Origin: Ectothiorhodospira haloalkaliphila ATCC 51935
GTDB lineage: Bacteria; Pseudomonadota; Gammaproteobacteria; Ectothiorhodospirales; Ectothiorhodospiraceae
Length of the DNA stretch: 64,000 bases
Reading direction: 5' to 3'
Assembly (NCBI RefSeq): GCF_000633935.1
Contig: NZ_KK214998.1
Location: 1,474,411 to 1,538,410, forward strand
Every line of letters begins with the position of its first letter. Within the stretch, counting starts at the first letter, position 1. A model generated the notes under the pieces. It did no database searches. It was not told where the DNA came from and was given only the letters and a program-made list of their open reading frames with translations. Below, one piece after another: positions 1 to 64,000 of the stretch. The translations under genes and the position numbers were made by a program.

Positions 1-1
1 G

Positions 2-367
2 GTGATCACCCGGGTGTCGGGGCGGGCCTCGAAGATGCCGCCGGATGAGACCCTGGAGAACTTTGCCCGCACCAAGGCCACGCTGGCGATTCATCTGGCG
101 ATTCATCGTCTGGAGGAGGTGGTGGAGCGCCTGGAACCGTTTTATGGGGCGGATTGTCCGGCAGCGGTGGTGGCGCGCGCCACCTGGCCGGACCAGGTGG
201 TGGTGCGTGGCACCCTGGGGGATCTGGTGGAGATGATGCGGGCCTCGCCGGTGGAGCGCACGGGGTTGATCCTGGTGGGGCATGCCCTGGGGAGTCGGGA
301 TTTTCGGGAGAGCGCCCTTTATGATCCGGGCTATCGACGCCGCTATCGGTCCGGGGGTGGGGCGTAG
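2..367 (+). CDS. cobM: Precorrin-4 C(11)-methyltransferase, C-terminal part (5' cut by window)
   Basis: This is the last 121 residues of a CobM/CbiF-type SAM-dependent methyltransferase that methylates C-11 of precorrin-4 (or cobalt-precorrin-4) in corrin ring synthesis. The visible part has the family's TRV-GR-KMP segment, an [10 protein letters not shown] stretch and a C-terminal [12 protein letters not shown]...[10 protein letters not shown] region. The reading frame is open to the window edge, so the true start lies upstream. The neighbours cbiD and cobA belong to the same pathway. The frame ends with TAG just before a G-rich repeat and the convergent end of cbiD. Confidence 0.88.
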
Positions 368-372
368 GCTGG

Positions 373-395
373 CGGGAGAGGGGTTGGGGTGAGGG
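373..395. repeat. Copy of a short GC-rich intergenic repeat
   Basis: This 23-nt stretch between cobM and cbiD matches 22 of 23 positions, in reverse orientation, with 60459-60481 downstream of the pfkB-family gene. Both contain the core GAGAGGGGTTGGGGTGAGGG. Similar sequences are scattered between genes of many GC-rich proteobacteria. Its role is unknown. Here it lies between two convergent genes. Confidence 0.55.
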
Positions 396-396
396 C

Positions 397-1509
397 CTAC
401 GGGGCTGAGGTGGCCTCGCCCACCAGATGACCGGAGCGGTCAAACACCAGGATCTCCAACTGGCTCTGCTGGGGGTCGATCAGATGTAGCGCAAAATGCA
501 GCGCTGCCCGGGCTACGGCGTCGCCGATGGGAACGTCGGCGGCCCGGGCATGGTCGAACGCTTCAGCCACGGTGTTGGACTGACGAATCCTCTCCTGACA
601 GGTTTCGTCCGCCCCTGCGGTGGCCGCCAGATCCGCCAATTGCCCCAGGTCCGCCTGGCCACGTCGGGAGTGTACATCCATGAAACCCTGGGACAGCTTC
701 GTGATCTTGGCCATGCCGCCGGCCACCGTGATGCGTGGTACGGGATGAGTGCGCAGGTATTTGAGCATGCCGCCGATGAAGTCCCCCATGTCGATGAGTG
801 CCTCTTCGGGCAGTCCGTGATGGGCCTGCACGGCCTTCTCGGAGGTGCGCCCGGTGGAACCAGCCACGTGGGGCAGCCCAGCGGCCCGGGCCACGTCGAT
901 GCCCCGCTGGATGGAATGGATCCAGGCCGAACAGGAGAAGGGGATCACCACGCCCGTGGTACCCAGGATGGACAGCCCGCCGACGATGCCGAGGCGGGGA
1001 TTGAGGGTCTCGATGGCAATTTCTGCCCCCCGCGGGACAGATATTTCCACTTCAACGTCGCCGGGCACGTTAAACTGTGCGGCTATCTCGCCCACGGCCT
1101 GCTGAATCATGGCCCGGGGCGATGGATTGATGGCGGGTTCGCCCGCCGGGATGGGCAGGCCCGCACGGGTGACCATGCCCACCCCTTCGCCGGCGGCAAA
1201 TGTGACGCCGCTTCCCGGTGCGCCCAGGCGTACCTTGGCCCGGATCAGGGCGCCATGGGTGACATCCGGGTCATCCCCGGCGTCCTTGATGATGCCCGCC
1301 ATGGCGGTGCCATCCCCCTGTTCCTGCACCGCCAGGGAGAATGCCGGGGTGCGGTTCTTGGGCAGGGTCACCTGGACGGGGTCCGGGAAATGGCCGCTCA
1401 TCAGGGCCGTGAAGGCCGCCTTGGTGGCCGCGGTGGCACAGGCCCCCGTGGTCCAGCCGCGTCGGAGGGCTGTACCCTGTTCAGGGGGCGTAGGGGTCTG
1501 CTCGGACAT
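397..1509 (-). CDS. cbiD: Cobalt-precorrin-5B C(1)-methyltransferase
   Basis: CbiD methylates C-1 of cobalt-precorrin-5B in the anaerobic (early cobalt insertion) corrin pathway. The 370-residue product has the family's N-terminal RRGWTTGACATAATKAA segment, a central GxGVGMVTRAGLPIPAGEPAINP region and SVPRGAEIAIETLNPRLGIVGGLSILGTTG. An in-frame ATG 42 nt upstream exists, but the chosen start fits the family length better. The gene is divergent from cobA with only 20 nt between start codons, so the two promoters must overlap each other's coding sequence. The presence of cbiD suggests the anaerobic-type route, although the cobM end alone cannot tell the two routes apart. Confidence 0.93.
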   Translation of the reverse strand: MSEQTPTPPEQGTALRRGWTTGACATAATKAAFTALMSGHFPDPVQVTLPKNRTPAFSLAVQEQGDGTAMAGIIKDAGDDPDVTHGALIRAKVRLGAPGSGVTFAAGEGVGMVTRAGLPIPAGEPAINPSPRAMIQQAVGEIAAQFNVPGDVEVEISVPRGAEIAIETLNPRLGIVGGLSILGTTGVVIPFSCSAWIHSIQRGIDVARAAGLPHVAGSTGRTSEKAVQAHHGLPEEALIDMGDFIGGMLKYLRTHPVPRITVAGGMAKITKLSQGFMDVHSRRGQADLGQLADLAATAGADETCQERIRQSNTVAEAFDHARAADVPIGDAVARAALHFALHLIDPQQSQLEILVFDRSGHLVGEATSAP

Positions 1510-1529
1510 AGCACGGAGTATACTGATCG

Positions 1530-2393
1530 ATGAATTCACTGTCCCGGACAAGCCATCCCGTCATGGGTACGGCGCTGGATACACTGGACGCCCTGATCCC
1601 GGGGCTGCCGCGCATGCGCCCGGGCGAGGTGTGGATCGTGGGTGCCGGGCCGGGCGACCCGGGGCTGCTGACCCTGCATGCGCTCTCGGCCCTGTTGCAG
1701 GCGGATGTGCTGGTGCACGATGCCCTGATCGACCCCAGAACCCTGGCCATGGTGCGCCCCGACGCGGTACGCATCTTTGCCGGCAAGCGTGGCGGCAAAC
1801 CCTCCACTCATCAGGACGACATCACGGCCACCCTGGTGGATCAGGCTGGGCGCGGTTTTCGCGTGGTGCGCCTCAAGGGAGGCGACCCCTTCATGTTCGG
1901 TCGGGGTGGGGAGGAAGTGGCTGCGCTGCTGGAGGAGGGGATTCCCAATCGCGTGATTCCCGGCCTCACTTCGGGTCTGGCGGGATTGAGTGCGGTGGGC
2001 ATTCCGGCCACCTGCAGGGGTGTGAATCAGGCGGTGTTCCTGGCCACTGGCCATGGGGCCGGGCGCAAGCCCACGCCGGAGGGCATTGACTGGTCCCTGG
2101 TGGCCCGCCTGGGGCAGCCCGTGGTGCTGTACATGGCCATCAAGAACCTGCCCCATATCCTTCAGGGTCTCACCGATGGGGGCATGGTGGCGGACACGCC
2201 GGCGGCCGTGGTGACCTCGGCCACCACGCCCCAGGAACGGGTGGTGATCGCCACGCGGGCGACCCTGCTGGAGACCATCACCCGGGAGCGCCTGGAAGCG
2301 CCGGCCATCATTGTGCTGGGGGAGATTGTCCAATGCCGCACCACCCTCAACCGGGTGGTGACCCACACGGCTCAGGAGATGTCAGGCAGCTGA
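1530..2393 (+). CDS. cobA: Uroporphyrinogen-III C-methyltransferase (SUMT)
   Basis: The product transfers two methyl groups from SAM to uroporphyrinogen III, giving precorrin-2, the branch point to cobalamin and sirohaem. The 287-residue sequence has the N-terminal VGAGPGDPGLLTLHA SAM-binding loop (about residues 36-50), VRLKGGDPFMFGRGGEE, the GLTSGLAGLSAVGIPAT region and VVLYMAIKNLP. An ATG at residue 12 (1563) is a possible alternative start. The first ATG has GGAG about 11 nt upstream. It is a stand-alone SUMT, not fused to CysG-type dehydrogenase/ferrochelatase domains. It is divergent from cbiD. Confidence 0.93.
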   Translation: MNSLSRTSHPVMGTALDTLDALIPGLPRMRPGEVWIVGAGPGDPGLLTLHALSALLQADVLVHDALIDPRTLAMVRPDAVRIFAGKRGGKPSTHQDDITATLVDQAGRGFRVVRLKGGDPFMFGRGGEEVAALLEEGIPNRVIPGLTSGLAGLSAVGIPATCRGVNQAVFLATGHGAGRKPTPEGIDWSLVARLGQPVVLYMAIKNLPHILQGLTDGGMVADTPAAVVTSATTPQERVVIATRATLLETITRERLEAPAIIVLGEIVQCRTTLNRVVTHTAQEMSGS

Positions 2394-2459
2394 GCGTTTC
2401 ACTGGTTGGCCGTTTCCGGCCATGTATTCCAGGTCCGTTTGTCCCGGGAGCACCCTGTC

Positions 2460-2801
2460 ATGAGCAATGTTCGTCAAAGGTTGGCCTCCATGCGCAGGCA
2501 TCTGGATGCCCTGCAGTCCACCGCCGGCGAGGCGGATGCCAATGTACGGGATCTGATTGCGCAGTTGAGCGACGAGTTGGCTGGCCTTGAGCAGGCGCTG
2601 GACCCGCGTCAGTCCGAGTCCTCGCCGGGCCATGCGGTCACCCGGGAACCGGATGGCGATGCGGAGAAGTGTCCCTGCTGCACCCTGCGTTCCCTGTATG
2701 CGGTGCCGGGAGAGGTGCGGGACAGTCAGGATCGTGACGGCAGCCAGGAGGCCCTGTTCCACTGCTGGAGCTGTGGCTACGATACATGGCGTCCTGTCTG
2801 A
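2460..2801 (+). CDS. Small protein with a C-terminal zinc ribbon, function unknown
   Basis: This is a 113-residue protein I do not recognise. The N-terminal two thirds look helical (RQRLASMRRHLDALQS, then an acidic amphipathic stretch). The C-terminal third carries two cysteine pairs, CPCC and CWSC, about 35 residues apart, suggesting a zinc ribbon. The start chosen is the ATG encoding MSNVRQRL; an ATG 54 nt further upstream has no better ribosome site. It sits between cobA and greB, so a nucleic-acid or transcription-related role is possible but unproven. Confidence 0.7.
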   Translation: MSNVRQRLASMRRHLDALQSTAGEADANVRDLIAQLSDELAGLEQALDPRQSESSPGHAVTREPDGDAEKCPCCTLRSLYAVPGEVRDSQDRDGSQEALFHCWSCGYDTWRPV

Positions 2802-2847
2802 GGCCCGAGGCCATGGTGAAGTATCGGATTGATAAGGTTTTGTTCTG

Positions 2848-3366
2848 ATGGCACGCTGGCGCCCACCGCAACCCCGTTCATCCCCCCATATCACCGCCGA
2901 GGGTCACGCGGCCCTTGAGGCGGAGTTGCAGGGTCTTTGGACGCGCCGCGCCGATGTGACCCGCCACCTGTCCGCCGCAGCGGCCGAGGGCGATCGTTCG
3001 GAGAACGCCGAATATATCTACCGCAAGAAGGAATTGCGGGAGATCGACCGGCGCATCCGCTACCTGCAGAAGCGAATACCGTCCCTGCAGGTGGTACGTG
3101 ATCCCCCGACGGATCAGGCCCGTGTCTTTTTCGGCGCCTGGGTCACCCTGGCCGATACCTCGGGTCGGGAGGTGGTCTACCGTATCGTCGGTGCCGATGA
3201 GTTTGACCCGGAGCGGGGCTGGATCAGCCTGGATTCTCCCGTGGCCCGGGCCTTGCTGGGTAAACACCTGGATGACGAGGTGGAGGTGGAAACGCCAGGC
3301 GGGGTCGTCCGCTACGAGGTGGTGGACGTGGCTTACCGGGATGCCGAGGCTTCCCCTGATTCATGA
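2848..3366 (+). CDS. greB: Transcription elongation factor GreB
   Basis: GreB enters the RNA polymerase secondary channel and stimulates cleavage of backtracked transcripts. The 172-residue product has the N-terminal coiled coil with [10 protein letters not shown] at the tip, which carries the acidic residues that coordinate the catalytic metal. It is followed by [18 protein letters not shown] and a C-terminal FKBP-like domain (about residues 95-165). [10 protein letters not shown] after the acidic tip fits GreB better than GreA, as does the basic N-terminus. The slightly long N-terminus has a poly-basic/proline start. There are 46 nt between the zinc-ribbon gene and this start. Confidence 0.92.
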
Positions 3367-3376
3367 GGTGCATGCC

Positions 3377-3511
3377 ATGCGTTTTTGCTGGTCCAATCTG
3401 TTGCTCATCGTCGTGGTCGTGATTCTGGGGACGGCCAGCATGCTGTCCAGTTGCGGTCAGCGCGGCGATCTGTACCTGCCCGATGATGAAGATCAACGGG
3501 CCGACCCCTAG
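3377..3511 (+). CDS. lptM: LptM (YifL)-type small lipoprotein
   Basis: A 44-residue peptide with a hydrophobic signal (about residues 7-22) and lipobox LSSC, followed directly by GQRGDLYLP, the signature of the LptM/YifL family. In enterobacteria LptM is a lipoprotein that helps mature the LptDE lipopolysaccharide translocon. It lies 66 nt upstream of lysA and 10 nt after greB. In E. coli the homologue sits next to dapF, and the link with lysine/DAP genes is retained here. It is easily missed because of its size and because it lies inside a longer overlapping frame. Confidence 0.88.
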   Translation: MRFCWSNLLLIVVVVILGTASMLSSCGQRGDLYLPDDEDQRADP

Positions 3512-3577
3512 GCCCTTCAGTTCTCCATCAAACAACCCACCGGGCCACCGGCCCGCCTCCGAACCGGATATCGACGG

Positions 3578-4825
3578 ATGGATCATTTCAATTATCAGGA
3601 TGGCGTTCTCTGTGCCGAGGACGTGAGCCTTGAATCCCTTGCCCAGGCCCACGGCACGCCATTGTACGTGTATTCCCGCGCGACCCTGGAGCGGCACTGG
3701 AAGGCCTTTGACGATGCCCTGGGGAATCATCCCCATCTGGTGTGCTATGCAGTGAAGGCCAATTCCAGCCTGGCAGTGCTGAACGTGCTGGCACGTCTTG
3801 GGGCGGGCTTCGATATCGTCTCCGGTGGCGAGCTGGAGCGGGTGCTGCGGGCCGGGGGCGACCCCGGGCGCGTGGTGTTCTCGGGCGTCGGCAAGCAGGT
3901 GGGGGAGATGCGCCGGGCGCTGGAGGTGGGTATCCGCTGCTTCAATGTGGAATCGGTGGCGGAACTGGAGCGCCTGAACCGGGAGGCGGGGGCGCTGGGC
4001 ATGATCGCGCCGGTCTCCATCCGCGTGAATCCCGATGTGGACGCCGGTACTCACCCCTATATTTCCACCGGCCTGAAGGAGAACAAGTTCGGTGTGGATG
4101 TGGAGGATGCCCTGGATCTCTACCGCCAGGCGGCCGCTCTGCCCCACCTGAAGGTCGCGGGACTGGATTGTCACATCGGTTCCCAACTCACATCCCTGGA
4201 GCCGTTCGTGGATGCCCTGCGCCGGGTGATCCTGCTCACCCGGGCCCTGCAGGCAGAGGGTATTCAACTGGAGCACCTGGACCTGGGTGGCGGCCTGGGC
4301 ATCCGTTACCAGAACGAGACGCCGCCCTCGCCGCGCGACTATGCTCAGGCGATGCTGGCCGAGCTCAAGGACACCGGCTACGAAATCCTGCTGGAGCCCG
4401 GTCGGGCCATTGCCGGCAATGCGGGGGTGCTGGTCACCCGCGTGGAGTACCTCAAACCCACCCGCCACAAGGATTTTGCCATCGTCGATGCGGCCATGAA
4501 CGATCTCATCCGCCCGGCCCTGTACGACGCCTGGATGGATATCCTGCCGGTGCGCCCCCGCAGCGCTGAAAGCCGTGAATATGATGTGGTGGGTCCTGTG
4601 TGCGAGACCGGCGATTTCCTGGGCAAGGGACGCTCGCTGGTGCTGGAGCAGGGCGATCTGCTGGCGGTACGGTCCGCCGGCGCCTACGGTTATGTGATGA
4701 GTTCCAACTACAATACCCGTGCCCGGGCCGCCGAGGTGATGGTGGAGGGTGAGAAGGCCCATGTGATCACCCGGCGCGAGACCCTGGAGGACCTGCTGGC
4801 GCGGGAAACGGTATTGCCCGAGTAG
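3578..4825 (+). CDS. lysA: Diaminopimelate decarboxylase
   Basis: LysA catalyses the PLP-dependent decarboxylation of meso-diaminopimelate to L-lysine. The 415-residue product is a fold-type III enzyme with the PLP lysine in YAVKANSS (K60), the GGEL and GLKENKFG segments of the barrel, HIGSQ, the DLGGGLGI loop, EPGRAIAGNAG that binds PLP phosphate, and VCETGDFLG near the C-terminal active site. Length and motifs are complete. It is downstream of lptM and followed 43 nt later by ridA. Confidence 0.97.
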   Translation: MDHFNYQDGVLCAEDVSLESLAQAHGTPLYVYSRATLERHWKAFDDALGNHPHLVCYAVKANSSLAVLNVLARLGAGFDIVSGGELERVLRAGGDPGRVVFSGVGKQVGEMRRALEVGIRCFNVESVAELERLNREAGALGMIAPVSIRVNPDVDAGTHPYISTGLKENKFGVDVEDALDLYRQAAALPHLKVAGLDCHIGSQLTSLEPFVDALRRVILLTRALQAEGIQLEHLDLGGGLGIRYQNETPPSPRDYAQAMLAELKDTGYEILLEPGRAIAGNAGVLVTRVEYLKPTRHKDFAIVDAAMNDLIRPALYDAWMDILPVRPRSAESREYDVVGPVCETGDFLGKGRSLVLEQGDLLAVRSAGAYGYVMSSNYNTRARAAEVMVEGEKAHVITRRETLEDLLARETVLPE

Positions 4826-4868
4826 CATGAGACAATAGACAACCCACCATGACGCATAAGGAGTCCCC

Positions 4869-5252
4869 ATGGCACGCGAGATCATCGCCACCCCCAAGGC
4901 CCCTCAGGCCATCGGCCCCTATTCACAGGCGGTGAAGGTGGGCAGCACCGTGTACCTGTCGGGCCAGATCCCGCTCATTCCCGAAACCATGGAACTGGTG
5001 GATGGGCCCATCGAGGACCAGGTGCGCCGCGTCTTCGATAATCTGTCGGCGGTGGCCGAGGCCGCTGGAGGGGATCTCAACGACATCGCCAAGCTCAATA
5101 TCTTTCTCATCGACCTGGGGAATTTCGTCACCGTCAACGAGATCATGAGCCAGTACTTTGCCGAGCCCTATCCGGCCCGCGCCGCCATCGGCGTGGCCAG
5201 CCTGCCCAAGGGCGCGCAGGTGGAGATGGATGCCATCATGGTACTGGAGTAG
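4869..5252 (+). CDS. ridA: RidA family 2-iminobutanoate/2-iminopropanoate deaminase
   Basis: RidA proteins hydrolyse reactive enamine/imine intermediates released by PLP enzymes such as threonine dehydratase, limiting damage to other PLP enzymes. The 127-residue product shows the family's N-terminal [15 protein letters not shown], the YLSGQIPL segment, and the C-terminal [23 protein letters not shown], whose arginine binds the substrate carboxylate. A strong AAGGAG lies just before the start. Its place after the PLP enzyme gene lysA fits the role, though ridA is found in many contexts. Confidence 0.95.
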
Positions 5253-5282
5253 GCCTGACTCCCCCACGCAACGGATGCACCC

Positions 5283-7343
5283 ATGACTGAACCCATCACC
5301 GCCCTCAAGGGCGTGGGTCCGAAGATGGCGGCCCGGCTGGAGCGCCTGGGCATCGCCACCGTCACCGACCTGCTGTTTCATCTGCCGGCCCGCTACCAGG
5401 ATCGCACCCGCCTCGTGGCCATCGGCAGCCTGCGGCCCGGCGACGAGGGGGTGGTGGAAGGGGAGGTGGATCACACCGAGGTAGTGGCCCGTTCCCGGCG
5501 CATGCTGCTGGTGCATCTGAGTGACGGTACTGGTGGGATCACCCTGAGGTTCTTCCATTTCTCCGGCGCTCAGCAGCAGGCCATGGCCCGGGGCTCCCGC
5601 CTACGCTGTTTCGGTGAGGCTCGCATGGGCAAGGCGGGCATGGAGCTGGTGCATCCCGAGTACCGCATCCTGCGTGAGGGGGAGGCGGCGGTGGAAGAGT
5701 CCCTCACGCCCATCTATCCCACCACCGAGGGGCTGCACCAGATGAGCCTGCGCCGGCTCACCGACGAGGCCCTGGCTCGCCTGGACCGGATCCCCGAGTG
5801 GCTGCCCGCGCATATCCTGGATTCGTCGGGGTTGCCGGATCTGGTCACGGCCCTGCGCACCGTGCACCGCCCGCCGCCCGATGCCCCCGTGTCCAGCCTG
5901 CTGGAGGGCCGCCATCCGGCCCAGCGTCGACTGGCCTTCGAGGAACTGGTGGCCCACCACCTGAGCCTGGGCCGAGTGAGGGCGCGGACCACGGATCAGC
6001 CGGCACCGCCGGTGCAGGTGCCCGGCGAACTCGTGCGCCGGTTGCGGGATAACCTCCCGTTTTCGCTGACCGGGGCCCAGCAGCGGGTGATTCAGGAACT
6101 GGTCACCGACATGGCCCGGCCCCATCCCATGCTGCGTCTGGTGCAGGGGGACGTGGGGGCAGGCAAGACCCTGGTGGCCGTGGCCGCCTGTCTGCATGCG
6201 GTGGAGGCGGGTTATCAGGCGGCGGTGATGGCGCCCACGGAGATCCTGGCCGAGCAGCACCATCGCAACTTCAAGGCCCTGCTGGAGCCTCTGGGTATTG
6301 AAGTGGCCTGGTTCTCCGGCAAGCAGGGAGTCCGATCCCGCCGTGAGGCCAGTGAGGCCCTGGCCTCCGGGCAGGCCCAGGTGGCGGTGGGCACCCATGC
6401 CTTGTTCCAGGGGGATGTGACCTTCCATGACCTGGCCCTGGTGGTGGTGGATGAGCAGCATCGCTTCGGGGTGCATCAGCGCATGGCCCTTAGGGAGAAG
6501 GGTGCCCGGGACGGGCGTCTGCCCCATCAGTTGATCATGACCGCCACCCCCATCCCCCGCACCCTGGCCATGACCGCCTACGCGGACCTGGACTATTCAG
6601 TCATCGATGAACTTCCGCCGGGGCGCACGCCCATCAAGACCGTGGCCCTGAGCGATGACCGGCGCGATGAAGTGGTGCAGCGCATTCACCACGCCATTGG
6701 TGAGGGGCGCCAGGCCTACTGGGTGTGCACCCTGGTGGAGGAATCCGATGTGCTGCAGGCCCAGGCAGCGGAGGATACCCATGCCCAGCTGGAGGAGGCC
6801 CTGGAGGGTATCCGCGTGGGGCTGGTGCACGGGCGCATGAAACCCCGGGACAAGGAGGCGGTGATGGCCCGCTTCAAGGCCGGGGAGGTGCAGTTGCTGG
6901 TGGCCACCACGGTGATCGAGGTGGGCGTGGATGTGCCCAATGCGTCACTGATGATCATCGAGAATGCCGAGCGCCTGGGACTGGCTCAGCTGCATCAGTT
7001 GCGCGGGCGTGTGGGGCGGGGCGAGGCAGCCAGTGCCTGCGTGCTCATGTATCACCCGCCGCTGTCCCAGACGGCCCACCGTCGTCTGGAGGCCTTGCGC
7101 AACAGCACCGATGGCTTCGAGATCGCCCGTATCGACCTGGACCTGCGCGGCCCCGGCGAGGTGCTGGGCACGCGTCAGACCGGAATGATGCAGTTTCGCA
7201 TCGCCGATGTAGTAAGGGATCAGGACCTGCTGGAGGACGTGAAGGCCGCCGCCGGCCGCCTGGCGGCCGAGCACCCGGACCACGTGGACCCGCTGATCGA
7301 CCGCTGGCTGAGCGGATCGCAGGAATATGGCCGGGTAGGCTGA
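5283..7343 (+). CDS. recG: ATP-dependent DNA helicase RecG
   Basis: RecG remodels stalled replication forks and branch-migrates Holliday junctions. The 686-residue product has an N-terminal HhH-like and wedge (OB-fold) region (about residues 1-170). The superfamily 2 helicase core carries Walker A GDVGAGKT (about 289-296), DEQH box (about 389-392) and TATPIPRTLAMT. Helicase domain 2 has ATTVIEVGVDVPNAS and QLRGRVGRG. The C-terminal TRAVEL-like region is complete. It starts 30 nt after ridA. Confidence 0.97.
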   Translation: MTEPITALKGVGPKMAARLERLGIATVTDLLFHLPARYQDRTRLVAIGSLRPGDEGVVEGEVDHTEVVARSRRMLLVHLSDGTGGITLRFFHFSGAQQQAMARGSRLRCFGEARMGKAGMELVHPEYRILREGEAAVEESLTPIYPTTEGLHQMSLRRLTDEALARLDRIPEWLPAHILDSSGLPDLVTALRTVHRPPPDAPVSSLLEGRHPAQRRLAFEELVAHHLSLGRVRARTTDQPAPPVQVPGELVRRLRDNLPFSLTGAQQRVIQELVTDMARPHPMLRLVQGDVGAGKTLVAVAACLHAVEAGYQAAVMAPTEILAEQHHRNFKALLEPLGIEVAWFSGKQGVRSRREASEALASGQAQVAVGTHALFQGDVTFHDLALVVVDEQHRFGVHQRMALREKGARDGRLPHQLIMTATPIPRTLAMTAYADLDYSVIDELPPGRTPIKTVALSDDRRDEVVQRIHHAIGEGRQAYWVCTLVEESDVLQAQAAEDTHAQLEEALEGIRVGLVHGRMKPRDKEAVMARFKAGEVQLLVATTVIEVGVDVPNASLMIIENAERLGLAQLHQLRGRVGRGEAASACVLMYHPPLSQTAHRRLEALRNSTDGFEIARIDLDLRGPGEVLGTRQTGMMQFRIADVVRDQDLLEDVKAAAGRLAAEHPDHVDPLIDRWLSGSQEYGRVG

Positions 7344-7380
7344 GCGCCACGAGACCCGTTGGCCTCGCGGCGCTGAGGGG

Positions 7381-8046
7381 TCAGAAGCGGTAGGCCACGC
7401 CCAGGCTCAGGACCGGGTAGTACTTGAAGTCGTCCAGGTCGTCCTGGAGTTCTTCCTGCTCCCTGCGCAAATCCTCGCGGAATTCGTTTTCCAGTTGAGC
7501 GTTGCCGTTATCCAATTCGCCCCTCAAGCTGACATCCGGTGACCCCGTGAACATCACACCCGCGTCGAAGGCAAAGGACCAGCGCCCGCCCTGGATCGCA
7601 TTGCCATAGCCAATTCCCAGGTATGGGGCGAAACTGCGCCAGTCGATGGTGGCATCCAGCGTGCCTTGATAAGGTTCGGCGCCGTCGCCAATATCCAACT
7701 CACCCCGGGCCTTACCGGTCAGCTCATTGCCGTTGTAATACGCCCCGGCGGTCAGGCGGAAGCCGCCGCTGAAGGGATGCCAGTCGGCCAGCAGCGCGGC
7801 ACTGCGCAGCTTGAGATCGGCGTCGTAGTCCACATCGGTCTCTTCCACGTCGGTACTGTAGGTGAAGCCATACAGTCCGCCGCGCAGATTGACGTTCTCC
7901 CGCAGGCCGTATGTGCCCTCCACGCCCAGGCCGGTGGTGCCCACCTTGGCCCCCAGGGCGAAAGAGTCCGCCTGTGCCGCCCCCCCGGCGGTCAGCAGAC
8001 CCACGGACATCAGGACGGCGATGAGTTTGATTGACTTCCTGTTCAT
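7381..8046 (-). CDS. Outer-membrane beta-barrel protein, function unknown
   Basis: A 221-residue secreted protein with a signal peptide (about residues 1-28, cleavage after AQA) and alternating amphipathic strands ending in VAYRF, typical of an outer-membrane barrel with terminal aromatic residue. It resembles the OmpW/OmpA-like small barrel proteins in size, but I cannot assign a named family. Near the C-terminus, a charged helical stretch rich in E, D and R precedes the last strand, which is unusual for a simple barrel. The chosen start follows a G-rich ribosome site enclosed in an inverted repeat (8050-8065). It is divergent from the DoxX gene. Confidence 0.75.
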   Translation of the reverse strand: MNRKSIKLIAVLMSVGLLTAGGAAQADSFALGAKVGTTGLGVEGTYGLRENVNLRGGLYGFTYSTDVEETDVDYDADLKLRSAALLADWHPFSGGFRLTAGAYYNGNELTGKARGELDIGDGAEPYQGTLDATIDWRSFAPYLGIGYGNAIQGGRWSFAFDAGVMFTGSPDVSLRGELDNGNAQLENEFREDLRREQEELQDDLDDFKYYPVLSLGVAYRF

Positions 8047-8049
8047 GCT

Positions 8050-8065
8050 GTATTCCCCCGAATAC
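8050..8065 (-). promoter_or_regulatory. Hairpin over the ribosome site of the barrel-protein gene
   Basis: A perfect 6-bp inverted repeat (GTATTC / GAATAC) with a 4-nt loop lies 3 nt upstream of the start codon. On the mRNA the loop reads GGGG, part of the apparent Shine-Dalgarno sequence. Such a hairpin could limit ribosome access or present a GGA-type motif to a CsrA/RsmA protein. A weak sigma-70-like promoter (TTGTTC, 18 nt, TTGTAT on the minus strand, 8062-8091) would start transcription too close for the full hairpin to be made, so the role is uncertain. Confidence 0.35.
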
Positions 8066-8276
8066 AAGGATTCAAAGATCAAATTGAACAAAACCCTGCT
8101 GCCAGTGGACCAATAGGCACAACGGCCACCGGGAAGCCCTTTCAGTGTAAGGTCCGGATGACTCCGGGGCGCCCCGTTCGTCGGTGAGATGAACGCGCCC
8201 CTCGGTCCGGGCAACCTGGGGCGGTTGGCGCGGGAATCACACCATGCTCCCTCAATGATCGAAAAGGAGACGCTAA

Positions 8277-8729
8277 ATGCAACTGAACCTCAACGAACTA
8301 CTCTTCAGCGGTCAGACGCCGGGCGCCGTGGCGACGGATGCCGGCATGACCGTGCTGCGGGTGGCCGCCGGACTGATGATGGCCTTCGGGCACGGGTTCG
8401 ACAAATTGCCTCCGTCTGCAGGATTCGTGGGCATGGTGGAAGGGCTGGGGTTTCACTCGCCCGAGTTGTTTGCCTGGATGGCCGGGCTGGCCGAGGGGAT
8501 TGGCGGGTTGCTCCTGGCGGCCGGTTTGCTGACGCGCGCCTCGGCGGCCGCCATCCTGGGCGCCATGCTGGTGGCAGCCTTCGTGGCCCATGGGGGTGAT
8601 CCGCTGTTTGCCACCGGTGGCCCGAGCAAGGAGCTGGCCCTGCTGTACGCCGCCGTGATGGTGCCCTTCCTGTTTGCCGGCTCCGGTCGCTATGGGGTGG
8701 ACGCCATGTTCCGCCGTCAGGAAGTCTGA
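8277..8729 (+). CDS. DoxX family membrane protein
   Basis: A 150-residue protein with four predicted membrane segments (about residues 20-40, 62-85, 88-108 and 116-136), matching the DoxX/SURF4-like fold. It has the family's RVAAGLMMAFGHGFDKL, GLAEGIGGLLLAAGLLTR and GGPSKELALLYAAVMV segments. DoxX proteins are linked to thiosulfate:quinone oxidation in archaea and to redox stress complexes in other bacteria. The exact role here is not shown by the sequence. The start has a strong AAGGAGA site. Confidence 0.88.
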   Translation: MQLNLNELLFSGQTPGAVATDAGMTVLRVAAGLMMAFGHGFDKLPPSAGFVGMVEGLGFHSPELFAWMAGLAEGIGGLLLAAGLLTRASAAAILGAMLVAAFVAHGGDPLFATGGPSKELALLYAAVMVPFLFAGSGRYGVDAMFRRQEV

Positions 8730-8819
8730 TCGGCAGGGATCCGACACCGTGCGGCCCCGTACGAGCATGACGTCCGGGGCTGCCCGTTCCTCTCACCACC
8801 TTTCCCCGCAGCTGTCATA

Positions 8820-8837
8820 CTTTCATCATACTGTCAT
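8820..8837 (+). promoter_or_regulatory. PhoB box upstream of the CHAD gene
   Basis: The sequence CTTTCAT-CATA-CTGTCAT matches the 7-4-7 layout of the PhoB operator (consensus CTGTCAT, 4 nt, CTGTCAC). A further CTGTCAT lies at 8812-8818. Twelve nucleotides downstream is a -10-like TAATGT (8850-8855) with no obvious -35, the layout of PhoB-activated promoters. The start codon of the CHAD gene is 30 nt further on. This suggests induction by phosphate starvation. Confidence 0.65.
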
Positions 8838-8885
8838 CTTGCTCGGTCTTAATGTTGCCCCTGATATCCATCGATCCGGAGCCCC

Positions 8886-9875
8886 ATGAAACAACCCCTG
8901 GCAGCCCAACCCGCCTCCCGCGCTGTCCGTCACCTGGCCAGGACCTATCTGGACCAGGCCCAGGCGGCCTGCGACCGGCTGGATGACCCCGCAGACACCG
9001 AAGCATTGCACGATTTTCGAGTGGCGCTGCGGCGCCTGCGTAGCCTGCTCAAGGCCCACAAGGGCTATGCAAAACAGTGGTTGTCCAAAAAACTTCGCCA
9101 GCGCGCCAAGGACCTGGCATCCAGTACCGGGCTGGCAAGGGATACCGAGGTTCAGCTGGCCTGGCTCATGACGCAGCAGGAGCGCATCAAGTCCCATCAA
9201 CGACCGGGTTTCCTGTGGATGAAGGAGCGCCTGCAGGATCGCCTTGGTGACGAATACGCGGATATCCGGCAGGCAACACCGTCTGCCTTCAAGCGTTTCC
9301 GCAAGCGCATGAACGAGCGCCTGGATCTGGACAAGGACGATGACGCACCGCCGTTCGGTCGGGTCACGGCTCTGCGCCTGACGGAGGCCGCCGAGGATTT
9401 CCGTGCTCATCTGGACCAGGTGAAGATGGGAGCCGCCCAGGAGGAGGTGCATCAGGCGCGCATTGCCGGCAAGCGTCTGCGCTATTTGCTGGAACCCGTG
9501 GCCAAGGAACTGGAGGGCGGCAAGGACCTCATCAAGGAACTCAAGGAGATGCAGGACCTCATGGGCGAGATCCACGATATCCAGGTGTTCGCGGAGGAAC
9601 TGGCCCAGGCCTCCGAGGAGGCTGGAGCCGAGCGAATGCGGCGGATGGTGGAACTCTCTCTGGCGCGCGGTCAGGACGATCCGGATCTGCAGGCAGCCCG
9701 GCGCACCGACGAACGGGCGGGCCTGATGAGCCTGGCCCGGCAGCTTCATGACCGCCAGGAACACCTCATGTCACGGCTGACCGCCAAACTGGAGGATGGC
9801 GAGGCAGAGCGCTTTCTGGCGCATCTGGCGCAGGCAGCAGAGCAGCTTGACGTGCTGGCTTACCCCGAGGGCTGA
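8886..9875 (+). CDS. CHAD domain protein (polyphosphate-binding)
   Basis: The 329-residue product is a CHAD domain protein: two four-helix bundles lined with basic residues that bind inorganic polyphosphate. Visible features are the paired histidine/arginine helices LHDFRVALRRLRSLLKAHK (about residues 41-59) and VHQARIAGKRLRYLLEPV (about 190-206), plus the IHDIQVFAEEL segment. There is no CYTH domain, so it is a stand-alone CHAD protein. A PhoB box upstream (8820-8837) links it to phosphate control, consistent with a polyphosphate role. It is monocistronic by position. Confidence 0.9.
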   Translation: MKQPLAAQPASRAVRHLARTYLDQAQAACDRLDDPADTEALHDFRVALRRLRSLLKAHKGYAKQWLSKKLRQRAKDLASSTGLARDTEVQLAWLMTQQERIKSHQRPGFLWMKERLQDRLGDEYADIRQATPSAFKRFRKRMNERLDLDKDDDAPPFGRVTALRLTEAAEDFRAHLDQVKMGAAQEEVHQARIAGKRLRYLLEPVAKELEGGKDLIKELKEMQDLMGEIHDIQVFAEELAQASEEAGAERMRRMVELSLARGQDDPDLQAARRTDERAGLMSLARQLHDRQEHLMSRLTAKLEDGEAERFLAHLAQAAEQLDVLAYPEG

Positions 9876-10109
9876 TTCCGGCCGCTGGCACCTGACGGCA
9901 GGTAGCCCACCACGTTTCGCCTGCAATTTTTGCCCACTCACTTCAACCGAATCCATCAATCCGTAATAATCCGCACCCGGTCTATGCTATCTTCCGAGTC
10001 GGGCTTGGCCGGCGGGGACATGGCAGTCTGTCCGGATGGCCCACGTTTCAAACCATCCAGAAGAACGGGAGACCCGAACGGTCCCCAGACTCCCAGGAGG
10101 AGTTTTGCC

Positions 10110-11108
10110 ATGCTGAAAAGTTGTATGCGTTGGGCGGGAGTGGCCGCCCTGAGCTGTGCGATGGTCCTGGGCGGCGTCGCGTCCGCGGACGACCGCTCCG
10201 ATTGGCCGCGTTCAGCCAAGCTGGGCACGGCCTCTCAGGGCGGAACCTACTTCATCTACGGTGCCGGCTGGGCAGGTCTGGTTGACGAAGCAACCGGCGT
10301 CAACATGTCCGCCGAGGTCACCGGTGGCCCCGCCCAGAACATGGTGCTGGTACACCAGGGCGAACTGCATTTCGGAATGACCACCATGGGACCGGCCTTT
10401 GAAGGTTGGCACGGCCAGCTGCAGGTGGCCAGGGGCCTTGAGACGCGTAATGTGCGTGCCATGTTCCCCATGTATCAGACTCCTCTGCAGGTGGTGGCCT
10501 TGCAGCGTTCGGGTATCGAGAGCATCTCTGACCTGGACGGCAAGCGTGTGGGTGTAGGCCCCCGTGGAGGCACCGCCAGCATGTTCTGGCCACGTTTCTT
10601 TGAGGATCTGGGCCTGAACGTGCGTGTGCGCTTTGGCGGTGCCGCCGACCAGGTGGGTCAGGTGCAGGACGGCATCCTGGATGCCTTTGCCTTTGCCGCT
10701 GGCGTGCCCATCTCCGCCTTCAGTCAGATCGAGGCCCAGCAGCCGGTGAACATCTTCTCCCTCAACGAGGAAGAGATCGCCCAGATGGTGGAAAACCATC
10801 CGGTGAGCCGCATCGTCATCCCCGGTGGCACCTACCGCACCGTGGAGGAAGATCAGCCTACCGTGGCCCTGTGGAACTTCGCCATTGCCAGCAAGGACAT
10901 GCCGGAGAGCTTTGTCTACGAGATCATGAAGACCGTGTTGGACAACAACGACCGCATGATGAGCATTCATCGCTCCGCGGCTGAAACCTTGCCCGAGAAC
11001 ATGGAACACAACACCTTCATGTGGTTCCATCCCGGTGCAGTGCGTTACTACCAGGAAAGGGGCATCGAGGTGCCCGAGGATCTGATTCCGCCCGAGTACG
11101 AGGGCTGA
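10110..11108 (+). CDS. TAXI family TRAP transporter solute-binding protein
   Basis: A 332-residue periplasmic binding protein with a signal peptide (about residues 1-26, cleavage after ASA). The mature protein opens with the TAXI-family pattern LGTASQGGTYFIYGAGWAGLV, followed by TGGPAQNMVLVHQGELHFGMTTMGPAFEGW and the GKRVGVGPRGGTA segment. TAXI proteins capture organic acids such as 2-oxoglutarate or glutamate for a TRAP permease; the substrate here is unknown. The start has an AGGAGG site 8 nt upstream. The matching fused permease follows after a strong terminator-like hairpin. Confidence 0.93.
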   Translation: MLKSCMRWAGVAALSCAMVLGGVASADDRSDWPRSAKLGTASQGGTYFIYGAGWAGLVDEATGVNMSAEVTGGPAQNMVLVHQGELHFGMTTMGPAFEGWHGQLQVARGLETRNVRAMFPMYQTPLQVVALQRSGIESISDLDGKRVGVGPRGGTASMFWPRFFEDLGLNVRVRFGGAADQVGQVQDGILDAFAFAAGVPISAFSQIEAQQPVNIFSLNEEEIAQMVENHPVSRIVIPGGTYRTVEEDQPTVALWNFAIASKDMPESFVYEIMKTVLDNNDRMMSIHRSAAETLPENMEHNTFMWFHPGAVRYYQERGIEVPEDLIPPEYEG

Positions 11109-11132
11109 TCAGCCATCAGGATGGCATGCAAG

Positions 11133-11165
11133 GGCTCGGGCCGCGTGACGCGGCCCGAGCCTTTT
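11133..11165 (+). terminator. Rho-independent terminator/attenuator after the TAXI binding-protein gene
   Basis: A perfect 13-bp GC-rich stem (GGCTCGGGCCGCG with its complement), a 3-nt TGA loop and a TTTT tail begin 25 nt after the stop codon. Placed between the binding protein and permease genes, it probably reduces read-through, so that more binding protein than permease is made. Confidence 0.85.
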
Positions 11166-11254
11166 GCCGCTGAATCTTACTGACGCCCCGATTGCGTGCC
11201 ATCCGCGCCCGGCGTGTCATGTCAATCTAACAGTATGCTCAGAAGAACTCTCCC

Positions 11255-13438
11255 ATGACGAGCTCCGAAAAATCGGGCCCCGCTGAAGACAAAGACATTG
11301 CTGCCGCCGCGGCTGCTGACGCCGAGGAAGGGACATCGTCACAGCGCAATCTCACCCGCTGGCAATACTGGCTGCTGTTTGCGCTGGGTCTGACCTATAC
11401 CAGTTTCCACCTGTTGGTCCTCAACGTCTTCCCCATGGAGACCTGGACCTTCCGTATTCTTCACGTGGCCGGTGCCCTGGTGATCGGCTTCGCCATTGTG
11501 GCCGCTTGCGTGCCGCCCTCCGAACAATCCCCCGGTCGACGATGGCTACTGGAATTGCTGCCCATGGTGATCACCGTGGGCGCGGCGCTCTACGCCGTGG
11601 GTGCCGTCATCGCCGCCTATCTCATGCGCCATGTGTGGGGTTATGACTCATGGTCCATGCCGGACTGGCTCTTCCAGAGTTTCGGTTGGACCCTGCTGGC
11701 CACCACCGTGTTGGGTATCCTGTTTGCCTGGGTCTTCAAGCCCCGCTCGGATCGCATCGGCTGGTATGACTGGTCATTGATGGCCGCCAGTGTCTCGGTA
11801 GGTGCCTATCTGGTCTTCCATCTGGAAGACCTGCAGTTCCGGGCCGGCGTGATGCCCACCCAGCCCGACTTCTGGGTATCGGTGGCGGGTATCCTGCTGA
11901 TTCTTGAACTCACCCGGCGCGTGGCCGGCATGGCCCTGGTGGTGATCGCCGCGGTCTTCATCCTCTATGGTTTCATCGGTCCCTGGCTACCCGGAGTGCT
12001 GGAGCATGGCGGTTACAATGCCGATCGCTTCTTCACCTACCTGTACACCGACAACGGCATCCTGGGCCCCACCACGGCGGTGTCCTCCACCTACATCATC
12101 CTGTTCATCGCCTTTGCCGCCTTCCTGCAGGCCTCCAAGGTGGGTGATTACTTCGTGAACTTCGCCTTTGCCGCCGCCGGGCGGGCCCGGGGCGGTCCGG
12201 CCAAGGTGGCCATCTTCGCCAGTGGCCTGATGGGCATGATCAACGGCACCTCCGCCGGTAACGTGGTGGCCACCGGTTCCCTCACCATTCCGCTGATGAA
12301 GCGCGTGGGCTACAACCCGCGCAGTTCCGGCGCCATCGAGGCGGCCGCCTCCACCGGCGGGCAGATCATGCCGCCGGTGATGGGGGCGGGCGCCTTCATC
12401 ATGGCGGAGATCACCGGCATCCCCTACACCGAGCTCATCATCGCCGCCCTGATACCGGCGGTGCTGTATTTTGCCTCCGTATACTTCATGGTGGATCTGG
12501 AAGCCGCCAAGACAGGGATGAAGGGGCTGCCCTCGAAAGAACTGCCCAAGGTCGGCAAGCTGCTGCGTCAGCTCTACCTGTTCGCGCCCATCATCATCCT
12601 GATCGGTGCCCTGTTCATGGGCTATTCCGTGATCCGTGCCGGGACCGTGGCCCTGATGAGTGCCGTGGTGGTGAGCTGGCTCACACCCTTCCGGCTGGGC
12701 ATCATCGGCTCTGCCAAGGCACTGGAGCTGGCGGCGCGCATGGCCATCCAGTTGATCGCCGTCTGCGCCTGTGCCGGCATCATCGTGGGGGTGATCGGTC
12801 TCACAGGCGTGGGGTTGCGCTTCTCCTCCATGCTGCTGGCCGTGGCCGACAACAGCCAGCTGCTGGCCCTGTTCTTCGCCATGGGCATCTCCGTGATCCT
12901 GGGCATGGGCATGCCCACCACGGCGGCCTATGCGGTGGCGGCCTCGGTGGTGGCACCCGGCCTGATCCAGATGGGGGTGGAGCCGCTGGTGGCCCACTTC
13001 TTCGTCTTTTACTACGCGGTGATCTCGGCCATCACCCCGCCGGTGGCCCTGGCGGCCTATGCGGGTGCAGCCATCGCCGGCTCGGAGCCCATGCGTACCT
13101 CGGTGACGGCCTTCAAGATCGGTCTGGCGGCCTTCATCGTGCCGTTCATCTTCTTCTATCACCCGGCCCTGCTCATGGAGGGTGAATGGTGGAAGATCAC
13201 CCAGAGCTTCCTGACCGCCCTGCTGGGCGTGTTCATGCTGGCGGCCGCGGCCCAGGGCTGGTTCTTCGGTCTGGCCAGCAGCGTGGTCCGGGGGCTGCTG
13301 TTCATCGGTGCCCTGATGGCCATCTCCGGCGATCTGCTCAGTGACGCCGTGGGTCTTGGCATGGGCGTGGTGCTGTTGCTCTGGCAGTTGAAGGTGTCCG
13401 GGGGCAAACCCAAGCCTCCCGTGGCCGAGGCCTCATGA
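11255..13438 (+). CDS. TRAP transporter fused permease, TAXI-associated (DctQ-DctM type)
   Basis: A 727-residue inner-membrane protein combining the small 4-TM and large 12-TM TRAP subunits in one chain, the usual form for TAXI systems. After a charged cytoplasmic N-terminus (about 30 residues) come multiple hydrophobic helices. The conserved DctM-like signatures include GPAKVAIFASGLMGMINGTSAGNV, EAAASTGGQIMPPVMGAGAFIM and GMGMPTTAAYAVAASVVAP. It imports the ligand delivered by the upstream binding protein using the sodium or proton gradient. The two genes lie 146 nt apart with a terminator between them. Confidence 0.95.
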   Translation: MTSSEKSGPAEDKDIAAAAAADAEEGTSSQRNLTRWQYWLLFALGLTYTSFHLLVLNVFPMETWTFRILHVAGALVIGFAIVAACVPPSEQSPGRRWLLELLPMVITVGAALYAVGAVIAAYLMRHVWGYDSWSMPDWLFQSFGWTLLATTVLGILFAWVFKPRSDRIGWYDWSLMAASVSVGAYLVFHLEDLQFRAGVMPTQPDFWVSVAGILLILELTRRVAGMALVVIAAVFILYGFIGPWLPGVLEHGGYNADRFFTYLYTDNGILGPTTAVSSTYIILFIAFAAFLQASKVGDYFVNFAFAAAGRARGGPAKVAIFASGLMGMINGTSAGNVVATGSLTIPLMKRVGYNPRSSGAIEAAASTGGQIMPPVMGAGAFIMAEITGIPYTELIIAALIPAVLYFASVYFMVDLEAAKTGMKGLPSKELPKVGKLLRQLYLFAPIIILIGALFMGYSVIRAGTVALMSAVVVSWLTPFRLGIIGSAKALELAARMAIQLIAVCACAGIIVGVIGLTGVGLRFSSMLLAVADNSQLLALFFAMGISVILGMGMPTTAAYAVAASVVAPGLIQMGVEPLVAHFFVFYYAVISAITPPVALAAYAGAAIAGSEPMRTSVTAFKIGLAAFIVPFIFFYHPALLMEGEWWKITQSFLTALLGVFMLAAAAQGWFFGLASSVVRGLLFIGALMAISGDLLSDAVGLGMGVVLLLWQLKVSGGKPKPPVAEAS

Positions 13439-13462
13439 CGGCCTGATCCACGGGACAGCTCC

Positions 13463-13484
13463 CTCTCCCGTCGTTGGGGGAGAG
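13463..13484. repeat. Small inverted repeat between permease and unknown gene
   Basis: CTCTCCC and GGGAGAG form a 7-bp stem with an 8-nt loop, without a T tail. It resembles a degenerate relative of the CCCTCTCCCC repeats at 373-395 and 60459-60495. Confidence 0.35.
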
Positions 13485-13539
13485 CGGGGTCCCGGCAGTC
13501 GTGATCGGTAAGCTGCCTGCGCGATAAGGAGGAGGCAAA

Positions 13540-14118
13540 GTGGGAGACAAAGCCTACCTGGTGGCGGTGACCGGGCAGTTGGTGGAAGGGGTCGACCCGG
13601 CCACCGCCCAGGCCAACCTGGCCCGCCTGTTCCGCATCCCCGAGGCGCGGGCGGCGGCAATGCTCTCGGGCAAGCCCGTGGTCATCAAGAAGGGTGTGGA
13701 CGAGGCCACGGCCCGTCGCTATCAGGCCTCCCTCAGGGAGGCCGGCGTTCTGGCCCGGCTGATGGCCTGTGCCCCGGAGTCGGGTGACTCGCCCGTTGCC
13801 GGCGCCGAACCGGAGTCGACGCCCCCCGCGTCCAGTGGTGACCCGAGTGAGTCACCCAACTCACCGGTTGCACAGGCGGAGCCTGCCGGGCCCGACTGGA
13901 CCCTGGCCCCCGTGGGCACCGATCTGAGCGACCGCGAGGCCCCCCCACCCCTTGAGGTGGACCTCTCGGAACTGACCCTGGCCGAACCCGGTGTCACCCT
14001 GGGCACCCCCCGGGATCATCCACCCCTGAAGGTGGATACCAGTGACCTCACCCTGGCACAGCCCCCCGATGAAGAAGATAGGGCATCCACGGAGGAGCCG
14101 GACAACCCCCGTCCGTAA
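13540..14118 (+). CDS. Unknown protein with an N-terminal compact domain and acidic repeats
   Basis: This 192-residue protein starts with GTG behind a strong AAGGAGGAGG. Residues 1-75 form a small domain (YLVAVTGQLVEGVD, LARLFRIPEARAAAMLSGKPVVIKKGVDEATARRYQASLREAG) similar to one I associate with uncharacterised, often membrane, proteins of Gammaproteobacteria. The rest is low-complexity, acidic and proline-rich. It contains at least two related repeats, PLEVDLSELTLAEPG and PLKVDTSDLTLAQPP, and a weaker one at WTLAPVGTDLSD. No catalytic motif is seen. It has no obvious membrane segment or signal peptide. Confidence 0.75.
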   Translation: MGDKAYLVAVTGQLVEGVDPATAQANLARLFRIPEARAAAMLSGKPVVIKKGVDEATARRYQASLREAGVLARLMACAPESGDSPVAGAEPESTPPASSGDPSESPNSPVAQAEPAGPDWTLAPVGTDLSDREAPPPLEVDLSELTLAEPGVTLGTPRDHPPLKVDTSDLTLAQPPDEEDRASTEEPDNPRP

Positions 14119-14129
14119 CCCCAGCACCC

Positions 14130-14215
14130 GTGGGAGCGGGCCCTGCCCGCGAAGCCCATGCCAGGAAAGACTCCCCAGGTGATCCTGTCCTGTTTCGCCG
14201 GCAGGCCGGCTCCCC
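14130..14215. repeat. REP-type palindromic element, first copy
   Basis: Two facing REP-like units lie between the unknown gene and msrA. The left unit is GTGGGAGCGGGCCCTGCCCGCGAA; in it GCGGGC and GCCCGC pair. The right unit ends TCGCCGGCAGGCCGGCTCCC. The layout is the classic inverted pair known from Pseudomonas genomes. A second copy is at 32157-32247. Confidence 0.75.
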
Positions 14216-14289
14216 ATCACCAAACTTTCCCGGCCCGGCGCTTTCCAATGGAGGCAAGCCCACCATCCACACCGGGAGGTAGCCCCACC

Positions 14290-14918
<629 letters not shown>

Positions 14919-14931
<13 letters not shown>

Positions 14932-16019
14932 CCCGTCCCGGCACTCAGGATGACGGCACCGCGCTCGTCGACCATGGGGCGGTCGAGCACTGCGGTGGCG
15001 GCCACTCGGGGCCAGGCACCCGAGCGGGCGATGGCTCCGGTATCCCGCATCCAGATGCCAGCCAGGGCCAGTTGCAGCAGCCACTGTATGGCCCCGGCAT
15101 GACCGGTGGCGGCGCCGCTATCCAGGGAGGGGGGCGTGATGGGTTCCGGGGGCAGGGGATCCTCGTCGGGCTCCCGTGGCAGTGACACGCCTTCCGGGAT
15201 GTCGGCACGCAACGGCCATAGATGCACCTGGCAGCTCCACCATTCCCGATCCCCTTCGGCCCCGTTCCCTGGCGGCAGCAGGATACCATCCAGGCTGGAT
15301 GCCTCCAGGCCTGCTTGCGTCAGGGCGCTGCTCAGCGCCTGGGCCAGGCCGGAATGCGACCCCGTGGAGTCGGGTCTGGCTGCTGGGGCGGGGCAACTGT
15401 CCCAACCCAGAATCCGCACGCCATCGCCTCCATCCCGCAACGGAATGAAGGCCGCCGCCTCGCCCGGGACGATGCCATCCTCGCCGTCCCAGGCCAGCGG
15501 CATTTGCTGATCCACCAGGGCCAGCAGGGTGTCCGGGTCCAGCAGGCTATCCGCGCCGCCCAGAAACAGGGCCCGATCCGGATGATGAGAGAATGCCTCC
15601 TCTGCATGGTCCAGGAGCGTGACGGCCGACTCATCCAGGCAGACAGGCTGCAACCGGGCCTCTGGATGGCGCAGTCCCTCCTTGCCCATCCAGTTCCAGA
15701 GCACTTGCGGGTGCAGCCGTGAGTGTTCAACCAGGGCGGCTCGATACGGCCACAGGACCAGGGCCTGGGCGGGCAGGGGCTGTTGACCCAGTGCCCCTAT
15801 GAGCAGCGCCTGCACCCGGCCGAGGGTGTCTTGCTGACCGCCGATCGCCGGCACTCCGCGCAGCACCTGATGGCGGCCGCCTGGGGAGGCCAGCGCGGCC
15901 GGGTGGGTGAGGCGTTGCTCCATGCCCAGGGGTGTGGAGGCTGCCGCCCAGAGCGCCATGGGATCGCTGCCGGTCGCGGTGCACAGGCGAATGTGGTCCG
16001 GGTTGAACGCCAGCGTCAT
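14919..16019 (-). CDS. Thiolase-fold (beta-ketoacyl synthase-like) protein of a type VI secretion accessory set
   Basis: A 366-residue protein with weak ketosynthase/thiolase-fold features: [13 protein letters not shown], a [13 protein letters not shown] stretch, and [19 protein letters not shown], which resembles the ketosynthase GHxxGAxG region. A canonical active-site cysteine motif is not evident, so it is probably not an active condensing enzyme. As I recall, similar proteins occur beside DUF2169, PAAR/DUF4150 and TIGR02270 genes in type VI effector islands, where they may act in effector loading. Here it is the last gene of a minus-strand trio with the HEAT-like and DUF6484 genes. Confidence 0.65.
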
Positions 16020-16136
16020 GAACGCCCCTCCTGGACTTCGCTGTTGTCGCGCATGACGACTTGAGTGACACCCATGCACCCACGTGGACGAAGGGTCGGA
16101 GGCGGCCGGGCAATCCGGGCGGTGCGGTCAATGAGT

Positions 16137-17306
16137 TCATGCATGCACCGCCTCCTGAGGGGATATCGCCTGCAGCACCTGGATGTGCGCGGCCAGTTGG
16201 CGTCGCCGCTGGTGCTGCCAGTGTTCCCGTGGCGCCGCTGGAGGCGCCTCCAGGGCCAGGGCAAGCCGCAACTGCAGCCCATCGGCCTCACGCCCCGCCG
16301 TGGCCATCACGTGGCGGGCCAGGCTCACCGGTGTTTGTGGTGCCCCCTGCCAGAGACGCTGGGAAGCGTGAAGACGAGGGCGCGTCTTTCGCCACCAGGA
16401 CTGGGCCATCATCTGAGGGTTGGGCCCAGCGCCGGTGTGCAGTGGTCGGGGTCCACGCGGCCCCCGTGGCAGGCGCAGCCCGGACACTGCTTCCAGCGCA
16501 GCACGAATGTCACTCAGGTGACGGGGCTGGGAGAGGCCCGCGATCAGGGCATCCACCGCTGCCGGCGTGCCGTTCAGCGCCAGCCCCCAAGCCGCACCCG
16601 CATGCCGGGGGAGGGCGTCGACGAGGGTGTCCAGGGCCTCGGGCAGGCCCAGCACGCCCATGAGTCGCAGTACGGCATCGCTGCCTTCCATGTCCTGCAA
16701 GTGCTCCAGGCCTTCCCGGGCGGAGATCCGGCCACGGGCACAGGCGCCGCGTACCCACCAATAACGCGCTGCGGTGCCGGCATGACATCCCGGCGGGTCC
16801 GGATCGATGGCCGGAGCGTGGGGGTGATCGGCCATCCAGCGCAGCCGCGCCAGCACGGTGTCCGGGTCTTCGGTGGGCGAGGGTTCTGGCAGATCCGCCG
16901 GCACCGTGTCCTGGCAGCGGGCGATTTCCCAGCAAAGCGGACGCAGTGCCGGCACCGATCCCAGGGTTCTGAGCCATGGGCCCAGCGGTTCGGGAGGCAG
17001 GTGAATCAGCAGCCAGCGCCAGGGGTGTTGTCCGTCCTCGATCAAGGCGCTGACCACGTCCTCCACCGTGGGCCGCTGCTGACTCACCCAGGCGGCGGCA
17101 CAGCGCAGGAAGTGTGCACAGGCCGAGGCGTCTTCTGGCAGCACGGCCCCGGCGTTGCGGCCCAGTAACAGCCATTGCGTGAGCAGTCGTCGCTCCAGGC
17201 GCTCCAGGCTGGCGGCATCGTCCAGTGGCAGCGCCTGGCGCCGGCCGTGTTGATCCCACAGGGCTCGGGCCAGGTCTTCATGTTGTTTCCAGAGAGGCCA
17301 TTCCAT
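16137..17306 (-). CDS. TIGR02270 family HEAT-like repeat protein
   Basis: A 389-residue soluble protein made of helical repeats: LLTQWLLLGRNAGAVLPEDASACAH, GLEHLQDMEGSDAVLRLMGVLGLPEALDTLVDAL, GAAWGLALNGTPAAVDALIAGL. It fits the TIGR02270 family, which has PBS-lyase/HEAT-like repeats and is recurrent beside type VI secretion vgrG/PAAR loci. Such proteins are probably adaptors for protein-protein contacts. It begins 15 nt downstream of the DUF6484 gene and is followed by the thiolase-like gene after a 117-nt gap. Confidence 0.75.
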   Translation of the reverse strand: MEWPLWKQHEDLARALWDQHGRRQALPLDDAASLERLERRLLTQWLLLGRNAGAVLPEDASACAHFLRCAAAWVSQQRPTVEDVVSALIEDGQHPWRWLLIHLPPEPLGPWLRTLGSVPALRPLCWEIARCQDTVPADLPEPSPTEDPDTVLARLRWMADHPHAPAIDPDPPGCHAGTAARYWWVRGACARGRISAREGLEHLQDMEGSDAVLRLMGVLGLPEALDTLVDALPRHAGAAWGLALNGTPAAVDALIAGLSQPRHLSDIRAALEAVSGLRLPRGPRGPRPLHTGAGPNPQMMAQSWWRKTRPRLHASQRLWQGAPQTPVSLARHVMATAGREADGLQLRLALALEAPPAAPREHWQHQRRRQLAAHIQVLQAISPQEAVHA

Positions 17307-17321
17307 GGCGACGCTCCCGGG

Positions 17322-17768
17322 TCAGTTGAAGTGGATGCGGGCGGCCAGAAAGTGCATCAGCCGCGCCATGATGCCGTGCAGTTCCCGGCCGCGCATCTCC
17401 ATGCGGCCTTCGGGTTCCAGGGTCATGGAGGATTCACCGCAACGCAGGTACAGACCGCGCTCCGCCCTCAGATGTACATGCCCGTCCCGCTCGGTCACTG
17501 CCTGGGAGGGGGGCGCTTCGCCATGTCGGCGAAGTCGGTCCAGGATCACCGGGCCCGTGGCGGGCTGCAGCAGGACCAGCACACGGTCGCCGGGGCGCAG
17601 GGCGGGGGTTGATTGGGCATGGCCCATGGGGGGCAGGGTGGTGCCATCGCAATCCACCCAAAGGGCTTCGCCGGCCTGAGCCTGGAGCACGCGCGCCAGC
17701 GTGACACGGCCTGTCCCGGGGGCTGGATGATGGGTGGGGTTCAGCGGCACGATGTCCTTGGCCTGCAT
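17322..17768 (-). CDS. DUF6484 domain protein (VgrG/PAAR-associated)
   Basis: A 148-residue protein with an OB-like N-terminal region (GRVTLARVLQAQAGEALWVD, GDRVLVLL, GPVILDRL) and a C-terminal beta-repeat end, LRAERGLYLRCGESSMTLEPEGRMEMRGRE, terminating in ARIHFN. This arrangement is what I recognise as DUF6484, a small domain related to the VgrG/gp5 needle region and found with type VI spike and PAAR genes. It heads the three-gene minus-strand set. No vgrG, hcp, PAAR or tss gene is in the window. Confidence 0.7.
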   Translation of the reverse strand: MQAKDIVPLNPTHHPAPGTGRVTLARVLQAQAGEALWVDCDGTTLPPMGHAQSTPALRPGDRVLVLLQPATGPVILDRLRRHGEAPPSQAVTERDGHVHLRAERGLYLRCGESSMTLEPEGRMEMRGRELHGIMARLMHFLAARIHFN

Positions 17769-17843
17769 GGATGCACTCTCCCTGTGAGCGGGGCGAGGCC
17801 CCTGGTGGTGATTGGGCGATTTCCCTTGCCCGCTGATGGAATC

Positions 17844-18638
17844 CTACTGGGATCGGGCCCTGACCGACAAGTCCCTGCTGGAGTCCACCAGTCCCTGGAA
17901 CAGCCGCCGATGGCGCGCCTTTTGTGGCAGATACTCCGGATGCCACTGCACCCCAAGAATCAGCGGGGCGTTCCGACTCTCTATGGCCTGGACCACGCCG
18001 CTGGCCTCCCGGGCCGCCACCACCAGGTCCTGGCCCAGCTCCGCCACGGCCTGGTTATGCAGGGCGTTGACAGGCAGAGGGTTCGTGCCGGTCAGGGCGG
18101 CGATACGTGAGCCTTCGGTGAGAGTGACCACCTTGCGCGGCAGGATGCTGCGCACCTGGGGGTGTTCCCGGTAAAAGCCTTCCAGATTCTGGTGCAGGGT
18201 GCCGCCACACACCACGTTCAGCAACTGCATGCCCCGGCAGATGCCCAGGATGGGCAGCCCGCGGTCCAGGGCCTCCCGGATCAGGGCCTGTTCGAGACGA
18301 TCCCGGTCAGCATCGCCACCATGCAATTTGGTGTACAGCACCCGGCGCAGCAGCCACAGCAGGGGGTAGAGCACGAACCCGAGAATGCGCTGTCGCCAGC
18401 CGGTCTCGGTGGCATCGATCTCCCGGATCAGGCTCAGGGGGTCCTGGCCGTAGAGGCCAGGATCCACATCCGCGCCCCCACCCACCACCAGCCCGTCCAG
18501 TTCCTGCAAGCTGCGGGGCCGCCCAGGCGTGATGTGAACGGCCTTTCCGCCGGCCCACCGGATGGCCCACCAGGTCATGATCCAGGCAGCCACGCCGCCC
18601 CGGTCCGGCCCCGTGACGCCGATGCGGGGTCTTGCCAT
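17844..18638 (-). CDS. Class I glutamine amidotransferase (peptidase C26, gamma-glutamyl hydrolase type)
   Basis: A 264-residue class I glutamine amidotransferase-fold enzyme of the PuuD/gamma-glutamyl-GABA hydrolase family. The nucleophile lies in GICRGMQLLN (C134), the triad partners in QWHPEY (H233, E235), and the oxyanion region in VVGGGADVDPGLYG. Unlike PuuD it has an inserted hydrophobic, basic helix, LGFVLYPLLWLLRRVLYTKL (about residues 86-105), which may bind membrane. It starts 3 nt after the amidoligase gene. The amidoligase/GATase pair suggests formation and trimming of a gamma-glutamyl-type amide; the substrate is unknown. Confidence 0.88.
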   Translation of the reverse strand: MARPRIGVTGPDRGGVAAWIMTWWAIRWAGGKAVHITPGRPRSLQELDGLVVGGGADVDPGLYGQDPLSLIREIDATETGWRQRILGFVLYPLLWLLRRVLYTKLHGGDADRDRLEQALIREALDRGLPILGICRGMQLLNVVCGGTLHQNLEGFYREHPQVRSILPRKVVTLTEGSRIAALTGTNPLPVNALHNQAVAELGQDLVVAAREASGVVQAIESRNAPLILGVQWHPEYLPQKARHRRLFQGLVDSSRDLSVRARSQ

Positions 18639-18641
18639 GGT

Positions 18642-19640
18642 TCAGTTCCTTAGCCAGTCGGTGACTTTTTCCACCCAGCGCTGACCCTTGCTGGCCAGGG
18701 TTTCGGGTTCTGCAGTCAGGTATTCACGGGCCATGGCACCCAGGCGTTGAGGGTCCGAAGCCAGGCGTTCCACCGCCACCCAGGCATTCCAGGGCACGCT
18801 CAGATCCCAGTCCGGTTCGTCGATGCGACAGTCCGGCAGGCGATAGTGGAAGGTGGGCCGAGGCCGAATCAGATGATGTTCCACGGGCGCCGCATCGATC
18901 TGTTCCTGCGATAGATGAGCGAACAGCGGCAGCATGTCCAATGGCCGATTCCGGGTGGGGTTGTGGGCGAGATAATCATCGATCAGGCCCGACAGGTCCG
19001 GGCGATACCCGGAGTCCAGGATCAGGCGGGGGTAGTCCTCGGGGAATGGGTCCACGAAGGGCGTGAGGCGCCGGGACAGATCCGCCTGGGAATGGCTGAG
19101 CAGCCAGTCATAGAGGAGCATGAAGGCCTGAAGATGGTGCAGGATGTAATCGGCATCCAGGCGTGCCAGTTCCAGGTTGATCTGCAGGCCGAAGGCGTAA
19201 AACAGGGAGCCATGGGTCCCCTTGGCCCCCTCCTGTTGCAGGCGCTGGCGCAGCCTGTCCAGTTCCGGCAGGGCATCGTGGGGGATGGGCGGCGCCACCA
19301 CCTCATGGGGCACCACCAGTCCGGCCACCTGGGACAGGGCGCTCTCCAGGGCATGGGGCTCCGTGTCCCGGTCGATCTCGACGCCCATGTTCTCCAGGTA
19401 ATCCAGATATTCCCGGCGCTTGAGCAGGTCGCTGTCCAGTTCCAGGCCAAAATCGCCGAACCGTGTACCGGTTACGTGGTGTTCGAAGGGAGAGTCCTGC
19501 TGATGCACACCCCCAAAGAGATCCACGATGGAGCCGGCGATGACATCCAGCGAGATATCCGCCATTTCCATCTCGATGCCCACCCGGCGCAACTCGCCGT
19601 GCGGGTTCTGACTGTGAGGCAGGTTTTTGAATTCCGTCAT
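18642..19640 (-). CDS. Amidoligase family protein (glutamine synthetase-like fold)
   Basis: A 332-residue protein of the Amidoligase_2 type, which uses a glutamine synthetase/carboxylate-amine ligase fold to make amide bonds with ATP. Visible are the first strand with metal-binding acids GIEMEM (about residues 21-26), GLELDSDLL, the INLELA strand, the N-rich segment HNPTRNRPLDMLPLFAHL and the HYRLPDCRIDE strand near the end. This family regularly pairs with C26-type amidotransferases, as here. Its start overlaps the stop of the response-regulator gene, indicating co-translation. The natural substrate is unknown. Confidence 0.85.
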   Translation of the reverse strand: MTEFKNLPHSQNPHGELRRVGIEMEMADISLDVIAGSIVDLFGGVHQQDSPFEHHVTGTRFGDFGLELDSDLLKRREYLDYLENMGVEIDRDTEPHALESALSQVAGLVVPHEVVAPPIPHDALPELDRLRQRLQQEGAKGTHGSLFYAFGLQINLELARLDADYILHHLQAFMLLYDWLLSHSQADLSRRLTPFVDPFPEDYPRLILDSGYRPDLSGLIDDYLAHNPTRNRPLDMLPLFAHLSQEQIDAAPVEHHLIRPRPTFHYRLPDCRIDEPDWDLSVPWNAWVAVERLASDPQRLGAMAREYLTAEPETLASKGQRWVEKVTDWLRN

Positions 19641-20548
19641 GTATCGGCCCGGTATTGGTTACGCCCGTTCTTCTTGGCCTGATAAAGGGCCGTGTCAGCG
19701 GCTTCTTTAAGGTCTTCTGCCGAAGCCTTGGGGTGCTGCGTGGAATGGGTGGCACCGCCTGCGCTGATGGTGATATGGGGCGCCACATCCGAGTACTCAT
19801 GAGCGATGCCAAGGGAGTTTATCGCCTCGATCATTCCCTTGGCCACATGCCGGGCGCCTTGCGCGTCGGTCTCCGGCAGTAACACCACGAACTCTTCGCC
19901 CCCATAACGGGCCACCAGATCCATGGCACGTACGGGTACGCGCTCCAGGGCTTGCGCCACCCGTCTGAGGCAGTCATCCCCGGCCCCATGGCCGTAATGG
20001 TCGTTATAGGGCTTGAACTGATCAATGTCGATCATGAGCAGGGAAAGGCATTGATCATTTCGGCTCAACCGGGACCATTCTTCGGCCAGTTTCTGGTCGA
20101 AGTAACGCCGGTTATGTATTTCAGTCAGGCCGTCCTGCAGGGATATCTTCTCCAGCAAGTCTGTCTTGAGCTTGAGGTTCACCTGGTTGCGTACCCGTGC
20201 GCGCACGACGGCCGGGCTGAAAGGCTTGGAGATATAGTCGGCGGCACCCAGGTTCAGGCCCTCTTCCTCGTCCTTCTCGTGGTCCAGGGCCGTTACAAAA
20301 ATCACCGGGATGGCCCGGGTGGCCTCGTTGTCCTTGAGCCGGCGGCAGATCTCGTAGCCGTCCATGTCCGGCATGACGATATCCATCAGGATCAGGTCCG
20401 GACCCTGCTCGGCCTGGGCCAGTTCCAGTGCCTTTTCGCCCCGCGTGGCGGTCAGGATCCGGTAATCCTCCTTGAGCAGAGAGGCCAATGCATGGATGTT
20501 TGTCGGTTGATCGTCAACGATCAGTACCGTCGCTCTTGTATGGGGCAC
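19637..20548 (-). CDS. Response regulator with diguanylate cyclase output (REC-GGDEF)
   Basis: A 303-residue two-domain protein. The receiver domain (1-120) has VDDQ, phosphoacceptor D56 in LILMDIVMPDMDG and SKPF. The GGDEF domain (about 135-300) has an intact GGEEF active site at 216-220 and an upstream RAMD inhibitory I-site, so it should make c-di-GMP under product control. It lies 8 nt after the giant hybrid kinase gene, its most likely phosphodonor partner, and directly overlaps the amidoligase gene. A WspR/PleD-like phosphorylation-activated cyclase is the simplest reading. Confidence 0.95.
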   Translation of the reverse strand: MPHTRATVLIVDDQPTNIHALASLLKEDYRILTATRGEKALELAQAEQGPDLILMDIVMPDMDGYEICRRLKDNEATRAIPVIFVTALDHEKDEEEGLNLGAADYISKPFSPAVVRARVRNQVNLKLKTDLLEKISLQDGLTEIHNRRYFDQKLAEEWSRLSRNDQCLSLLMIDIDQFKPYNDHYGHGAGDDCLRRVAQALERVPVRAMDLVARYGGEEFVVLLPETDAQGARHVAKGMIEAINSLGIAHEYSDVAPHITISAGGATHSTQHPKASAEDLKEAADTALYQAKKNGRNQYRADT

Positions 20549-20556
20549 ATCAGACC

Positions 20557-23500
20557 TCAGGAAAGTTTGACGCCGGCCTGCCTTGCCAGCTGTTTGAGCA
20601 GCGCGGCCGCTCCATCATGATCGAATTGATCCACCCGTTTTGCCAGCTCCTGGGCGGAGTGTGTATCCAACTGCCGGGCCAGGTAGGAGGTGACCTGATC
20701 CAGCTCCTGCTGGTCCACCAGTTCCCCCGAGGCAAGGCATTGCAGGATGTGCCCCATCGCTTCTACCGGGGGCTGTGGGTTTGTGCCCGTAATGCCTTCG
20801 GAGCCTTGCGTTTCCGGGAGGGTGGCCAGTTGAGTCAAAACGGTGTCCAGGGCCTCCAGGAAGGCACTTCGGTCGTCGTCGGGAATGGCTTTCCCCCGCT
20901 TCAATGCGGTATCCAGGCGATCGGCCCTGTGGGCCAGGTCAAGGGCACCGATGGTGCCCGCCAGACCCTTGAGGGTGTGGATCATCCGTCCCGTGCGTGG
21001 ATTCTCGGGCTGCTCCAGGCACCCGCGTAGATCGTCGAACTCCGCTTCCATCTGCGCTGCAAAGCGTTGCAGGGTGCGCAGGTACAGGTCTTTGTCGCCG
21101 TCGAAACGCTTGAGCCCCACCGCCAGGTCGAAGGCCTTCAGTGTATCAGGCAGCTCCGCGTCCGGGGTGTCTGCGTCCTGGAGTTCGACGCAGATGCCGC
21201 TGCTTTGCAGCCACTTCTCCAGGGTGTGCAGCAGCGCCTCACTGTCGATGGGCTTGGCCAGGTGGTCGTTCATGCCGGCGGCCCGCGCCCGCTCGCGATC
21301 ATCCTCCATCACGGCCGCCGACAGGGCAATGATGGGCAGGTCGGGAAATCGTTCACGGATATGACGGGTGGCCTCGAAGCCGTCCATGACGGGCATCTGA
21401 AGATCCATCAGCACCAGGTCGATGGGGTATTGTGCCGCCTGATCCACCGCCTCGCGACCATCATTGGCCAGGATGACCCGTACCTGTGTCTTCTTGAGCA
21501 TCTCCCGGGCGACCTCCTGGTTCAGGGCGTTGTCCTCCACCAGCAGGATGGTGCGACCCTGAAAACATGGGCATGGCGTCAAATCCCTACCGGATGCCTC
21601 GGTCTCTTGTTCCGCCACCGCCTGGTTCATGGCCTCCACCAGGGACCGCGGTGTGACAGGTTTGCTCAAAAAGGCGCTGAAGCGATCCGAATGGGGCACC
21701 AGATCTTCCTGGTTGTAGGCGCTGATGATCAGTGCGGGAATGGTCGTCTGCTGCAAATCACCCCGCTGGCGCAGCGTGTGCAATCGATCCAGGGCCTGTA
21801 ACCCATCCATCTCGCCGGGCATCTTCCAGTCCATGAGGATGAACTCGAAGGGCATGCCGGCCCGCTCCGCCGCCTGGACGGCCTTGATGGCCGCCTCACC
21901 GCTGTCGGCTTCCTCCGTCCGGAAACCGTAGCTTTGCAGCATGTTGTTGAGCACGATCCGCGCGGTGGCATGGTCGTCCACCACCAGGACACGGGCACCG
22001 GGTCTTATGGATTCATGCGTCGATGCCGGGCCTTGGTCCGATGACAACGGCAGGTTGAGCTCGAAATGGAAGCGGCTGCCTGCCCCCGGGGTGGAATCCA
22101 GTTGCAGCACACCTCCCATCCTTTCCAGGAGTTTGCGACTGATCACCAGACCGAGCCCGGTGCCGCCATATTTTCGGGTGGTGGATGTGTCGGCCTGTGA
22201 GAAGGCCTGGAACAGCCGGGTCTGCTGGTCCGGATTGATGCCGATACCCGTGTCGCGCACCTCGAAATGCAGGCGCGCGCCCTGCGCGTCACGGCCCAGC
22301 CGACGAATGGACAACACCACCTGACCCTGATCGGTGAATTTGATGGCATTGCTGAGCAGGTTGGTGAGCACCTGCCCCAGGCGCAGGGCATCGCCTTCGA
22401 CGCTGATCGAACCCTGGGTATCCAGCTCGAACACCAGTTCAATGCCCTTCGCGTCGGCTGCCGAGGCAAACAGGGTGCGCATTTGATCGAGCAGATCATC
22501 GATGCGGAAACTATGGTCCTCCAGTTCCAGTCTACCGGCTTCGATCTTGGAATAATCCAGGATGTCGTTGATGATGCCCAGCAGCATGCGGGATGAGTCG
22601 CGGATCTTGCCCAGGTAATCCCGCTGTTTGGCGTTGAGTGATGTGCTCAGCAGCAGATCACTCAGGCCGATCACGGCGTTCATGGGCGTGCGGATTTCAT
22701 GGCTCATGTTGGCCAGGAACTGGCTCTTGGCAAGATTGGCCCGTTCGGCTGTTTCCTGTGCCTGCTTGATCTCGGTGAGGTCGTTGTAGACGGCCACCAC
22801 TTCGCCGGAAGAGAGCCTGAACAGCGTGTTTTCGCGCCAGCCCTTGAGGTGCCCATCGTCATACTGGGAGAGGGGCAGGAATTCGCCCTGCCCGGTACGA
22901 GCCACCCGGCGCAAGGCATCCATCAGCCCCATCTCATGGACGGCGGGAAAGCACTCCGTCACTCGCCGACCGATGACGTCCTCGCGCCGCATATGGTCCA
23001 TTCGCTCAGCGGCGGTGTTGTAGTCGAGGAAGACGAAGTCCTGACCGTCATCCACGGGCCGATAGACCGCCACCCCGCTGCCGGTCTTCTCGAAGATGCC
23101 CTGAAAACGCTCCTTCTCCGCCTCCAGGGCCTGCTTGGCACGGGTGGACTCGGTGACGTCCAGGTCGCTGCCCCGGTATCCAAGAAAATTCCCATCCGGG
23201 TCGGTCACAGGAAAGGCGTGCGTGGACATCCAGAGGATATTCCCCTGCTTGTGGGCAATGGGATTGATATGTCCCTGAAAGGTCTCGCGGCGGGCAAACC
23301 CCTGAAACACCTCGCTCTTGAATCGTTCCCGGCCGTTTTCCGGATGCAGTTCGAAGAAGTACTTCTTGCCCACCAGTTCATCGGGTGAATAGCCCCACAC
23401 GGTCTCGGCCACCGGGCTCACATAGGCATAGCAGCCTCGGGTATCCACCTCCCAGGTGACATTGCGGCTCTGGGTGGCCAATTGCTGAAGTCGCTCTTCG

Positions 23501-26259
23501 CGATCCTGGATCTCCTGTTGCGCTCTCTTCTGGGCCGAGATGTCCTGGATGATGGACCAGATCACCTCCCGTCCTTCCGGTGTGGTGGTCTTGAAACCAT
23601 GGAGCAGCACCGGATAGCGGCTGCCATCCTTGTGGATATATTCCTTCTCGAAGGGCCCGTAGCTCCCGTTTTGGTTCATGGAGTCCAGCATGCGCTGTTC
23701 CGCCGGCATGTATTCCGGCGGTGTCAATTGCCAATAGGTGAGTTGCCGGAATTCCTCGGGCGTGTAGCCGGCCGGCTCATTGATGGCCCGGTTGAACTGG
23801 ATGAACTCTCCCGTGTGGAAGTCGTTCATGGCAATACCCACCGGTGAGAGCTCGAACAAGGCACGGAACCTGGCCTCTTCGGACTCCAGTTTCCGTTCAG
23901 CGAGGATGCGCTCCGTGACGTCCTCGTTGACCCCCACCACGCGGGTGGCCTTGCCCTGGTCATCACGGATGGCCCGGGCGATTCCGCGCAAGGTGCGGAC
24001 CTGGCCATTGCTGGGGCGCTGAACCTGGAGCAGCACATCGAAGGGGGTGTCGTCGCGTACCAGGGCCTCGAAGGCGGCTTGCACCGGGGGCAGGGACTCG
24101 GGCAGGAGCGTTTGCGCCCAGTCCGCGAATCGACCACCAAAGTCGTGCTGATGCACACCATAAAGGGCGTGCATCAGATCGTCCCATATCAGCCGGTCGT
24201 TCTGGATGTCGTAGTCCCAGATGCCCAGTTGGGCCGCCTCGGTGGCCAGTTTCAGGCGATGCTCGCTGTCACGCACCCGCTGTTCAGTCTGCTTTTGCCG
24301 GGTGATGTCCCGGAAGACCCCTAGCAGGCAGTCCTGCCGACCCAGCTTCAGCACACTCACGGTCACATGGACGTCAATGAGGCCGCCATCCTTGCAACGG
24401 TGTCGCGTCTCGAAATCATCATGGCCATGAGCCATGACCTTCTGGATATGAAGGGCCACTTCCTCGGGTGTTTCCAGGGCCTCGTAGTCCGGTATGCGCA
24501 ACTGCGCGAATTCCTCGGCGGTGTAACCCAGTTGCTCATGGGCCCGAGTGTTGAACTGCAGGGTGCGGCCGTCACTCGCGTCGATCAGCAGCGTTGCATC
24601 GGGGTAAAGTTCGAACAGGGTGCGAAACCGTTGCTCTTGCGCCTCCAGGGCGTCGCGAGTCTCCAGCGCCTCGGTCTGATCAATGAGATAGCCGCGCACG
24701 GACAGCACCTGTCCATCGGCATCGTATTCCGGAAAGGTGTAGTCAATGAAACGCCGGTATTCACCGTCCTGTCGCCTGAGGCGATATTGGGTCTCGATGG
24801 ACGTGGCATGCCGAGCCAGGTGGGATTCGATCTCTTTGTTGATGCGGTCCAGGTCGTCGGGGTGGAGCAGTTCCGTAAAACCCAGTCGGCTGCCGATGAA
24901 GGCCTCCCGTTCATAACCCAGGATGTCGGTCACGTTGGGCGAGATGTACTCGAATGGCCAACCGGGCTCGGCCGACCACAGACAGGCCATCACCGGCCCC
25001 CGGGAGAAGAGATCCAGTTCCTGCTCCAGTTGATGGGCCTTGCGGGTTTCGGCACTAATATCCTGCAGGAATAACAGAAAGCCATGCCCCTGGGTCATCG
25101 GCTTGGCCTTGAGTTCCACCACCACCGGGTTTCCCTCCCGCCTGATCATCACCTCCCGCCCCTCGAAGGGCCGCCCCTGCAGCATCGCTTCGAACACCCG
25201 GCAGCGCTCGGCAGGGATCCAGTCGTGCATGCGGTCGCAGTGCAGCCAGCGGGACTCCCCATGCCCCTGCTGCGCGCAGCGAAAGAAGTCGAGCGCCCGC
25301 TGGCCCACCAGTGCATCGGCGGGATAACCCAGCAGTTCGGTGGTGGCCTGGTTGACCCGGGTGACGATGCCCTCCCGGTCGATGACCATGAGGCCGGCCG
25401 GTATCTCGTCGGTCAGGCTGGACAGCGCCTGGTTGGTCTCACGCAGTTCCCGATTGAGTGCGTCCAGCTGCTGCTGATGGTCCTTGAGAAGGTTGAACCA
25501 ACGGTTGTAATACAGGCCGACCAGATCCTTGTGCCCCATCAGGCCCGTGAATCGGCCGCTGTCATCCACCACCACCACACGCTTGATGCGATGCTGGCGG
25601 CAGAAGCGCAATGCCTCGGCGACGGTGGTGTCCTTGCTCAGTGTGCGCAGCGGGGTGGTCATGTACGGCTGGATGGGCTGATCCAGGTCGGCGTCGCCAT
25701 CGATCAGGTGTATCACGTCCCGTTGGGTGAGGATGCCCACGGGAATGCCCTCGTGGATCACGATGGCGGCGCTGAAGTGCCCCTCGTCCATGCGTTCCAT
25801 CACAGCCCGTATGGAGTGATCTTCCTCCACGGTGAGCGGCTGCAGGGCGTGGATCAACTGCCCGATGCTCTGGCTCTCGGCCAGTACCTCCGGGTCCAGG
25901 CTGGCGGCCAGGTCGCTGTAGCTGACAATCCCCTGGAGCGTGCCCTCCTGATCCACCAGGCAGATGTGCTCCGCCTCATTGCGGATGGCGTTCAGTCCCT
26001 CCAGGACGGTCTCATCCGGATCCAGGATGGCCGGCTCGGGCAGTTGCAGGTCGCCCAGTGGGGTGGACAGTGGCATCCCACGGATCTGCAGCTTCAGCAG
26101 CAGGCTGGAGAGCAGCAGGCGGTAGTCAGAGCCCAGGGTGACCACCACATTGCGGATATTGTGCTGCCGCATGCTGTGCACCGCATCCACCAGTGTGGCG
26201 GTCATCGGCAGGGTGATCACCCCGGCGGTGGCGATGCTGCGAAGTTTGGGGAAGAACAT
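20557..26259 (-). CDS. Giant hybrid sensor histidine kinase (CBS x4, PAS x7, HisKA-HATPase, REC x2, HPt)
   Basis: A 1,900-residue cytoplasmic multi-sensor kinase. Residues 1-265 hold four CBS motifs, then about seven PAS/PAC units (near 285-405, 415-540, 540-665, 668-795, 795-915, 920-1045 and 1050-1165). The kinase core has phospho-acceptor H1187 in MSHEIRTP, LLSNAIKFTD and GGTGLGLVIS. Two receivers follow with D1477 and D1619, then an HPt domain with H1761 in IHTLKG. No membrane segment is visible. The start was chosen at MFFPKLRS, preceded by an AGG-rich site. CBS domains often bind adenine nucleotides and PAS domains redox or small ligands. It heads an operon with a REC-GGDEF protein, an amidoligase and an amidotransferase. 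Confidence 0.95.
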   Translation of the reverse strand: MFFPKLRSIATAGVITLPMTATLVDAVHSMRQHNIRNVVVTLGSDYRLLLSSLLLKLQIRGMPLSTPLGDLQLPEPAILDPDETVLEGLNAIRNEAEHICLVDQEGTLQGIVSYSDLAASLDPEVLAESQSIGQLIHALQPLTVEEDHSIRAVMERMDEGHFSAAIVIHEGIPVGILTQRDVIHLIDGDADLDQPIQPYMTTPLRTLSKDTTVAEALRFCRQHRIKRVVVVDDSGRFTGLMGHKDLVGLYYNRWFNLLKDHQQQLDALNRELRETNQALSSLTDEIPAGLMVIDREGIVTRVNQATTELLGYPADALVGQRALDFFRCAQQGHGESRWLHCDRMHDWIPAERCRVFEAMLQGRPFEGREVMIRREGNPVVVELKAKPMTQGHGFLLFLQDISAETRKAHQLEQELDLFSRGPVMACLWSAEPGWPFEYISPNVTDILGYEREAFIGSRLGFTELLHPDDLDRINKEIESHLARHATSIETQYRLRRQDGEYRRFIDYTFPEYDADGQVLSVRGYLIDQTEALETRDALEAQEQRFRTLFELYPDATLLIDASDGRTLQFNTRAHEQLGYTAEEFAQLRIPDYEALETPEEVALHIQKVMAHGHDDFETRHRCKDGGLIDVHVTVSVLKLGRQDCLLGVFRDITRQKQTEQRVRDSEHRLKLATEAAQLGIWDYDIQNDRLIWDDLMHALYGVHQHDFGGRFADWAQTLLPESLPPVQAAFEALVRDDTPFDVLLQVQRPSNGQVRTLRGIARAIRDDQGKATRVVGVNEDVTERILAERKLESEEARFRALFELSPVGIAMNDFHTGEFIQFNRAINEPAGYTPEEFRQLTYWQLTPPEYMPAEQRMLDSMNQNGSYGPFEKEYIHKDGSRYPVLLHGFKTTTPEGREVIWSIIQDISAQKRAQQEIQDREERLQQLATQSRNVTWEVDTRGCYAYVSPVAETVWGYSPDELVGKKYFFELHPENGRERFKSEVFQGFARRETFQGHINPIAHKQGNILWMSTHAFPVTDPDGNFLGYRGSDLDVTESTRAKQALEAEKERFQGIFEKTGSGVAVYRPVDDGQDFVFLDYNTAAERMDHMRREDVIGRRVTECFPAVHEMGLMDALRRVARTGQGEFLPLSQYDDGHLKGWRENTLFRLSSGEVVAVYNDLTEIKQAQETAERANLAKSQFLANMSHEIRTPMNAVIGLSDLLLSTSLNAKQRDYLGKIRDSSRMLLGIINDILDYSKIEAGRLELEDHSFRIDDLLDQMRTLFASAADAKGIELVFELDTQGSISVEGDALRLGQVLTNLLSNAIKFTDQGQVVLSIRRLGRDAQGARLHFEVRDTGIGINPDQQTRLFQAFSQADTSTTRKYGGTGLGLVISRKLLERMGGVLQLDSTPGAGSRFHFELNLPLSSDQGPASTHESIRPGARVLVVDDHATARIVLNNMLQSYGFRTEEADSGEAAIKAVQAAERAGMPFEFILMDWKMPGEMDGLQALDRLHTLRQRGDLQQTTIPALIISAYNQEDLVPHSDRFSAFLSKPVTPRSLVEAMNQAVAEQETEASGRDLTPCPCFQGRTILLVEDNALNQEVAREMLKKTQVRVILANDGREAVDQAAQYPIDLVLMDLQMPVMDGFEATRHIRERFPDLPIIALSAAVMEDDRERARAAGMNDHLAKPIDSEALLHTLEKWLQSSGICVELQDADTPDAELPDTLKAFDLAVGLKRFDGDKDLYLRTLQRFAAQMEAEFDDLRGCLEQPENPRTGRMIHTLKGLAGTIGALDLAHRADRLDTALKRGKAIPDDDRSAFLEALDTVLTQLATLPETQGSEGITGTNPQPPVEAMGHILQCLASGELVDQQELDQVTSYLARQLDTHSAQELAKRVDQFDHDGAAALLKQLARQAGVKLS

Positions 26260-26444
26260 CCTTACCTCGTCATGGTTCGTGGGCAGCCATGACCGATAGT
26301 ACCAAGACGGGGCCTGGCCGTGATGCCCTCGACGACCTGAGTCGCGTCCGTTCGTACGGCCTTTTGCCTGAATGTATTCAAGGGTGCCCGAGGGCGGTAT
26401 CGTTAACCCACGATGAACGCGAGTTCCTCCTGAAGGAGTATTCC

Positions 26445-28121
26445 ATGGACCCCCCCGGCAAGGATCACGATACCCGTCAGCGCAAATCGCCATTTGGGAT
26501 GATCCATGCCAGGAATCGCCATCTCCCGCGTCGTCTGGGTCTGCGTCCCCGGCTTTTCACGGCGTTTCTGCTGGTGGCACTGGTCCCCCTGGGGCTGCTG
26601 TTCGTGCTCCAGTACCATCACACACGCAGCCTCAACCTGGCCTTTACCGAGGTCAGCCTGGAACGGGTGGCCCAGGTTCAGCAGCGTCGGCTGAATGTGG
26701 AACTCGGTCGCATGTTGGATCATATGGACCTGGTGGCCAGTCGCACGCAGATGCGCCTGAGCCTGCGCGCCTACACGCGCACCGGCGACGACGTGCACCG
26801 GCAACTGCTCGAGCGCATCCTGCAGGACGCCATCGACCCCATCACCATGCTCGACGGGGCCTGGATTCGTGATGCAGGGGGTCAATTGGTCGCAGGGGTG
26901 GAACATCATGGAGGACTGGATCAGACGGATATTCAGCCGCCTTTGCAGGAGGGCTCGCGGGGTCGCCTGGAAATCCACTGGCCCGATGGCGATACCCCCA
27001 TGATCTGGGTCAGCGGTCCGCTGGAGCTGGATGGTGAGAATATTGGCAGTGTGCATCTGCTGATGCGCTTCGACGACCTGAAGGCCGTGCTGGAAGACTT
27101 CCCCCATGAAGGCCTGGGTGGAAAAACCCTGCTGCTGGTGGAGGAGCACGAGCATGACTACAGACCCGTCGGCGCCACGATGCGGACGGACCTTTTCCTC
27201 TGCGAACAACGCCGCGAATTCCCGCTCGCTTCCGGTAGTGGACCGGTCAGGGTCTGTGATTACCTGATGGTGGTCCTGCCGCTGGATCATGTTCCGGGCG
27301 AGGTGCTGGTCTATGCCTCCCTCGATGTATTGACGGCGGCGCTCAGGGAACAGACGCGTTTCATGCTTTGGACGGTGCTGTTCATGCTGCTGCTTTGTGT
27401 GCTCATGGCCCTTGCCTTCACCCGCATGATCTCAAGGCCGGTGACGGTACTGGCCCGGGCCACCCGTGCCTTGCGAGAGCACCGGGGCAATGTACTGGTC
27501 AGAGAGCCCTTCTGGGGTGAGTTCACCGAATTGGCCCGCTCCTTCAACCAGTCGGCGGGCATCATCACCCGCCGCACCCATGATCTGAATCGGGAACTGG
27601 AGGCCCGGCGTCACGCACAGCGCCAGCTCACCGAGCTTGCCAACACGGACGCCCTCACCGGATTGGTGAATCGCCGCCGGTTCATGGAAATCCTCGAATC
27701 CCGGATGCAGGACAGTCTTGAGCTGGGTGGCAGACTGACGCTGCTCTACCTGGATCTGGATGGATTCAAGCCCATCAACGATCAGCTGGGGCATGATGCT
27801 GGCGACATCGTTCTGCAGGTGGTGGCCGAGCGTTTACGCCATCTGGTGCGTGGCAAGGATACTGCTGCCCGCCTGGGAGGGGACGAATTTGCCCTGCTGC
27901 TCGTGGATGACAATGGCGACAGGCACCCGGACCCCCGCCGCCTGGCCAGGCGCGCCGAGGAACAGTTGTCGCTTCCCATCGAGGCCAAGGGCCGCCTGGT
28001 ACGGGTCGGCTGCAGCGTCGGTGTCGCCATCGCCGCCCCCGAAGACAAGCCCCAGGATGTGCTCAATCGCGCCGATGCCGCCATGTATCGGATCAAGCAG
28101 GCCCGGCGCAAGGGGTGCTGA
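26445..28121 (+). CDS. Membrane-bound diguanylate cyclase with periplasmic sensor, HAMP and GGDEF
   Basis: A 558-residue protein with two membrane segments (about residues 38-56 and 305-326) flanking a periplasmic sensor region of roughly 245 residues, probably Cache-like. A HAMP-like linker follows, then a GGDEF domain beginning NTDALTGLVNRRRF. The active site GGDEF (about 478-482) is intact and is preceded by an RGKD I-site. The start has AAGGAG 5 nt upstream; an earlier in-frame ATG at 26289 lacks one. It is divergent from the hybrid kinase gene, 185 nt apart, and may share signals with it. The ligand is unknown. Confidence 0.92.
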   Translation: MDPPGKDHDTRQRKSPFGMIHARNRHLPRRLGLRPRLFTAFLLVALVPLGLLFVLQYHHTRSLNLAFTEVSLERVAQVQQRRLNVELGRMLDHMDLVASRTQMRLSLRAYTRTGDDVHRQLLERILQDAIDPITMLDGAWIRDAGGQLVAGVEHHGGLDQTDIQPPLQEGSRGRLEIHWPDGDTPMIWVSGPLELDGENIGSVHLLMRFDDLKAVLEDFPHEGLGGKTLLLVEEHEHDYRPVGATMRTDLFLCEQRREFPLASGSGPVRVCDYLMVVLPLDHVPGEVLVYASLDVLTAALREQTRFMLWTVLFMLLLCVLMALAFTRMISRPVTVLARATRALREHRGNVLVREPFWGEFTELARSFNQSAGIITRRTHDLNRELEARRHAQRQLTELANTDALTGLVNRRRFMEILESRMQDSLELGGRLTLLYLDLDGFKPINDQLGHDAGDIVLQVVAERLRHLVRGKDTAARLGGDEFALLLVDDNGDRHPDPRRLARRAEEQLSLPIEAKGRLVRVGCSVGVAIAAPEDKPQDVLNRADAAMYRIKQARRKGC

Positions 28122-28849
28122 GGGGGGCGAGGGAATCAGCCTGTTTCTCAGGAAGCTTGCTCTTTCCACAAGGACTCCCGGCGGGCCTGCATAGCCCGGC
28201 GTTCGCCAGCTTGGGGAGTTGCAGGTGCCCAGAGGGGATGCCGGCAAGGGTTGGATGGCGCCTCCGGCCAGCCGTCGATGCGGGAAACCACGGATGACCT
28301 GCTCCACCCCAATCCGATATTGGTGCACCGATTCCGGTTTGATCCCTTTTGAATCAGATGTTTGCTAAATCGCGACCAGAAGACGTCACTACCCTTGTCC
28401 CAAATGCCGCGCTGGCCAGTTGCATGTGGTTGCTGAAATCCCGAAGGCTGTATCTCCCTTCCCTTTCCTGGAGCGACGATGCTAAGTCACTGAAACATCG
28501 CTGACGATAAGCCGCTTTGAAGATGGCCTTGGCATAGGTCGGGCTCGACGGCGGCTGAGACATTGAAACCAAGCATGAAATCGGGCTATGTTGAGCTCGA
28601 ACCGACTGTAAGGGATGCCATCCGAAATGGATGAAATTGTCTGGAAGGAGCCGATGAAGGCCTGTCGCGCTGATCACAGGACTGCAAATACCCTCCTTGG
28701 CCCGCTGCGGCCAATACAATTCCCGCTTATAGAGTATGTGCACACACGGCTTCGTCCAACAGACTTTTATCGGCCATGCTGCGCACGGCAGATAAACGCT
28801 TATATGTTAGCAAGATGCCAATAGGCATACATTCTGCTAGGCTCGTTTC
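28122..28849. other. Long intergenic region before the toxin-antitoxin pair
   Basis: These 728 bases hold no gene I can support. The first 200 are GC-rich like the neighbours. From about 28350 the composition becomes AT-richer. A minus-strand open frame (28354-28743) of 129 codons has no family resemblance that I can see. The last part contains an imperfect stem (TTTATC / GATAAA within 28754-28812) and a small palindrome just upstream of the toxin gene. The region is probably acquired or decayed DNA. Confidence 0.5.
28815..28828. promoter_or_regulatory. Candidate operator palindrome of the toxin-antitoxin operon
   Basis: ATGCC-AATA-GGCAT is a perfect 5-bp inverted repeat 21 nt before the toxin start codon, where the promoter should lie. 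Toxin-antitoxin operons are usually autorepressed by the CopG-type antitoxin at such a site. No clear -10/-35 pair was identified, so this is a candidate only. Confidence 0.4.
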
Positions 28850-29122
28850 ATGAGGCAAATTAACTGGAATGCTGATAAGAACCAGCAGTTGATGAGCGAG
28901 CGCGGCGTGTCCTTTGAGGATGTTCTGTTTGCTCTTCAGTCTGGTGGTTTACTTGATGACGGACCTCACCCCAACCGGGGCAAATATCCGAATCAGCGCC
29001 TTTTTGTGGTTCGGATCGACGATTACGCCTGGCTGGTGCCATACGTTGAGAATGATCGAGAGATCTTTCTAAAAACGGTCATCCCCAGTCGAAAGGCCAC
29101 CAAGACATTTTTAGGAGGGTAG
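28850..29122 (+). CDS. BrnT-like toxin of a type II toxin-antitoxin pair
   Basis: A 90-residue small protein with the layout of BrnT/RelE-fold toxins: INWNADKNQQLMSERGVSFEDVLFAL at the N-terminus, a central RLFVVRIDDYAWLVPYV strand pair and a basic C-terminal IPSRKATKTFLGG. BrnT toxins are ribonucleases that slow translation. The toxin gene comes first, as in brnTA, and its stop is 1 nt from the antitoxin start. Base composition is visibly more AT-rich than surrounding genes, a sign of transfer. Confidence 0.75.
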   Translation: MRQINWNADKNQQLMSERGVSFEDVLFALQSGGLLDDGPHPNRGKYPNQRLFVVRIDDYAWLVPYVENDREIFLKTVIPSRKATKTFLGG

Positions 29123-29123
29123 C

Positions 29124-29426
29124 ATGCCCAAGCCCAAATTAGATCCCGAGGAGCAAGAGCTTCTGGAGGCATACGAGTCCGGAGAGTTCGAGTCAGATCT
29201 GGATGCTGATCGTCGGGAGTACTTGTCGAAGGCAGCGGAAGAAGCATTCAAGAAAGACAAGCGGATCAATATACGGATCTCCAGTCGCGACTTGGAAGCA
29301 CTTCAACGTCGGGCTCTGGAAGAGGGGCTTCCTTACCAGTCTCTGGTATCAAGTGTTCTGCACAAGTATGTTTCCGGCGGGCTCATGGACATTTCTGCTA
29401 ACAAGTCAGGCCAGCGGACACGCTAA
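29124..29426 (+). CDS. CopG/BrnA-like antitoxin
   Basis: A 100-residue acidic protein whose first half is negatively charged (DPEEQELLEAYESGEFESDLD). The second half, KRINIRISSRDLEALQRRALEEGLPYQSLVSSVLHKYV, matches a ribbon-helix-helix DNA-binding fold of the CopG type. It has an AGGAGGG ribosome site inside the end of the toxin gene. It should neutralise the upstream toxin and repress the operon. GC content is lower than for flanking chromosomal genes. Confidence 0.82.
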   Translation: MPKPKLDPEEQELLEAYESGEFESDLDADRREYLSKAAEEAFKKDKRINIRISSRDLEALQRRALEEGLPYQSLVSSVLHKYVSGGLMDISANKSGQRTR

Positions 29427-29447
29427 CGCGCGCCGCTGCCTTCGGCG

Positions 29448-29531
29448 TTACGGGCGAGCACGGTCACGCCAGTAGCCAGGTTTTCGAGGATGATGAGCAA
29501 AAGCCACAATGATCCGGTCATCCCTACGGTC
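29448..29531 (-). pseudogene. Remnant of a RelE/ParE toxin C-terminus
   Basis: On the minus strand a frame ending in TAA encodes DDRIIVAFAHHPRKPGYWRD followed by RARP. This closely follows the conserved end of RelE/ParE toxins (hydrophobic strand, AHxxRxPGYWxxR). Upstream of the DDR the frame stays open, but the sequence no longer resembles the family and no start with a ribosome site is visible. It therefore looks like a truncated relic. It lies 22 nt after the BrnT/CopG pair, in opposite orientation. Confidence 0.6.
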
Positions 29532-29699
29532 AAGCACCGACGCAGAGAGGCTGAGCCAGTTGCGGGTCAGGGATGACCCCGGTCTGAGTGCCGAGGGATC
29601 GGGGCCAAGTGCCCCCCCGCTGGCGCTTGGAGTTCATGGCGGTCGGGATGGCGCCACGTTCTCTTCCCAGCCGGGCATACACCCTTTACGATTTCGTCG

Positions 29700-30536
29700 A
29701 TGACACTCTCCTTTACCAAAATGCAAGGCTTGGGCAACGACTTCGTGGTGATCGACGGGGTGCGCCAGGCGATTGAACTCACGCCGGAGCGGGTGCGGTT
29801 TCTGGCCCATCGTCGGCTGGGCGTGGGCTGTGATCAGGTGCTGCTGGTGGAGCCGCCCGCGGATCCTGCCAGGGCGGCCTTTCGTTACCGGATCTTCAAC
29901 GCCGATGGCGGAGAGGTGGAGCAGTGCGGCAACGGCGCCCGCTGCTTTGCCGTGTTCGTGCGGGATCAGGGTCTGACAGACCAGACCCTGATCCCGGTGG
30001 AGACCGCCGGGGGGCTGATCCGGCTTCAGGTGGAGGACAATGGCCAGGTCACGGTGAACATGGGCCGGCCACGGTTCGAGCCAGCCGAGATACCGTTTGA
30101 GGCGCCTGCGGTGGCACCGTCCTACCCACTGGAAGTGGGGGGAGGCAGCGTGGAGATCGGTGCGGTCTCCATGGGTAATCCCCATGCCGTGGTGCGGGTG
30201 GAGGATGTCCTGAAGGCCCCGGTGGAATCCCTCGGGCCCATCATCGAGTCCCATCCACGCTTTCCCAGGCGCGTGAACGCGGGCTTCATGGAAGTGTTGG
30301 CGCGGGATCATGTTCGCCTGCGGGTTTTCGAGCGCGGCGCCGGGGAGACCCAGGCCTGCGGCACCGGTGCCTGCGCCGCCGTGGTGTCCGGGCGTACGCG
30401 CGGCTGGCTGGACGAGCGGGTGGCGGTGGATCTGCCTGGCGGGCGGCTTGTGATACAGTGGCAGGGCTGCGAAGACGCTCCGGTCTTCATGACCGGCCCC
30501 GCGACATCGGTCTTTACGGGTAACATCAAGCTATGA
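29700..30536 (+). CDS. dapF: Diaminopimelate epimerase
   Basis: DapF interconverts LL- and meso-diaminopimelate for lysine and peptidoglycan synthesis. The 278-residue product has the N-terminal [16 protein letters not shown], the first catalytic cysteine in EQCGNGARC and the second in ACGTGACA, plus [10 protein letters not shown] and RVNAGFMEV. Length is normal. Its stop overlaps the start of the DUF484 gene (ATGA), giving the common dapF-DUF484-xerC operon. Confidence 0.97.
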
Positions 30537-31231
30537 GCACACAAGGCAAGGGCGCGCTGGCCGAAGAGGCCTTGTCCGAGGAGGCGGTGGAGTCCTATCT
30601 GCGCGCGCATCCCGATTTCTTCGAACGTCATCTATCCCTGCTGGAGGTGCTGCGCCTGCCTCATCCCAGCGGTGCGGCCGTCTCCCTCATTGAACGCCAG
30701 ATGGCCGTGATGCGGGACAAGAACCGTGTCCTGGAGCGCAAGCTCATGGATCTGGTGCACACTGCCCGCGAGAACGAGCGTCTCAGCCAGCGCATGCACC
30801 AGTTGGCCCTGGGGGTGATGGAGGCGGAGAGCCTGGATGCCGTGCTGGCCATCACCCAGGAGCAGTTGCGTAACGAATTCCGCGCCGACGTGGTGGTGGT
30901 GCGTCTCTGCGGCGACCCGGCCCAGGGCATGCACTTCATGGCGGAGGACGACCCGGCCATGCAGAGCCTGGCCCATCTGTTCGAGCATCGCCGCCCGGTG
31001 TGCGGGCGCCTGTCGGACACTCAGCTCCAGGCCCTGTTCTCCACGGAAGATGCTCCCGGTGTGGCCTCGGCCGTGGCCGTGCCGCTGCTGAACGGCACCC
31101 AGCCCCTGGGCTTCGTGGCCCTGGGTAGCCAGGAAGCCTCGCGGTTCCATCCGGGGATGGGTACCCTGTTCCTGGGTTACCTGGGCGAGATCATCTCCCA
31201 CGCCGTTGGGGGCCGTCTGGGGCAGGCATGA
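30533..31231 (+). CDS. DUF484 family protein
   Basis: A 232-residue cytoplasmic protein with an N-terminal helical part ([26 protein letters not shown]), a coiled coil (about residues 55-90), and a C-terminal GAF-like domain ([20 protein letters not shown]). It belongs to DUF484 (YigA in E. coli), always encoded between dapF and xerC. Its biochemical role is not established. Both ends overlap neighbours by 4 nt, so it is translationally coupled to dapF and xerC. Confidence 0.93.
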
Positions 31232-32145
31232 AGATACCCCTGGATCCCTGGATCGATGCCTACCTGGGGCATCTGGACCGGGAACGGGGCTGCTCGCCGC
31301 ATACCCTCAGCAATTACCGCCGGGATCTTTTGGTCCTGCAGGGGCATGTGGCGTTGTCAGCGTCGTCGGATGGCCGTGACTGGGCGACGGTCACGGTCCA
31401 CGACATCCGCGCATTGGTATCGGCACTTCACCGGGCCGGCAAGGCCGGCCGAAGCCTGCAACGGCTGCTCTCCTCGGTGCGTGGATTCTTCAATTATCTC
31501 ATCCGTGAGGGCGTGCTAAGCGCCAATCCTGCCCAGGGCATCCGTGCACCGCGCACCGCCCGCAAGCTGCCCGAGGTGCTGGATGCCGAGCAGGTGGCGC
31601 GCCTGGTGGAGGTGCCTGGGGATGACCTGTTGCTGGTGCGGGACCGAGCCCTGCTGGAGCTGTTCTATTCCTCTGGTCTGCGCCTGGCCGAACTCACCGA
31701 CCTGAACTGCACCGACCTGGATGTGGCGGATGCCATGGTGCGGGTGACCGGCAAGGGCCGCAAGACGCGCACCCTGCCGGTGGGCCGCAAGGCCCTGGCC
31801 GCCCTGGAGGCCTGGTTGAAGCACCGCGGCGAGTGGGCGGCACCGGACGAGTCGGCCCTGTTCGTGAGCCGTCGCGGAGGGCGTCTCACGCCCCGCTCGG
31901 TGCAAAAGCGCATGGCCGGTCATGCCGTCACCCAGGGTCTGGAGCGGCGCGTTCATCCGCACCTGCTGCGCCATTCCTTCGCCAGCCATCTGCTGGAGTC
32001 CTCCCAGGATCTGCGTGCCGTTCAGGAGTTGTTGGGGCATGCCGACATCGGCACCACCCAGATCTACACCCATCTGGACTATCAGCACCTGGCGCGGGTG
32101 TATGACGCGGCGCATCCTCGGGCAAGGCGCAAGGACAAGGGCTGA
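31228..32145 (+). CDS. xerC: Tyrosine recombinase XerC
   Basis: XerC, with XerD, resolves chromosome dimers at the dif site. The 305-residue product has the N-terminal SAM-like DNA-binding domain (about 1-100, with CSPHTLSNYRRDL) and the catalytic domain. The full catalytic set is visible: R in SSGLRLAEL, K in GKGRKTRTLP, HxxR in HPHLLRHSFASHLL, H in LGHADIGTT and the nucleophilic Y in TQIYTHLD. The gene overlaps DUF484 by 4 nt and is followed by repeat elements. Confidence 0.96.
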   Translation: MKIPLDPWIDAYLGHLDRERGCSPHTLSNYRRDLLVLQGHVALSASSDGRDWATVTVHDIRALVSALHRAGKAGRSLQRLLSSVRGFFNYLIREGVLSANPAQGIRAPRTARKLPEVLDAEQVARLVEVPGDDLLLVRDRALLELFYSSGLRLAELTDLNCTDLDVADAMVRVTGKGRKTRTLPVGRKALAALEAWLKHRGEWAAPDESALFVSRRGGRLTPRSVQKRMAGHAVTQGLERRVHPHLLRHSFASHLLESSQDLRAVQELLGHADIGTTQIYTHLDYQHLARVYDAAHPRARRKDKG

Positions 32146-32156
32146 TCCTGTTCCTG

Positions 32157-32247
32157 GTGGGAGCGGGCCTTGCCCGCGAAGGCAGTGGGCACAGGGCCTG
32201 GTCCGGGCGCTGCTGGCGCAGCGCATCGCTGGCAGGCCAGCTCCCAC
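32157..32247. repeat. REP-type palindromic element, second copy
   Basis: The left unit GTGGGAGCGGGCCTTGCCCG and the right unit ATCGCTGGCAGGCCAGCTCC face each other across about 45 nt, just after xerC. They match the units at 14130-14215 and the REP sequences typical of Pseudomonas. Such elements can block exonucleases or act as IS targets and are spread by RAYT transposases; no RAYT gene is in the window. Confidence 0.78.
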
Positions 32248-32299
32248 GGGGGCGATGTGGCCGAAAATGGGCCTTGGAAAAGAACGCCGAACTGTCCGG

Positions 32300-32412
32300 C
32301 CCTTGGGGTGTCCGGGTTCCTGTCAGCGGGCTTCAGCCGCGGGAAGCGGCTGCAGAGCCTACAGGGATGTATTCACGGCGTCCCGCTGACAGGAACCCGG
32401 ACGCCCCAAGGG
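32300..32412. repeat. Long palindromic intergenic element, copy A
   Basis: Two 31-nt arms (32300-32330 and 32382-32412), complementary except for one position, enclose a small hairpin (CAGCCGC / GCGGCTG, 334-352 of this kilobase) and the conserved stretch GAGCCTACAGGGATGTATTC with ACGGCGTCCCGC after it. The same conserved core occurs at 46460-46494 in reverse and, more diverged, in the element at 38111-38222. It lies between xerC and hslV and, if transcribed, would form a very stable cruciform-like RNA. Confidence 0.8.
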
Positions 32413-32561
32413 CCACTCCGATCCCAGGTTTGGGTGGCAGACTTGAGGCGTTTTGCCATTGGCGGCAGGGGGTCTCTTCCAGCGGGGCCGTTGCCCATCC
32501 CTCATGGCTGTTCTTTCCGTTACAATGCCCCTTTTGAATGACGGCACATCGGAGTTTGTCC

Positions 32562-33095
32562 TTGGAACAGTTTCGCGGCACCACCATCGTCAGCGTCCGT
32601 CGCAATGGCCGGGTCGCCCTGGGCGGCGACGGACAGGTTTCCCTGGGGAACACCATCATGAAGGGGAACGCCCGCAAGGTGCGGCGCCTGCATCATGACA
32701 AGGTGCTGGCCGGTTTCGCCGGCGGCACCGCCGACGCCTTCACCCTGTTCGAGCGCTTCGAGGGCAAGCTGGAAAAATACAGCGGCAACCTGGTGCGCGC
32801 CGCCGTGGAACTGGCCAAGGACTGGCGCACCGAGCGCAGCCTGCGTCGCCTGGAGGCCCTGCTGGCGGTGGCCGATCAGGAGGCCTCGCTGATCATCTCC
32901 GGCAATGGCGATGTGATCGAGCCCGAGGAAGGCCTGATCGCCATCGGCTCCGGCGGCCCGTTCGCCCAGGCGGCGGCCCGTGCCCTGATGGAAAACACGG
33001 AACTGGAGGCCCGGGAGATCACCGAAAAGGCCTTGAACATCGCTGCCGATATCTGCATCTATACCAACCGCAACCTGAGCATGGAAGAACTGTGA
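32562..33095 (+). CDS. hslV: ATP-dependent protease subunit HslV (ClpQ)
   Basis: HslV is the proteolytic dodecamer core of the HslVU protease. The 177-residue product starts with TTG: GGAG lies 7 nt before it, while an in-frame ATG at 32538 has no ribosome site. This gives the common pro-sequence MEQFRG, removed to expose catalytic threonine in [10 protein letters not shown]. Other motifs are [23 protein letters not shown] and [19 protein letters not shown] -10-like TACAAT (32521-32526) is upstream, without a clear -35. hslU follows after 57 nt. Confidence 0.95.
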
Positions 33096-33152
33096 TGCTC
33101 GGTTGCGTTGCGGTCAAACCCCAGTCCCCATGCCTTGTGAAGGGATGTTCCC

Positions 33153-34496
33153 ATGTCTGAGATGACACCCAGAGAAATCGTTCAGGAGCTGGACCGCTTC
33201 ATCATCGGTCAGGATCCTGCCAAACGCTCGGTGGCCATCGCCCTGCGCAATCGCTGGCGCCGCCAGCAACTGCCGCCGGAGCTGGCCCGGGAGGTCACCC
33301 CCAAGAACATCCTCATGATCGGCCCCACCGGGGTGGGCAAGACGGAGATTGCCCGGCGCCTGGCGCGTCTGGCCAATGCCCCGTTCATCAAGGTGGAGGC
33401 CACCAAGTTCACGGAAGTGGGCTATGTGGGGCGGGATGTGGAATCCATCATCCGCGATCTGGTGGAGGCCGCAGTGAAGATGGTGCGCGAGCAGGAAATG
33501 GAAAAGATGCGCCCCCGCGCCGAAGAGGCCGCCGAGGAACGCATTCTGGACGCCCTGCTGCCGCCACCGCGCAGCAGCGGCACCGGATTCATGGCAGAAG
33601 AACCCCAGCCCACCCGCCAGGATAACGAGACCCGGCAGAAATTCCGCAAACGCCTGCGGGAAGGCAAGCTGGACGACAAGGAGATCGACATCCAGGTGCA
33701 GGCCATTCCCTCCGGCGTGGAGATCATGTCACCACCGGGCATGGAGGACATGGCCAGCCAACTGCAGGGTCTTTTCCAGAACCTGGGTGGCCAACGCACC
33801 CGTAATCGCAAGCTCAAGATCAAGGAAGCCTTCAAGCTCATCACCGATGAGGAGGCCGCGCGCCTGCTCAACGATGAGGACATCAAGCTGCGTGCCGTCT
33901 CCCATGTGGAGCAGAACGGCATCGTCTTCCTGGACGAGATCGACAAGGTGGTACGCAAGGGGGAATACAGCGGGGGCGACGTCTCCCGCGAGGGTGTGCA
34001 GCGCGACCTGCTGCCCCTGGTGGAAGGCTGCACCGTGAGCACCAAGGTGGGCTCGGTGCACACTGACCACATCCTGTTCATTGCCTCCGGCGCCTTTCAT
34101 CTTTCCAAACCCTCGGACCTGATCCCCGAGCTGCAGGGACGGCTGCCCATCCGGGTGGAACTTGAGGCGCTGACCGCTGCGGACTTCGTGCGCATCCTCA
34201 CCGAACCCAAGGCCTCCCTCACCGAGCAATACGCTGCCCTGATGGCCACCGAAGGAGTGACCGTGGAGTTCACCGAGGATGGTGTGCACCGTCTGGCGGA
34301 GATCGCCTTCCAGGTGAACGAGCGCACCGAGAATATTGGTGCGCGGCGACTGCATACCGTGATGGAGCGGGTGGTGGAGGTCATCTCCTACGAGGCCCCC
34401 GACTGCTCCAGCCCCATCCGCATCGACGCCGAATACGTGAACCAGCGTCTGGATGATCTGGTTCAGGACGAGGATCTGAGCCGTTACATCCTCTAG
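33153..34496 (+). CDS. hslU: HslU (ClpY) ATPase subunit
   Basis: HslU is the AAA+ unfoldase that feeds proteins into HslV. The 447-residue product contains Walker [16 protein letters not shown] (about residues 54-68), the pore motif GYVGRD, the inserted I-domain (about 110-235, with [22 protein letters not shown]), Walker [12 protein letters not shown] and the C-terminal EDLSRYIL tail that docks into HslV. All parts are intact. Confidence 0.97.
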
Positions 34497-34548
34497 GGTT
34501 CGTCACCGGTCCGGGGGTTAGCCCCCTCGGCGAGGGAGTACCAACACG

Positions 34549-34911
34549 ATGACCACCAAGAACCGCCCCACCGACATCCGGCTGCACCAGCAGTCGCGTG
34601 TTCTGGAACTGGTCTACACGGATGGCGAGACGCATCGGCTCAGCTGCGAGTTCTTGCGGGTACATTCGCCTTCGGCAGAGGTCACCGGCCATGGGCCGGG
34701 CCAGGAGGTGCTGCAGGTGGGCAAGGAAGACGTGAACATCACCGGCATCGAGCCGGTGGGCCATTACGGCATCAAGCTGGTGTTCTCCGATGGACACGAC
34801 ACCGGCATCTTCGACTGGAACTATCTTTACCACCTGGGCGTCAACCAGACCCAGTTGTGGGACAAGTACCTGGAACGACTGGCGGCCGCAGGCCACCAGC
34901 GCAAGGGTTGA
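34549..34911 (+). CDS. DUF971 domain protein
   Basis: A 120-residue protein with the DUF971 fold, similar to the N-terminal domain of gamma-butyrobetaine hydroxylase. It has [39 protein letters not shown], then [28 protein letters not shown]. The group is often found near Fe-S and ubiquinone genes and in this exact spot between hslU and ubiE. Function is not established. It starts behind a GGGAG site. Confidence 0.9.
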
Positions 34912-34925
34912 TAACGGGAGCAGGC

Positions 34926-35675
34926 ATGTCCGACGACAACACCACTGATTTCGGCTACGAACGTGTGCCGACCACGGAAAAGGCCAAACGGGTAGGGCAG
35001 GTGTTCCACTCCGTGGCTCAGCGCTACGATGTGATGAACGACCTGATGTCCATGGGCATCCATCGCGTATGGAAGCGCTTCACGATTGAGGTGGCTGCGG
35101 CTCGCCCGGGCTGGAAGATCCTGGACCTGGCCGGGGGTACCGGTGACCTGGCCGCCAGGTTCTCGCGCATCGTCGGGCCCAAGGGGCATGTGGTGCTCTG
35201 CGACATCAATGCCTCCATGCTGGAATGCGGCCGCGCCCGCCTGGTGGATGAAGGCCTGGTGGAAAACCTCAACTACGTGCAGGGCAATGCCGAATGCCTG
35301 CCGTATCCGGATGATTATTTCGACCTGATCACCATCGCCTTCGGCCTGCGCAACGTGACCGACAAGAACAAGGCCCTGTCGTCCATGCTGCGGGTGCTGA
35401 AGCCCGGCGGCAAGCTGCTGGTGCTGGAGTTCTCCCAACCCACGTCCAAGGGCTTCAGCCAGATCTATGATCTGTACAGCTTCAAGGCCCTGCCGATGAT
35501 GGGCAAGCTGGTGGCCAACGATGCCGGCAGCTATCGCTACCTGGCGGAGAGCATCCGCATGCACCCGGACCAGGAAACCCTCAAGCAGATGATGGAAACA
35601 GCGGGTTTCGAGCGCTGCGACTACCACAACCTCACCGGGGGCGTGGTGGCGCTGCACAAGGGCTACAAGCTGTAG
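34926..35675 (+). CDS. ubiE: Ubiquinone/menaquinone C-methyltransferase UbiE
   Basis: UbiE methylates the quinone ring (C-2 of the ubiquinone precursor and demethylmenaquinone) with SAM. The 249-residue product has [27 protein letters not shown], the SAM motif [40 protein letters not shown] and [17 protein letters not shown]. The ATG in GCATGTCC is taken as start, since the longer frame overlaps the DUF971 gene. The ubiE-ubiJ-ubiB cluster follows. Confidence 0.97.
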
Positions 35676-35768
35676 ACACAATAGGTACCCCGGTGGTTTG
35701 ACCAAAACCTCCCGGAAGCCTGTCCAACCCCCCACGGTCAAAGCCTCACTCGCTTTGGGAGAGACGCC

Positions 35769-36389
35769 ATGAGCTCAGCACTGACGCCGGTCACCGCCTT
35801 GCTGGAAGCGGCCATCAATCAGTACCTCTCCATGGACCCCGGCAGCCAGCGACGGCTGGCGGCCCTCAAAGGGGGCGTGGTGGCGCTGCATGTGACGGGC
35901 GTGGGCGTGACCCTGTATTTCATTCCCGGCGAGGAAGACCTGCAGGTGTCCGGGCAGTTCGATGGAGACCCGGACGCCCATATCGCCGGCACCCCCCTGG
36001 CCCTGGCCGGTCTGCTGGCCAGTGAGCCCGCAGCCCGCATGCCCGAATCCGTCACCCTCGTGGGGGACGTGGAACTGGCGCGTCATTTCAATGACCTGTT
36101 GCGCCGGGTGGATCTGGACTGGGAGGAACTGCTGTCGCGCTTCACCGGTGATCTGTTTGCCCATCGGGTCGGTGAAACGTTTCGGGAATTCGAGTCCTGG
36201 CTCAAGCGGGCACGCGAATCCTTCCGTGGTGATGTGGCTGAATACCTTCAGGAAGAAACCCAGACCCTGCCCGCCCGTTCGCAGGTGGAGTCCTTCATGG
36301 ATGAAGTGGATGGTCTGCGCAGTGACGCCGACCGCCTGGAGGCGCGCATCCAGCGTCTCGAACAAGCCCGGGATCGGGCAAGATCATGA
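35769..36389 (+). CDS. ubiJ: Ubiquinone biosynthesis accessory factor UbiJ (SCP2 domain)
   Basis: UbiJ is the lipid-binding scaffold of the aerobic ubiquinone complex. The 206-residue product has an SCP2-type N-terminal domain (about 15-115, LAALKGGVVALHVTGVGVTLYF, SLVGDVELARHFNDLL-like segment) and a C-terminal helical and coiled-coil region (FMDEVDGLRSDADRLEARIQRLEQ). The gene lies between ubiE and ubiB, only 8 nt before the latter. Confidence 0.9.
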   Translation: MSSALTPVTALLEAAINQYLSMDPGSQRRLAALKGGVVALHVTGVGVTLYFIPGEEDLQVSGQFDGDPDAHIAGTPLALAGLLASEPAARMPESVTLVGDVELARHFNDLLRRVDLDWEELLSRFTGDLFAHRVGETFREFESWLKRARESFRGDVAEYLQEETQTLPARSQVESFMDEVDGLRSDADRLEARIQRLEQARDRARS

Positions 36390-36397
36390 GAATCTAA

Positions 36398-38089
36398 ATG
36401 CTGCAGCATCTGCACCCTGCCCAGCTGCTCCGGCTGCTGACCATCAACCGCGTACTCATCCGTCATGGCCTGGATGAGGTGGTACTGGCCATCCGCCTGT
36501 TCCGGCCCGTGCGTTTTCTGCTCTACATGGCACCCTGGAACTGGTTCCGCACGGTGCCCTATGACCGTGGCGAGCGCATCCGCCGTGCCCTGGAAGATCT
36601 CGGTCCCATCTTCATCAAGTTTGGCCAGATGGTCTCCACCCGGCGAGATCTGTTACCGGATGACATCGCCAACGAACTTTCCCGACTGCAGGACCGGGTG
36701 CCCCCGTTTCCCAACGAAGAGGCGCGGGCAATCATCGAGAAATCCCTGGGCCAACCGGTGGAGACCCTGTTCGCCTCCTTCGAGGCCACCCCCATGGCGT
36801 CGGCTTCCATTGCCCAGGTGCATGGAGCGGTGCTCCACGACGGCCGCCGCGTGGTGGTCAAGGTGCTGCGCCCCAATATCGAGAAGGCCATCCGCCGCGA
36901 CGTGGAACTGATGTACGTGATCGCCGAGCTGGCGGAGCGCTACTGGCCCGAGGGACGCCGCCTGCGCCCGGTGGAAGTGGTGCGCGAGTACGAACAGACC
37001 ATCATTGATGAACTGGATCTGCTGCGGGAGGCTGCCAACGCCTCCCAGTTGCGGCGCAACTTCGAAGGCTCGGGCATCCTCTACACCCCGGAAGTCCACT
37101 GGGACTACTGCCGCCGCAACGTCATGGTGATGGAACGCATCCAGGGCGTGCCCGTGTCCGACGTGGCCACCCTCAAGGCCCGTGGCGTGGACCTGAAACT
37201 GCTGGCCGAGCGGGGTGTGGAAGTCTTCTTCACCCAGGTGTTCCGGCACAACTTCTTCCATGCCGACATGCACCCGGGCAACGTCTTCATCGACGCCACC
37301 GATCCCGCCGATCCCAGCTACCTGGCGGTGGATTTCGGCATCATCGGCACCCTGTCACCTGCCGACCAGCGCTACCTGGCGGAAAACTTCTACGCCTTCT
37401 TCAACCGCGACTACGCCCGTGTGGCAGAACTGCACGTGGAATCCGGCTGGGTGCCCCGGGACGTGCGTGTGGCAGACCTGGAAGGCGCCATCCGCACCGT
37501 TTGCGAACCCATCTTCGAAAAACCCCTGAAGGACATCTCCTTCGGCAACGTCCTGGTGCGCCTCTTCCAGACGGCGCGGCGCTTCAACATGGAAGTACAG
37601 CCCCAGCTGGTGTTGCTGGAGAAGACCCTGCTCAACATCGAGGGTATGGGCCGCGACCTCTACCCGGAACTGGATCTGTGGCAGACCGCCCGCCCCTTCA
37701 TCCAGCGCTGGATGGACGAGCAGGTGGGCGTGCGCGCCCTGGTCAAGGGATTGCGCCGCAACCTGCCCTTCATCCTGGAAAAGACCCCCGACCTGCCGGG
37801 CCTGATCCACGAAACCCTGCGCCAGCAGGCCAGCGCCGACGAGCGCCACGCCCTCCAGCAGGCCCAGTTATACCAATTGCAGAGAGAGATCCGTGCCTCA
37901 AATCGGCGCACGGTCTATGCCGTGATGGGCAGCGCCCTGGCCCTGGGCGCCGTGCTGCTCACTTCCCAGTCCCCGGAGATGCCGGAACTGCTCACCGTAC
38001 CCTGGCCCGCCTGGGTCCTGGGCACCCTGGGCCTGGCCTTCCTGCTGGGCGCCGTCTGGAAACGCAGCGAACTGACGTCACCAGGCTGA
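36398..38089 (+). CDS. ubiB: Ubiquinone biosynthesis protein UbiB
   Basis: UbiB is an atypical kinase-like ATPase needed for ubiquinone synthesis, probably extracting lipid intermediates from the membrane. The 563-residue product shows the N-terminal KxGQ-type motif FIKFGQMVSTRRDLLPDDIA, the alanine-rich loop MASASIAQVHGA, VVVKVLRPNI with the kinase lysine, HADMHPGNVF and the DFG motif AVDFGIIGTL. Two C-terminal membrane helices (about residues 505-525 and 530-550) anchor it. It is last in ubiEJB and converges on lpdA. Confidence 0.96.
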   Translation: MLQHLHPAQLLRLLTINRVLIRHGLDEVVLAIRLFRPVRFLLYMAPWNWFRTVPYDRGERIRRALEDLGPIFIKFGQMVSTRRDLLPDDIANELSRLQDRVPPFPNEEARAIIEKSLGQPVETLFASFEATPMASASIAQVHGAVLHDGRRVVVKVLRPNIEKAIRRDVELMYVIAELAERYWPEGRRLRPVEVVREYEQTIIDELDLLREAANASQLRRNFEGSGILYTPEVHWDYCRRNVMVMERIQGVPVSDVATLKARGVDLKLLAERGVEVFFTQVFRHNFFHADMHPGNVFIDATDPADPSYLAVDFGIIGTLSPADQRYLAENFYAFFNRDYARVAELHVESGWVPRDVRVADLEGAIRTVCEPIFEKPLKDISFGNVLVRLFQTARRFNMEVQPQLVLLEKTLLNIEGMGRDLYPELDLWQTARPFIQRWMDEQVGVRALVKGLRRNLPFILEKTPDLPGLIHETLRQQASADERHALQQAQLYQLQREIRASNRRTVYAVMGSALALGAVLLTSQSPEMPELLTVPWPAWVLGTLGLAFLLGAVWKRSELTSPG

Positions 38090-38110
38090 GGTAACCAACC
38101 ACCGCCGCAG

Positions 38111-38222
38111 CCAGCGGAGGGAGGGATGCCTGCGGGCGGGTGTGTGCCGCATGGATGCGGCGCCCAAGCCTCCATGGACGGATTTACGGCGACCCGCCTG
38201 CAGGCATCCCTCCCTCCGCTGG
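38111..38222. repeat. Long palindromic intergenic element, copy B
   Basis: Two 30-nt arms (38111-38140 and 38193-38222), complementary except one position, enclose an inner hairpin GCCGCAT-GG-ATGCGGC and the diverged core AAGCCTCCATGGACGGATTT followed by ACGGCG. It has the same plan as the elements at 32300 and 46421. It sits between the convergent ubiB and lpdA genes, where it could stop transcription from both sides, although there is no T tail. Confidence 0.8.
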
Positions 38223-38276
38223 CGGTCCAGGGGCACCCGCGTGGACCACCCCTAGGCATCCGAATGGCCCGAGCAA

Positions 38277-39740
<1,464 letters not shown>

Positions 39741-39806
39741 TCATTCTCATCGATGTCTGATTTCGCCCGCTCTTGAGCCGGCGCATGGTTTCAGGCTGCG
39801 GGCCGA

Positions 39807-41153
39807 TCACACCTCCAGCAGCAGGCGGGCCGGATCCTCCAGCATGTCCTTGATGGTGACCAGGAACTGCACGGCCTCGCGTCCGTCCACCAGGCGATGG
39901 TCGTAGGACAGGGCCAGGTACATCATGGGCCGGATCACCACCTGACCATTCTCGGCCATGGGGCGCTCCTGGATGCGGTGCATGCCCAGGATGGCGCTCT
40001 GCGGTGGATTGATGATGGGGGTGGAGAGCAGCGAGCCGAACACGCCACCATTGGAGATGGTGAAGGTACCGCCGGTGAGGTCCTCCATGCTCAGATTGCC
40101 CGACTCGGCCTTCTTGCCGTAGTCATTGATGCTGCGCTCCACATCCGACATGGTCAGGCTGTCCGTGTCCCTGAGGATGGGCACCACCAGGCCCCGGGGG
40201 GCCGAGACGGCGATGCCGATATCGAAATAACCGTGGTAGACGATGTCCTTGCCATCGATGGAGGCATTCACCTCCGGGAAGCGCTTGAGGGCCTCGGTGG
40301 CGGCCTTGACGAAAAAGGACATGAAGCCCAGGCGCACGCCGTGACGCTTCTCGAAGCGGTCCTTGTACTGGGCCCGCAGGTCCATTACCGGCTTCATGTT
40401 CACCTCGTTGAAGGTGGTGAGCATGGCCGCCGTTTGCTGTGCTTCCACCAGCCGTTCCGCCACCCGGGCCCGAAGACGTGTCATGGGGACACGCTTCTCC
40501 GTGCGACCGCCGGTGGTGCTGGTACTGGCCGTGGGTGGCGTGGAGGCTTTCTGCTCCGACGATGCACCGCCGGGTTCAGTCCGGGTGTTCTCGGCTTCGG
40601 GTTCGGCCTTGTGTTGGGGCGCCCTGGTGGATTCGGCCTCCGCCTCATCCAGGTGCTTGACCACGTCTTCCTTGAGGATGCGCCCACCCTTGCCGCTGCC
40701 CTGGATCTCCCCCGGGTCCAGATCGTGTTCGTTGATCAGCTTGCGTACCGCCGGGCTCAGGGCCGGATCGTCCTGGGCCTGCTTTTGTGATGAATGGCTC
40801 TCGCCCTCAGCCGTCTTGCCCGACTTGCTGTCCTTCTCGGCCTGCTTGCCCTTGCCGCTGTCCTTCTTGCCGGACTTCTTCTTTCCCGATTCCTTGTCAC
40901 TCGATTCCTTGCCTTCGCTGGCCTCCACATGTCCGATCACCTGCCCGGCGGTGACCACCGATCCCTCATCCTCGATGATGTCTCCCATCACCCCGTCTTG
41001 CGGCGCGGGGACTTCGAGGACCACCTTGTCGGTCTCGATGTCCACCAGGATCTCGTCCCTCTGCACGGCGTCACCGGGGCGCTTGTGCCAGGAGACGATG
41101 GTGGCGTCGGACACGGATTCGGGAAGTTGCGGGATCTTAACCTCTGTACTCAT
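39807..41153 (-). CDS. sucB: Dihydrolipoyllysine-residue succinyltransferase (E2 of 2-oxoglutarate dehydrogenase)
   Basis: The 448-residue E2 core has one N-terminal lipoyl domain (about 1-78; lipoylated K in [11 protein letters not shown]). A long Lys/Ser/Glu linker (about 80-125) comes next, then a peripheral-subunit binding domain ([32 protein letters not shown]), a second linker and the catalytic domain with [13 protein letters not shown] carrying the active histidine and aspartate. It transfers succinyl groups to CoA. It starts 100 nt after sucA. Confidence 0.97.
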
Positions 41154-41253
41154 ATCATCTTGTCCTTATTGGTTTCGGCAACAGGGTCATGGGCGGTGGC
41201 TTTGCCGACAGTGTCAATGAATGCGTCCGCTGGCGCGATGGGGTCATCGCCGC

Positions 41254-44088
41254 CTACGACTGGCGCAGGGCGCGTTCGATCAGGGCTTCCTGCTGCTTCA
41301 CGTGCACATCCAGGTGTCCCACGGCGGGCGCCGCGCTGGCGGGCCGGGTCACGTGCTGCAGATAACGGTCGGGGCCGAGCAGGGTACGCATGTGATGCTG
41401 GCTGGAATACCAGGCGCCCTGATTGAGCGGTTCTTCCTGCACCCAGTAGAACTCACTGGCATTGGGGAAGGCCTCCAGGGCACGGGACAGGTCTTCCTCC
41501 GGGAACGGATAGAGCTGCTCGATGCGTAGCACGGCGATATTATGCTTCTCCTCCTTGCGGCGGCGTTCGAGCAGGTCGTAATAGACCTTGCCGGAGCACA
41601 TGACCACCCGGGTCACGCCCTTCGGATCCAGATCATCGATCTCGCCGATCACATTGTGGAAACGACCCTCGGTGAGATCTTCCAGGCTGCTGACCGCCAG
41701 CTTGTGGCGCAGCAGGCTCTTGGGCGTCATCACCACCAGGGGCTTGCGGTACGGGCGCACCATCTGGCGGCGCAGCAGGTGGAAGATCTGCGAGGGGGTG
41801 GTGGGCACGCATACCTGCATGTTGTTCTGTGCGCACAGCTGCATGTAGCGCTCCAGGCGCGCCGATGAGTGTTCGGGACCCTGCCCCTCATAGCCATGGG
41901 GCAGCAGCATCACCAGGCCGCACAGGCGGCCCCATTTCTGTTCGCCGGAACTGATGAACTGGTCGATGACCACCTGGGCACCATTGGCGAAATCCCCGAA
42001 TTGTGCCTCCCACAGGGTGAGGGTGTTGGGGGTGGCGGTGGCATAGCCGTATTCGAAGGCCAGTACGGCCTCCTCGGAGAGTAGCGAGTCGATGACCAGG
42101 AAATCCGCCTGGCGATCGGAGAGATGCCGCAACGGGATCCAGCGGTCTCCGTCCTTCTGGTTGAACAGCACAGCGTGTCGGTGGAAGAACGTGCCCCGGC
42201 CACTGTCCTGGCCGGTGAGCCTGACCGGATAGCCATCCGCCAGCAGTGCCGCATAGGCGCTGGTCTCGGCGAAGCCCCAGTCCATAGGCAGGGAGCCGGC
42301 GGCCATCTTGCGTCGATCGTCCATGAGCTTGGCGACCCGCGGGTGGAGCTCGAACCCCTCGGGGATGTCACAGATGCGCTTCCACAGGTCCCGTAGCGTA
42401 TCCAGGCCCACGCGGGTCTGAGCGCTCTGGCGCCAATCCTGATCCAGGAATGGCTTCCAGTCCACGGCGGACTTGTCATAGCCCTGGTCGCTGCCCTCCA
42501 GCACGTAGGGCATGATGCCCTCGCCGGTGTCCAGGCGGGTGCGCAGCGATGCCTCCATGGAGCGGGCCTCGTCATCGTCGATCACCCCTGCCTTTTCCAG
42601 GCGCTGGGCATAGCGGGCCCGGGTGGTGGGGCTCTCCTTGATGCGCCGGTACATGGCTGGTTGGGTCACTGCGGGCTCGTCGGCCTCGTTGTGCCCCTGT
42701 CGCCGGTAGCAGATCAGGTCGATGACCACGTCCTTCTTGAAGGTCATGCGGTAGTCCAGGGCGATCTGGGCGGCAAACATCACCATTTCCGGGTCGTCGC
42801 CGTTCACATGCAGGATGGGCGCGTTCACCATCTTGGCCACGTCGGTGCAATAGGGGGTGGAACGGGCGTCCCTGAGGGTGCTGGTGGTGAATCCGATCTG
42901 GTTGTTGATCACCACGTGCAGCGTGCCCTTGGTGGCAAAGCCGCGGGTCTGGGACATGTTCAGGGTTTCCATGACCACACCCTGGCCGGCAAAGGCCGCG
43001 TCACCATGGATCACCAGGGGCAAGACCTGGTCCCCGTCCTTGTCGCCGCGCCGGTTCTGGCGTGCCCGCACCGAGCCTTCCACCACGGGGCCGACGATTT
43101 CCAGGTGGGACGGGTTGAAGGCCAGGGCCAGGTGCATGGGCCCGCCGGGGGTTTCCAGATTCGAAGAGAAACCCATGTGGTATTTGACGTCGCCGGTGCC
43201 CGGGTGGCGACGTCCGGTGCCCTCGAATTCCTGGAAGAGTTCCGCCGGGGATTTGCCCAGGATGTTCACCAGCACGTTGAGGCGGCCGCGGTGGGCCAGG
43301 CCCATGACGGTTTCCTTCACGCCTCGCTCGCCAGCCCGGTGGATGACCTCGTCCAGCAGCGGGATCAGGCTTTCTCCGCCCTCGAGCGAGAAGCGCTTTT
43401 GACCCACGTAGCGACTGTGCAGGTAGCGCTCCAGGCCTTCGGCGGCAGTCAGGCGGTCCAGGATGTAGCGCCGGCGTTCGTCGCTGAAATGGGGCTCCCC
43501 GCGCACCGACTCCAGTTTCTGCTGCAGCCAGCGCTTTTCACCCGTGTCGGTGATATGCATGTATTCGGCGCCCATGGTCTTGCAGTAGGTGCCCTTGAGG
43601 ATGCGCGTGATTTCCCTCAGCTGTGCCTCGTCGGGGCCCACCAGCGAACCGGTGTTGAACACCGTGCCCAGATCCTGCTCGGACAGGTCATGATGTTCCA
43701 GGGTGAGTTCGGGAAGTGACGCCGGTTCGGACAGACCCAGGGGGTCCAGATCGGCCTGCAGGTGCCCCAGGAAACGGAAGGCGTTGATGTACTGCAGCAC
43801 CCGCACCTGTTTGCGCTCGTGTTCCAGACTGCCCATGGGCAGGCCACGTCCCGGGCCCGCCTCGGCCAGCTCGCGAAACTCTTCCCGCACCTGGCTGTGC
43901 AGCACGGAGGTGTCGTCCCTTCCGCCGTGGGTGATGTCGTCGAAGTGCTGTCGCCAGATCTCCGGTACCTGGTCCGGGTCCTGCTGGTAGGCCTCGAAGA
44001 GTTGTTCCAGATAGGCGGCATTGCCCGCGTCCAGGAAGGAGGAGTCCCAATGGGACTGCATGTCGCGGGCTTGGCTGGGCTTGGTCAT
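41254..44088 (-). CDS. sucA: 2-Oxoglutarate dehydrogenase E1 component
   Basis: SucA is the thiamine-diphosphate-dependent E1 that decarboxylates 2-oxoglutarate. The 944-residue product has the N-terminal E2-binding segment (SSFLDAGNAAYLEQLFEAYQQDPDQVPEIWRQHFDD), VMGLAHRGRLNVL, GDAAFAGQGVVMETLNMS with the ThDP-binding GDA, and CYRRQGHNEADEPAVTQPAMY. A longer frame adds 22 residues upstream, but the ATG at MTKPSQ fits the family. It is the first gene of the minus-strand suc operon and is divergent from uvrD. Confidence 0.97.
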   Translation of the reverse strand: MTKPSQARDMQSHWDSSFLDAGNAAYLEQLFEAYQQDPDQVPEIWRQHFDDITHGGRDDTSVLHSQVREEFRELAEAGPGRGLPMGSLEHERKQVRVLQYINAFRFLGHLQADLDPLGLSEPASLPELTLEHHDLSEQDLGTVFNTGSLVGPDEAQLREITRILKGTYCKTMGAEYMHITDTGEKRWLQQKLESVRGEPHFSDERRRYILDRLTAAEGLERYLHSRYVGQKRFSLEGGESLIPLLDEVIHRAGERGVKETVMGLAHRGRLNVLVNILGKSPAELFQEFEGTGRRHPGTGDVKYHMGFSSNLETPGGPMHLALAFNPSHLEIVGPVVEGSVRARQNRRGDKDGDQVLPLVIHGDAAFAGQGVVMETLNMSQTRGFATKGTLHVVINNQIGFTTSTLRDARSTPYCTDVAKMVNAPILHVNGDDPEMVMFAAQIALDYRMTFKKDVVIDLICYRRQGHNEADEPAVTQPAMYRRIKESPTTRARYAQRLEKAGVIDDDEARSMEASLRTRLDTGEGIMPYVLEGSDQGYDKSAVDWKPFLDQDWRQSAQTRVGLDTLRDLWKRICDIPEGFELHPRVAKLMDDRRKMAAGSLPMDWGFAETSAYAALLADGYPVRLTGQDSGRGTFFHRHAVLFNQKDGDRWIPLRHLSDRQADFLVIDSLLSEEAVLAFEYGYATATPNTLTLWEAQFGDFANGAQVVIDQFISSGEQKWGRLCGLVMLLPHGYEGQGPEHSSARLERYMQLCAQNNMQVCVPTTPSQIFHLLRRQMVRPYRKPLVVMTPKSLLRHKLAVSSLEDLTEGRFHNVIGEIDDLDPKGVTRVVMCSGKVYYDLLERRRKEEKHNIAVLRIEQLYPFPEEDLSRALEAFPNASEFYWVQEEPLNQGAWYSSQHHMRTLLGPDRYLQHVTRPASAAPAVGHLDVHVKQQEALIERALRQS

Positions 44089-44224
44089 GGGCGTGTCTGT
44101 CTTTGGGCGCTGTGGGAGTGTGGGATGCCTGTCTTGCGTTTTGCTCAGGATCAAGTCTCGACCCTAAACGCCAAACTGGCAAGTGGTGCGTTCCGGGAGG
44201 TCGGGGTTTTGGTAAGATTCGACC

Positions 44225-46396
44225 ATGGATGTTTCCCCTTTGTTTGATTCCCTGAACGAGGCCCAGCGCCAGGCGGTGGGCAGCCCCTCTGGTCCGATTC
44301 TGGTGCTGGCGGGCGCCGGCAGTGGCAAGACCCGCGTGCTGGTGCATCGCATCGCCTGGTTGATTCAGGCGGAGGGCCTGTCTCCCCACAGCATTCTGGC
44401 GGTCACGTTCACCAACAAGGCGGCCAGCGAGATGCGTGGGCGGCTGGAGGGTCTGCTGGGCATGCCGCCCCGGGGGCTTTGGGTGGGCACCTTCCACGGC
44501 CTGTCTCACCGACTGCTGCGGGCCCATTGGCGCGAAGCCAGGCTGCCGGAGAACTTCCAGATCCTGGATTCGGACGATCAGTACCGCTTGGTGAAGCGCG
44601 TGCTCAAGGCCCTGGAGCTGGACGAGGCCCATTGGCCACCGCGCAAGATGCAGTGGTTCGTCAATGGTCGCAAGGATGAGGGGGTGCGCCCGGCGCACAT
44701 GCAGGATACCGGCGACCCGGTGAACCGGCAGATGATCCGCTTCTACACGGCCTATGAGCAGGCCTGTCAGCGTGCCGGTGTGGTGGATTTTGCCGAGCTC
44801 ATGCTGCGCAGCCTGGAGTTGCTGCGCGACACCCCGACGCTGCTGGAGCATTACCGCAGTCGCTTCCGTCACCTGCTGGTGGATGAGTTCCAGGATACCA
44901 ACGACATCCAGTATGCCTGGCTGCGTCTGCTGGCCGGGGACAAGACGCCGGTATTCGCCGTGGGTGATGATGACCAATCCATCTACGGCTGGCGTGGTGC
45001 CCGCATCGAGCACATCCAGAAGTTCACGCGGGACTTCCCCGGCGCCCTGACGGTGCGTCTGGAGCAGAATTACCGCTCCACCGCCACCATCCTGGGGGCG
45101 GCCAACACCCTGATCCGTCAGAACGGCTCGCGCCTGGGCAAGGAGTTGTGGACGGATGGGTTGCAGGGGGAGCCGATCACGCTCTACGGTGCCTTCAATG
45201 AATACGATGAGGCCCGGTTCGTGGCTGATCAGCTCCGCGGCTGGCGGGAGGGGGGCGGAGCCTGTCGTGACGTGGCCATTCTCTATCGCTCCAACGCCCA
45301 GTCGCGGGTGCTGGAGGAAACCCTGATCCAGGCGGGCATCCCCTACCGGGTTTACGGGGGCCTGCGCTTCTTCGAGCGGGCCGAGATCAAGGATGCCTTG
45401 TGCTATATGCGCCTGGTGGCGTCGCGTGACGATGACACGGCCCTGGAACGGGTGATCAATCAACCCACGCGGGGCCTGGGGGAGCGCACCGTGGCGTTGA
45501 TCCGTGAACAGGCCCGGGCGCAGGGCGTGTCGCTGTGGGATGCCGCTGGCAGGCTGCTGGAGCAGGGCGCCCTGGCGGCCCGGGCCGGTAATGCGCTGCG
45601 GGGGTTCAGGGTGCTGTTGGATGATATGGCCACTGCCTGTGCCAATCTGGATCTGCATGAGCAGGTGGAGCATGTGATCGCGCATTCGGGTCTCAAGGAT
45701 CATTACGAGGCGGAGAAGGGGGAGAAGGCTCAGGCGCGGGTGGATAACCTGGAGGAGCTGGTGAGTGCTGCCCGCGGTTTTGTCCATGATCCGGAGCGGC
45801 ATGAGGACATGAGTCCGCTGACGGCGTTCTTGTCCCATGCGGCCCTGGAGGCGGGCGAGGGTGAGGCGGACGCCTGGGAGGATTGTGTGCAGTTGATGAC
45901 GCTGCATTCGGCCAAGGGTCTGGAGTTTCCTCTGGTGTTTCTGGTGGGCATGGAGGAGGGGTTGTTTCCGCACCGGATGTCGCTGGAGGAGCCGGGTCGG
46001 CTGGAGGAGGAGCGGCGTCTGGCCTATGTGGGGATCACGCGGGCCTGCCGTCGGCTGGTGCTGACGTATGCGGAGAGTCGGCGTCTGCATGGTCGGGAGA
46101 GTTATAACGCGCCTTCGCGGTTCATTGCGGAGTTGCCGGAGGATCTGCTGGAGGATGTGCGCCCGCGGGCGACGCTGCGGCGACCGGTGGCGGAGCCGGT
46201 GCGGACCAGGCGGGTCAAGGAACCGCCGGCGGAGGGCTTGACCCTGGGGGCGCGGGTGCGGCACAAGAAGTTCGGTGAGGGGGTGATCCTGGATTGTGAG
46301 GGTCAGGCTTCTTCGGCGCGGGTGCAGGTGCGGTTTGATGGTGAGGGCGTCAAGTGGTTGGTGGTGGGGTATGCGAAGCTGGAGCCTGTAGGGTGA
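44225..46396 (+). CDS. uvrD: DNA helicase II UvrD
   Basis: UvrD is a 3'-5' superfamily 1 helicase acting in mismatch and nucleotide excision repair. The 723-residue product has the Q-motif LNEAQRQAV, Walker A AGAGSGKT (about 29-36), TFTNKAASEM, motif II VDEFQDTN, VGDDDQSIYGWRGA, QNYRSTATIL, and the late motifs TLHSAKGLEF and EERRLAYVGITRA. The C-terminal tail ends in a Tudor-like domain (LTLGARVRHKKFGEGVILDCEGQ) that contacts RNA polymerase. No LexA box was seen upstream. Confidence 0.96.
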   Translation: MDVSPLFDSLNEAQRQAVGSPSGPILVLAGAGSGKTRVLVHRIAWLIQAEGLSPHSILAVTFTNKAASEMRGRLEGLLGMPPRGLWVGTFHGLSHRLLRAHWREARLPENFQILDSDDQYRLVKRVLKALELDEAHWPPRKMQWFVNGRKDEGVRPAHMQDTGDPVNRQMIRFYTAYEQACQRAGVVDFAELMLRSLELLRDTPTLLEHYRSRFRHLLVDEFQDTNDIQYAWLRLLAGDKTPVFAVGDDDQSIYGWRGARIEHIQKFTRDFPGALTVRLEQNYRSTATILGAANTLIRQNGSRLGKELWTDGLQGEPITLYGAFNEYDEARFVADQLRGWREGGGACRDVAILYRSNAQSRVLEETLIQAGIPYRVYGGLRFFERAEIKDALCYMRLVASRDDDTALERVINQPTRGLGERTVALIREQARAQGVSLWDAAGRLLEQGALAARAGNALRGFRVLLDDMATACANLDLHEQVEHVIAHSGLKDHYEAEKGEKAQARVDNLEELVSAARGFVHDPERHEDMSPLTAFLSHAALEAGEGEADAWEDCVQLMTLHSAKGLEFPLVFLVGMEEGLFPHRMSLEEPGRLEEERRLAYVGITRACRRLVLTYAESRRLHGRESYNAPSRFIAELPEDLLEDVRPRATLRRPVAEPVRTRRVKEPPAEGLTLGARVRHKKFGEGVILDCEGQASSARVQVRFDGEGVKWLVVGYAKLEPVG

Positions 46397-46420
46397 GGTT
46401 GGGGTGTTCATCGGGCATCA

Positions 46421-46535
46421 AGGTGCTGCGCCGGCCGCTGGTGGGCGGTATCCCTGGCCGCGGGACGCCGTGAATACATCCGTGTAGGCTCGACCGCCGC
46501 ATCCATGCGGCGAACGCCCGCTCTCAGGGATGCCC
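46421..46535. repeat. Long palindromic intergenic element, copy C
   Basis: This copy is in the opposite orientation. Its core GAATACATCCGTGTAGGCTC, preceded by GGGACGCCGT, is nearly identical to the complement of the core at 32355-32387. The inner hairpin CGCCGCAT-CC-ATGCGGCG (46495-46512) matches that of the 38111 element. The outer arms (GGTATCCCTG near 46447 and CAGGGATGCC near 46525) pair only partly. It lies between uvrD and the TRAP binding lipoprotein gene. Confidence 0.75.
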
Positions 46536-46608
46536 CCCTGCCGAGACCTGCATTTCGGTGGTTTTGGCTTCAGAGGTTTGATCGAGAAGACATCCAGTGA
46601 GGTCTTTC

Positions 46609-47712
46609 ATGCGGCGAAGGGAGTTTCTGGGTAAGGCGGGTGGTCTGGCGGCCCTGGCTTCGGCGGGGGCATTGGCCGGCTGTGGTTCGCCGGAGGGCAA
46701 CGCCAGTGACGGGATGCGGGATACGGGTCTCAGGTTCCACTGGCGCATGGTGACCGCCTGGCCTCATGGTTCGCCGGGATTGGGGGCGGGGGCGGATTTT
46801 CTGGCCCGGGCCATCAATGAGCTTTCCAGCGGGCGGATCTCGGTGCGGGTGTTCGGGGCGGATGATCTGGTGCCTGCGCTGGAGGTTTTTGAAGCGGTGG
46901 CCCGCGGTTCGGCGGAGATCGGTCATGGGGCAGCCCATTATTGGGATGATGTGGGTCCCGCGGCGCAGTTGTTCACGTCGGTACCGTTTGGCATGAATGC
47001 TCAGGAGACACATGCCTGGCTTTACAAGGGCGGTGGGCTGGAGTTGTGGCGGGATCTGTATCGGCATTTCGATGTGATTCCGTTTCCTTGCGGTAATACA
47101 GGTGCCCAGATGGGCGGCTGGTTCAGGCGCGAGATCAACGAGCCTGCGGATCTGGAAGGGTTGTCGATTCGCATGTCCGGGCTGGGTGGGGAGGTGATGC
47201 GCCGGTCCGGGGCCCGGGTGCTGTCCCTGGCTGGTGATGACATTCTCGATGCCATCCGGGCGGGACGGGTTGATGCGGCCGAGTGGGTGGGGCCCTATGG
47301 GGACAAGGAGCTGGGGTTGCACCGCTGGGGATGGCATTACCATTATCCGGGCTGGCAGCAGCCCAGTGCGCTGGTGGAGGCGCTGATCAACCGTGATGCC
47401 TATGAGGCCTTGCCCGTCACGTTGCGACAGGCGGTGACCCATGCCTGCCGGTTGGCAAGTGACCATATGCTGATGGAGTTCACGGCTCGCAATCAGCAGG
47501 CACTGGATTCGCTCATCCAGGATTATGGCGTGCCGTTAAAACGTTTCCCGGAACCGGTGCTGGCGTCGCTGCGACGGTTGACCGATGAGGTGCTGGAGGA
47601 GATGGCCGAGGAGGACAGCACGGCCCGGCGGGTGATCCGCTCCTATCAGGACTTCCAGTCGCGGATGGTGCGCTGGCGTGAGTTCACCGACCTGGATCCC
47701 ATGTCAGGCTGA
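46609..47712 (+). CDS. TRAP transporter DctP-family substrate-binding lipoprotein, orphan
   Basis: A 367-residue binding protein of the DctP/TakP type. The N-terminus combines a twin-arginine motif (RRREFLG) with a lipobox LAGC, so it is probably Tat-exported and lipid-anchored. The mature part has FRWHMVTAWP-like opening (FHWRMVTAWPHG), SFGMNAQETHAWLYKGGG-type segment, GGWFRREINEPADLEGLSIRMSGLGGEVMRRSGA and GRVDAAEWVGPYGD. TakP-like proteins bind 2-oxo acids or other carboxylates. No DctQ or DctM gene is nearby, so its permease must be elsewhere. Confidence 0.92.
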   Translation: MRRREFLGKAGGLAALASAGALAGCGSPEGNASDGMRDTGLRFHWRMVTAWPHGSPGLGAGADFLARAINELSSGRISVRVFGADDLVPALEVFEAVARGSAEIGHGAAHYWDDVGPAAQLFTSVPFGMNAQETHAWLYKGGGLELWRDLYRHFDVIPFPCGNTGAQMGGWFRREINEPADLEGLSIRMSGLGGEVMRRSGARVLSLAGDDILDAIRAGRVDAAEWVGPYGDKELGLHRWGWHYHYPGWQQPSALVEALINRDAYEALPVTLRQAVTHACRLASDHMLMEFTARNQQALDSLIQDYGVPLKRFPEPVLASLRRLTDEVLEEMAEEDSTARRVIRSYQDFQSRMVRWREFTDLDPMSG

Positions 47713-47729
47713 AGGCGGCGTGCAGTCTC

Positions 47730-48071
47730 CTAAAATCTGAAGATCACCCAGGACGGGATGAGGATCTTGGGGTCCAGTTCGTGCATCCGGGTTTCCAGGC
47801 GACCGTCGCCGTCCATGTCCACCAGATAGTAGGCCGGGGCGTTTTCCGGTTGCACGCGGATCATGTACAGCTCGCCCTGGAGGCGGAATTCCTCAATGCG
47901 TTCCCCTTCGCGCTCGATGATGGTGACTTGCGGCTCCATCAACTCCCGGGTGACCTGGGCCGAGTCGTCCAGCAGGGGCGGGGGTGGTGGCGCGGCCTGA
48001 TCCTGGGCCGACACGGGGGTGGCCAGGCAGGCGGTGAGCATCAGGGGGATGAGTGCGCGGCGTGTGGTCAT
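47730..48071 (-). CDS. DUF2782 secreted protein
   Basis: A 113-residue protein with a signal peptide (about residues 1-22, cleavage after VSA), a proline-rich stretch and a compact C-terminal part, VTIIEREGERIEEFRLQGELYMIRVQPENAPAYYLVDMDGDGRLETR, ending PSWVIFRF. This is the DUF2782 family, often found near polA in Pseudomonas relatives. Function is unknown. Its start overlaps the stop of the LOG-family gene by 4 nt, so the two are co-transcribed. Confidence 0.88.
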   Translation of the reverse strand: MTTRRALIPLMLTACLATPVSAQDQAAPPPPPLLDDSAQVTRELMEPQVTIIEREGERIEEFRLQGELYMIRVQPENAPAYYLVDMDGDGRLETRMHELDPKILIPSWVIFRF

Positions 48072-48793
48072 AGGTCCATGAGCCTCTCGCGTTCTTCGCT
48101 GGTGGGCTCCAGGCCGCCGTATTCGTAAAAGTTGAAGATGGCGTCGACGACGGATTTGGAATCATCCACCACGGTGTAAAGTTCCAGGTCTTCCGGGCTG
48201 ATGGTGCCATCCGTGACCAGGGTGTTCTCGAACCACTCCAGCAGTCCCTTCCAGAACGCCGAGCCCACCAGGATGATGGGGATGCGGCGAGTCTTGTTGG
48301 TTTGTACCAGGGTGAGGATCTCCGCCAGTTCGTCCAGGGTGCCGAAGCCGCCTGGCAGGACCACATAGGCCGAGGCGTATTTGACGAACATCACCTTGCG
48401 GGAGAAGAAGTGGCGGAAGTACAGGGAGACGTCCTGGTAGGCGTTGGCGGTCTGCTCATGGGGCAGATTGATGTTCAGCCCGATACTGGGAGATTTCCCA
48501 CCAAACGCCCCCTTGTTGGCCGCCTCCATGATGCCGGGGCCGCCACCGCTGACCACGGCAAAACCTGCATCGGACAGTTCCCGGGCGATCTTTTCGGCCA
48601 GCTGGTATGTAGGGCTCTCGGGCGGGATGCGGGCGGAGCCGAAGATGCTCACCGAAGGCTTGATTCGGGCCAGACGCTCGAAGCCCTCCACGAACTCGCC
48701 CATGATCTGGAATATCTTCCAGCTCTCCCGGGTGAGCATGGTGTCATCCATGGGTTGCAGGCCTGGATGGGAGGCTCGCTGGTCACGCTTCAT
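48068..48793 (-). CDS. LOG family protein (TIGR00730; lysine decarboxylase-like / cytokinin-activating fold)
   Basis: A 241-residue Rossmann-fold protein with the LOG signature PGGFGTLDELAEIL and the upstream GGGPGIMEAANKGAFGG motif. SIFGSARIPPESPTYQLAE forms the first strand. LOG enzymes hydrolyse nucleoside 5'-monophosphates to the base and ribose 5-phosphate (PpnN-like). Bacterial roles include purine turnover. The ATG chosen encodes MKRDQ; a GTG 27 nt upstream is an alternative without a better ribosome site. Divergent from polA. Confidence 0.9.
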   Translation of the reverse strand: MKRDQRASHPGLQPMDDTMLTRESWKIFQIMGEFVEGFERLARIKPSVSIFGSARIPPESPTYQLAEKIARELSDAGFAVVSGGGPGIMEAANKGAFGGKSPSIGLNINLPHEQTANAYQDVSLYFRHFFSRKVMFVKYASAYVVLPGGFGTLDELAEILTLVQTNKTRRIPIILVGSAFWKGLLEWFENTLVTDGTISPEDLELYTVVDDSKSVVDAIFNFYEYGGLEPTSEERERLMDL

Positions 48794-48948
48794 GATGTGC
48801 TCGATGTTTCGTTGTTTCACCGAAGCATATCGCGTTCCCCCTCGCTGGCAAACCGCATTGTTTGGTCATTTTTTCGCATCGGGCCACAATGGAGCTCTCC
48901 GGCGGCAACGGCGCCATCGACCCCGTACCCAAAGCAAGAGATCAATCC

Positions 48949-51660
48949 GTGACTGACAGCAAGCCCCTGGTCCTGGTGGACGGTTCATCCTATCTGTACC
49001 GCGCCTTTCACGCCCTGCCACCCCTGTCCAATTCCCGGGGCGAGCCCACAGGGGCCGTGCTGGGTGTGGCCAACATGCTGCGGCGGCTGATGAGCGACTA
49101 CGCGCCCGATCACATGGTCGTGGTGTTCGATGCCAAGGGGCGCACCTTCCGGGATGACCTTTATGAACAGTACAAGGCCAACCGTCCACCCATGCCCGAT
49201 GAACTGGCGGCGCAGGTGGATCCGCTGCACGAACTGGTGCGGGCCATGGGCATTCCTATCCTGGTGGTGCCGGGGGTGGAGGCGGACGATGTGATCGGCA
49301 CCCTGGCGCGGCAGGCCCGCCGGGACGGCATGGAGGTGGTGATCTCCACCGGCGACAAGGACCTGGCGCAATTGGTGGAGCCGGGTGTCACCCTGGTGAA
49401 CACCATGACGGGAACCACCCTGGATGAGGCCGGCGTGAAGGAGCGCTTTGGCGTGCCGCCATCGCTGATCGTGGACTACCTGAGCCTGGTGGGGGACACC
49501 TCGGACAATGTGCCCGGCGTGGACAAGGTGGGCCCCAAGACGGCGGTGAAATGGCTGGATGCCCACGGGGACCTGGACGCCATCATGGCCCATGCCGACG
49601 AGATCAAGGGCAAGGTGGGCGAGAACCTGCGCGCCAGCCTGGACAGCCTGCCCCTGTCCCGGGAGCTGGTCACGGTGCGCTGCGATCTGGACCTGGACCT
49701 GGCGCCCACGGGACTGGAACTGCAGCCAGCCGAGTCCGAGACCCTGCGCGGCCTGCTGGAGCGCTTCGAATTTCGCAGCTGGCTCAAGGAGCTGGGTGGC
49801 GAGGTCCAGGAGGGGGAGGGGCAGCCGGAACAGGCAGGTGCCGGGGGCGATCCCGTGGAGTACGAAACCCTGCTGGAAAAAGAGCAATTGGATCGCTGGG
49901 TGGAGAGGCTGCAAACGGCGGAGTTGTTTGCCTTCGACACCGAGACCACCAGTCTGGACTACATGCAGGCGCAGGTGGTGGGGGTTTCCTTCTCGGTTCG
50001 CCCCGGCGAGGCGGCCTATCTGCCCCTGGCCCATGATTACGCCGATGCCCCACAGCAACTGCCCCGGGAGGAGACCCTGGCCCGGCTGAAGCCCCTGCTG
50101 GAGGACCCGGACCGGCCCAAGCTGGGGCATCACCTCAAGTACGATCGCAACGTGCTGCTCAACCACGGCATCGAGCTGCGCGGCATCGCCCACGACACCA
50201 TGCTGTCGTCCTATGTGCTCAACAGCACCGCCAGCCGCCATGACATGGATACCCTGGCCGAGCGTCACCTGGGAATCCGCACCACCCATTACGAGGAGGT
50301 CGCCGGCAAGGGAGCCAAGCAGATTGCCTTCTCCCAGGTCCGCCTGGATGAGGCGGCCCCCTATGCGGCCGAGGATGCCGACGTCACCCTGCGCCTGCAT
50401 GAGTACCTCTGGGGGCGGCTTCAGGGAGAGGCGGGGCAGCGTCGTATCTACGAGGAACTGGAAATCCCCCTGGTGCCCGTGCTCTCGCGTATGGAGCGGG
50501 CCGGGGTGCGGGTGGACGCGGACCTGCTCTTCACACAGAGCCATGAACTGTCGGACCGCATGGGAGAGATCGAGCGCGAGGCCCATGAGGTGGCCGGCGG
50601 CAGTTTCAACCTGGGCTCGCCCAAGCAGATCCAGGAGATCCTGTTCGAGCGCCAGAAACTGCCCGTGGTGCGCAAGACACCCAAGGGGCAGCCCTCCACT
50701 GCGGAGGACGTGCTGGAACAGCTGGCGGCGGACTACCCGCTGCCCCGATTGATCCTGGAGTATCGCGGGCTGTCCAAGCTCAAATCCACCTATACCGACA
50801 AGCTGCCCGGGCGCATCGATGCTGACACGGGGCGGGTGCATACGTCCTATCATCAGGCGGTGACCAGCACCGGGCGCCTGTCCTCCTCCGAGCCCAACCT
50901 GCAGAATATCCCCGTGCGCACGCCCGAGGGGCGCCGCATTCGCCAGGCCTTCGTGGCGCCCCAGGGGCGGGTGATCATGGCCGCCGACTACTCGCAGATT
51001 GAATTGCGCATCATGGCCCATCTTTCCGGTGACAAGGGGCTGGTGGAGGCCTTCAGTCAGGGCATGGATATCCATCAGGCCACCGCTGCCGAGGTCTGGG
51101 GTCTGGAGCCGGACCAGGTCACCCATGAGCAGAGGCGGGCTGCCAAGGCCATCAACTTCGGCCTGATCTACGGCATGTCGGCCTTCGGGCTGGCCCGGCA
51201 GCTGGGCATCGAGCGGGGGGCCGCCCAGGAGTATGTGGATCGCTACTTTGCCCGCTATCCGGGTGTGAAGGCCTACATGGACGATACCCGTGAGCGGGCC
51301 AGGGAGCAGGGCTATGTGGAGACGGTGTTCGGTCGCCGCCTTTATCTGCCGGATATCAAGGCCCGCAATGCCCAGGTGCGCAATCAGGCAGAACGCCTGG
51401 CCATCAATGCCCCCATGCAGGGCACGGCGGCAGACATCATCAAGCGGGCCATGCTGGCGGTGGATGACTGGATCCAGTCATCCGGGCGGCCACTCACCAT
51501 GATCATGCAGGTGCATGACGAACTGGTGTTCGAGGTGGAAGAGGTGGCCGTGGAGGCGGTGCGCGAGGAACTCAGCCGGCTCATGTGCCAGGCGGCGGAG
51601 CTTGAAGTGCCGCTGGTGGTGGACGTGGGTGTGGGTGCCAATTGGGACGCGGCACACTGA
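48949..51660 (+). CDS. polA: DNA polymerase I
   Basis: PolA fills gaps and removes RNA primers. The 903-residue product starts with GTG behind AAGAG. It has the 5' nuclease domain (about 1-290; VLVDGSSYLYRAFHALPP, GVEADDVIGTLA, SGDKDLAQL-like segment). The 3'-5' exonuclease has intact acidic motifs (FAFDTETTSLDYMQAQ; DADVTLRLH), and the polymerase domain has the motifs DYSQIELR, RRAAKAINFGLIYGMSAFGLA and MQVHDELVFEV. It is followed by two sRNA genes, then by convergent engB. Confidence 0.97.
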   Translation: MTDSKPLVLVDGSSYLYRAFHALPPLSNSRGEPTGAVLGVANMLRRLMSDYAPDHMVVVFDAKGRTFRDDLYEQYKANRPPMPDELAAQVDPLHELVRAMGIPILVVPGVEADDVIGTLARQARRDGMEVVISTGDKDLAQLVEPGVTLVNTMTGTTLDEAGVKERFGVPPSLIVDYLSLVGDTSDNVPGVDKVGPKTAVKWLDAHGDLDAIMAHADEIKGKVGENLRASLDSLPLSRELVTVRCDLDLDLAPTGLELQPAESETLRGLLERFEFRSWLKELGGEVQEGEGQPEQAGAGGDPVEYETLLEKEQLDRWVERLQTAELFAFDTETTSLDYMQAQVVGVSFSVRPGEAAYLPLAHDYADAPQQLPREETLARLKPLLEDPDRPKLGHHLKYDRNVLLNHGIELRGIAHDTMLSSYVLNSTASRHDMDTLAERHLGIRTTHYEEVAGKGAKQIAFSQVRLDEAAPYAAEDADVTLRLHEYLWGRLQGEAGQRRIYEELEIPLVPVLSRMERAGVRVDADLLFTQSHELSDRMGEIEREAHEVAGGSFNLGSPKQIQEILFERQKLPVVRKTPKGQPSTAEDVLEQLAADYPLPRLILEYRGLSKLKSTYTDKLPGRIDADTGRVHTSYHQAVTSTGRLSSSEPNLQNIPVRTPEGRRIRQAFVAPQGRVIMAADYSQIELRIMAHLSGDKGLVEAFSQGMDIHQATAAEVWGLEPDQVTHEQRRAAKAINFGLIYGMSAFGLARQLGIERGAAQEYVDRYFARYPGVKAYMDDTRERAREQGYVETVFGRRLYLPDIKARNAQVRNQAERLAINAPMQGTAADIIKRAMLAVDDWIQSSGRPLTMIMQVHDELVFEVEEVAVEAVREELSRLMCQAAELEVPLVVDVGVGANWDAAH

Positions 51661-51729
51661 TGACCCCCCCCTCCAATGAGATGTATTTCACGTTTTGAAA
51701 CATTGATTTCCAGCGGGCACCCAGGACCA

Positions 51730-51756
51730 GAACTTTCCCTCGAAGGCCCTGTCTGT
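51730..51756 (+). promoter_or_regulatory. Sigma-E (AlgU/RpoE)-like promoter of the first sRNA
   Basis: GAACTT (51730-51735), a 16-nt spacer and TCTGT (51752-51756) closely fit the extracytoplasmic stress sigma factor consensus GAACTT-N16-TCTGA. Transcription would begin about 7 nt downstream, at the head of the first sRNA. The ErsA sRNA at the same locus in Pseudomonas is known to depend on AlgU. Confidence 0.65.
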
Positions 51757-51762
51757 CAGGTT

Positions 51763-51876
51763 AGGCGCTCCGGATGGGGCGCTTCCCGCTTAACCCCCTG
51801 AGCGGGATGCTCTGACTCCCCCAAGTCGAGCCCAAGCCTGGCCCCGCGTCGTTAAAGCGCCGCGGGGCTTTTTTTT
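51763..51876 (+). ncRNA. Small RNA 1 at the polA-engB locus (Spot 42/ErsA position)
   Basis: A roughly 114-nt transcript is inferred from the sigma-E-like promoter to a strong terminator. It contains a hairpin CCCGCT / AGCGGG (51785-51806) with a pyrimidine-rich loop, then an unpaired ACTCCCCCAAGTCGAGCC tract, the kind of C-rich seed used by Hfq-dependent sRNAs. The terminator ends in eight T. The second copy 169 nt downstream shares the hairpin and seed almost exactly, though no protein is encoded. Enterobacteria carry Spot 42 and Pseudomonas ErsA at this position. Targets are unknown. Confidence 0.8.
51841..51876 (+). terminator. Rho-independent terminator of sRNA 1
   Basis: The stem GCCCCGCG / CGCGGGGC (8 bp, 12-nt loop) is followed by eight T. 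It forms the 3' end of the first sRNA. Confidence 0.9.
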
Positions 51877-51899
51877 GAGCTTTACCTGACAAAAAGAGT

Positions 51900-51926
51900 G
51901 AACCATTGTCCCGGTGGGTAGTCACA
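51900..51926 (+). promoter_or_regulatory. Diverged sigma-E-like promoter of the second sRNA
   Basis: GAACCA (51900-51905), 16 nt and TCACA (51922-51926) lie at the same distance from the conserved sRNA core as the promoter of copy 1 (27 versus 28 nt). The elements match the sigma-E consensus less well. The duplication therefore seems to include the promoter, which may have weakened or changed specificity. Confidence 0.45.
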
Positions 51927-51932
51927 AGGGGT

Positions 51933-52052
51933 AAGCGCTGCAGCCCGGCGCTTCCCGCTTACCTCCCTGAGCGGGATGGCTCGCACTCCCCCAAGTCGAG
52001 CCAACCTCTGCCCCGGACCGGCCAACCCCCAATGGCCCCCGGGGCTTTTTTT
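51933..52052 (+). ncRNA. Small RNA 2, tandem paralogue of sRNA 1
   Basis: About 120 nt. From 51949 it repeats the copy 1 sequence: CGCTTCCCGCTTA, a Y-rich loop, CCTGAGCGGGATG, then CACTCCCCCAAGTCGAGCCA. Upstream, AAGCGCT parallels GGCGCT of copy 1. The terminator stem has diverged, which argues for an old duplication kept by selection on the hairpin and seed. The 3' end faces the end of engB on the other strand. Confidence 0.78.
52010..52052 (+). terminator. Rho-independent terminator of sRNA 2
   Basis: GCCCCGG (52010-52016) pairs with CCGGGGC (52039-52045), with an inner GGCC / GGCC pairing, then seven T. The polarity supports termination on the plus strand only; the minus strand has no T tract after the stem. 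Confidence 0.88.
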
Positions 52053-52061
52053 GCCTGCGTT

Positions 52062-52706
52062 TCAGCCTTCGGGTTCCGGCGTGTCGGGCGCCTGTGCCTC
52101 TGGCCCTCGGGAGGCGAATAGCCAGTGATCCAGCACTGAATGGGCATCATCCACGCCCTGCTTCTTGAGCGATGAAAAGGGTTGTACCGTGGCATCCACA
52201 TCCTCGGCACCCAGGGCGGAGGCCACCTGACGCACCGTATCCAGTGCCGGTCCACGCTTGAGCTTGTCGGCCTTGGTGAGCAGGACATGCAGGGGCAGGT
52301 GTCGCCGATGGGCCCAGCCGACCATTTGCCAGTCGTGTTCCGTGAGGGGGTGGCGGATATCCATCACCAGGATCAGTCCGCGCAGGCATTCGCGGCCCGC
52401 CAGGTATTGCTCCATCAAATGTCCCCAACGACGGCGCACCGCCTCAGGCACCTTGGCGTAACCGTATCCAGGCAAGTCCACCAGGCGGTGGTCCTCGTCC
52501 AGGGCGAAGAAGTTGATGAGCTGAGTCCTGCCAGGCGTCTTGCTGGTACGCGCCAATGCCCTTTGCTGGCACAATGTGTTGATGGCGCTGGACTTGCCAG
52601 AGTTGGAGCGGCCGGCGAAGGCGACTTCGCGCCCTGTTTCCGGTGGCAAGCCCTTGAGGCTGGCGGCACTGGTCAGGAACTCGGCCCGGGAGTAAACCGG
52701 GTTCAT
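52062..52706 (-). CDS. engB: Ribosome biogenesis GTPase EngB (YihA/YsxC)
   Basis: EngB is a small essential GTPase for large ribosomal subunit assembly. The 214-residue product has the G1 loop GRSNSGKSS, the switch region [13 protein letters not shown], the G3 motif [11 protein letters not shown], the G4 motif TKADKL and a C-terminal basic part. It reads towards polA and the sRNA genes, as in Pseudomonas and E. coli. A long acidic/proline C-terminal tail ([14 protein letters not shown]) is slightly unusual. Confidence 0.96.
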
Positions 52707-52755
52707 TTAATGTCTAACTCGCGTAGCGATGATTGAGTACCACCCCTGCCTGCTT

Positions 52756-52784
52756 TTGCGGCGGGGGGGTGAGTGTGGTATACA
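52756..52784 (+). promoter_or_regulatory. Sigma-70 promoter of the cytochrome c4 operon
   Basis: TTGCGG (52756-52761), a 17-nt spacer and TATACA (52779-52784) form a good housekeeping promoter between divergent engB and cytochrome c4. The leader to the c4 start codon would be about 88 nt. Confidence 0.7.
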
Positions 52785-52878
52785 TTGCGGCTATTTTGAG
52801 GTTGCGCCGGTCGCGTCCGGGTGCCACAGGTTACCAAAGAAAAGCGCACACTGTTTCAGGTTCAGGAGTCAACCCACA

Positions 52879-53508
52879 ATGAAAAAATTCGTCGTAATTG
52901 CCGCCGCCACCCTGGGAATGAGTCTGTCGGCGTCGCTGCATGCCGATACCGAGCGGGGCGACCCGGAGCGCGGACAGGCGATCTCCACCCCCTGCATCGC
53001 TTGCCACCAGGCCGACGGCAACAGCGTGAACCCCGCCTGGCCGAAGATTGCCGGCAAGGACAAGGCCTATCTCTTCAAGCAGCTCATGGACTACAAGGCG
53101 GGTGACCGCAGCCACGCACTGATGAACCCCCAGGTGGCTCAGCTCGACGAGCAGGACATGCGCGATCTGGCAGCATTTTACTCCACCCAGGAAGCCTCTC
53201 CGGGCCGCACCAGTGCCGATGACGAGACGCTTGCCTTGGGTAAGCAGATCTATTTTGGCGGTAACATCAGTGAGGGCGTGGCTGCCTGTGTGGCCTGTCA
53301 CGGCCCCGGTGGCAAGGGCAACCCTGCTGCGGTATTCCCCAAGGTGGCTGCCCAGCATGGCGCCTACAGCCTGGATCAGCTCAATCAGTTCAGCAAGGGC
53401 CAGCGCCACAATGACCCGGGCCGGATGATGCGCATTGTGGCCTCGCGCATGTCCGAGGAGGAAATGAAGGCCGTTTCCGAGTACATGGCGACCCTGGATC
53501 CCAAGTGA
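52879..53508 (+). CDS. Dihaem cytochrome c4
   Basis: A 209-residue periplasmic cytochrome with a signal peptide (about residues 1-24, cleavage after LHA) and two haem c sites, CIACH and CVACH. The two halves are similar, each with a later methionine ligand (HALMNPQ; GRMMRIVASRMS). Cytochrome c4 passes electrons to cytochrome oxidases. A strong CAGGAGT site precedes the start. It is followed by a terminator and then by the haem-ligation genes resB and resC, which would mature it. Confidence 0.94.
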   Translation: MKKFVVIAAATLGMSLSASLHADTERGDPERGQAISTPCIACHQADGNSVNPAWPKIAGKDKAYLFKQLMDYKAGDRSHALMNPQVAQLDEQDMRDLAAFYSTQEASPGRTSADDETLALGKQIYFGGNISEGVAACVACHGPGGKGNPAAVFPKVAAQHGAYSLDQLNQFSKGQRHNDPGRMMRIVASRMSEEEMKAVSEYMATLDPK

Positions 53509-53528
53509 TACTTGTCTGGTAGGTCCTG

Positions 53529-53558
53529 AAAAGGGGTGACGTAAGTCACCCCTTTTTT
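53529..53558 (+). terminator. Rho-independent terminator after cytochrome c4
   Basis: The stem AAGGGGTGAC / GTCACCCCTT (10 bp) with GTAA loop and a T6 run begins 23 nt after the stop codon. It may partly separate the abundant c4 transcript from resB. Confidence 0.9.
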
Positions 53559-53683
53559 GATGGTCAGTCCCTTGTGTCTGAGCACGCTGTATTACCCGGA
53601 TCTTTTCCCGGTTTTCGTGGTCAGAGAGCCCATTCCACCACCAGAACGGGCCCCACCGGTATCCCAACGGGTTTCTTCACGGC

Positions 53684-55747
53684 ATGAATCGTTCCTCCCA
53701 GGACTCTGCATCCCCACGACATCCCTCCCGCCTCTCCATTCTGGTGAGTTTTTTGGGGTCCATGAACCTGGCCATCACCCTTCTGGTGATCCTGGCGGTG
53801 GCCTCGGTGGTGGGCACGGTGCTGGAGCAGAATCAGCCCTTCCAGAATTACCTGATGAACTTCGGGCCGTTCTGGCACGAGCTGTTCCGCACCCTCAACC
53901 TCTATAACGTCTACGCCGCGGGCTGGTTCTTGTTTGTGCTGGCCTTTCTCGTGGTCTCCACGGCCGTCTGCATCTACCGCACCACGCCGACCATGCTGCG
54001 TGACATGCGCAATTTCCGCCTGAACGTGCGGGAAAAGTCCCTGCGCAGTTTTGCCCACAACGTGCAGAGCGAAACACACCCTGAACCCCCCGCGCAGGTG
54101 CTGGAGCGTGCCGGCAACGTGCTGGGGGCACGCGGCTACCGGGTGCGTCAGGTGGAGCAGGCCGATGGCACTCGCCTGCTGTCGGCCATGCGGGGCAGCG
54201 GTAACCGCCTGGGCTATTTCTTCACCCATGGCGCCATCGTCATCATCTGCGTGGGCGGCCTGATCGATGGCCGGGTGCCCCTCATGCTGGCGGAGATGAC
54301 CGGCAATCTGGTGCTGGAGACGCGGGAGATCCCCGCCTCCCAGGTGCCCGAGCAGAGCCGCCTCGGGCCTTCCAACCCCTCTTTCCGGGGCAGTGTGGAG
54401 ATCCCCGAGGGGCACAGCGCCACCGTGGCCTTCATCACCATCCGCGACGGTTACGTGGTGCAGGATCTGCCCTTTCGCATCGAGGTGAAGGATTTTCGCG
54501 TGGAACGGCACGAGACCGGCCAGGAGCGCGCCTTTGAATCCGACCTGGTCATTCACGATGACGAACTGGACGAGCCCCTGGCCCGCACCATCAGCGTCAA
54601 CGAACCGCTGATTCATCGTGGCTATGCCATCTACCAGGCCAGTTTCCGGGACGGTGGCTCCTTCCTGAATCTGAACCTGCATCACCTGGCGCGGGGGGCC
54701 CGGGATCCGCTGCCGCTGGACACGCGGGTGTATGGCAACCATGTTCAGGAACTGACCGACGGCAGCCGCTACACCTTCGAGTTCACCGATCTGCAGACCC
54801 ACAACATCGGTACCGTGGTGGATGCGGACGGCAATGCCGAACGCCGTGACATGGGCCCGAGCCTGGACTACACCATCCGTGACCCCAGCGGCTCGGGCAT
54901 GTTCTTCCGGGCCATGAAAAACCCCATGGAGCGGGATGGCACGCGTTTCGTGCTCACCGGGGTGCGGCACAGCACCGCCGAGCCGTTCCAGTATCTCTAC
55001 ATGCCCAAGGACCCGGGTGGGGATGGCGTGGATCGCTTCATGCGCATGGTCTCCTTCCTGAACGATGATCAGCAGGTGGCGGATGTGGTGGCCGATGTGG
55101 CCACATCCGCTGCCCGCCAGTTCCAGGGCACCCAGGGCGAGGTGCCCCTGGAGGTGGTGGAGACCATCATGATCCGCCTGATGGATCTGTTCGTGCAGGG
55201 CGGTTACGATGCCATCGTCGCCGATATTGAGCAGCGTGCACCCCAGCAGCAGTGGGAATCACTCATGGACCTCTTCGGTCGGGTGGTGAACATGACACTG
55301 CGGGAGGTGTACATGCGCGTGTTGGCGGAAGAAGGCATCGAATCCATGACCGGCGTGGAAGCGGCTTACCTGGATGACGCCCTGGTGGCCCTGGATGCAC
55401 TGCCGCACTTCGGTTCGGACTTCTTGATCACCTTCAACGACTTCGAGCATGTCCAGGCCTCGGGCCTGATGATCACCAAGGCACCCGGGCAGAACGTGGT
55501 CTACTTTGGCAGCCTGATGCTCATTGTGGGCGTCTTCCTCATGCTGTACATGAGTCATCGGCGCTGCTGGCTGATGGTCCGGCCCGCCGGGCAGGGCAGC
55601 CAACTGGTATTCGCTGGCACCAGCAACCGGAATATGCTGGAATTCGACGAGGAATTTGACACACTCAGTCGTCATGTGCTGGGGCAGGAGAGCCCCGGCG
55701 ATACCACCGGTCACGCCCGGGAAAGCTCGGAGAACGATCCCCGGTGA
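53684..55747 (+). CDS. resB: Cytochrome c biogenesis protein ResB (Ccs1, system II)
   Basis: ResB/Ccs1 and ResC/CcsA form the system II cytochrome c synthetase, which moves haem across the membrane and ligates it to CXXCH motifs. The 687-residue product has three N-terminal membrane helices (about residues 25-45, 80-105 and 175-195) and a large periplasmic domain (about 200-600) with repeats rich in short strands. A fourth helix (about 605-625) carries a histidine after it (MSHRRCW). N-terminal SFLGSMNLAITLLVILAVASVVGTVLEQNQP is the ResB signature. Confidence 0.93.
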   Translation: MNRSSQDSASPRHPSRLSILVSFLGSMNLAITLLVILAVASVVGTVLEQNQPFQNYLMNFGPFWHELFRTLNLYNVYAAGWFLFVLAFLVVSTAVCIYRTTPTMLRDMRNFRLNVREKSLRSFAHNVQSETHPEPPAQVLERAGNVLGARGYRVRQVEQADGTRLLSAMRGSGNRLGYFFTHGAIVIICVGGLIDGRVPLMLAEMTGNLVLETREIPASQVPEQSRLGPSNPSFRGSVEIPEGHSATVAFITIRDGYVVQDLPFRIEVKDFRVERHETGQERAFESDLVIHDDELDEPLARTISVNEPLIHRGYAIYQASFRDGGSFLNLNLHHLARGARDPLPLDTRVYGNHVQELTDGSRYTFEFTDLQTHNIGTVVDADGNAERRDMGPSLDYTIRDPSGSGMFFRAMKNPMERDGTRFVLTGVRHSTAEPFQYLYMPKDPGGDGVDRFMRMVSFLNDDQQVADVVADVATSAARQFQGTQGEVPLEVVETIMIRLMDLFVQGGYDAIVADIEQRAPQQQWESLMDLFGRVVNMTLREVYMRVLAEEGIESMTGVEAAYLDDALVALDALPHFGSDFLITFNDFEHVQASGLMITKAPGQNVVYFGSLMLIVGVFLMLYMSHRRCWLMVRPAGQGSQLVFAGTSNRNMLEFDEEFDTLSRHVLGQESPGDTTGHARESSENDPR

Positions 55748-55792
55748 TCCCCATCAACCTGATTCGATCCAGCACGACGGGAGGTAATAATC

Positions 55793-57139
55793 ATGTCCGT
55801 CCCGCATGACGCCATCGGGGCCGAATACCCCGGCTTCTTCAAACGCCTGTCCGTCACCGATTGGTTGTGGGCGGCTCTGGTCACGGTATCCACCGTGTTT
55901 GTTCTGGCCGTGTTCGGCCAGTACATGGACATCTACCAGGTGATCACGCTGATTGTTCACGCGATCCTCGGGGTCTGGTTGGGCTGGTACTGGAAGCCCT
56001 TCCGGGCCTATGCCGTGGCCGTGGGGCTGCTCAGTGTGCTCGGCGTGCTCAGTTACGGCGATTCCCTGGCGCGGGCCGAGACCAACTTCTTCCTCAAATA
56101 CCTGGTGTCTGGGCAGTCTGCGGTGATGTGGATGTGCGCCCTGCTGTTCATGTCCACGGCCGCCTACATCGCCTACCTCTTCCGCCGCGATGCCTCGGGC
56201 ACGGCGGGCGTGATGCCCGCCATGGTCACGGCTGCGGGTACTGGACTGCTCGGAGGCATGCTGCTCTGGCTGGGGCAGGCCGGCATCGTCCCGGGGCTGG
56301 AATGGGTGAGTCCGCTGGCCTTTCTGGTGGCCGTGGGCGCGTTGACCGGGCCGCTGAGTCGCACCGAGTTCAGTGCCCAGGTGGGCGGCGCACTGGCCTG
56401 GGTGGCAGCCACTTTCGGCCTTGTCGGGTTGTTCGTGCGCTGGCGTGAAACATACCTTCACGACCCGGCCTGGGGCTACATCCCGGTAAGCAACCTCTGG
56501 GAGGTCTTTGTCCTCTTCTGCGTGGTGACGGTGCTGATGTACCTCTACTACGAGCGCCGCAGCCGGAATCGGGGCATGGGGGGGTTCGTGCTGCTGCTGG
56601 TCAGTGGTGCCGTGGCCTTCCTGCTCTTTTACACCCTGGACCGTCAGGCCCACGAGGTGCAGCCGCTGGTGCCGGCCCTGAACAGTTGGTGGATGAAGGT
56701 GCATGTGCCAGCCAACTTCATCGGCTACGGTGGCTTTGCCATTGCCGCCATGCTGGGGGTGGCCTATCTGATGCGGGCCCGCGGCGAGCGTCTTCGCCCC
56801 GACGGTCTGCTGGCCAGACGCCTGCCCGGGCGCCAGGTCCTGGACGATGTCATGTACAAGTCCATCGCCATCGGTTTTGCCTTCTTCACCATTGCCACGG
56901 TGTTGGGTGCCATGTGGGCCGCCGAGGCCTGGGGTGGCTACTGGTCATGGGATCCCAAGGAGGTCTGGGCCCTGATCGTCTGGCTCAATTACGCTGCCTG
57001 GCTGCACATGCGCTTCACCAAGGGCTGGCGCGGCGTGCCCATGGCCTGGTGGGCCATCGTTGGCCTGTTGCTGACCACCTTTGCCTTTGTGGGGGTGAAC
57101 ATGTTCCTGGGTGGCCTGCACTCTTACGGAGCCCTCTGA
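55793..57139 (+). CDS. resC: Cytochrome c biogenesis protein ResC/CcsA (system II)
   Basis: A 448-residue polytopic membrane protein with the haem-handling WWD-type motif GGYWSWDPKEVWALIVWL and conserved flanking histidines (VHVPANFIGYGGFA; AWLHMRF). It belongs to the CcsA/CcmF/CcmC superfamily. A strong GGAGGTAATAATC site precedes the start. It is 45 nt downstream of resB; together they suffice for cytochrome c maturation, and cytochrome c4 just upstream is an obvious client. Confidence 0.94.
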   Translation: MSVPHDAIGAEYPGFFKRLSVTDWLWAALVTVSTVFVLAVFGQYMDIYQVITLIVHAILGVWLGWYWKPFRAYAVAVGLLSVLGVLSYGDSLARAETNFFLKYLVSGQSAVMWMCALLFMSTAAYIAYLFRRDASGTAGVMPAMVTAAGTGLLGGMLLWLGQAGIVPGLEWVSPLAFLVAVGALTGPLSRTEFSAQVGGALAWVAATFGLVGLFVRWRETYLHDPAWGYIPVSNLWEVFVLFCVVTVLMYLYYERRSRNRGMGGFVLLLVSGAVAFLLFYTLDRQAHEVQPLVPALNSWWMKVHVPANFIGYGGFAIAAMLGVAYLMRARGERLRPDGLLARRLPGRQVLDDVMYKSIAIGFAFFTIATVLGAMWAAEAWGGYWSWDPKEVWALIVWLNYAAWLHMRFTKGWRGVPMAWWAIVGLLLTTFAFVGVNMFLGGLHSYGAL

Positions 57140-57142
57140 TCC

Positions 57143-58093
57143 ATGGCACCCGTGCTTGCCGAGCGATACCTTGAACGGCTGGGGCTGGATTCTCAGGACC
57201 CGTCCGGGATCACCCTGGACGGACCCCTGGCCTCCAGCCTGTCCATGGGGCCGAGCACGCCGCCGGTTCAGGGACAGCGCCTGCGCATCCTCAGCTACAA
57301 CGTCCAGGTGGGCATCGCCTCGGGCCGCTTTCACCATTACCTGACCAACAGCTGGAAGCATGTGCTGCCCTACGGCGGGCGCATGGGCAATCTGGACAGC
57401 ATTGCACGGTTCATTGCCGGCTTTGATCTGGTGGGTCTGCAGGAACTGGATGCCGGTAGCCTGCGCAGCAACTTCGTCAATCTGGCCGAATACCTGTCCC
57501 GCCAAAGCCAGTTGCCCTACTGGTACAGCCAGACCAACCGCAATCTGGGCAAGATCGCCAAGCACAGCCTGGGGTTGTTGTCGCGCTACCAGCCCCACTC
57601 GGTGATGGAGCATCGTCTGCCCAGCCGTATCCCGGGCCGGGGGGCGCTGGAGGCCCATTTCGGGGCCGAGAGCGGCGAGGATTCCCTGGTGATCATGCTG
57701 GTGCACCTGTCCCTGGGGCGCAAGACCCGCATGCGTCAGTTGCAGTACATCGGTGAAGTCCTGCGTGATCACGAGCACGTGGTGGTGATGGGGGATCTCA
57801 ACACCCCGACCCATTCGGCGGAAGTACGCAAGCTGGTGCGCAACACCCGCCTGCAGGAACCCCTGGACAGTGCCAAGACCTACCCGAGCTGGCGCCCCAT
57901 GCACGCCTTCGACCACATCCTGGTCACGCCGGGTCTCGGTCTTGAACAGGTGCATGTCTACAACCTCAACTATTCAGACCATCTGCCGGTGGGCGTGGAG
58001 CTGGTCATTCCGGATTCCGTGAAACTGGCCCAGTTTCATGCGGAGGGCCAGGCCGGCGGACACGTGAGAAGAGGCGCTGTGGGTGAACACTGA
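57143..58093 (+). CDS. Endonuclease/exonuclease/phosphatase (EEP) family protein
   Basis: A 316-residue soluble EEP-fold enzyme. Motifs are LSYNVQVGI (residue 50s), the metal-binding GLQELDAG, VHLSLG, VVMGDLNTPTHS, FDHILVTPG and YSDHLPVGVEL, covering the usual catalytic Asn, Glu, Asp and His. It could act on nucleic acids or phospholipids; no signal peptide is visible. It begins 3 nt after resC and overlaps the diguanylate cyclase gene by 11 nt. The same EEP-cyclase pairing next to cytochrome c4 occurs, as I recall, in Pseudomonas. Confidence 0.9.
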   Translation: MAPVLAERYLERLGLDSQDPSGITLDGPLASSLSMGPSTPPVQGQRLRILSYNVQVGIASGRFHHYLTNSWKHVLPYGGRMGNLDSIARFIAGFDLVGLQELDAGSLRSNFVNLAEYLSRQSQLPYWYSQTNRNLGKIAKHSLGLLSRYQPHSVMEHRLPSRIPGRGALEAHFGAESGEDSLVIMLVHLSLGRKTRMRQLQYIGEVLRDHEHVVVMGDLNTPTHSAEVRKLVRNTRLQEPLDSAKTYPSWRPMHAFDHILVTPGLGLEQVHVYNLNYSDHLPVGVELVIPDSVKLAQFHAEGQAGGHVRRGAVGEH

Positions 58094-59426
58094 TGAGGCA
58101 CGCCTCAAGTGCCTGGAGACGATTCGGCAGCTGGAACAGGAACTGGATGATCGGGCAGCCTTGGAGGCCAGCCTGAGGCGCCTGCTGAACCGTTTGTGCA
58201 TGGCCGCCGAGGGCGGGCATCCGCATCTGGACCCGATCCTCAGCCGTCTGCAACTGGATGTGCAGGCAGAAGGAATGCTCACCTCGGCGCAATTGGAGGT
58301 CTACCTGAACGAGTTGTCCGGTCTGTTGCATGATCGCGCTCGGGGGAGGGCTTCCGCAGCCCCGTTGGACGGTTCTGGCGATGCGGCAGAGATTCGCTCC
58401 CTGGGGCTGCAACTGCTGGTGGAACTGGCCTCGTTGCCCCGGCTGCAGGATGCCATGGATCGTCTGCGCCAGGAATTGAGGGTGAGCGAGCGTGTGCCCC
58501 CCTGGTCGGAGTGGGTCTCCCGTGTGGCCAAGGCGGTGCATCAGTGCCTGAGTGACCTTCATCATCAGCGGGAGGAGATGGAAGACTTTCTCCAGGATAT
58601 CACCCGGGAACTGGCCAGCTTCGATGGTTACCTGGCGGGCCAGGGCGACCACCTGCGTGACTCGCAACACAACCGCGAGGCGTTCCAGGGCAATGTGGAG
58701 CGGGAGATGTCCCGTCTGGATAGCGGATTATCGGACAGGACTCTGGATCTCGCCCATCTCAAGGAACTGGTGCGCGGGCGTATTCGGGCCATTGGCCAGC
58801 ATATGGAGACCTATCGGGAGCAGGAGGGCCTGCGGGACCAGGAGGTCCGCATCGAAACCGAACGCTTGCGCCAGCGGGTGGCAGACCTGGAAAAGCACTC
58901 AGCGCAGTTGCGTGAGGCCTTCCTTTGGCAGCAGCGCCGTGCCCATCAGGACAGCCTGTCCGGCCTGCCCAACCGTGAGGCCTTTGATGAACGCATCCTT
59001 GATGAACTGAGTCGCTGGGCCCGCCTCGGCACTCCCCTGAGCCTGGTGGTATGGGACATTGATCATTTCAAGCAGGTGAACGATACCTATGGTCACAGTG
59101 CAGGCGATCGGGTGATCACCACCGTTGCCCAGCGCTTGAGAGAGCGATGTCGGCGCACCGACATGGTGGCCCGCTACGGAGGCGAGGAGTTCGTCATGAT
59201 CCTGGTGGGCACGCCCGCCGCCGAGGCATTGTCTTTCTGCGACTCCCTGCGCCAGGAACTGGCCGATCTGGGTTTTCATTTCGACGGCGAACCGGTGGCC
59301 ATTACCCTGTCCGCCGGTGTGACCGAGGCCCGGGTGGGAGACACCCCGATGACCTTGTTCGACCGCGCCGACAAGGCGCTCTATCAGGCCAAGCACCAGG
59401 GACGCAACCGCTGCGTGCAGGGTTGA
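58083..59426 (+). CDS. Cytoplasmic diguanylate cyclase with N-terminal helical region
   Basis: A 447-residue protein starting with GTG inside the EEP gene. The N-terminal 280 residues are helical with coiled coil (KCLETIRQLEQELDDRAALEASLRRLLNR; QRVADLEKHSAQLREAFLWQQRR) and no membrane segment. The GGDEF domain starts at DSLSGLPNREAFDERI and has an intact GGEEF (about 366-370) with an RRTD I-site upstream. It resembles DgcH-type cyclases of Pseudomonas by architecture and locus. This is the third cyclase in the window. Confidence 0.93.
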   Translation: MNTDEARLKCLETIRQLEQELDDRAALEASLRRLLNRLCMAAEGGHPHLDPILSRLQLDVQAEGMLTSAQLEVYLNELSGLLHDRARGRASAAPLDGSGDAAEIRSLGLQLLVELASLPRLQDAMDRLRQELRVSERVPPWSEWVSRVAKAVHQCLSDLHHQREEMEDFLQDITRELASFDGYLAGQGDHLRDSQHNREAFQGNVEREMSRLDSGLSDRTLDLAHLKELVRGRIRAIGQHMETYREQEGLRDQEVRIETERLRQRVADLEKHSAQLREAFLWQQRRAHQDSLSGLPNREAFDERILDELSRWARLGTPLSLVVWDIDHFKQVNDTYGHSAGDRVITTVAQRLRERCRRTDMVARYGGEEFVMILVGTPAAEALSFCDSLRQELADLGFHFDGEPVAITLSAGVTEARVGDTPMTLFDRADKALYQAKHQGRNRCVQG

Positions 59427-59505
59427 CTGGCCTGGCCGGCGACTTGCCAAGCCCTTTTGGCGCTGGGTAACCTCGAAGACTTCCACACCATCGCAGGAGG
59501 CCGAC

Positions 59506-60420
59506 GTGACAGCCAATCCCGAGCCCGTGATCTTCGGGGAAGTGCTCTTCGACTGCTTTGAGGACCGTTCCGTGCTGGGAGGCGCACCCTTCAATGTAGC
59601 CTGGAACCTCAAGGGGCTGGGGCGCGAGCCGCTATTCATTGGCGCCGTGGGCGAGGATGAACTGGGTGCGCAGGTGCAGCAGGCCCTGTCGGCCTGGGGA
59701 ATGCGCCCCGAGGGCCTTCAGGTGGACCCGGACCACCCCACGGGGCAGGTGCAGGTCAGGTTGAGCGGTGGCGAGCCCCAATACGAGATTCTGGCCGATC
59801 AGGCCTACGATCATGTGGACGTGACGCGTGCTCTGGAGGGGCTCCCCCGCGGCGGCATCCTCTATCACGGCAGTCTGGCGCTGCGCGAGCTGGCGGCCCG
59901 CCATGGCCTGGAAACCCTGCGGGATCACATGGGTGCCCGGGTGTTCATGGACGTGAATCTGCGCGCACCCTGGTGGGAGCGTGAAGTGGTGCATGATCTG
60001 ATGCGCCGAGCCACCTGGGTGAAGCTGAATCAGGATGAATTGTCGGCATTGGCCCCCGAGCCCGCGGACGATCCGGAAGTACAGGCGCGCCTCACCCTGG
60101 CCTGCTTCGACCTGGAGGCCATCATCGTCACCCGCGCTTCTGAAGGGGCCATGGTACTCACGCGGGATGGTGCCGTGCACGCCATGCACGCGCCGAAGGT
60201 TGAGGGGCTCAAGGACACCGTGGGGGCAGGGGATGCCTTCAGTGCGGTCACTTTGCTGGGGTTGCTGGAGGGGTGGCCGTGGGATGTGATCCTGCATCGT
60301 GCTGCCGGGTTTGCAGCCAGGGTGTGCACCCTGCATGGGGCTACCACGGAGGACGCGGGGTTCTATGCGTTGGCTCACGACGCCTGGAACTCTCCCTCCG
60401 GGGAGAAGGCCCGGGGATGA
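59506..60420 (+). CDS. PfkB family carbohydrate kinase (fructokinase-like)
   Basis: A 304-residue ribokinase-fold sugar kinase. It starts with GTG behind AGGAGG. The N-terminal VIFGEVLFDCFEDRSVLGGAPFNVAWNLKGLG resembles fructokinases. The C-terminal anion hole and catalytic base lie in DTVGAGDAFSAVTLLG. VFMDVNLRAPWW and KLNQDEL are typical fructokinase-like segments. The sugar is not certain. It is 79 nt after the cyclase gene and may form the end of the c4 operon. Confidence 0.9.
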   Translation: MTANPEPVIFGEVLFDCFEDRSVLGGAPFNVAWNLKGLGREPLFIGAVGEDELGAQVQQALSAWGMRPEGLQVDPDHPTGQVQVRLSGGEPQYEILADQAYDHVDVTRALEGLPRGGILYHGSLALRELAARHGLETLRDHMGARVFMDVNLRAPWWEREVVHDLMRRATWVKLNQDELSALAPEPADDPEVQARLTLACFDLEAIIVTRASEGAMVLTRDGAVHAMHAPKVEGLKDTVGAGDAFSAVTLLGLLEGWPWDVILHRAAGFAARVCTLHGATTEDAGFYALAHDAWNSPSGEKARG

Positions 60421-60458
60421 GGGGGAGGATCGCACCCGACCCTACCAGCCCGCTGCGC

Positions 60459-60495
60459 CCCTCACCCCAACCCCTCTCCCCAGAGGGGAGAGGGG
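60459..60495. repeat. Intergenic GC-rich repeat with perfect hairpin
   Basis: CCCTCACCCCAACCCCTCTC continues into an 11-bp perfect hairpin CCCCTCTCCCC-AGA-GGGGAGAGGGG (60471-60495). The first 23 nt match 373-395 in reverse. It lies between the convergent PfkB and asparagine synthase genes and could stop transcripts, although only a weak CTTAT tail follows. Confidence 0.65.
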
Positions 60496-60504
60496 CTTAT
60501 GAGC

Positions 60505-62517
60505 TCAGGGATGCCACCCCAGGGCCTCGGCCCGCTTGCGCGCTACCCGGGGAATGTCCTGGGCCACGAAGTGACTGTGCAGCACCTGCACGCCGATCAT
60601 GTGGTTGATCACGGCATCCAGCTGCACCTGGGTTGAGGCGGTGGTGTCCGGCGCATCATGCAGGTCGAACAGGGCCTGTACGCCAGCGGGGTCCAGCAGG
60701 CCCGCTTCCTTCACTGCGTCATCCGACAGATACTGATCCGCCAGCGCCCGCATGGCCGCCCACTTCTTGGGATCGGTATGGGCCGGTGGGGCCATGAAGG
60801 CGAACTTCTCGCGCTCGTACAGCACCTTGGGAAGCAGTCCCTTCATGGACTCGCGCAGAACGTATTTTTCCGTGCGCCCCTTGATACGCATGGATGGGGG
60901 CAGTTGGGTGGCGAACTCCGCCAGGTGATGATCCAGGAACGGCGGACGGGCCTCCATGGAATTGGCCATGTCCACGCGGTCGCCCCCCCAGGTGAGGATC
61001 TGGCCTTCCAGCATGGTCTTGATCCATACGTACTGGGCCTTGTCCAGCGGGTGGCGACCTTCGATCATGTCCCTGTCCAGCGCCTCGGCAATGGCTCGGC
61101 CTGGCTCATAGCCTTTCACCTGCTCGCGCAGGTGCGGGGCCATCAGGCCCGGGGCGTGTTCGGCGCTGGCCAGCCAGGGCTGCAGGCAGGAGGGCGTGAA
61201 GCCCACCAGGGCGTCCAGAGCCGGATCGTGGAGTTCGTTCTCCGCCAGCATGGCCCCCTGGAAAAGCTGGTTGCTCTCCGACAGCAGTTGTTGCCAGCTG
61301 GCACGCTCGGCGGCAGACAGGGTGTCCAGGCCATGCAGGAACATGTCCCGGCGGAAGGAGGGGTAACCCCCGAACAGCTCATCGGAGCCCTCGCCGGTGA
61401 CCACCACCCGGTAGCCGGCCTTGTTCACGTGGCGGCTCATGAGCAGCTTGGCCACGCCCAGGGTGTTGTAGATGGTGCGCTCGGCGTGCCACAGGGTCTC
61501 CACCAGGTTGTCGTAGAGATGATCCGCGTTCAGGGTCATCACGTCCTGGTCGGCACCCACGCTTTCGGCCATCTCCGTGGCGATGGCCGTCTCGTCGTAG
61601 TCAGCATTGTCGAAGCCGATGGTGAAGGCCTTCACCGGGGATTGCTGATGGGCCGCCGAAAGGCCCAGGGTGATGCACGAGTCGATGCCGCCGGACAGGT
61701 AGCAGGCCACGGGCACGTCGGCTTCCAGGCGCAACTGCACCGCTTCCATGAGCCTGTCGCGCACGCCCTCGATGTAGTAGGACTCGTCCTTTTCATCACC
61801 CCGCTCGGACATCAGTGGGAAGTCCATGTCCCAGTAGCGGTCGTCGCGGATCTCGAATTTGCCATGGCGCCGCTCGATGGTGACCACATGGCCGGGCTTC
61901 ACCTGGTTGATGCCTTCGAAGGCGGTCTGACCGGGCACCATGGTCTGCATCAGCTGGTGATAAAGACCCTTGGCCTCGAAGCGGCGTGGCACTTCGGGGT
62001 GGGCAAACAGCACCTTGAGTTCCGAGCCGAACACCAGGGTGCCATTGATCTGGGTCCAGTACAGGGGCTTCACGCCAAAGCGGTCGCGAATGAGCATCAG
62101 CCGGTCATGCTGGCGGTCGTACAGAGCCATGCCGAATTCACCCCGCAAATGCGGCAGCATGTCCTCCAGGCCCAGGTCCTGGTACAGATGCAACACCATC
62201 TCCGAGTCACTCTTGGTGCGGAACTTCGCACCTCGGGAGGTGAGGTCGGTGCGGATGCGTTTGTAATCGTACAACTCACCGTTCACCGCCAGCATCAGGT
62301 TGTTGTCCGGCGACATGAACGGCTGACGGCCACGGTTCTCATCCAGGTCGATGATGGTCAGACGGGCATGGGAGAAGCCCACGCCGCGGTCGTCCTGCAC
62401 CTTGTAGCCGAAGCCGTCGGGGCCACGGTGGTACTGGATGGCCGCCATGGCCACCAGGGTTTCGGGATCCACCGGTTGATGGGGATCGGCGTGCATGACG
62501 CCGGCGATGCCGCACAT
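60505..62517 (-). CDS. asnB: Asparagine synthase (glutamine-hydrolysing), AsnB type
   Basis: A 670-residue class II amidotransferase. The N-terminal glutaminase domain begins MCGIAGVMHA with nucleophile C2 exposed after Met removal, and has YHRGPDGFG and ARLTIIDL. The synthetase domain has the PPi loop LSGGIDSC and EGSDELFGGYPSFR. It makes an amide from a carboxylate using glutamine and ATP: either asparagine or, as in secondary pathways, another amide. Its neighbours, an aspartate carbamoyltransferase-like enzyme and a cysteine hydrolase, leave a specialised role open. Confidence 0.9.
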   Translation of the reverse strand: MCGIAGVMHADPHQPVDPETLVAMAAIQYHRGPDGFGYKVQDDRGVGFSHARLTIIDLDENRGRQPFMSPDNNLMLAVNGELYDYKRIRTDLTSRGAKFRTKSDSEMVLHLYQDLGLEDMLPHLRGEFGMALYDRQHDRLMLIRDRFGVKPLYWTQINGTLVFGSELKVLFAHPEVPRRFEAKGLYHQLMQTMVPGQTAFEGINQVKPGHVVTIERRHGKFEIRDDRYWDMDFPLMSERGDEKDESYYIEGVRDRLMEAVQLRLEADVPVACYLSGGIDSCITLGLSAAHQQSPVKAFTIGFDNADYDETAIATEMAESVGADQDVMTLNADHLYDNLVETLWHAERTIYNTLGVAKLLMSRHVNKAGYRVVVTGEGSDELFGGYPSFRRDMFLHGLDTLSAAERASWQQLLSESNQLFQGAMLAENELHDPALDALVGFTPSCLQPWLASAEHAPGLMAPHLREQVKGYEPGRAIAEALDRDMIEGRHPLDKAQYVWIKTMLEGQILTWGGDRVDMANSMEARPPFLDHHLAEFATQLPPSMRIKGRTEKYVLRESMKGLLPKVLYEREKFAFMAPPAHTDPKKWAAMRALADQYLSDDAVKEAGLLDPAGVQALFDLHDAPDTTASTQVQLDAVINHMIGVQVLHSHFVAQDIPRVARKRAEALGWHP

Positions 62518-62582
62518 AGGAAACTCCTCGTCAATGAATTCGTATCAGCGGGTGCCCGGGATCGAACGGACAGCCAGCAGGT

Positions 62583-63647
62583 TCAGGTATCCATCACTTC
62601 GCTCACACGGCGCACCATGCAGGTCAGCAGGGCCATGCGCACGAACACGGCGCCCCTGGCCTGGGCGAAGTACCAGTTGTGGCGGGTGGGGTCCAGATCC
62701 GTGTCCAGCTCCTTGCCCCGGGCAAGGGGGTGCAGGATGATGGAGTCCTTCTTCAGGGGGGAGGCGGTGGAGAGCTTCAGCTCTGCGCCCATCTGCTCGA
62801 AGCTGTCACCCACCCAGGCAATGGCGTTGATGTACACCACGTCCAGGTCGGGAAGCTCCGGTTCCAGCCGCTTGGACACACGCACGGACAGCCCTGCCTC
62901 GCTCAGTTCCTCTGCCTGACCCTCGTCGAAGGGGGTATCCTGGTCCGTGAAGATCACCACTTCCTCAATGGCAGTGGGGAAGCGCGCCAGCAGGAGCAGC
63001 AGACTGCGCACGGTGCGCATGCGATTGGGTACGCCGATGATGCCCACGCGGATACGCTTGTCACGGGGCAGGTCCGGGTCCAGCAACTCGGGGCGCCACT
63101 TGAAGATGGTATACACGTCCGCCATCGCCTGGGTGGGGTGCTCGTCAATGCCGTTGCCGGCATTGACGATGGGGATGCGCAGGGCATCCAGCATGTCGTA
63201 GACGGAGCGGTCCTCGTTGTTGCGCAGGACGATCACATCCCCGTAGTTGTTGAACATCTCGGCGATGTCCTGAATGGACTCTCCCTTGGCCATGCCCGTG
63301 CTCTTGGGATCGGTGATGGACATGATGTCTCCCCCCAGGCGGTGCCAGGCACTCTCGAAGGAGAGGCGTGTGCGGGTGCTGGGTTCGTAGAAGGCACTGA
63401 TCAGGATCTTGCCTTGCAGCGGCAGGTGCATGAGCGCCGGTGTGCTCTCGTACTGGGCCGACAGGCGGAACAGCTGGGTGAGGGTGTCCCGGTCAAACTG
63501 CCGCGAGGACACCACGTGCCGACTGGCCAGGGCCAGCAGCGGGCCGGGATCTTCGGGGATGCTCTCTGCCAGGGCGCGGGGCCGCTCGATGCCGGCGGTA
63601 CCGTCCTTGGGGCGAAGCGGCTTTTGAAGCTGCGAGTCGACTACCAT
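62583..63647 (-). CDS. Aspartate carbamoyltransferase-like enzyme (PRK08192 type)
   Basis: A 354-residue transcarbamylase. The carbamoyl-phosphate site is YEPSTRTRLSFESAWHRLGG, followed by KGESIQDIAEMFNNYGDVIVLR, HPTQAMADVYTIF and HPLARGKELDTDLDPTRHNWYFAQA, all closest to aspartate transcarbamylases. The N-terminal extension of about 40 residues before the family core is unusual for PyrB. No pyrI or pyrC gene is adjacent; the neighbours are asnB and a cysteine hydrolase, so this may be a second, non-pyrimidine enzyme. The ATG used has an AGAGG site; a longer TTG frame is less likely. Confidence 0.85.
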   Translation of the reverse strand: MVVDSQLQKPLRPKDGTAGIERPRALAESIPEDPGPLLALASRHVVSSRQFDRDTLTQLFRLSAQYESTPALMHLPLQGKILISAFYEPSTRTRLSFESAWHRLGGDIMSITDPKSTGMAKGESIQDIAEMFNNYGDVIVLRNNEDRSVYDMLDALRIPIVNAGNGIDEHPTQAMADVYTIFKWRPELLDPDLPRDKRIRVGIIGVPNRMRTVRSLLLLLARFPTAIEEVVIFTDQDTPFDEGQAEELSEAGLSVRVSKRLEPELPDLDVVYINAIAWVGDSFEQMGAELKLSTASPLKKDSIILHPLARGKELDTDLDPTRHNWYFAQARGAVFVRMALLTCMVRRVSEVMDT

Positions 63648-63681
63648 GACTAATGCCTCTTTGGCTGGGAAAGACAACGGT

Positions 63682-64000
63682 TCAATCGGCGATCTCTTCC
63701 ACCTTGGAGATCTCCGCCAGGGCCTGGTCAGTGCTCATCACCCGGGCGTAGCGATCCTTCATGGTGAGTATCGTGGCCCGCTGCAGTTCGGGGGTCACCG
63801 TGGCGCTGGCGTCTTCGATCAGGGTGACATAAAAACCCAGGTCACAGGCATCCCGGATGGCCGTGGAGACACATTCGTTGCTGTAGACACCCACCACGAA
63901 CAGGGCCGTCACATTCAGGTTGCGCAGCACATACTCCAGATTGGTGGCAGTGAACACGCCACTGGCCGTCTTGTTGATGATGATCTCGTCACCCTGAGGC
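63682..64000 (-). CDS. Cysteine hydrolase / isochorismatase family protein, C-terminal part (5' cut by window)
   Basis: This is the C-terminal 105 codons of an isochorismatase-fold cysteine hydrolase; the frame is open to the window edge. The nucleophile lies in VGVYSNECVSTAIRDACDLGFYVTLIEDASA, with the preceding GDEIIINKTASGVFTATNLEYVLR segment. Enzymes of this family cleave N-carbamoyl compounds, biuret, ureidoacrylate or nicotinamide. It ends 34 nt before the carbamoyltransferase-like gene, which suggests an operon in which carbamoyl groups are handled; the substrate is unknown. Confidence 0.88.
   Translation of the reverse strand, partial: PQGDEIIINKTASGVFTATNLEYVLRNLNVTALFVVGVYSNECVSTAIRDACDLGFYVTLIEDASATVTPELQRATILTMKDRYARVMSTDQALAEISKVEEIAD

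Follow-up and report, generated by a model that had tools for sequence, protein, structure and literature searches.

The gap between polA and the convergent engB gene of Ectothiorhodospira haloalkaliphila contains two homologous small RNA (sRNA) genes in tandem. They lie in the 64,000-nucleotide stretch of DNA that was analysed, which we call the window. The interpretation that we favour, with a probability of about 0.8, is that these genes encode independently transcribed, trans-acting envelope-stress sRNAs which are related to the anti-hemB RNAs, were duplicated in the ancestor of Ectothiorhodospira, mask Shine-Dalgarno sequences and have rpoE as a likely target. In molecular terms, two RNAs, one of about 118 and one of about 124 nt, paralogues from a widespread lineage of the polA/engB locus that is related to anti-hemB (ncS04), would each be transcribed on its own. 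Their C-rich loops (SL1, SL2 and the terminator loop) would base-pair to G-rich Shine-Dalgarno regions and so prevent the translation of a set of mRNAs. With rpoE itself as one likely target, a negative-feedback loop would be closed.

The locus and the structure of the two copies

The coordinates of all features are given in Table 1. A cytochrome c gene lies beyond the polA/engB flanks of the sRNA pair. The copies are connected by two direct repeats, one of 32 nt (94% identical, spacing 169) and one of 36 nt (81% identical, spacing 170). Each copy has the same layout: the 5' hairpin (SL0) is followed by two hairpins with C-rich loops (SL1 and SL2) and by a terminator of its own, whose T run ends at 51876 in copy 1 and at 52052 in copy 2. 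A preliminary description of this DNA had proposed two tandem homologous sRNA genes in the polA-engB gap, each closed by a GC-rich terminator with 7-8 T. The repeats, the folds and the profiles of the flanking genes bear out the first point and the sequence the second. The hairpins that it described were also found again, but the genes begin upstream of them, with a promoter-like element from 51730 and 51900 that is followed by the 5' stem-loop.

Table 1. Features of the polA-engB region, in positions of the window
Feature	Position	Strand	Basis
polA, DNA polymerase I	48862..51660	+	TIGR00593, 948 bits
Putative sigma-E/AlgU-type promoter, copy 1: GAACTT (51730-51735), 16-nt spacer, TCTGT (51752-51756)	51730..51756	+	sequence, conservation, same architecture at rpoE
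sRNA copy 1, predicted transcript of ~118 nt	51759..51876	+	5' end inferred from promoter; R1 and RF02837 matches, fold z -4.3, covariation
Copy 1 SL0, 5' stem-loop	51763..51784	+	A1 helix 1: 95.3% of cells paired, 4/7 pairs changed on both sides
Copy 1 SL1, CCCGCTTAACCCCCTGAGCGGG; copy-1-specific loop CCCCCUGA	51785..51806	+	sequence, A1, covariation
Copy 1 SL2, loop ACUCCCCCAAGU	51809..51832	+	A1 helix 3: 6/6 pairs changed on both sides
Copy 1 intrinsic terminator, 8 T	51841..51876	+	sequence, fold, covariation
Putative sigma-E/AlgU-type promoter, copy 2: GAACCA (51900-51905), 16-nt spacer, TCACA (51922-51926)	51900..51926	+	sequence, conservation
sRNA copy 2, predicted transcript of ~124 nt	51929..52052	+	5' end inferred; R1 117 bits, RF02837 43.0 bits, fold z -5.0
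Copy 2 SL0, 5' stem-loop	51933..51953	+	A1, covariation
Copy 2 SL1, CCCGCTTACCTCCCTGAGCGGG; ancestral-type loop CUCCCUGA	51954..51975	+	loop also in single-copy relatives and Betaproteobacteria
Copy 2 SL2, CACUCCCCCAAGU; complement (9 nt) of the rpoE Shine-Dalgarno region	51978..52002	+	sequence comparison
Copy 2 intrinsic terminator, 7 T	52011..52052	+	sequence, fold
engB/ysxC (yihA) GTPase, convergent	52062..52706	-	TIGR03598, 242 bits

Both copies fold much more stably than dinucleotide shuffles of their sequences (z -4.3 to -5.4), and 0 of 200 shuffles were as good. We aligned 43 copies from the bacterial family as defined by GTDB (A1). This alignment, on which the covariation, promoter and tree analyses are based, yields four helices, namely the 5' stem SL0, SL1, SL2 and the terminator. 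In these helices 96.6% of the cells are paired, and 14 of the 28 pairs show changes on both sides. The covariation score of 0.272 compares with 0.138 in shuffles (0/500 as high) and with at most 0.057 in slid structures. Due to this pairing and covariation, we regard the window elements as structured RNAs. The C-rich letters sit in the loops, which read CCUCCCUGA or ACCCCCUGA in SL1 and ACUCCCCCAAGU in SL2. When the polA-engB gap was compared in related genomes, the arrangement proved to be kept across the genus and the family, with covarying stems, and the two copies are thus more than a chance arrangement.

Small protein genes might be hidden in a region of this kind, as in Spot 42, which carries a small ORF, and short ORFs of 22-71 aa do cross it. 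However, no ORF is common to both copies, the indels in A1 do not come in threes and the substitutions follow base pairing, which makes this explanation very improbable. Strong intrinsic terminators end both copies between convergent genes, so that the pair could also be read as tandem transcription terminators which insulate polA from engB and have no trans-acting role. For that task the conserved 5' stem-loops, the invariant letters of the C-rich loops, the covarying SL2 stems and promoters of their own would be superfluous, and in one relative a separate RNA with reported Hfq binding is expressed (see below); we consider this reading improbable.

Promoters of the sigma-E type

Upstream of each copy lies an element that we write as GAAC-N18-TC, i.e. 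a GAACNN box, a spacer of 16-17 nt and a -10 box beginning with TC. It is found 52-57 nt upstream of SL1 in 39 of the 43 family copies, compared to 1/43 in a control window, and the spacer measures 16 nt in 38 of the 39 copies that bear it. About 77 nt ahead of its start, the organism's own rpoE gene (TIGR02939, 310 bits) carries GAACTT-N16-TCCAT, and the same element precedes rpoE in all nine genomes of the genus that were inspected, as well as in two further genomes of the class. These bacteria very probably have their sigma-E promoters in this form. From its presence at rpoE and at both sRNA genes we infer that both sRNAs are sigma-E-dependent in vivo. As each gene would thus have a sigma-E (RpoE/AlgU-type) promoter of its own, envelope stress should induce both RNAs together with rpoE. 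The GAACTT box is kept in copy 1 in 8/9 genus genomes and in copy 2 in 2/10, which suggests that the -35 box of copy 2 is usually the weaker one.

A strict pattern (GGAACTT-N16/17-TCNNA) gave three matches in the whole genome, compared to 7 + 7 in the reversed control, and none of the three is at the sRNA genes. The sRNA promoters fit the looser form that the genus has at rpoE and not the strict pattern. As a putative promoter, this loose form is supported by its conservation and not by genome-wide enrichment.

It is conceivable that the genes encode true sRNAs which are made from housekeeping promoters, or by read-through from polA and subsequent processing, and that GAAC-N18-TC is incidental. 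There is no clear terminator visible between polA and copy 1; relatives in Burkholderia and Comamonadaceae have other upstream elements, and the Burkholderia RNA ncS04 showed constitutive expression under the conditions tested. Still, an incidental element would not be expected at a fixed distance with its spacer kept, nor separately before each copy in the form that stands at rpoE, and a search of the sRNA stretch of the window for a sigma-70-like site found none. We therefore hold this alternative to be unlikely and prefer sigma-E-type promoters on both genes. Sigma-E control is thus not universal in the family, because ncS04 was unchanged in the tested conditions and has a different upstream element. 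Among the matches listed from named genomes, the GAAC-N18-TC element accompanies 46 of 72 relatives that are linked to engB and 6 of 40 that are not.

Relatives, locus and duplication history

At the gathering score, Rfam has no match in the window, and kinship becomes visible only at the level of E-values. The best match is RF02837 (anti-hemB), with 43.8 bits for copy 1 (E 8e-9) and 43.0 bits for copy 2 (E 1e-8). As both lie below the gathering score of 49.5, the copies are close relatives of RF02837 and not formal members. RF02232 (sX13) matches far more weakly, with 22.3 and 21.1 bits against a gathering score of 50. Weak matches to Scr3202, NsiR1, 6C, toxic sRNA and suhB were dismissed as chance or shared terminators. 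Both copies have the features of RF02837: the SL1 stem CCCGC/GCGGG, a loop ending in CCCUGA, a second stem and the terminator. Their genes adjoin engB and converge on it, as do the engB-linked loci of the named genomes. In its presumed way of working the pair resembles other sigma-E sRNAs and sRNAs with C-rich loops, and its nearest kin is anti-hemB.

The anti-hemB family is widespread and almost unstudied, and is so far known mainly from Burkholderia. Its representative in Burkholderia cenocepacia, ncS04 (Burkholderia RNA 7), is a 105-nt transcript whose 3' end has been mapped, with a Northern signal and reported Hfq binding, and its level was unchanged, i.e. constitutive, under the tested conditions (PMC5688073). 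It shares with the window copies the SL1 sequence CCCGCUU..CUCCCUGAGCGGG, the core of three stems, the terminator and the site beside engB. The window copies differ from it by the C-rich loop of SL2, by being paired and by their putative promoter of the sigma-E type, an element of which none was seen upstream of the Burkholderia RNA.

Matches to RF02837 at E <= 0.001 were obtained in 45 of the 47 genomes of the GTDB family, nine of them above the gathering score; Ectothiorhodospira mobilis (NZ_FOUO01000006.1) bears the same pair of matches. With R1, a covariance model built in this analysis, relatives were obtained from 167 of the 369 class genomes, often behind a promoter of the sigma-E type. 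The SL1 pattern, when searched for in named genomes, gave at least 120 stretches, and the matches listed are mostly from Betaproteobacteria, with Steroidobacteraceae and Ectothiorhodospira in addition. Among these, 74 named copies lie just past a convergent engB gene and 41 with enough flanking sequence do not; over all sets the median distance between copy and engB is 147 nt. Because of this linkage and the spread across the class, "anti-hemB" is best seen as an sRNA family of the engB/polA locus. Relatives of the Comamonadaceae type (L035, L043, L046, L060 and similar loci) lie away from engB; in their SL2, TGTGTGACAGCA replaces the C-rich loop, and their upstream element is different, often TTGTTAAATT, so that they form a distinct subfamily.

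The same gap is occupied by other sRNAs, and the preliminary description had taken kinship to Spot 42 and ErsA as probable. Spot 42 (spf) shares the polA-engB (yihA) gap with the pair, but is known to be repressed by cAMP-CRP (cited in PMC3771888) and lacks C-rich SL1 and SL2 hairpins. Its kinship was not borne out: R1 scores it at 11.8 bits and a decoy from this locus at 9.5, and no Spot 42 match is listed by Rfam for the window at the E-value level. For ErsA, locus and promoter support the assumption, whereas the RNA body does not (R1 19-33 bits, no SL1 motif). The Pseudomonadaceae have an sRNA in the same gap, preceded by GAACTT-N16-TC in the corresponding position; its location and features identify it as ErsA. 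ErsA depends on AlgU/sigma-22 (PMC7264166, PMC5819304) and has a U-rich unstructured targeting region (PMC5819304). The ErsA of Pseudomonas aeruginosa has the gap, the GAACTT-N16-TC promoter, a terminator with a C-rich loop and a similar length in common with the window copies. By these sequence features, the pair appears to have the address and the switch of ErsA, but not its body. The anti-hemB family is thereby tied to ErsA by locus and promoter, and an obscure family gains a plausible job in envelope stress. In the open-access literature we found neither an RpoE-dependent sRNA of the polA locus outside Pseudomonas nor sRNAs of Ectothiorhodospira.

The sX13 RNA of Xanthomonas (RF02232) always lies downstream of polA and has three stems and apical C-rich loops; the window copies share this position and this type of loop. 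In the letters of SL2, sX13 and the window copies are close (GACUCCUCCCCAAGUC and GACUCCCCCAAGUC). Unlike what is proposed for the pair, sX13 acts without Hfq, and no tandem pair has been described for it. At one locus of the class (L194), RF02837 (42.4 bits) and sX13 (34.0 bits) match at the same place, which is a hint that the families may be united at a deeper level. The authors of the sX13 study asked whether sRNAs with C-rich loops are encoded at the polA locus of other bacteria, too (PMC3771888). Our data answer this with yes across much of the class (the 167 of 369 genomes mentioned above, often with a sigma-E-type promoter). As a tentative extension, which we regard as less probable than its opposite, an ancestral sigma-E-switched envelope-stress sRNA of the polA-engB gap may underlie anti-hemB, ErsA, sX13 and the present pair, and the twins in Ectothiorhodospira may feed back on rpoE translation through one seed that they share and another that has diverged. 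If this is true, one regulatory locus has retained both address and switch, with its RNA body rebuilt in different lineages.

Both copies are present in 9 of 10 genus genomes (G002 has one). When the 43 copies were placed in a tree, those of the genus fell into one group for copy 1 (support 90/96) and another for copy 2 (78/79), and the two copies of a second genus (g4) likewise form one group each. The two copies of one genome share 52-70% identity, whereas orthologues average 77% and 83%. As the copies form groups and orthologues are closer to each other than paralogues, the pair goes back to a single old duplication with no sign of homogenisation, which predates the diversification of the genus, each copy having been inherited vertically. 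In g4, the copies lie on opposite strands near polA in L007, L008 and L016 and in tandem in the sister genomes L010 and L011; the opposite-strand layout may be due to a local inversion or an independent rearrangement.

A tandem pair, which had been called unusual, is not unique, as arrays recur among relatives. In class genome G307 (L195:1130-1930), five tandem family copies follow directly downstream of polA, several with a GAACTTT...TC element of their own and an enlarged SL2 C-loop, the C-rich loop of SL1 being lost. A tandem pair with 123 nt between the copies adjoins engB in Nitrosospira briensis (L093:763-886, minus strand). Tandem copies and arrays of up to five might bring to mind a dispersed repeat or a mobile, REP-like palindrome. 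Against this, R1 finds these two copies only in the whole genome (E <= 0.001), genomes across the class keep the locus and the copies have been passed on vertically, so that we give this explanation almost no credence and treat the copies as duplicated genes. Such natural duplicates and arrays are material for the study of how sRNA seeds diverge. Elsewhere in the genome there is a third, weak RF02837-like match of 28 bits (G000:C4:398320-398383, minus strand, L003), without an R1 match at E <= 0.001.

Pairing surfaces and candidate targets

The window pair should mask Shine-Dalgarno regions, by analogy with two groups of sRNAs. In sX13, C-rich loops act on G-rich sites near gene starts (PMC3771888), and in the Neisseria sibling sRNAs NgncR_162/163 (NmsR), an adjacent pair with three stem-loops each, the SL2 loop blocks ribosome-binding sites (PMC9973317). 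The Neisseria siblings resemble the window pair in being adjacent homologues with three stem-loops. They are 78% mutually identical and have a metabolic role, whereas pairs of the window type have 52-70% identity, lie between polA and engB and have sigma-E-type promoters. The hfq gene is present in this genome, and both RNAs may use Hfq.

The preliminary description had seen a conserved seed in the two copies and had proposed shared targets under different control. SL2 is indeed mostly common to both copies, but SL1 differs consistently: across the genus, copy 1 has the loop CCCCCUGA or CCCCCUAG, and copy 2 keeps CUCCCUGA, as in single-copy relatives and in Betaproteobacteria. The proposal is thus mostly reversed. 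Control would be shared in kind, with a sigma-E-type promoter on both genes and a weaker -35 box in copy 2; the SL2 pairing surface is largely shared and the SL1 surface has diverged. As SL2 is mostly shared while SL1 and the -35 strength differ, targets and dose should be overlapping and not identical.

The best candidate target that we found is the rpoE leader, and feedback on rpoE is a good hypothesis, not a result. The leader contains GAGGGGGAGUGCCCGCAUG, a perfect 9-nt match to CACUCCCCC in SL2 of copy 2, and it matches copy 1 over 8 nt. The SL2 loop of copy 2 reaches -23.9 kcal/mol with the rpoE start region and beats 258 of 258 sampled starts from a background of 384 kb of genome stretches (window included), in which the starts are approximate; this rank is not a blind test, because the candidate had been noticed while its promoter was inspected. 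For the loop of copy 1, eight sampled starts are equal to or better than rpoE, with the gene starts again approximate. The 8-nt SL2 complement GGGGGAGT is kept in six of nine rpoE leaders of the genus and altered in the other three. Genome-wide, it occurs near or before an ATG in 21 places, about 3-4 of which are plausible real starts. The clear ones, named by eye, belong to rpoE, a SiaC-like gene and a LON-domain-like gene. The SiaC-like gene (L223, G000:C2:587465-587480), which would encode a small regulatory protein and carries GGGGGAGT at its start, is a second candidate target.

For the SL1 loop, the complement TCAGGGAG occurs before an ATG 34 times, compared to 2 in the control, and most of the 30 matches that were followed are not convincing genes. 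Those that may be real, again named by eye, are leads only: a sodium:solute symporter-like gene (L253), a YdbL-like gene (L269), a glutathionyl-hydroquinone reductase-like gene (L256) and a choloylglycine-hydrolase-like gene (L260).
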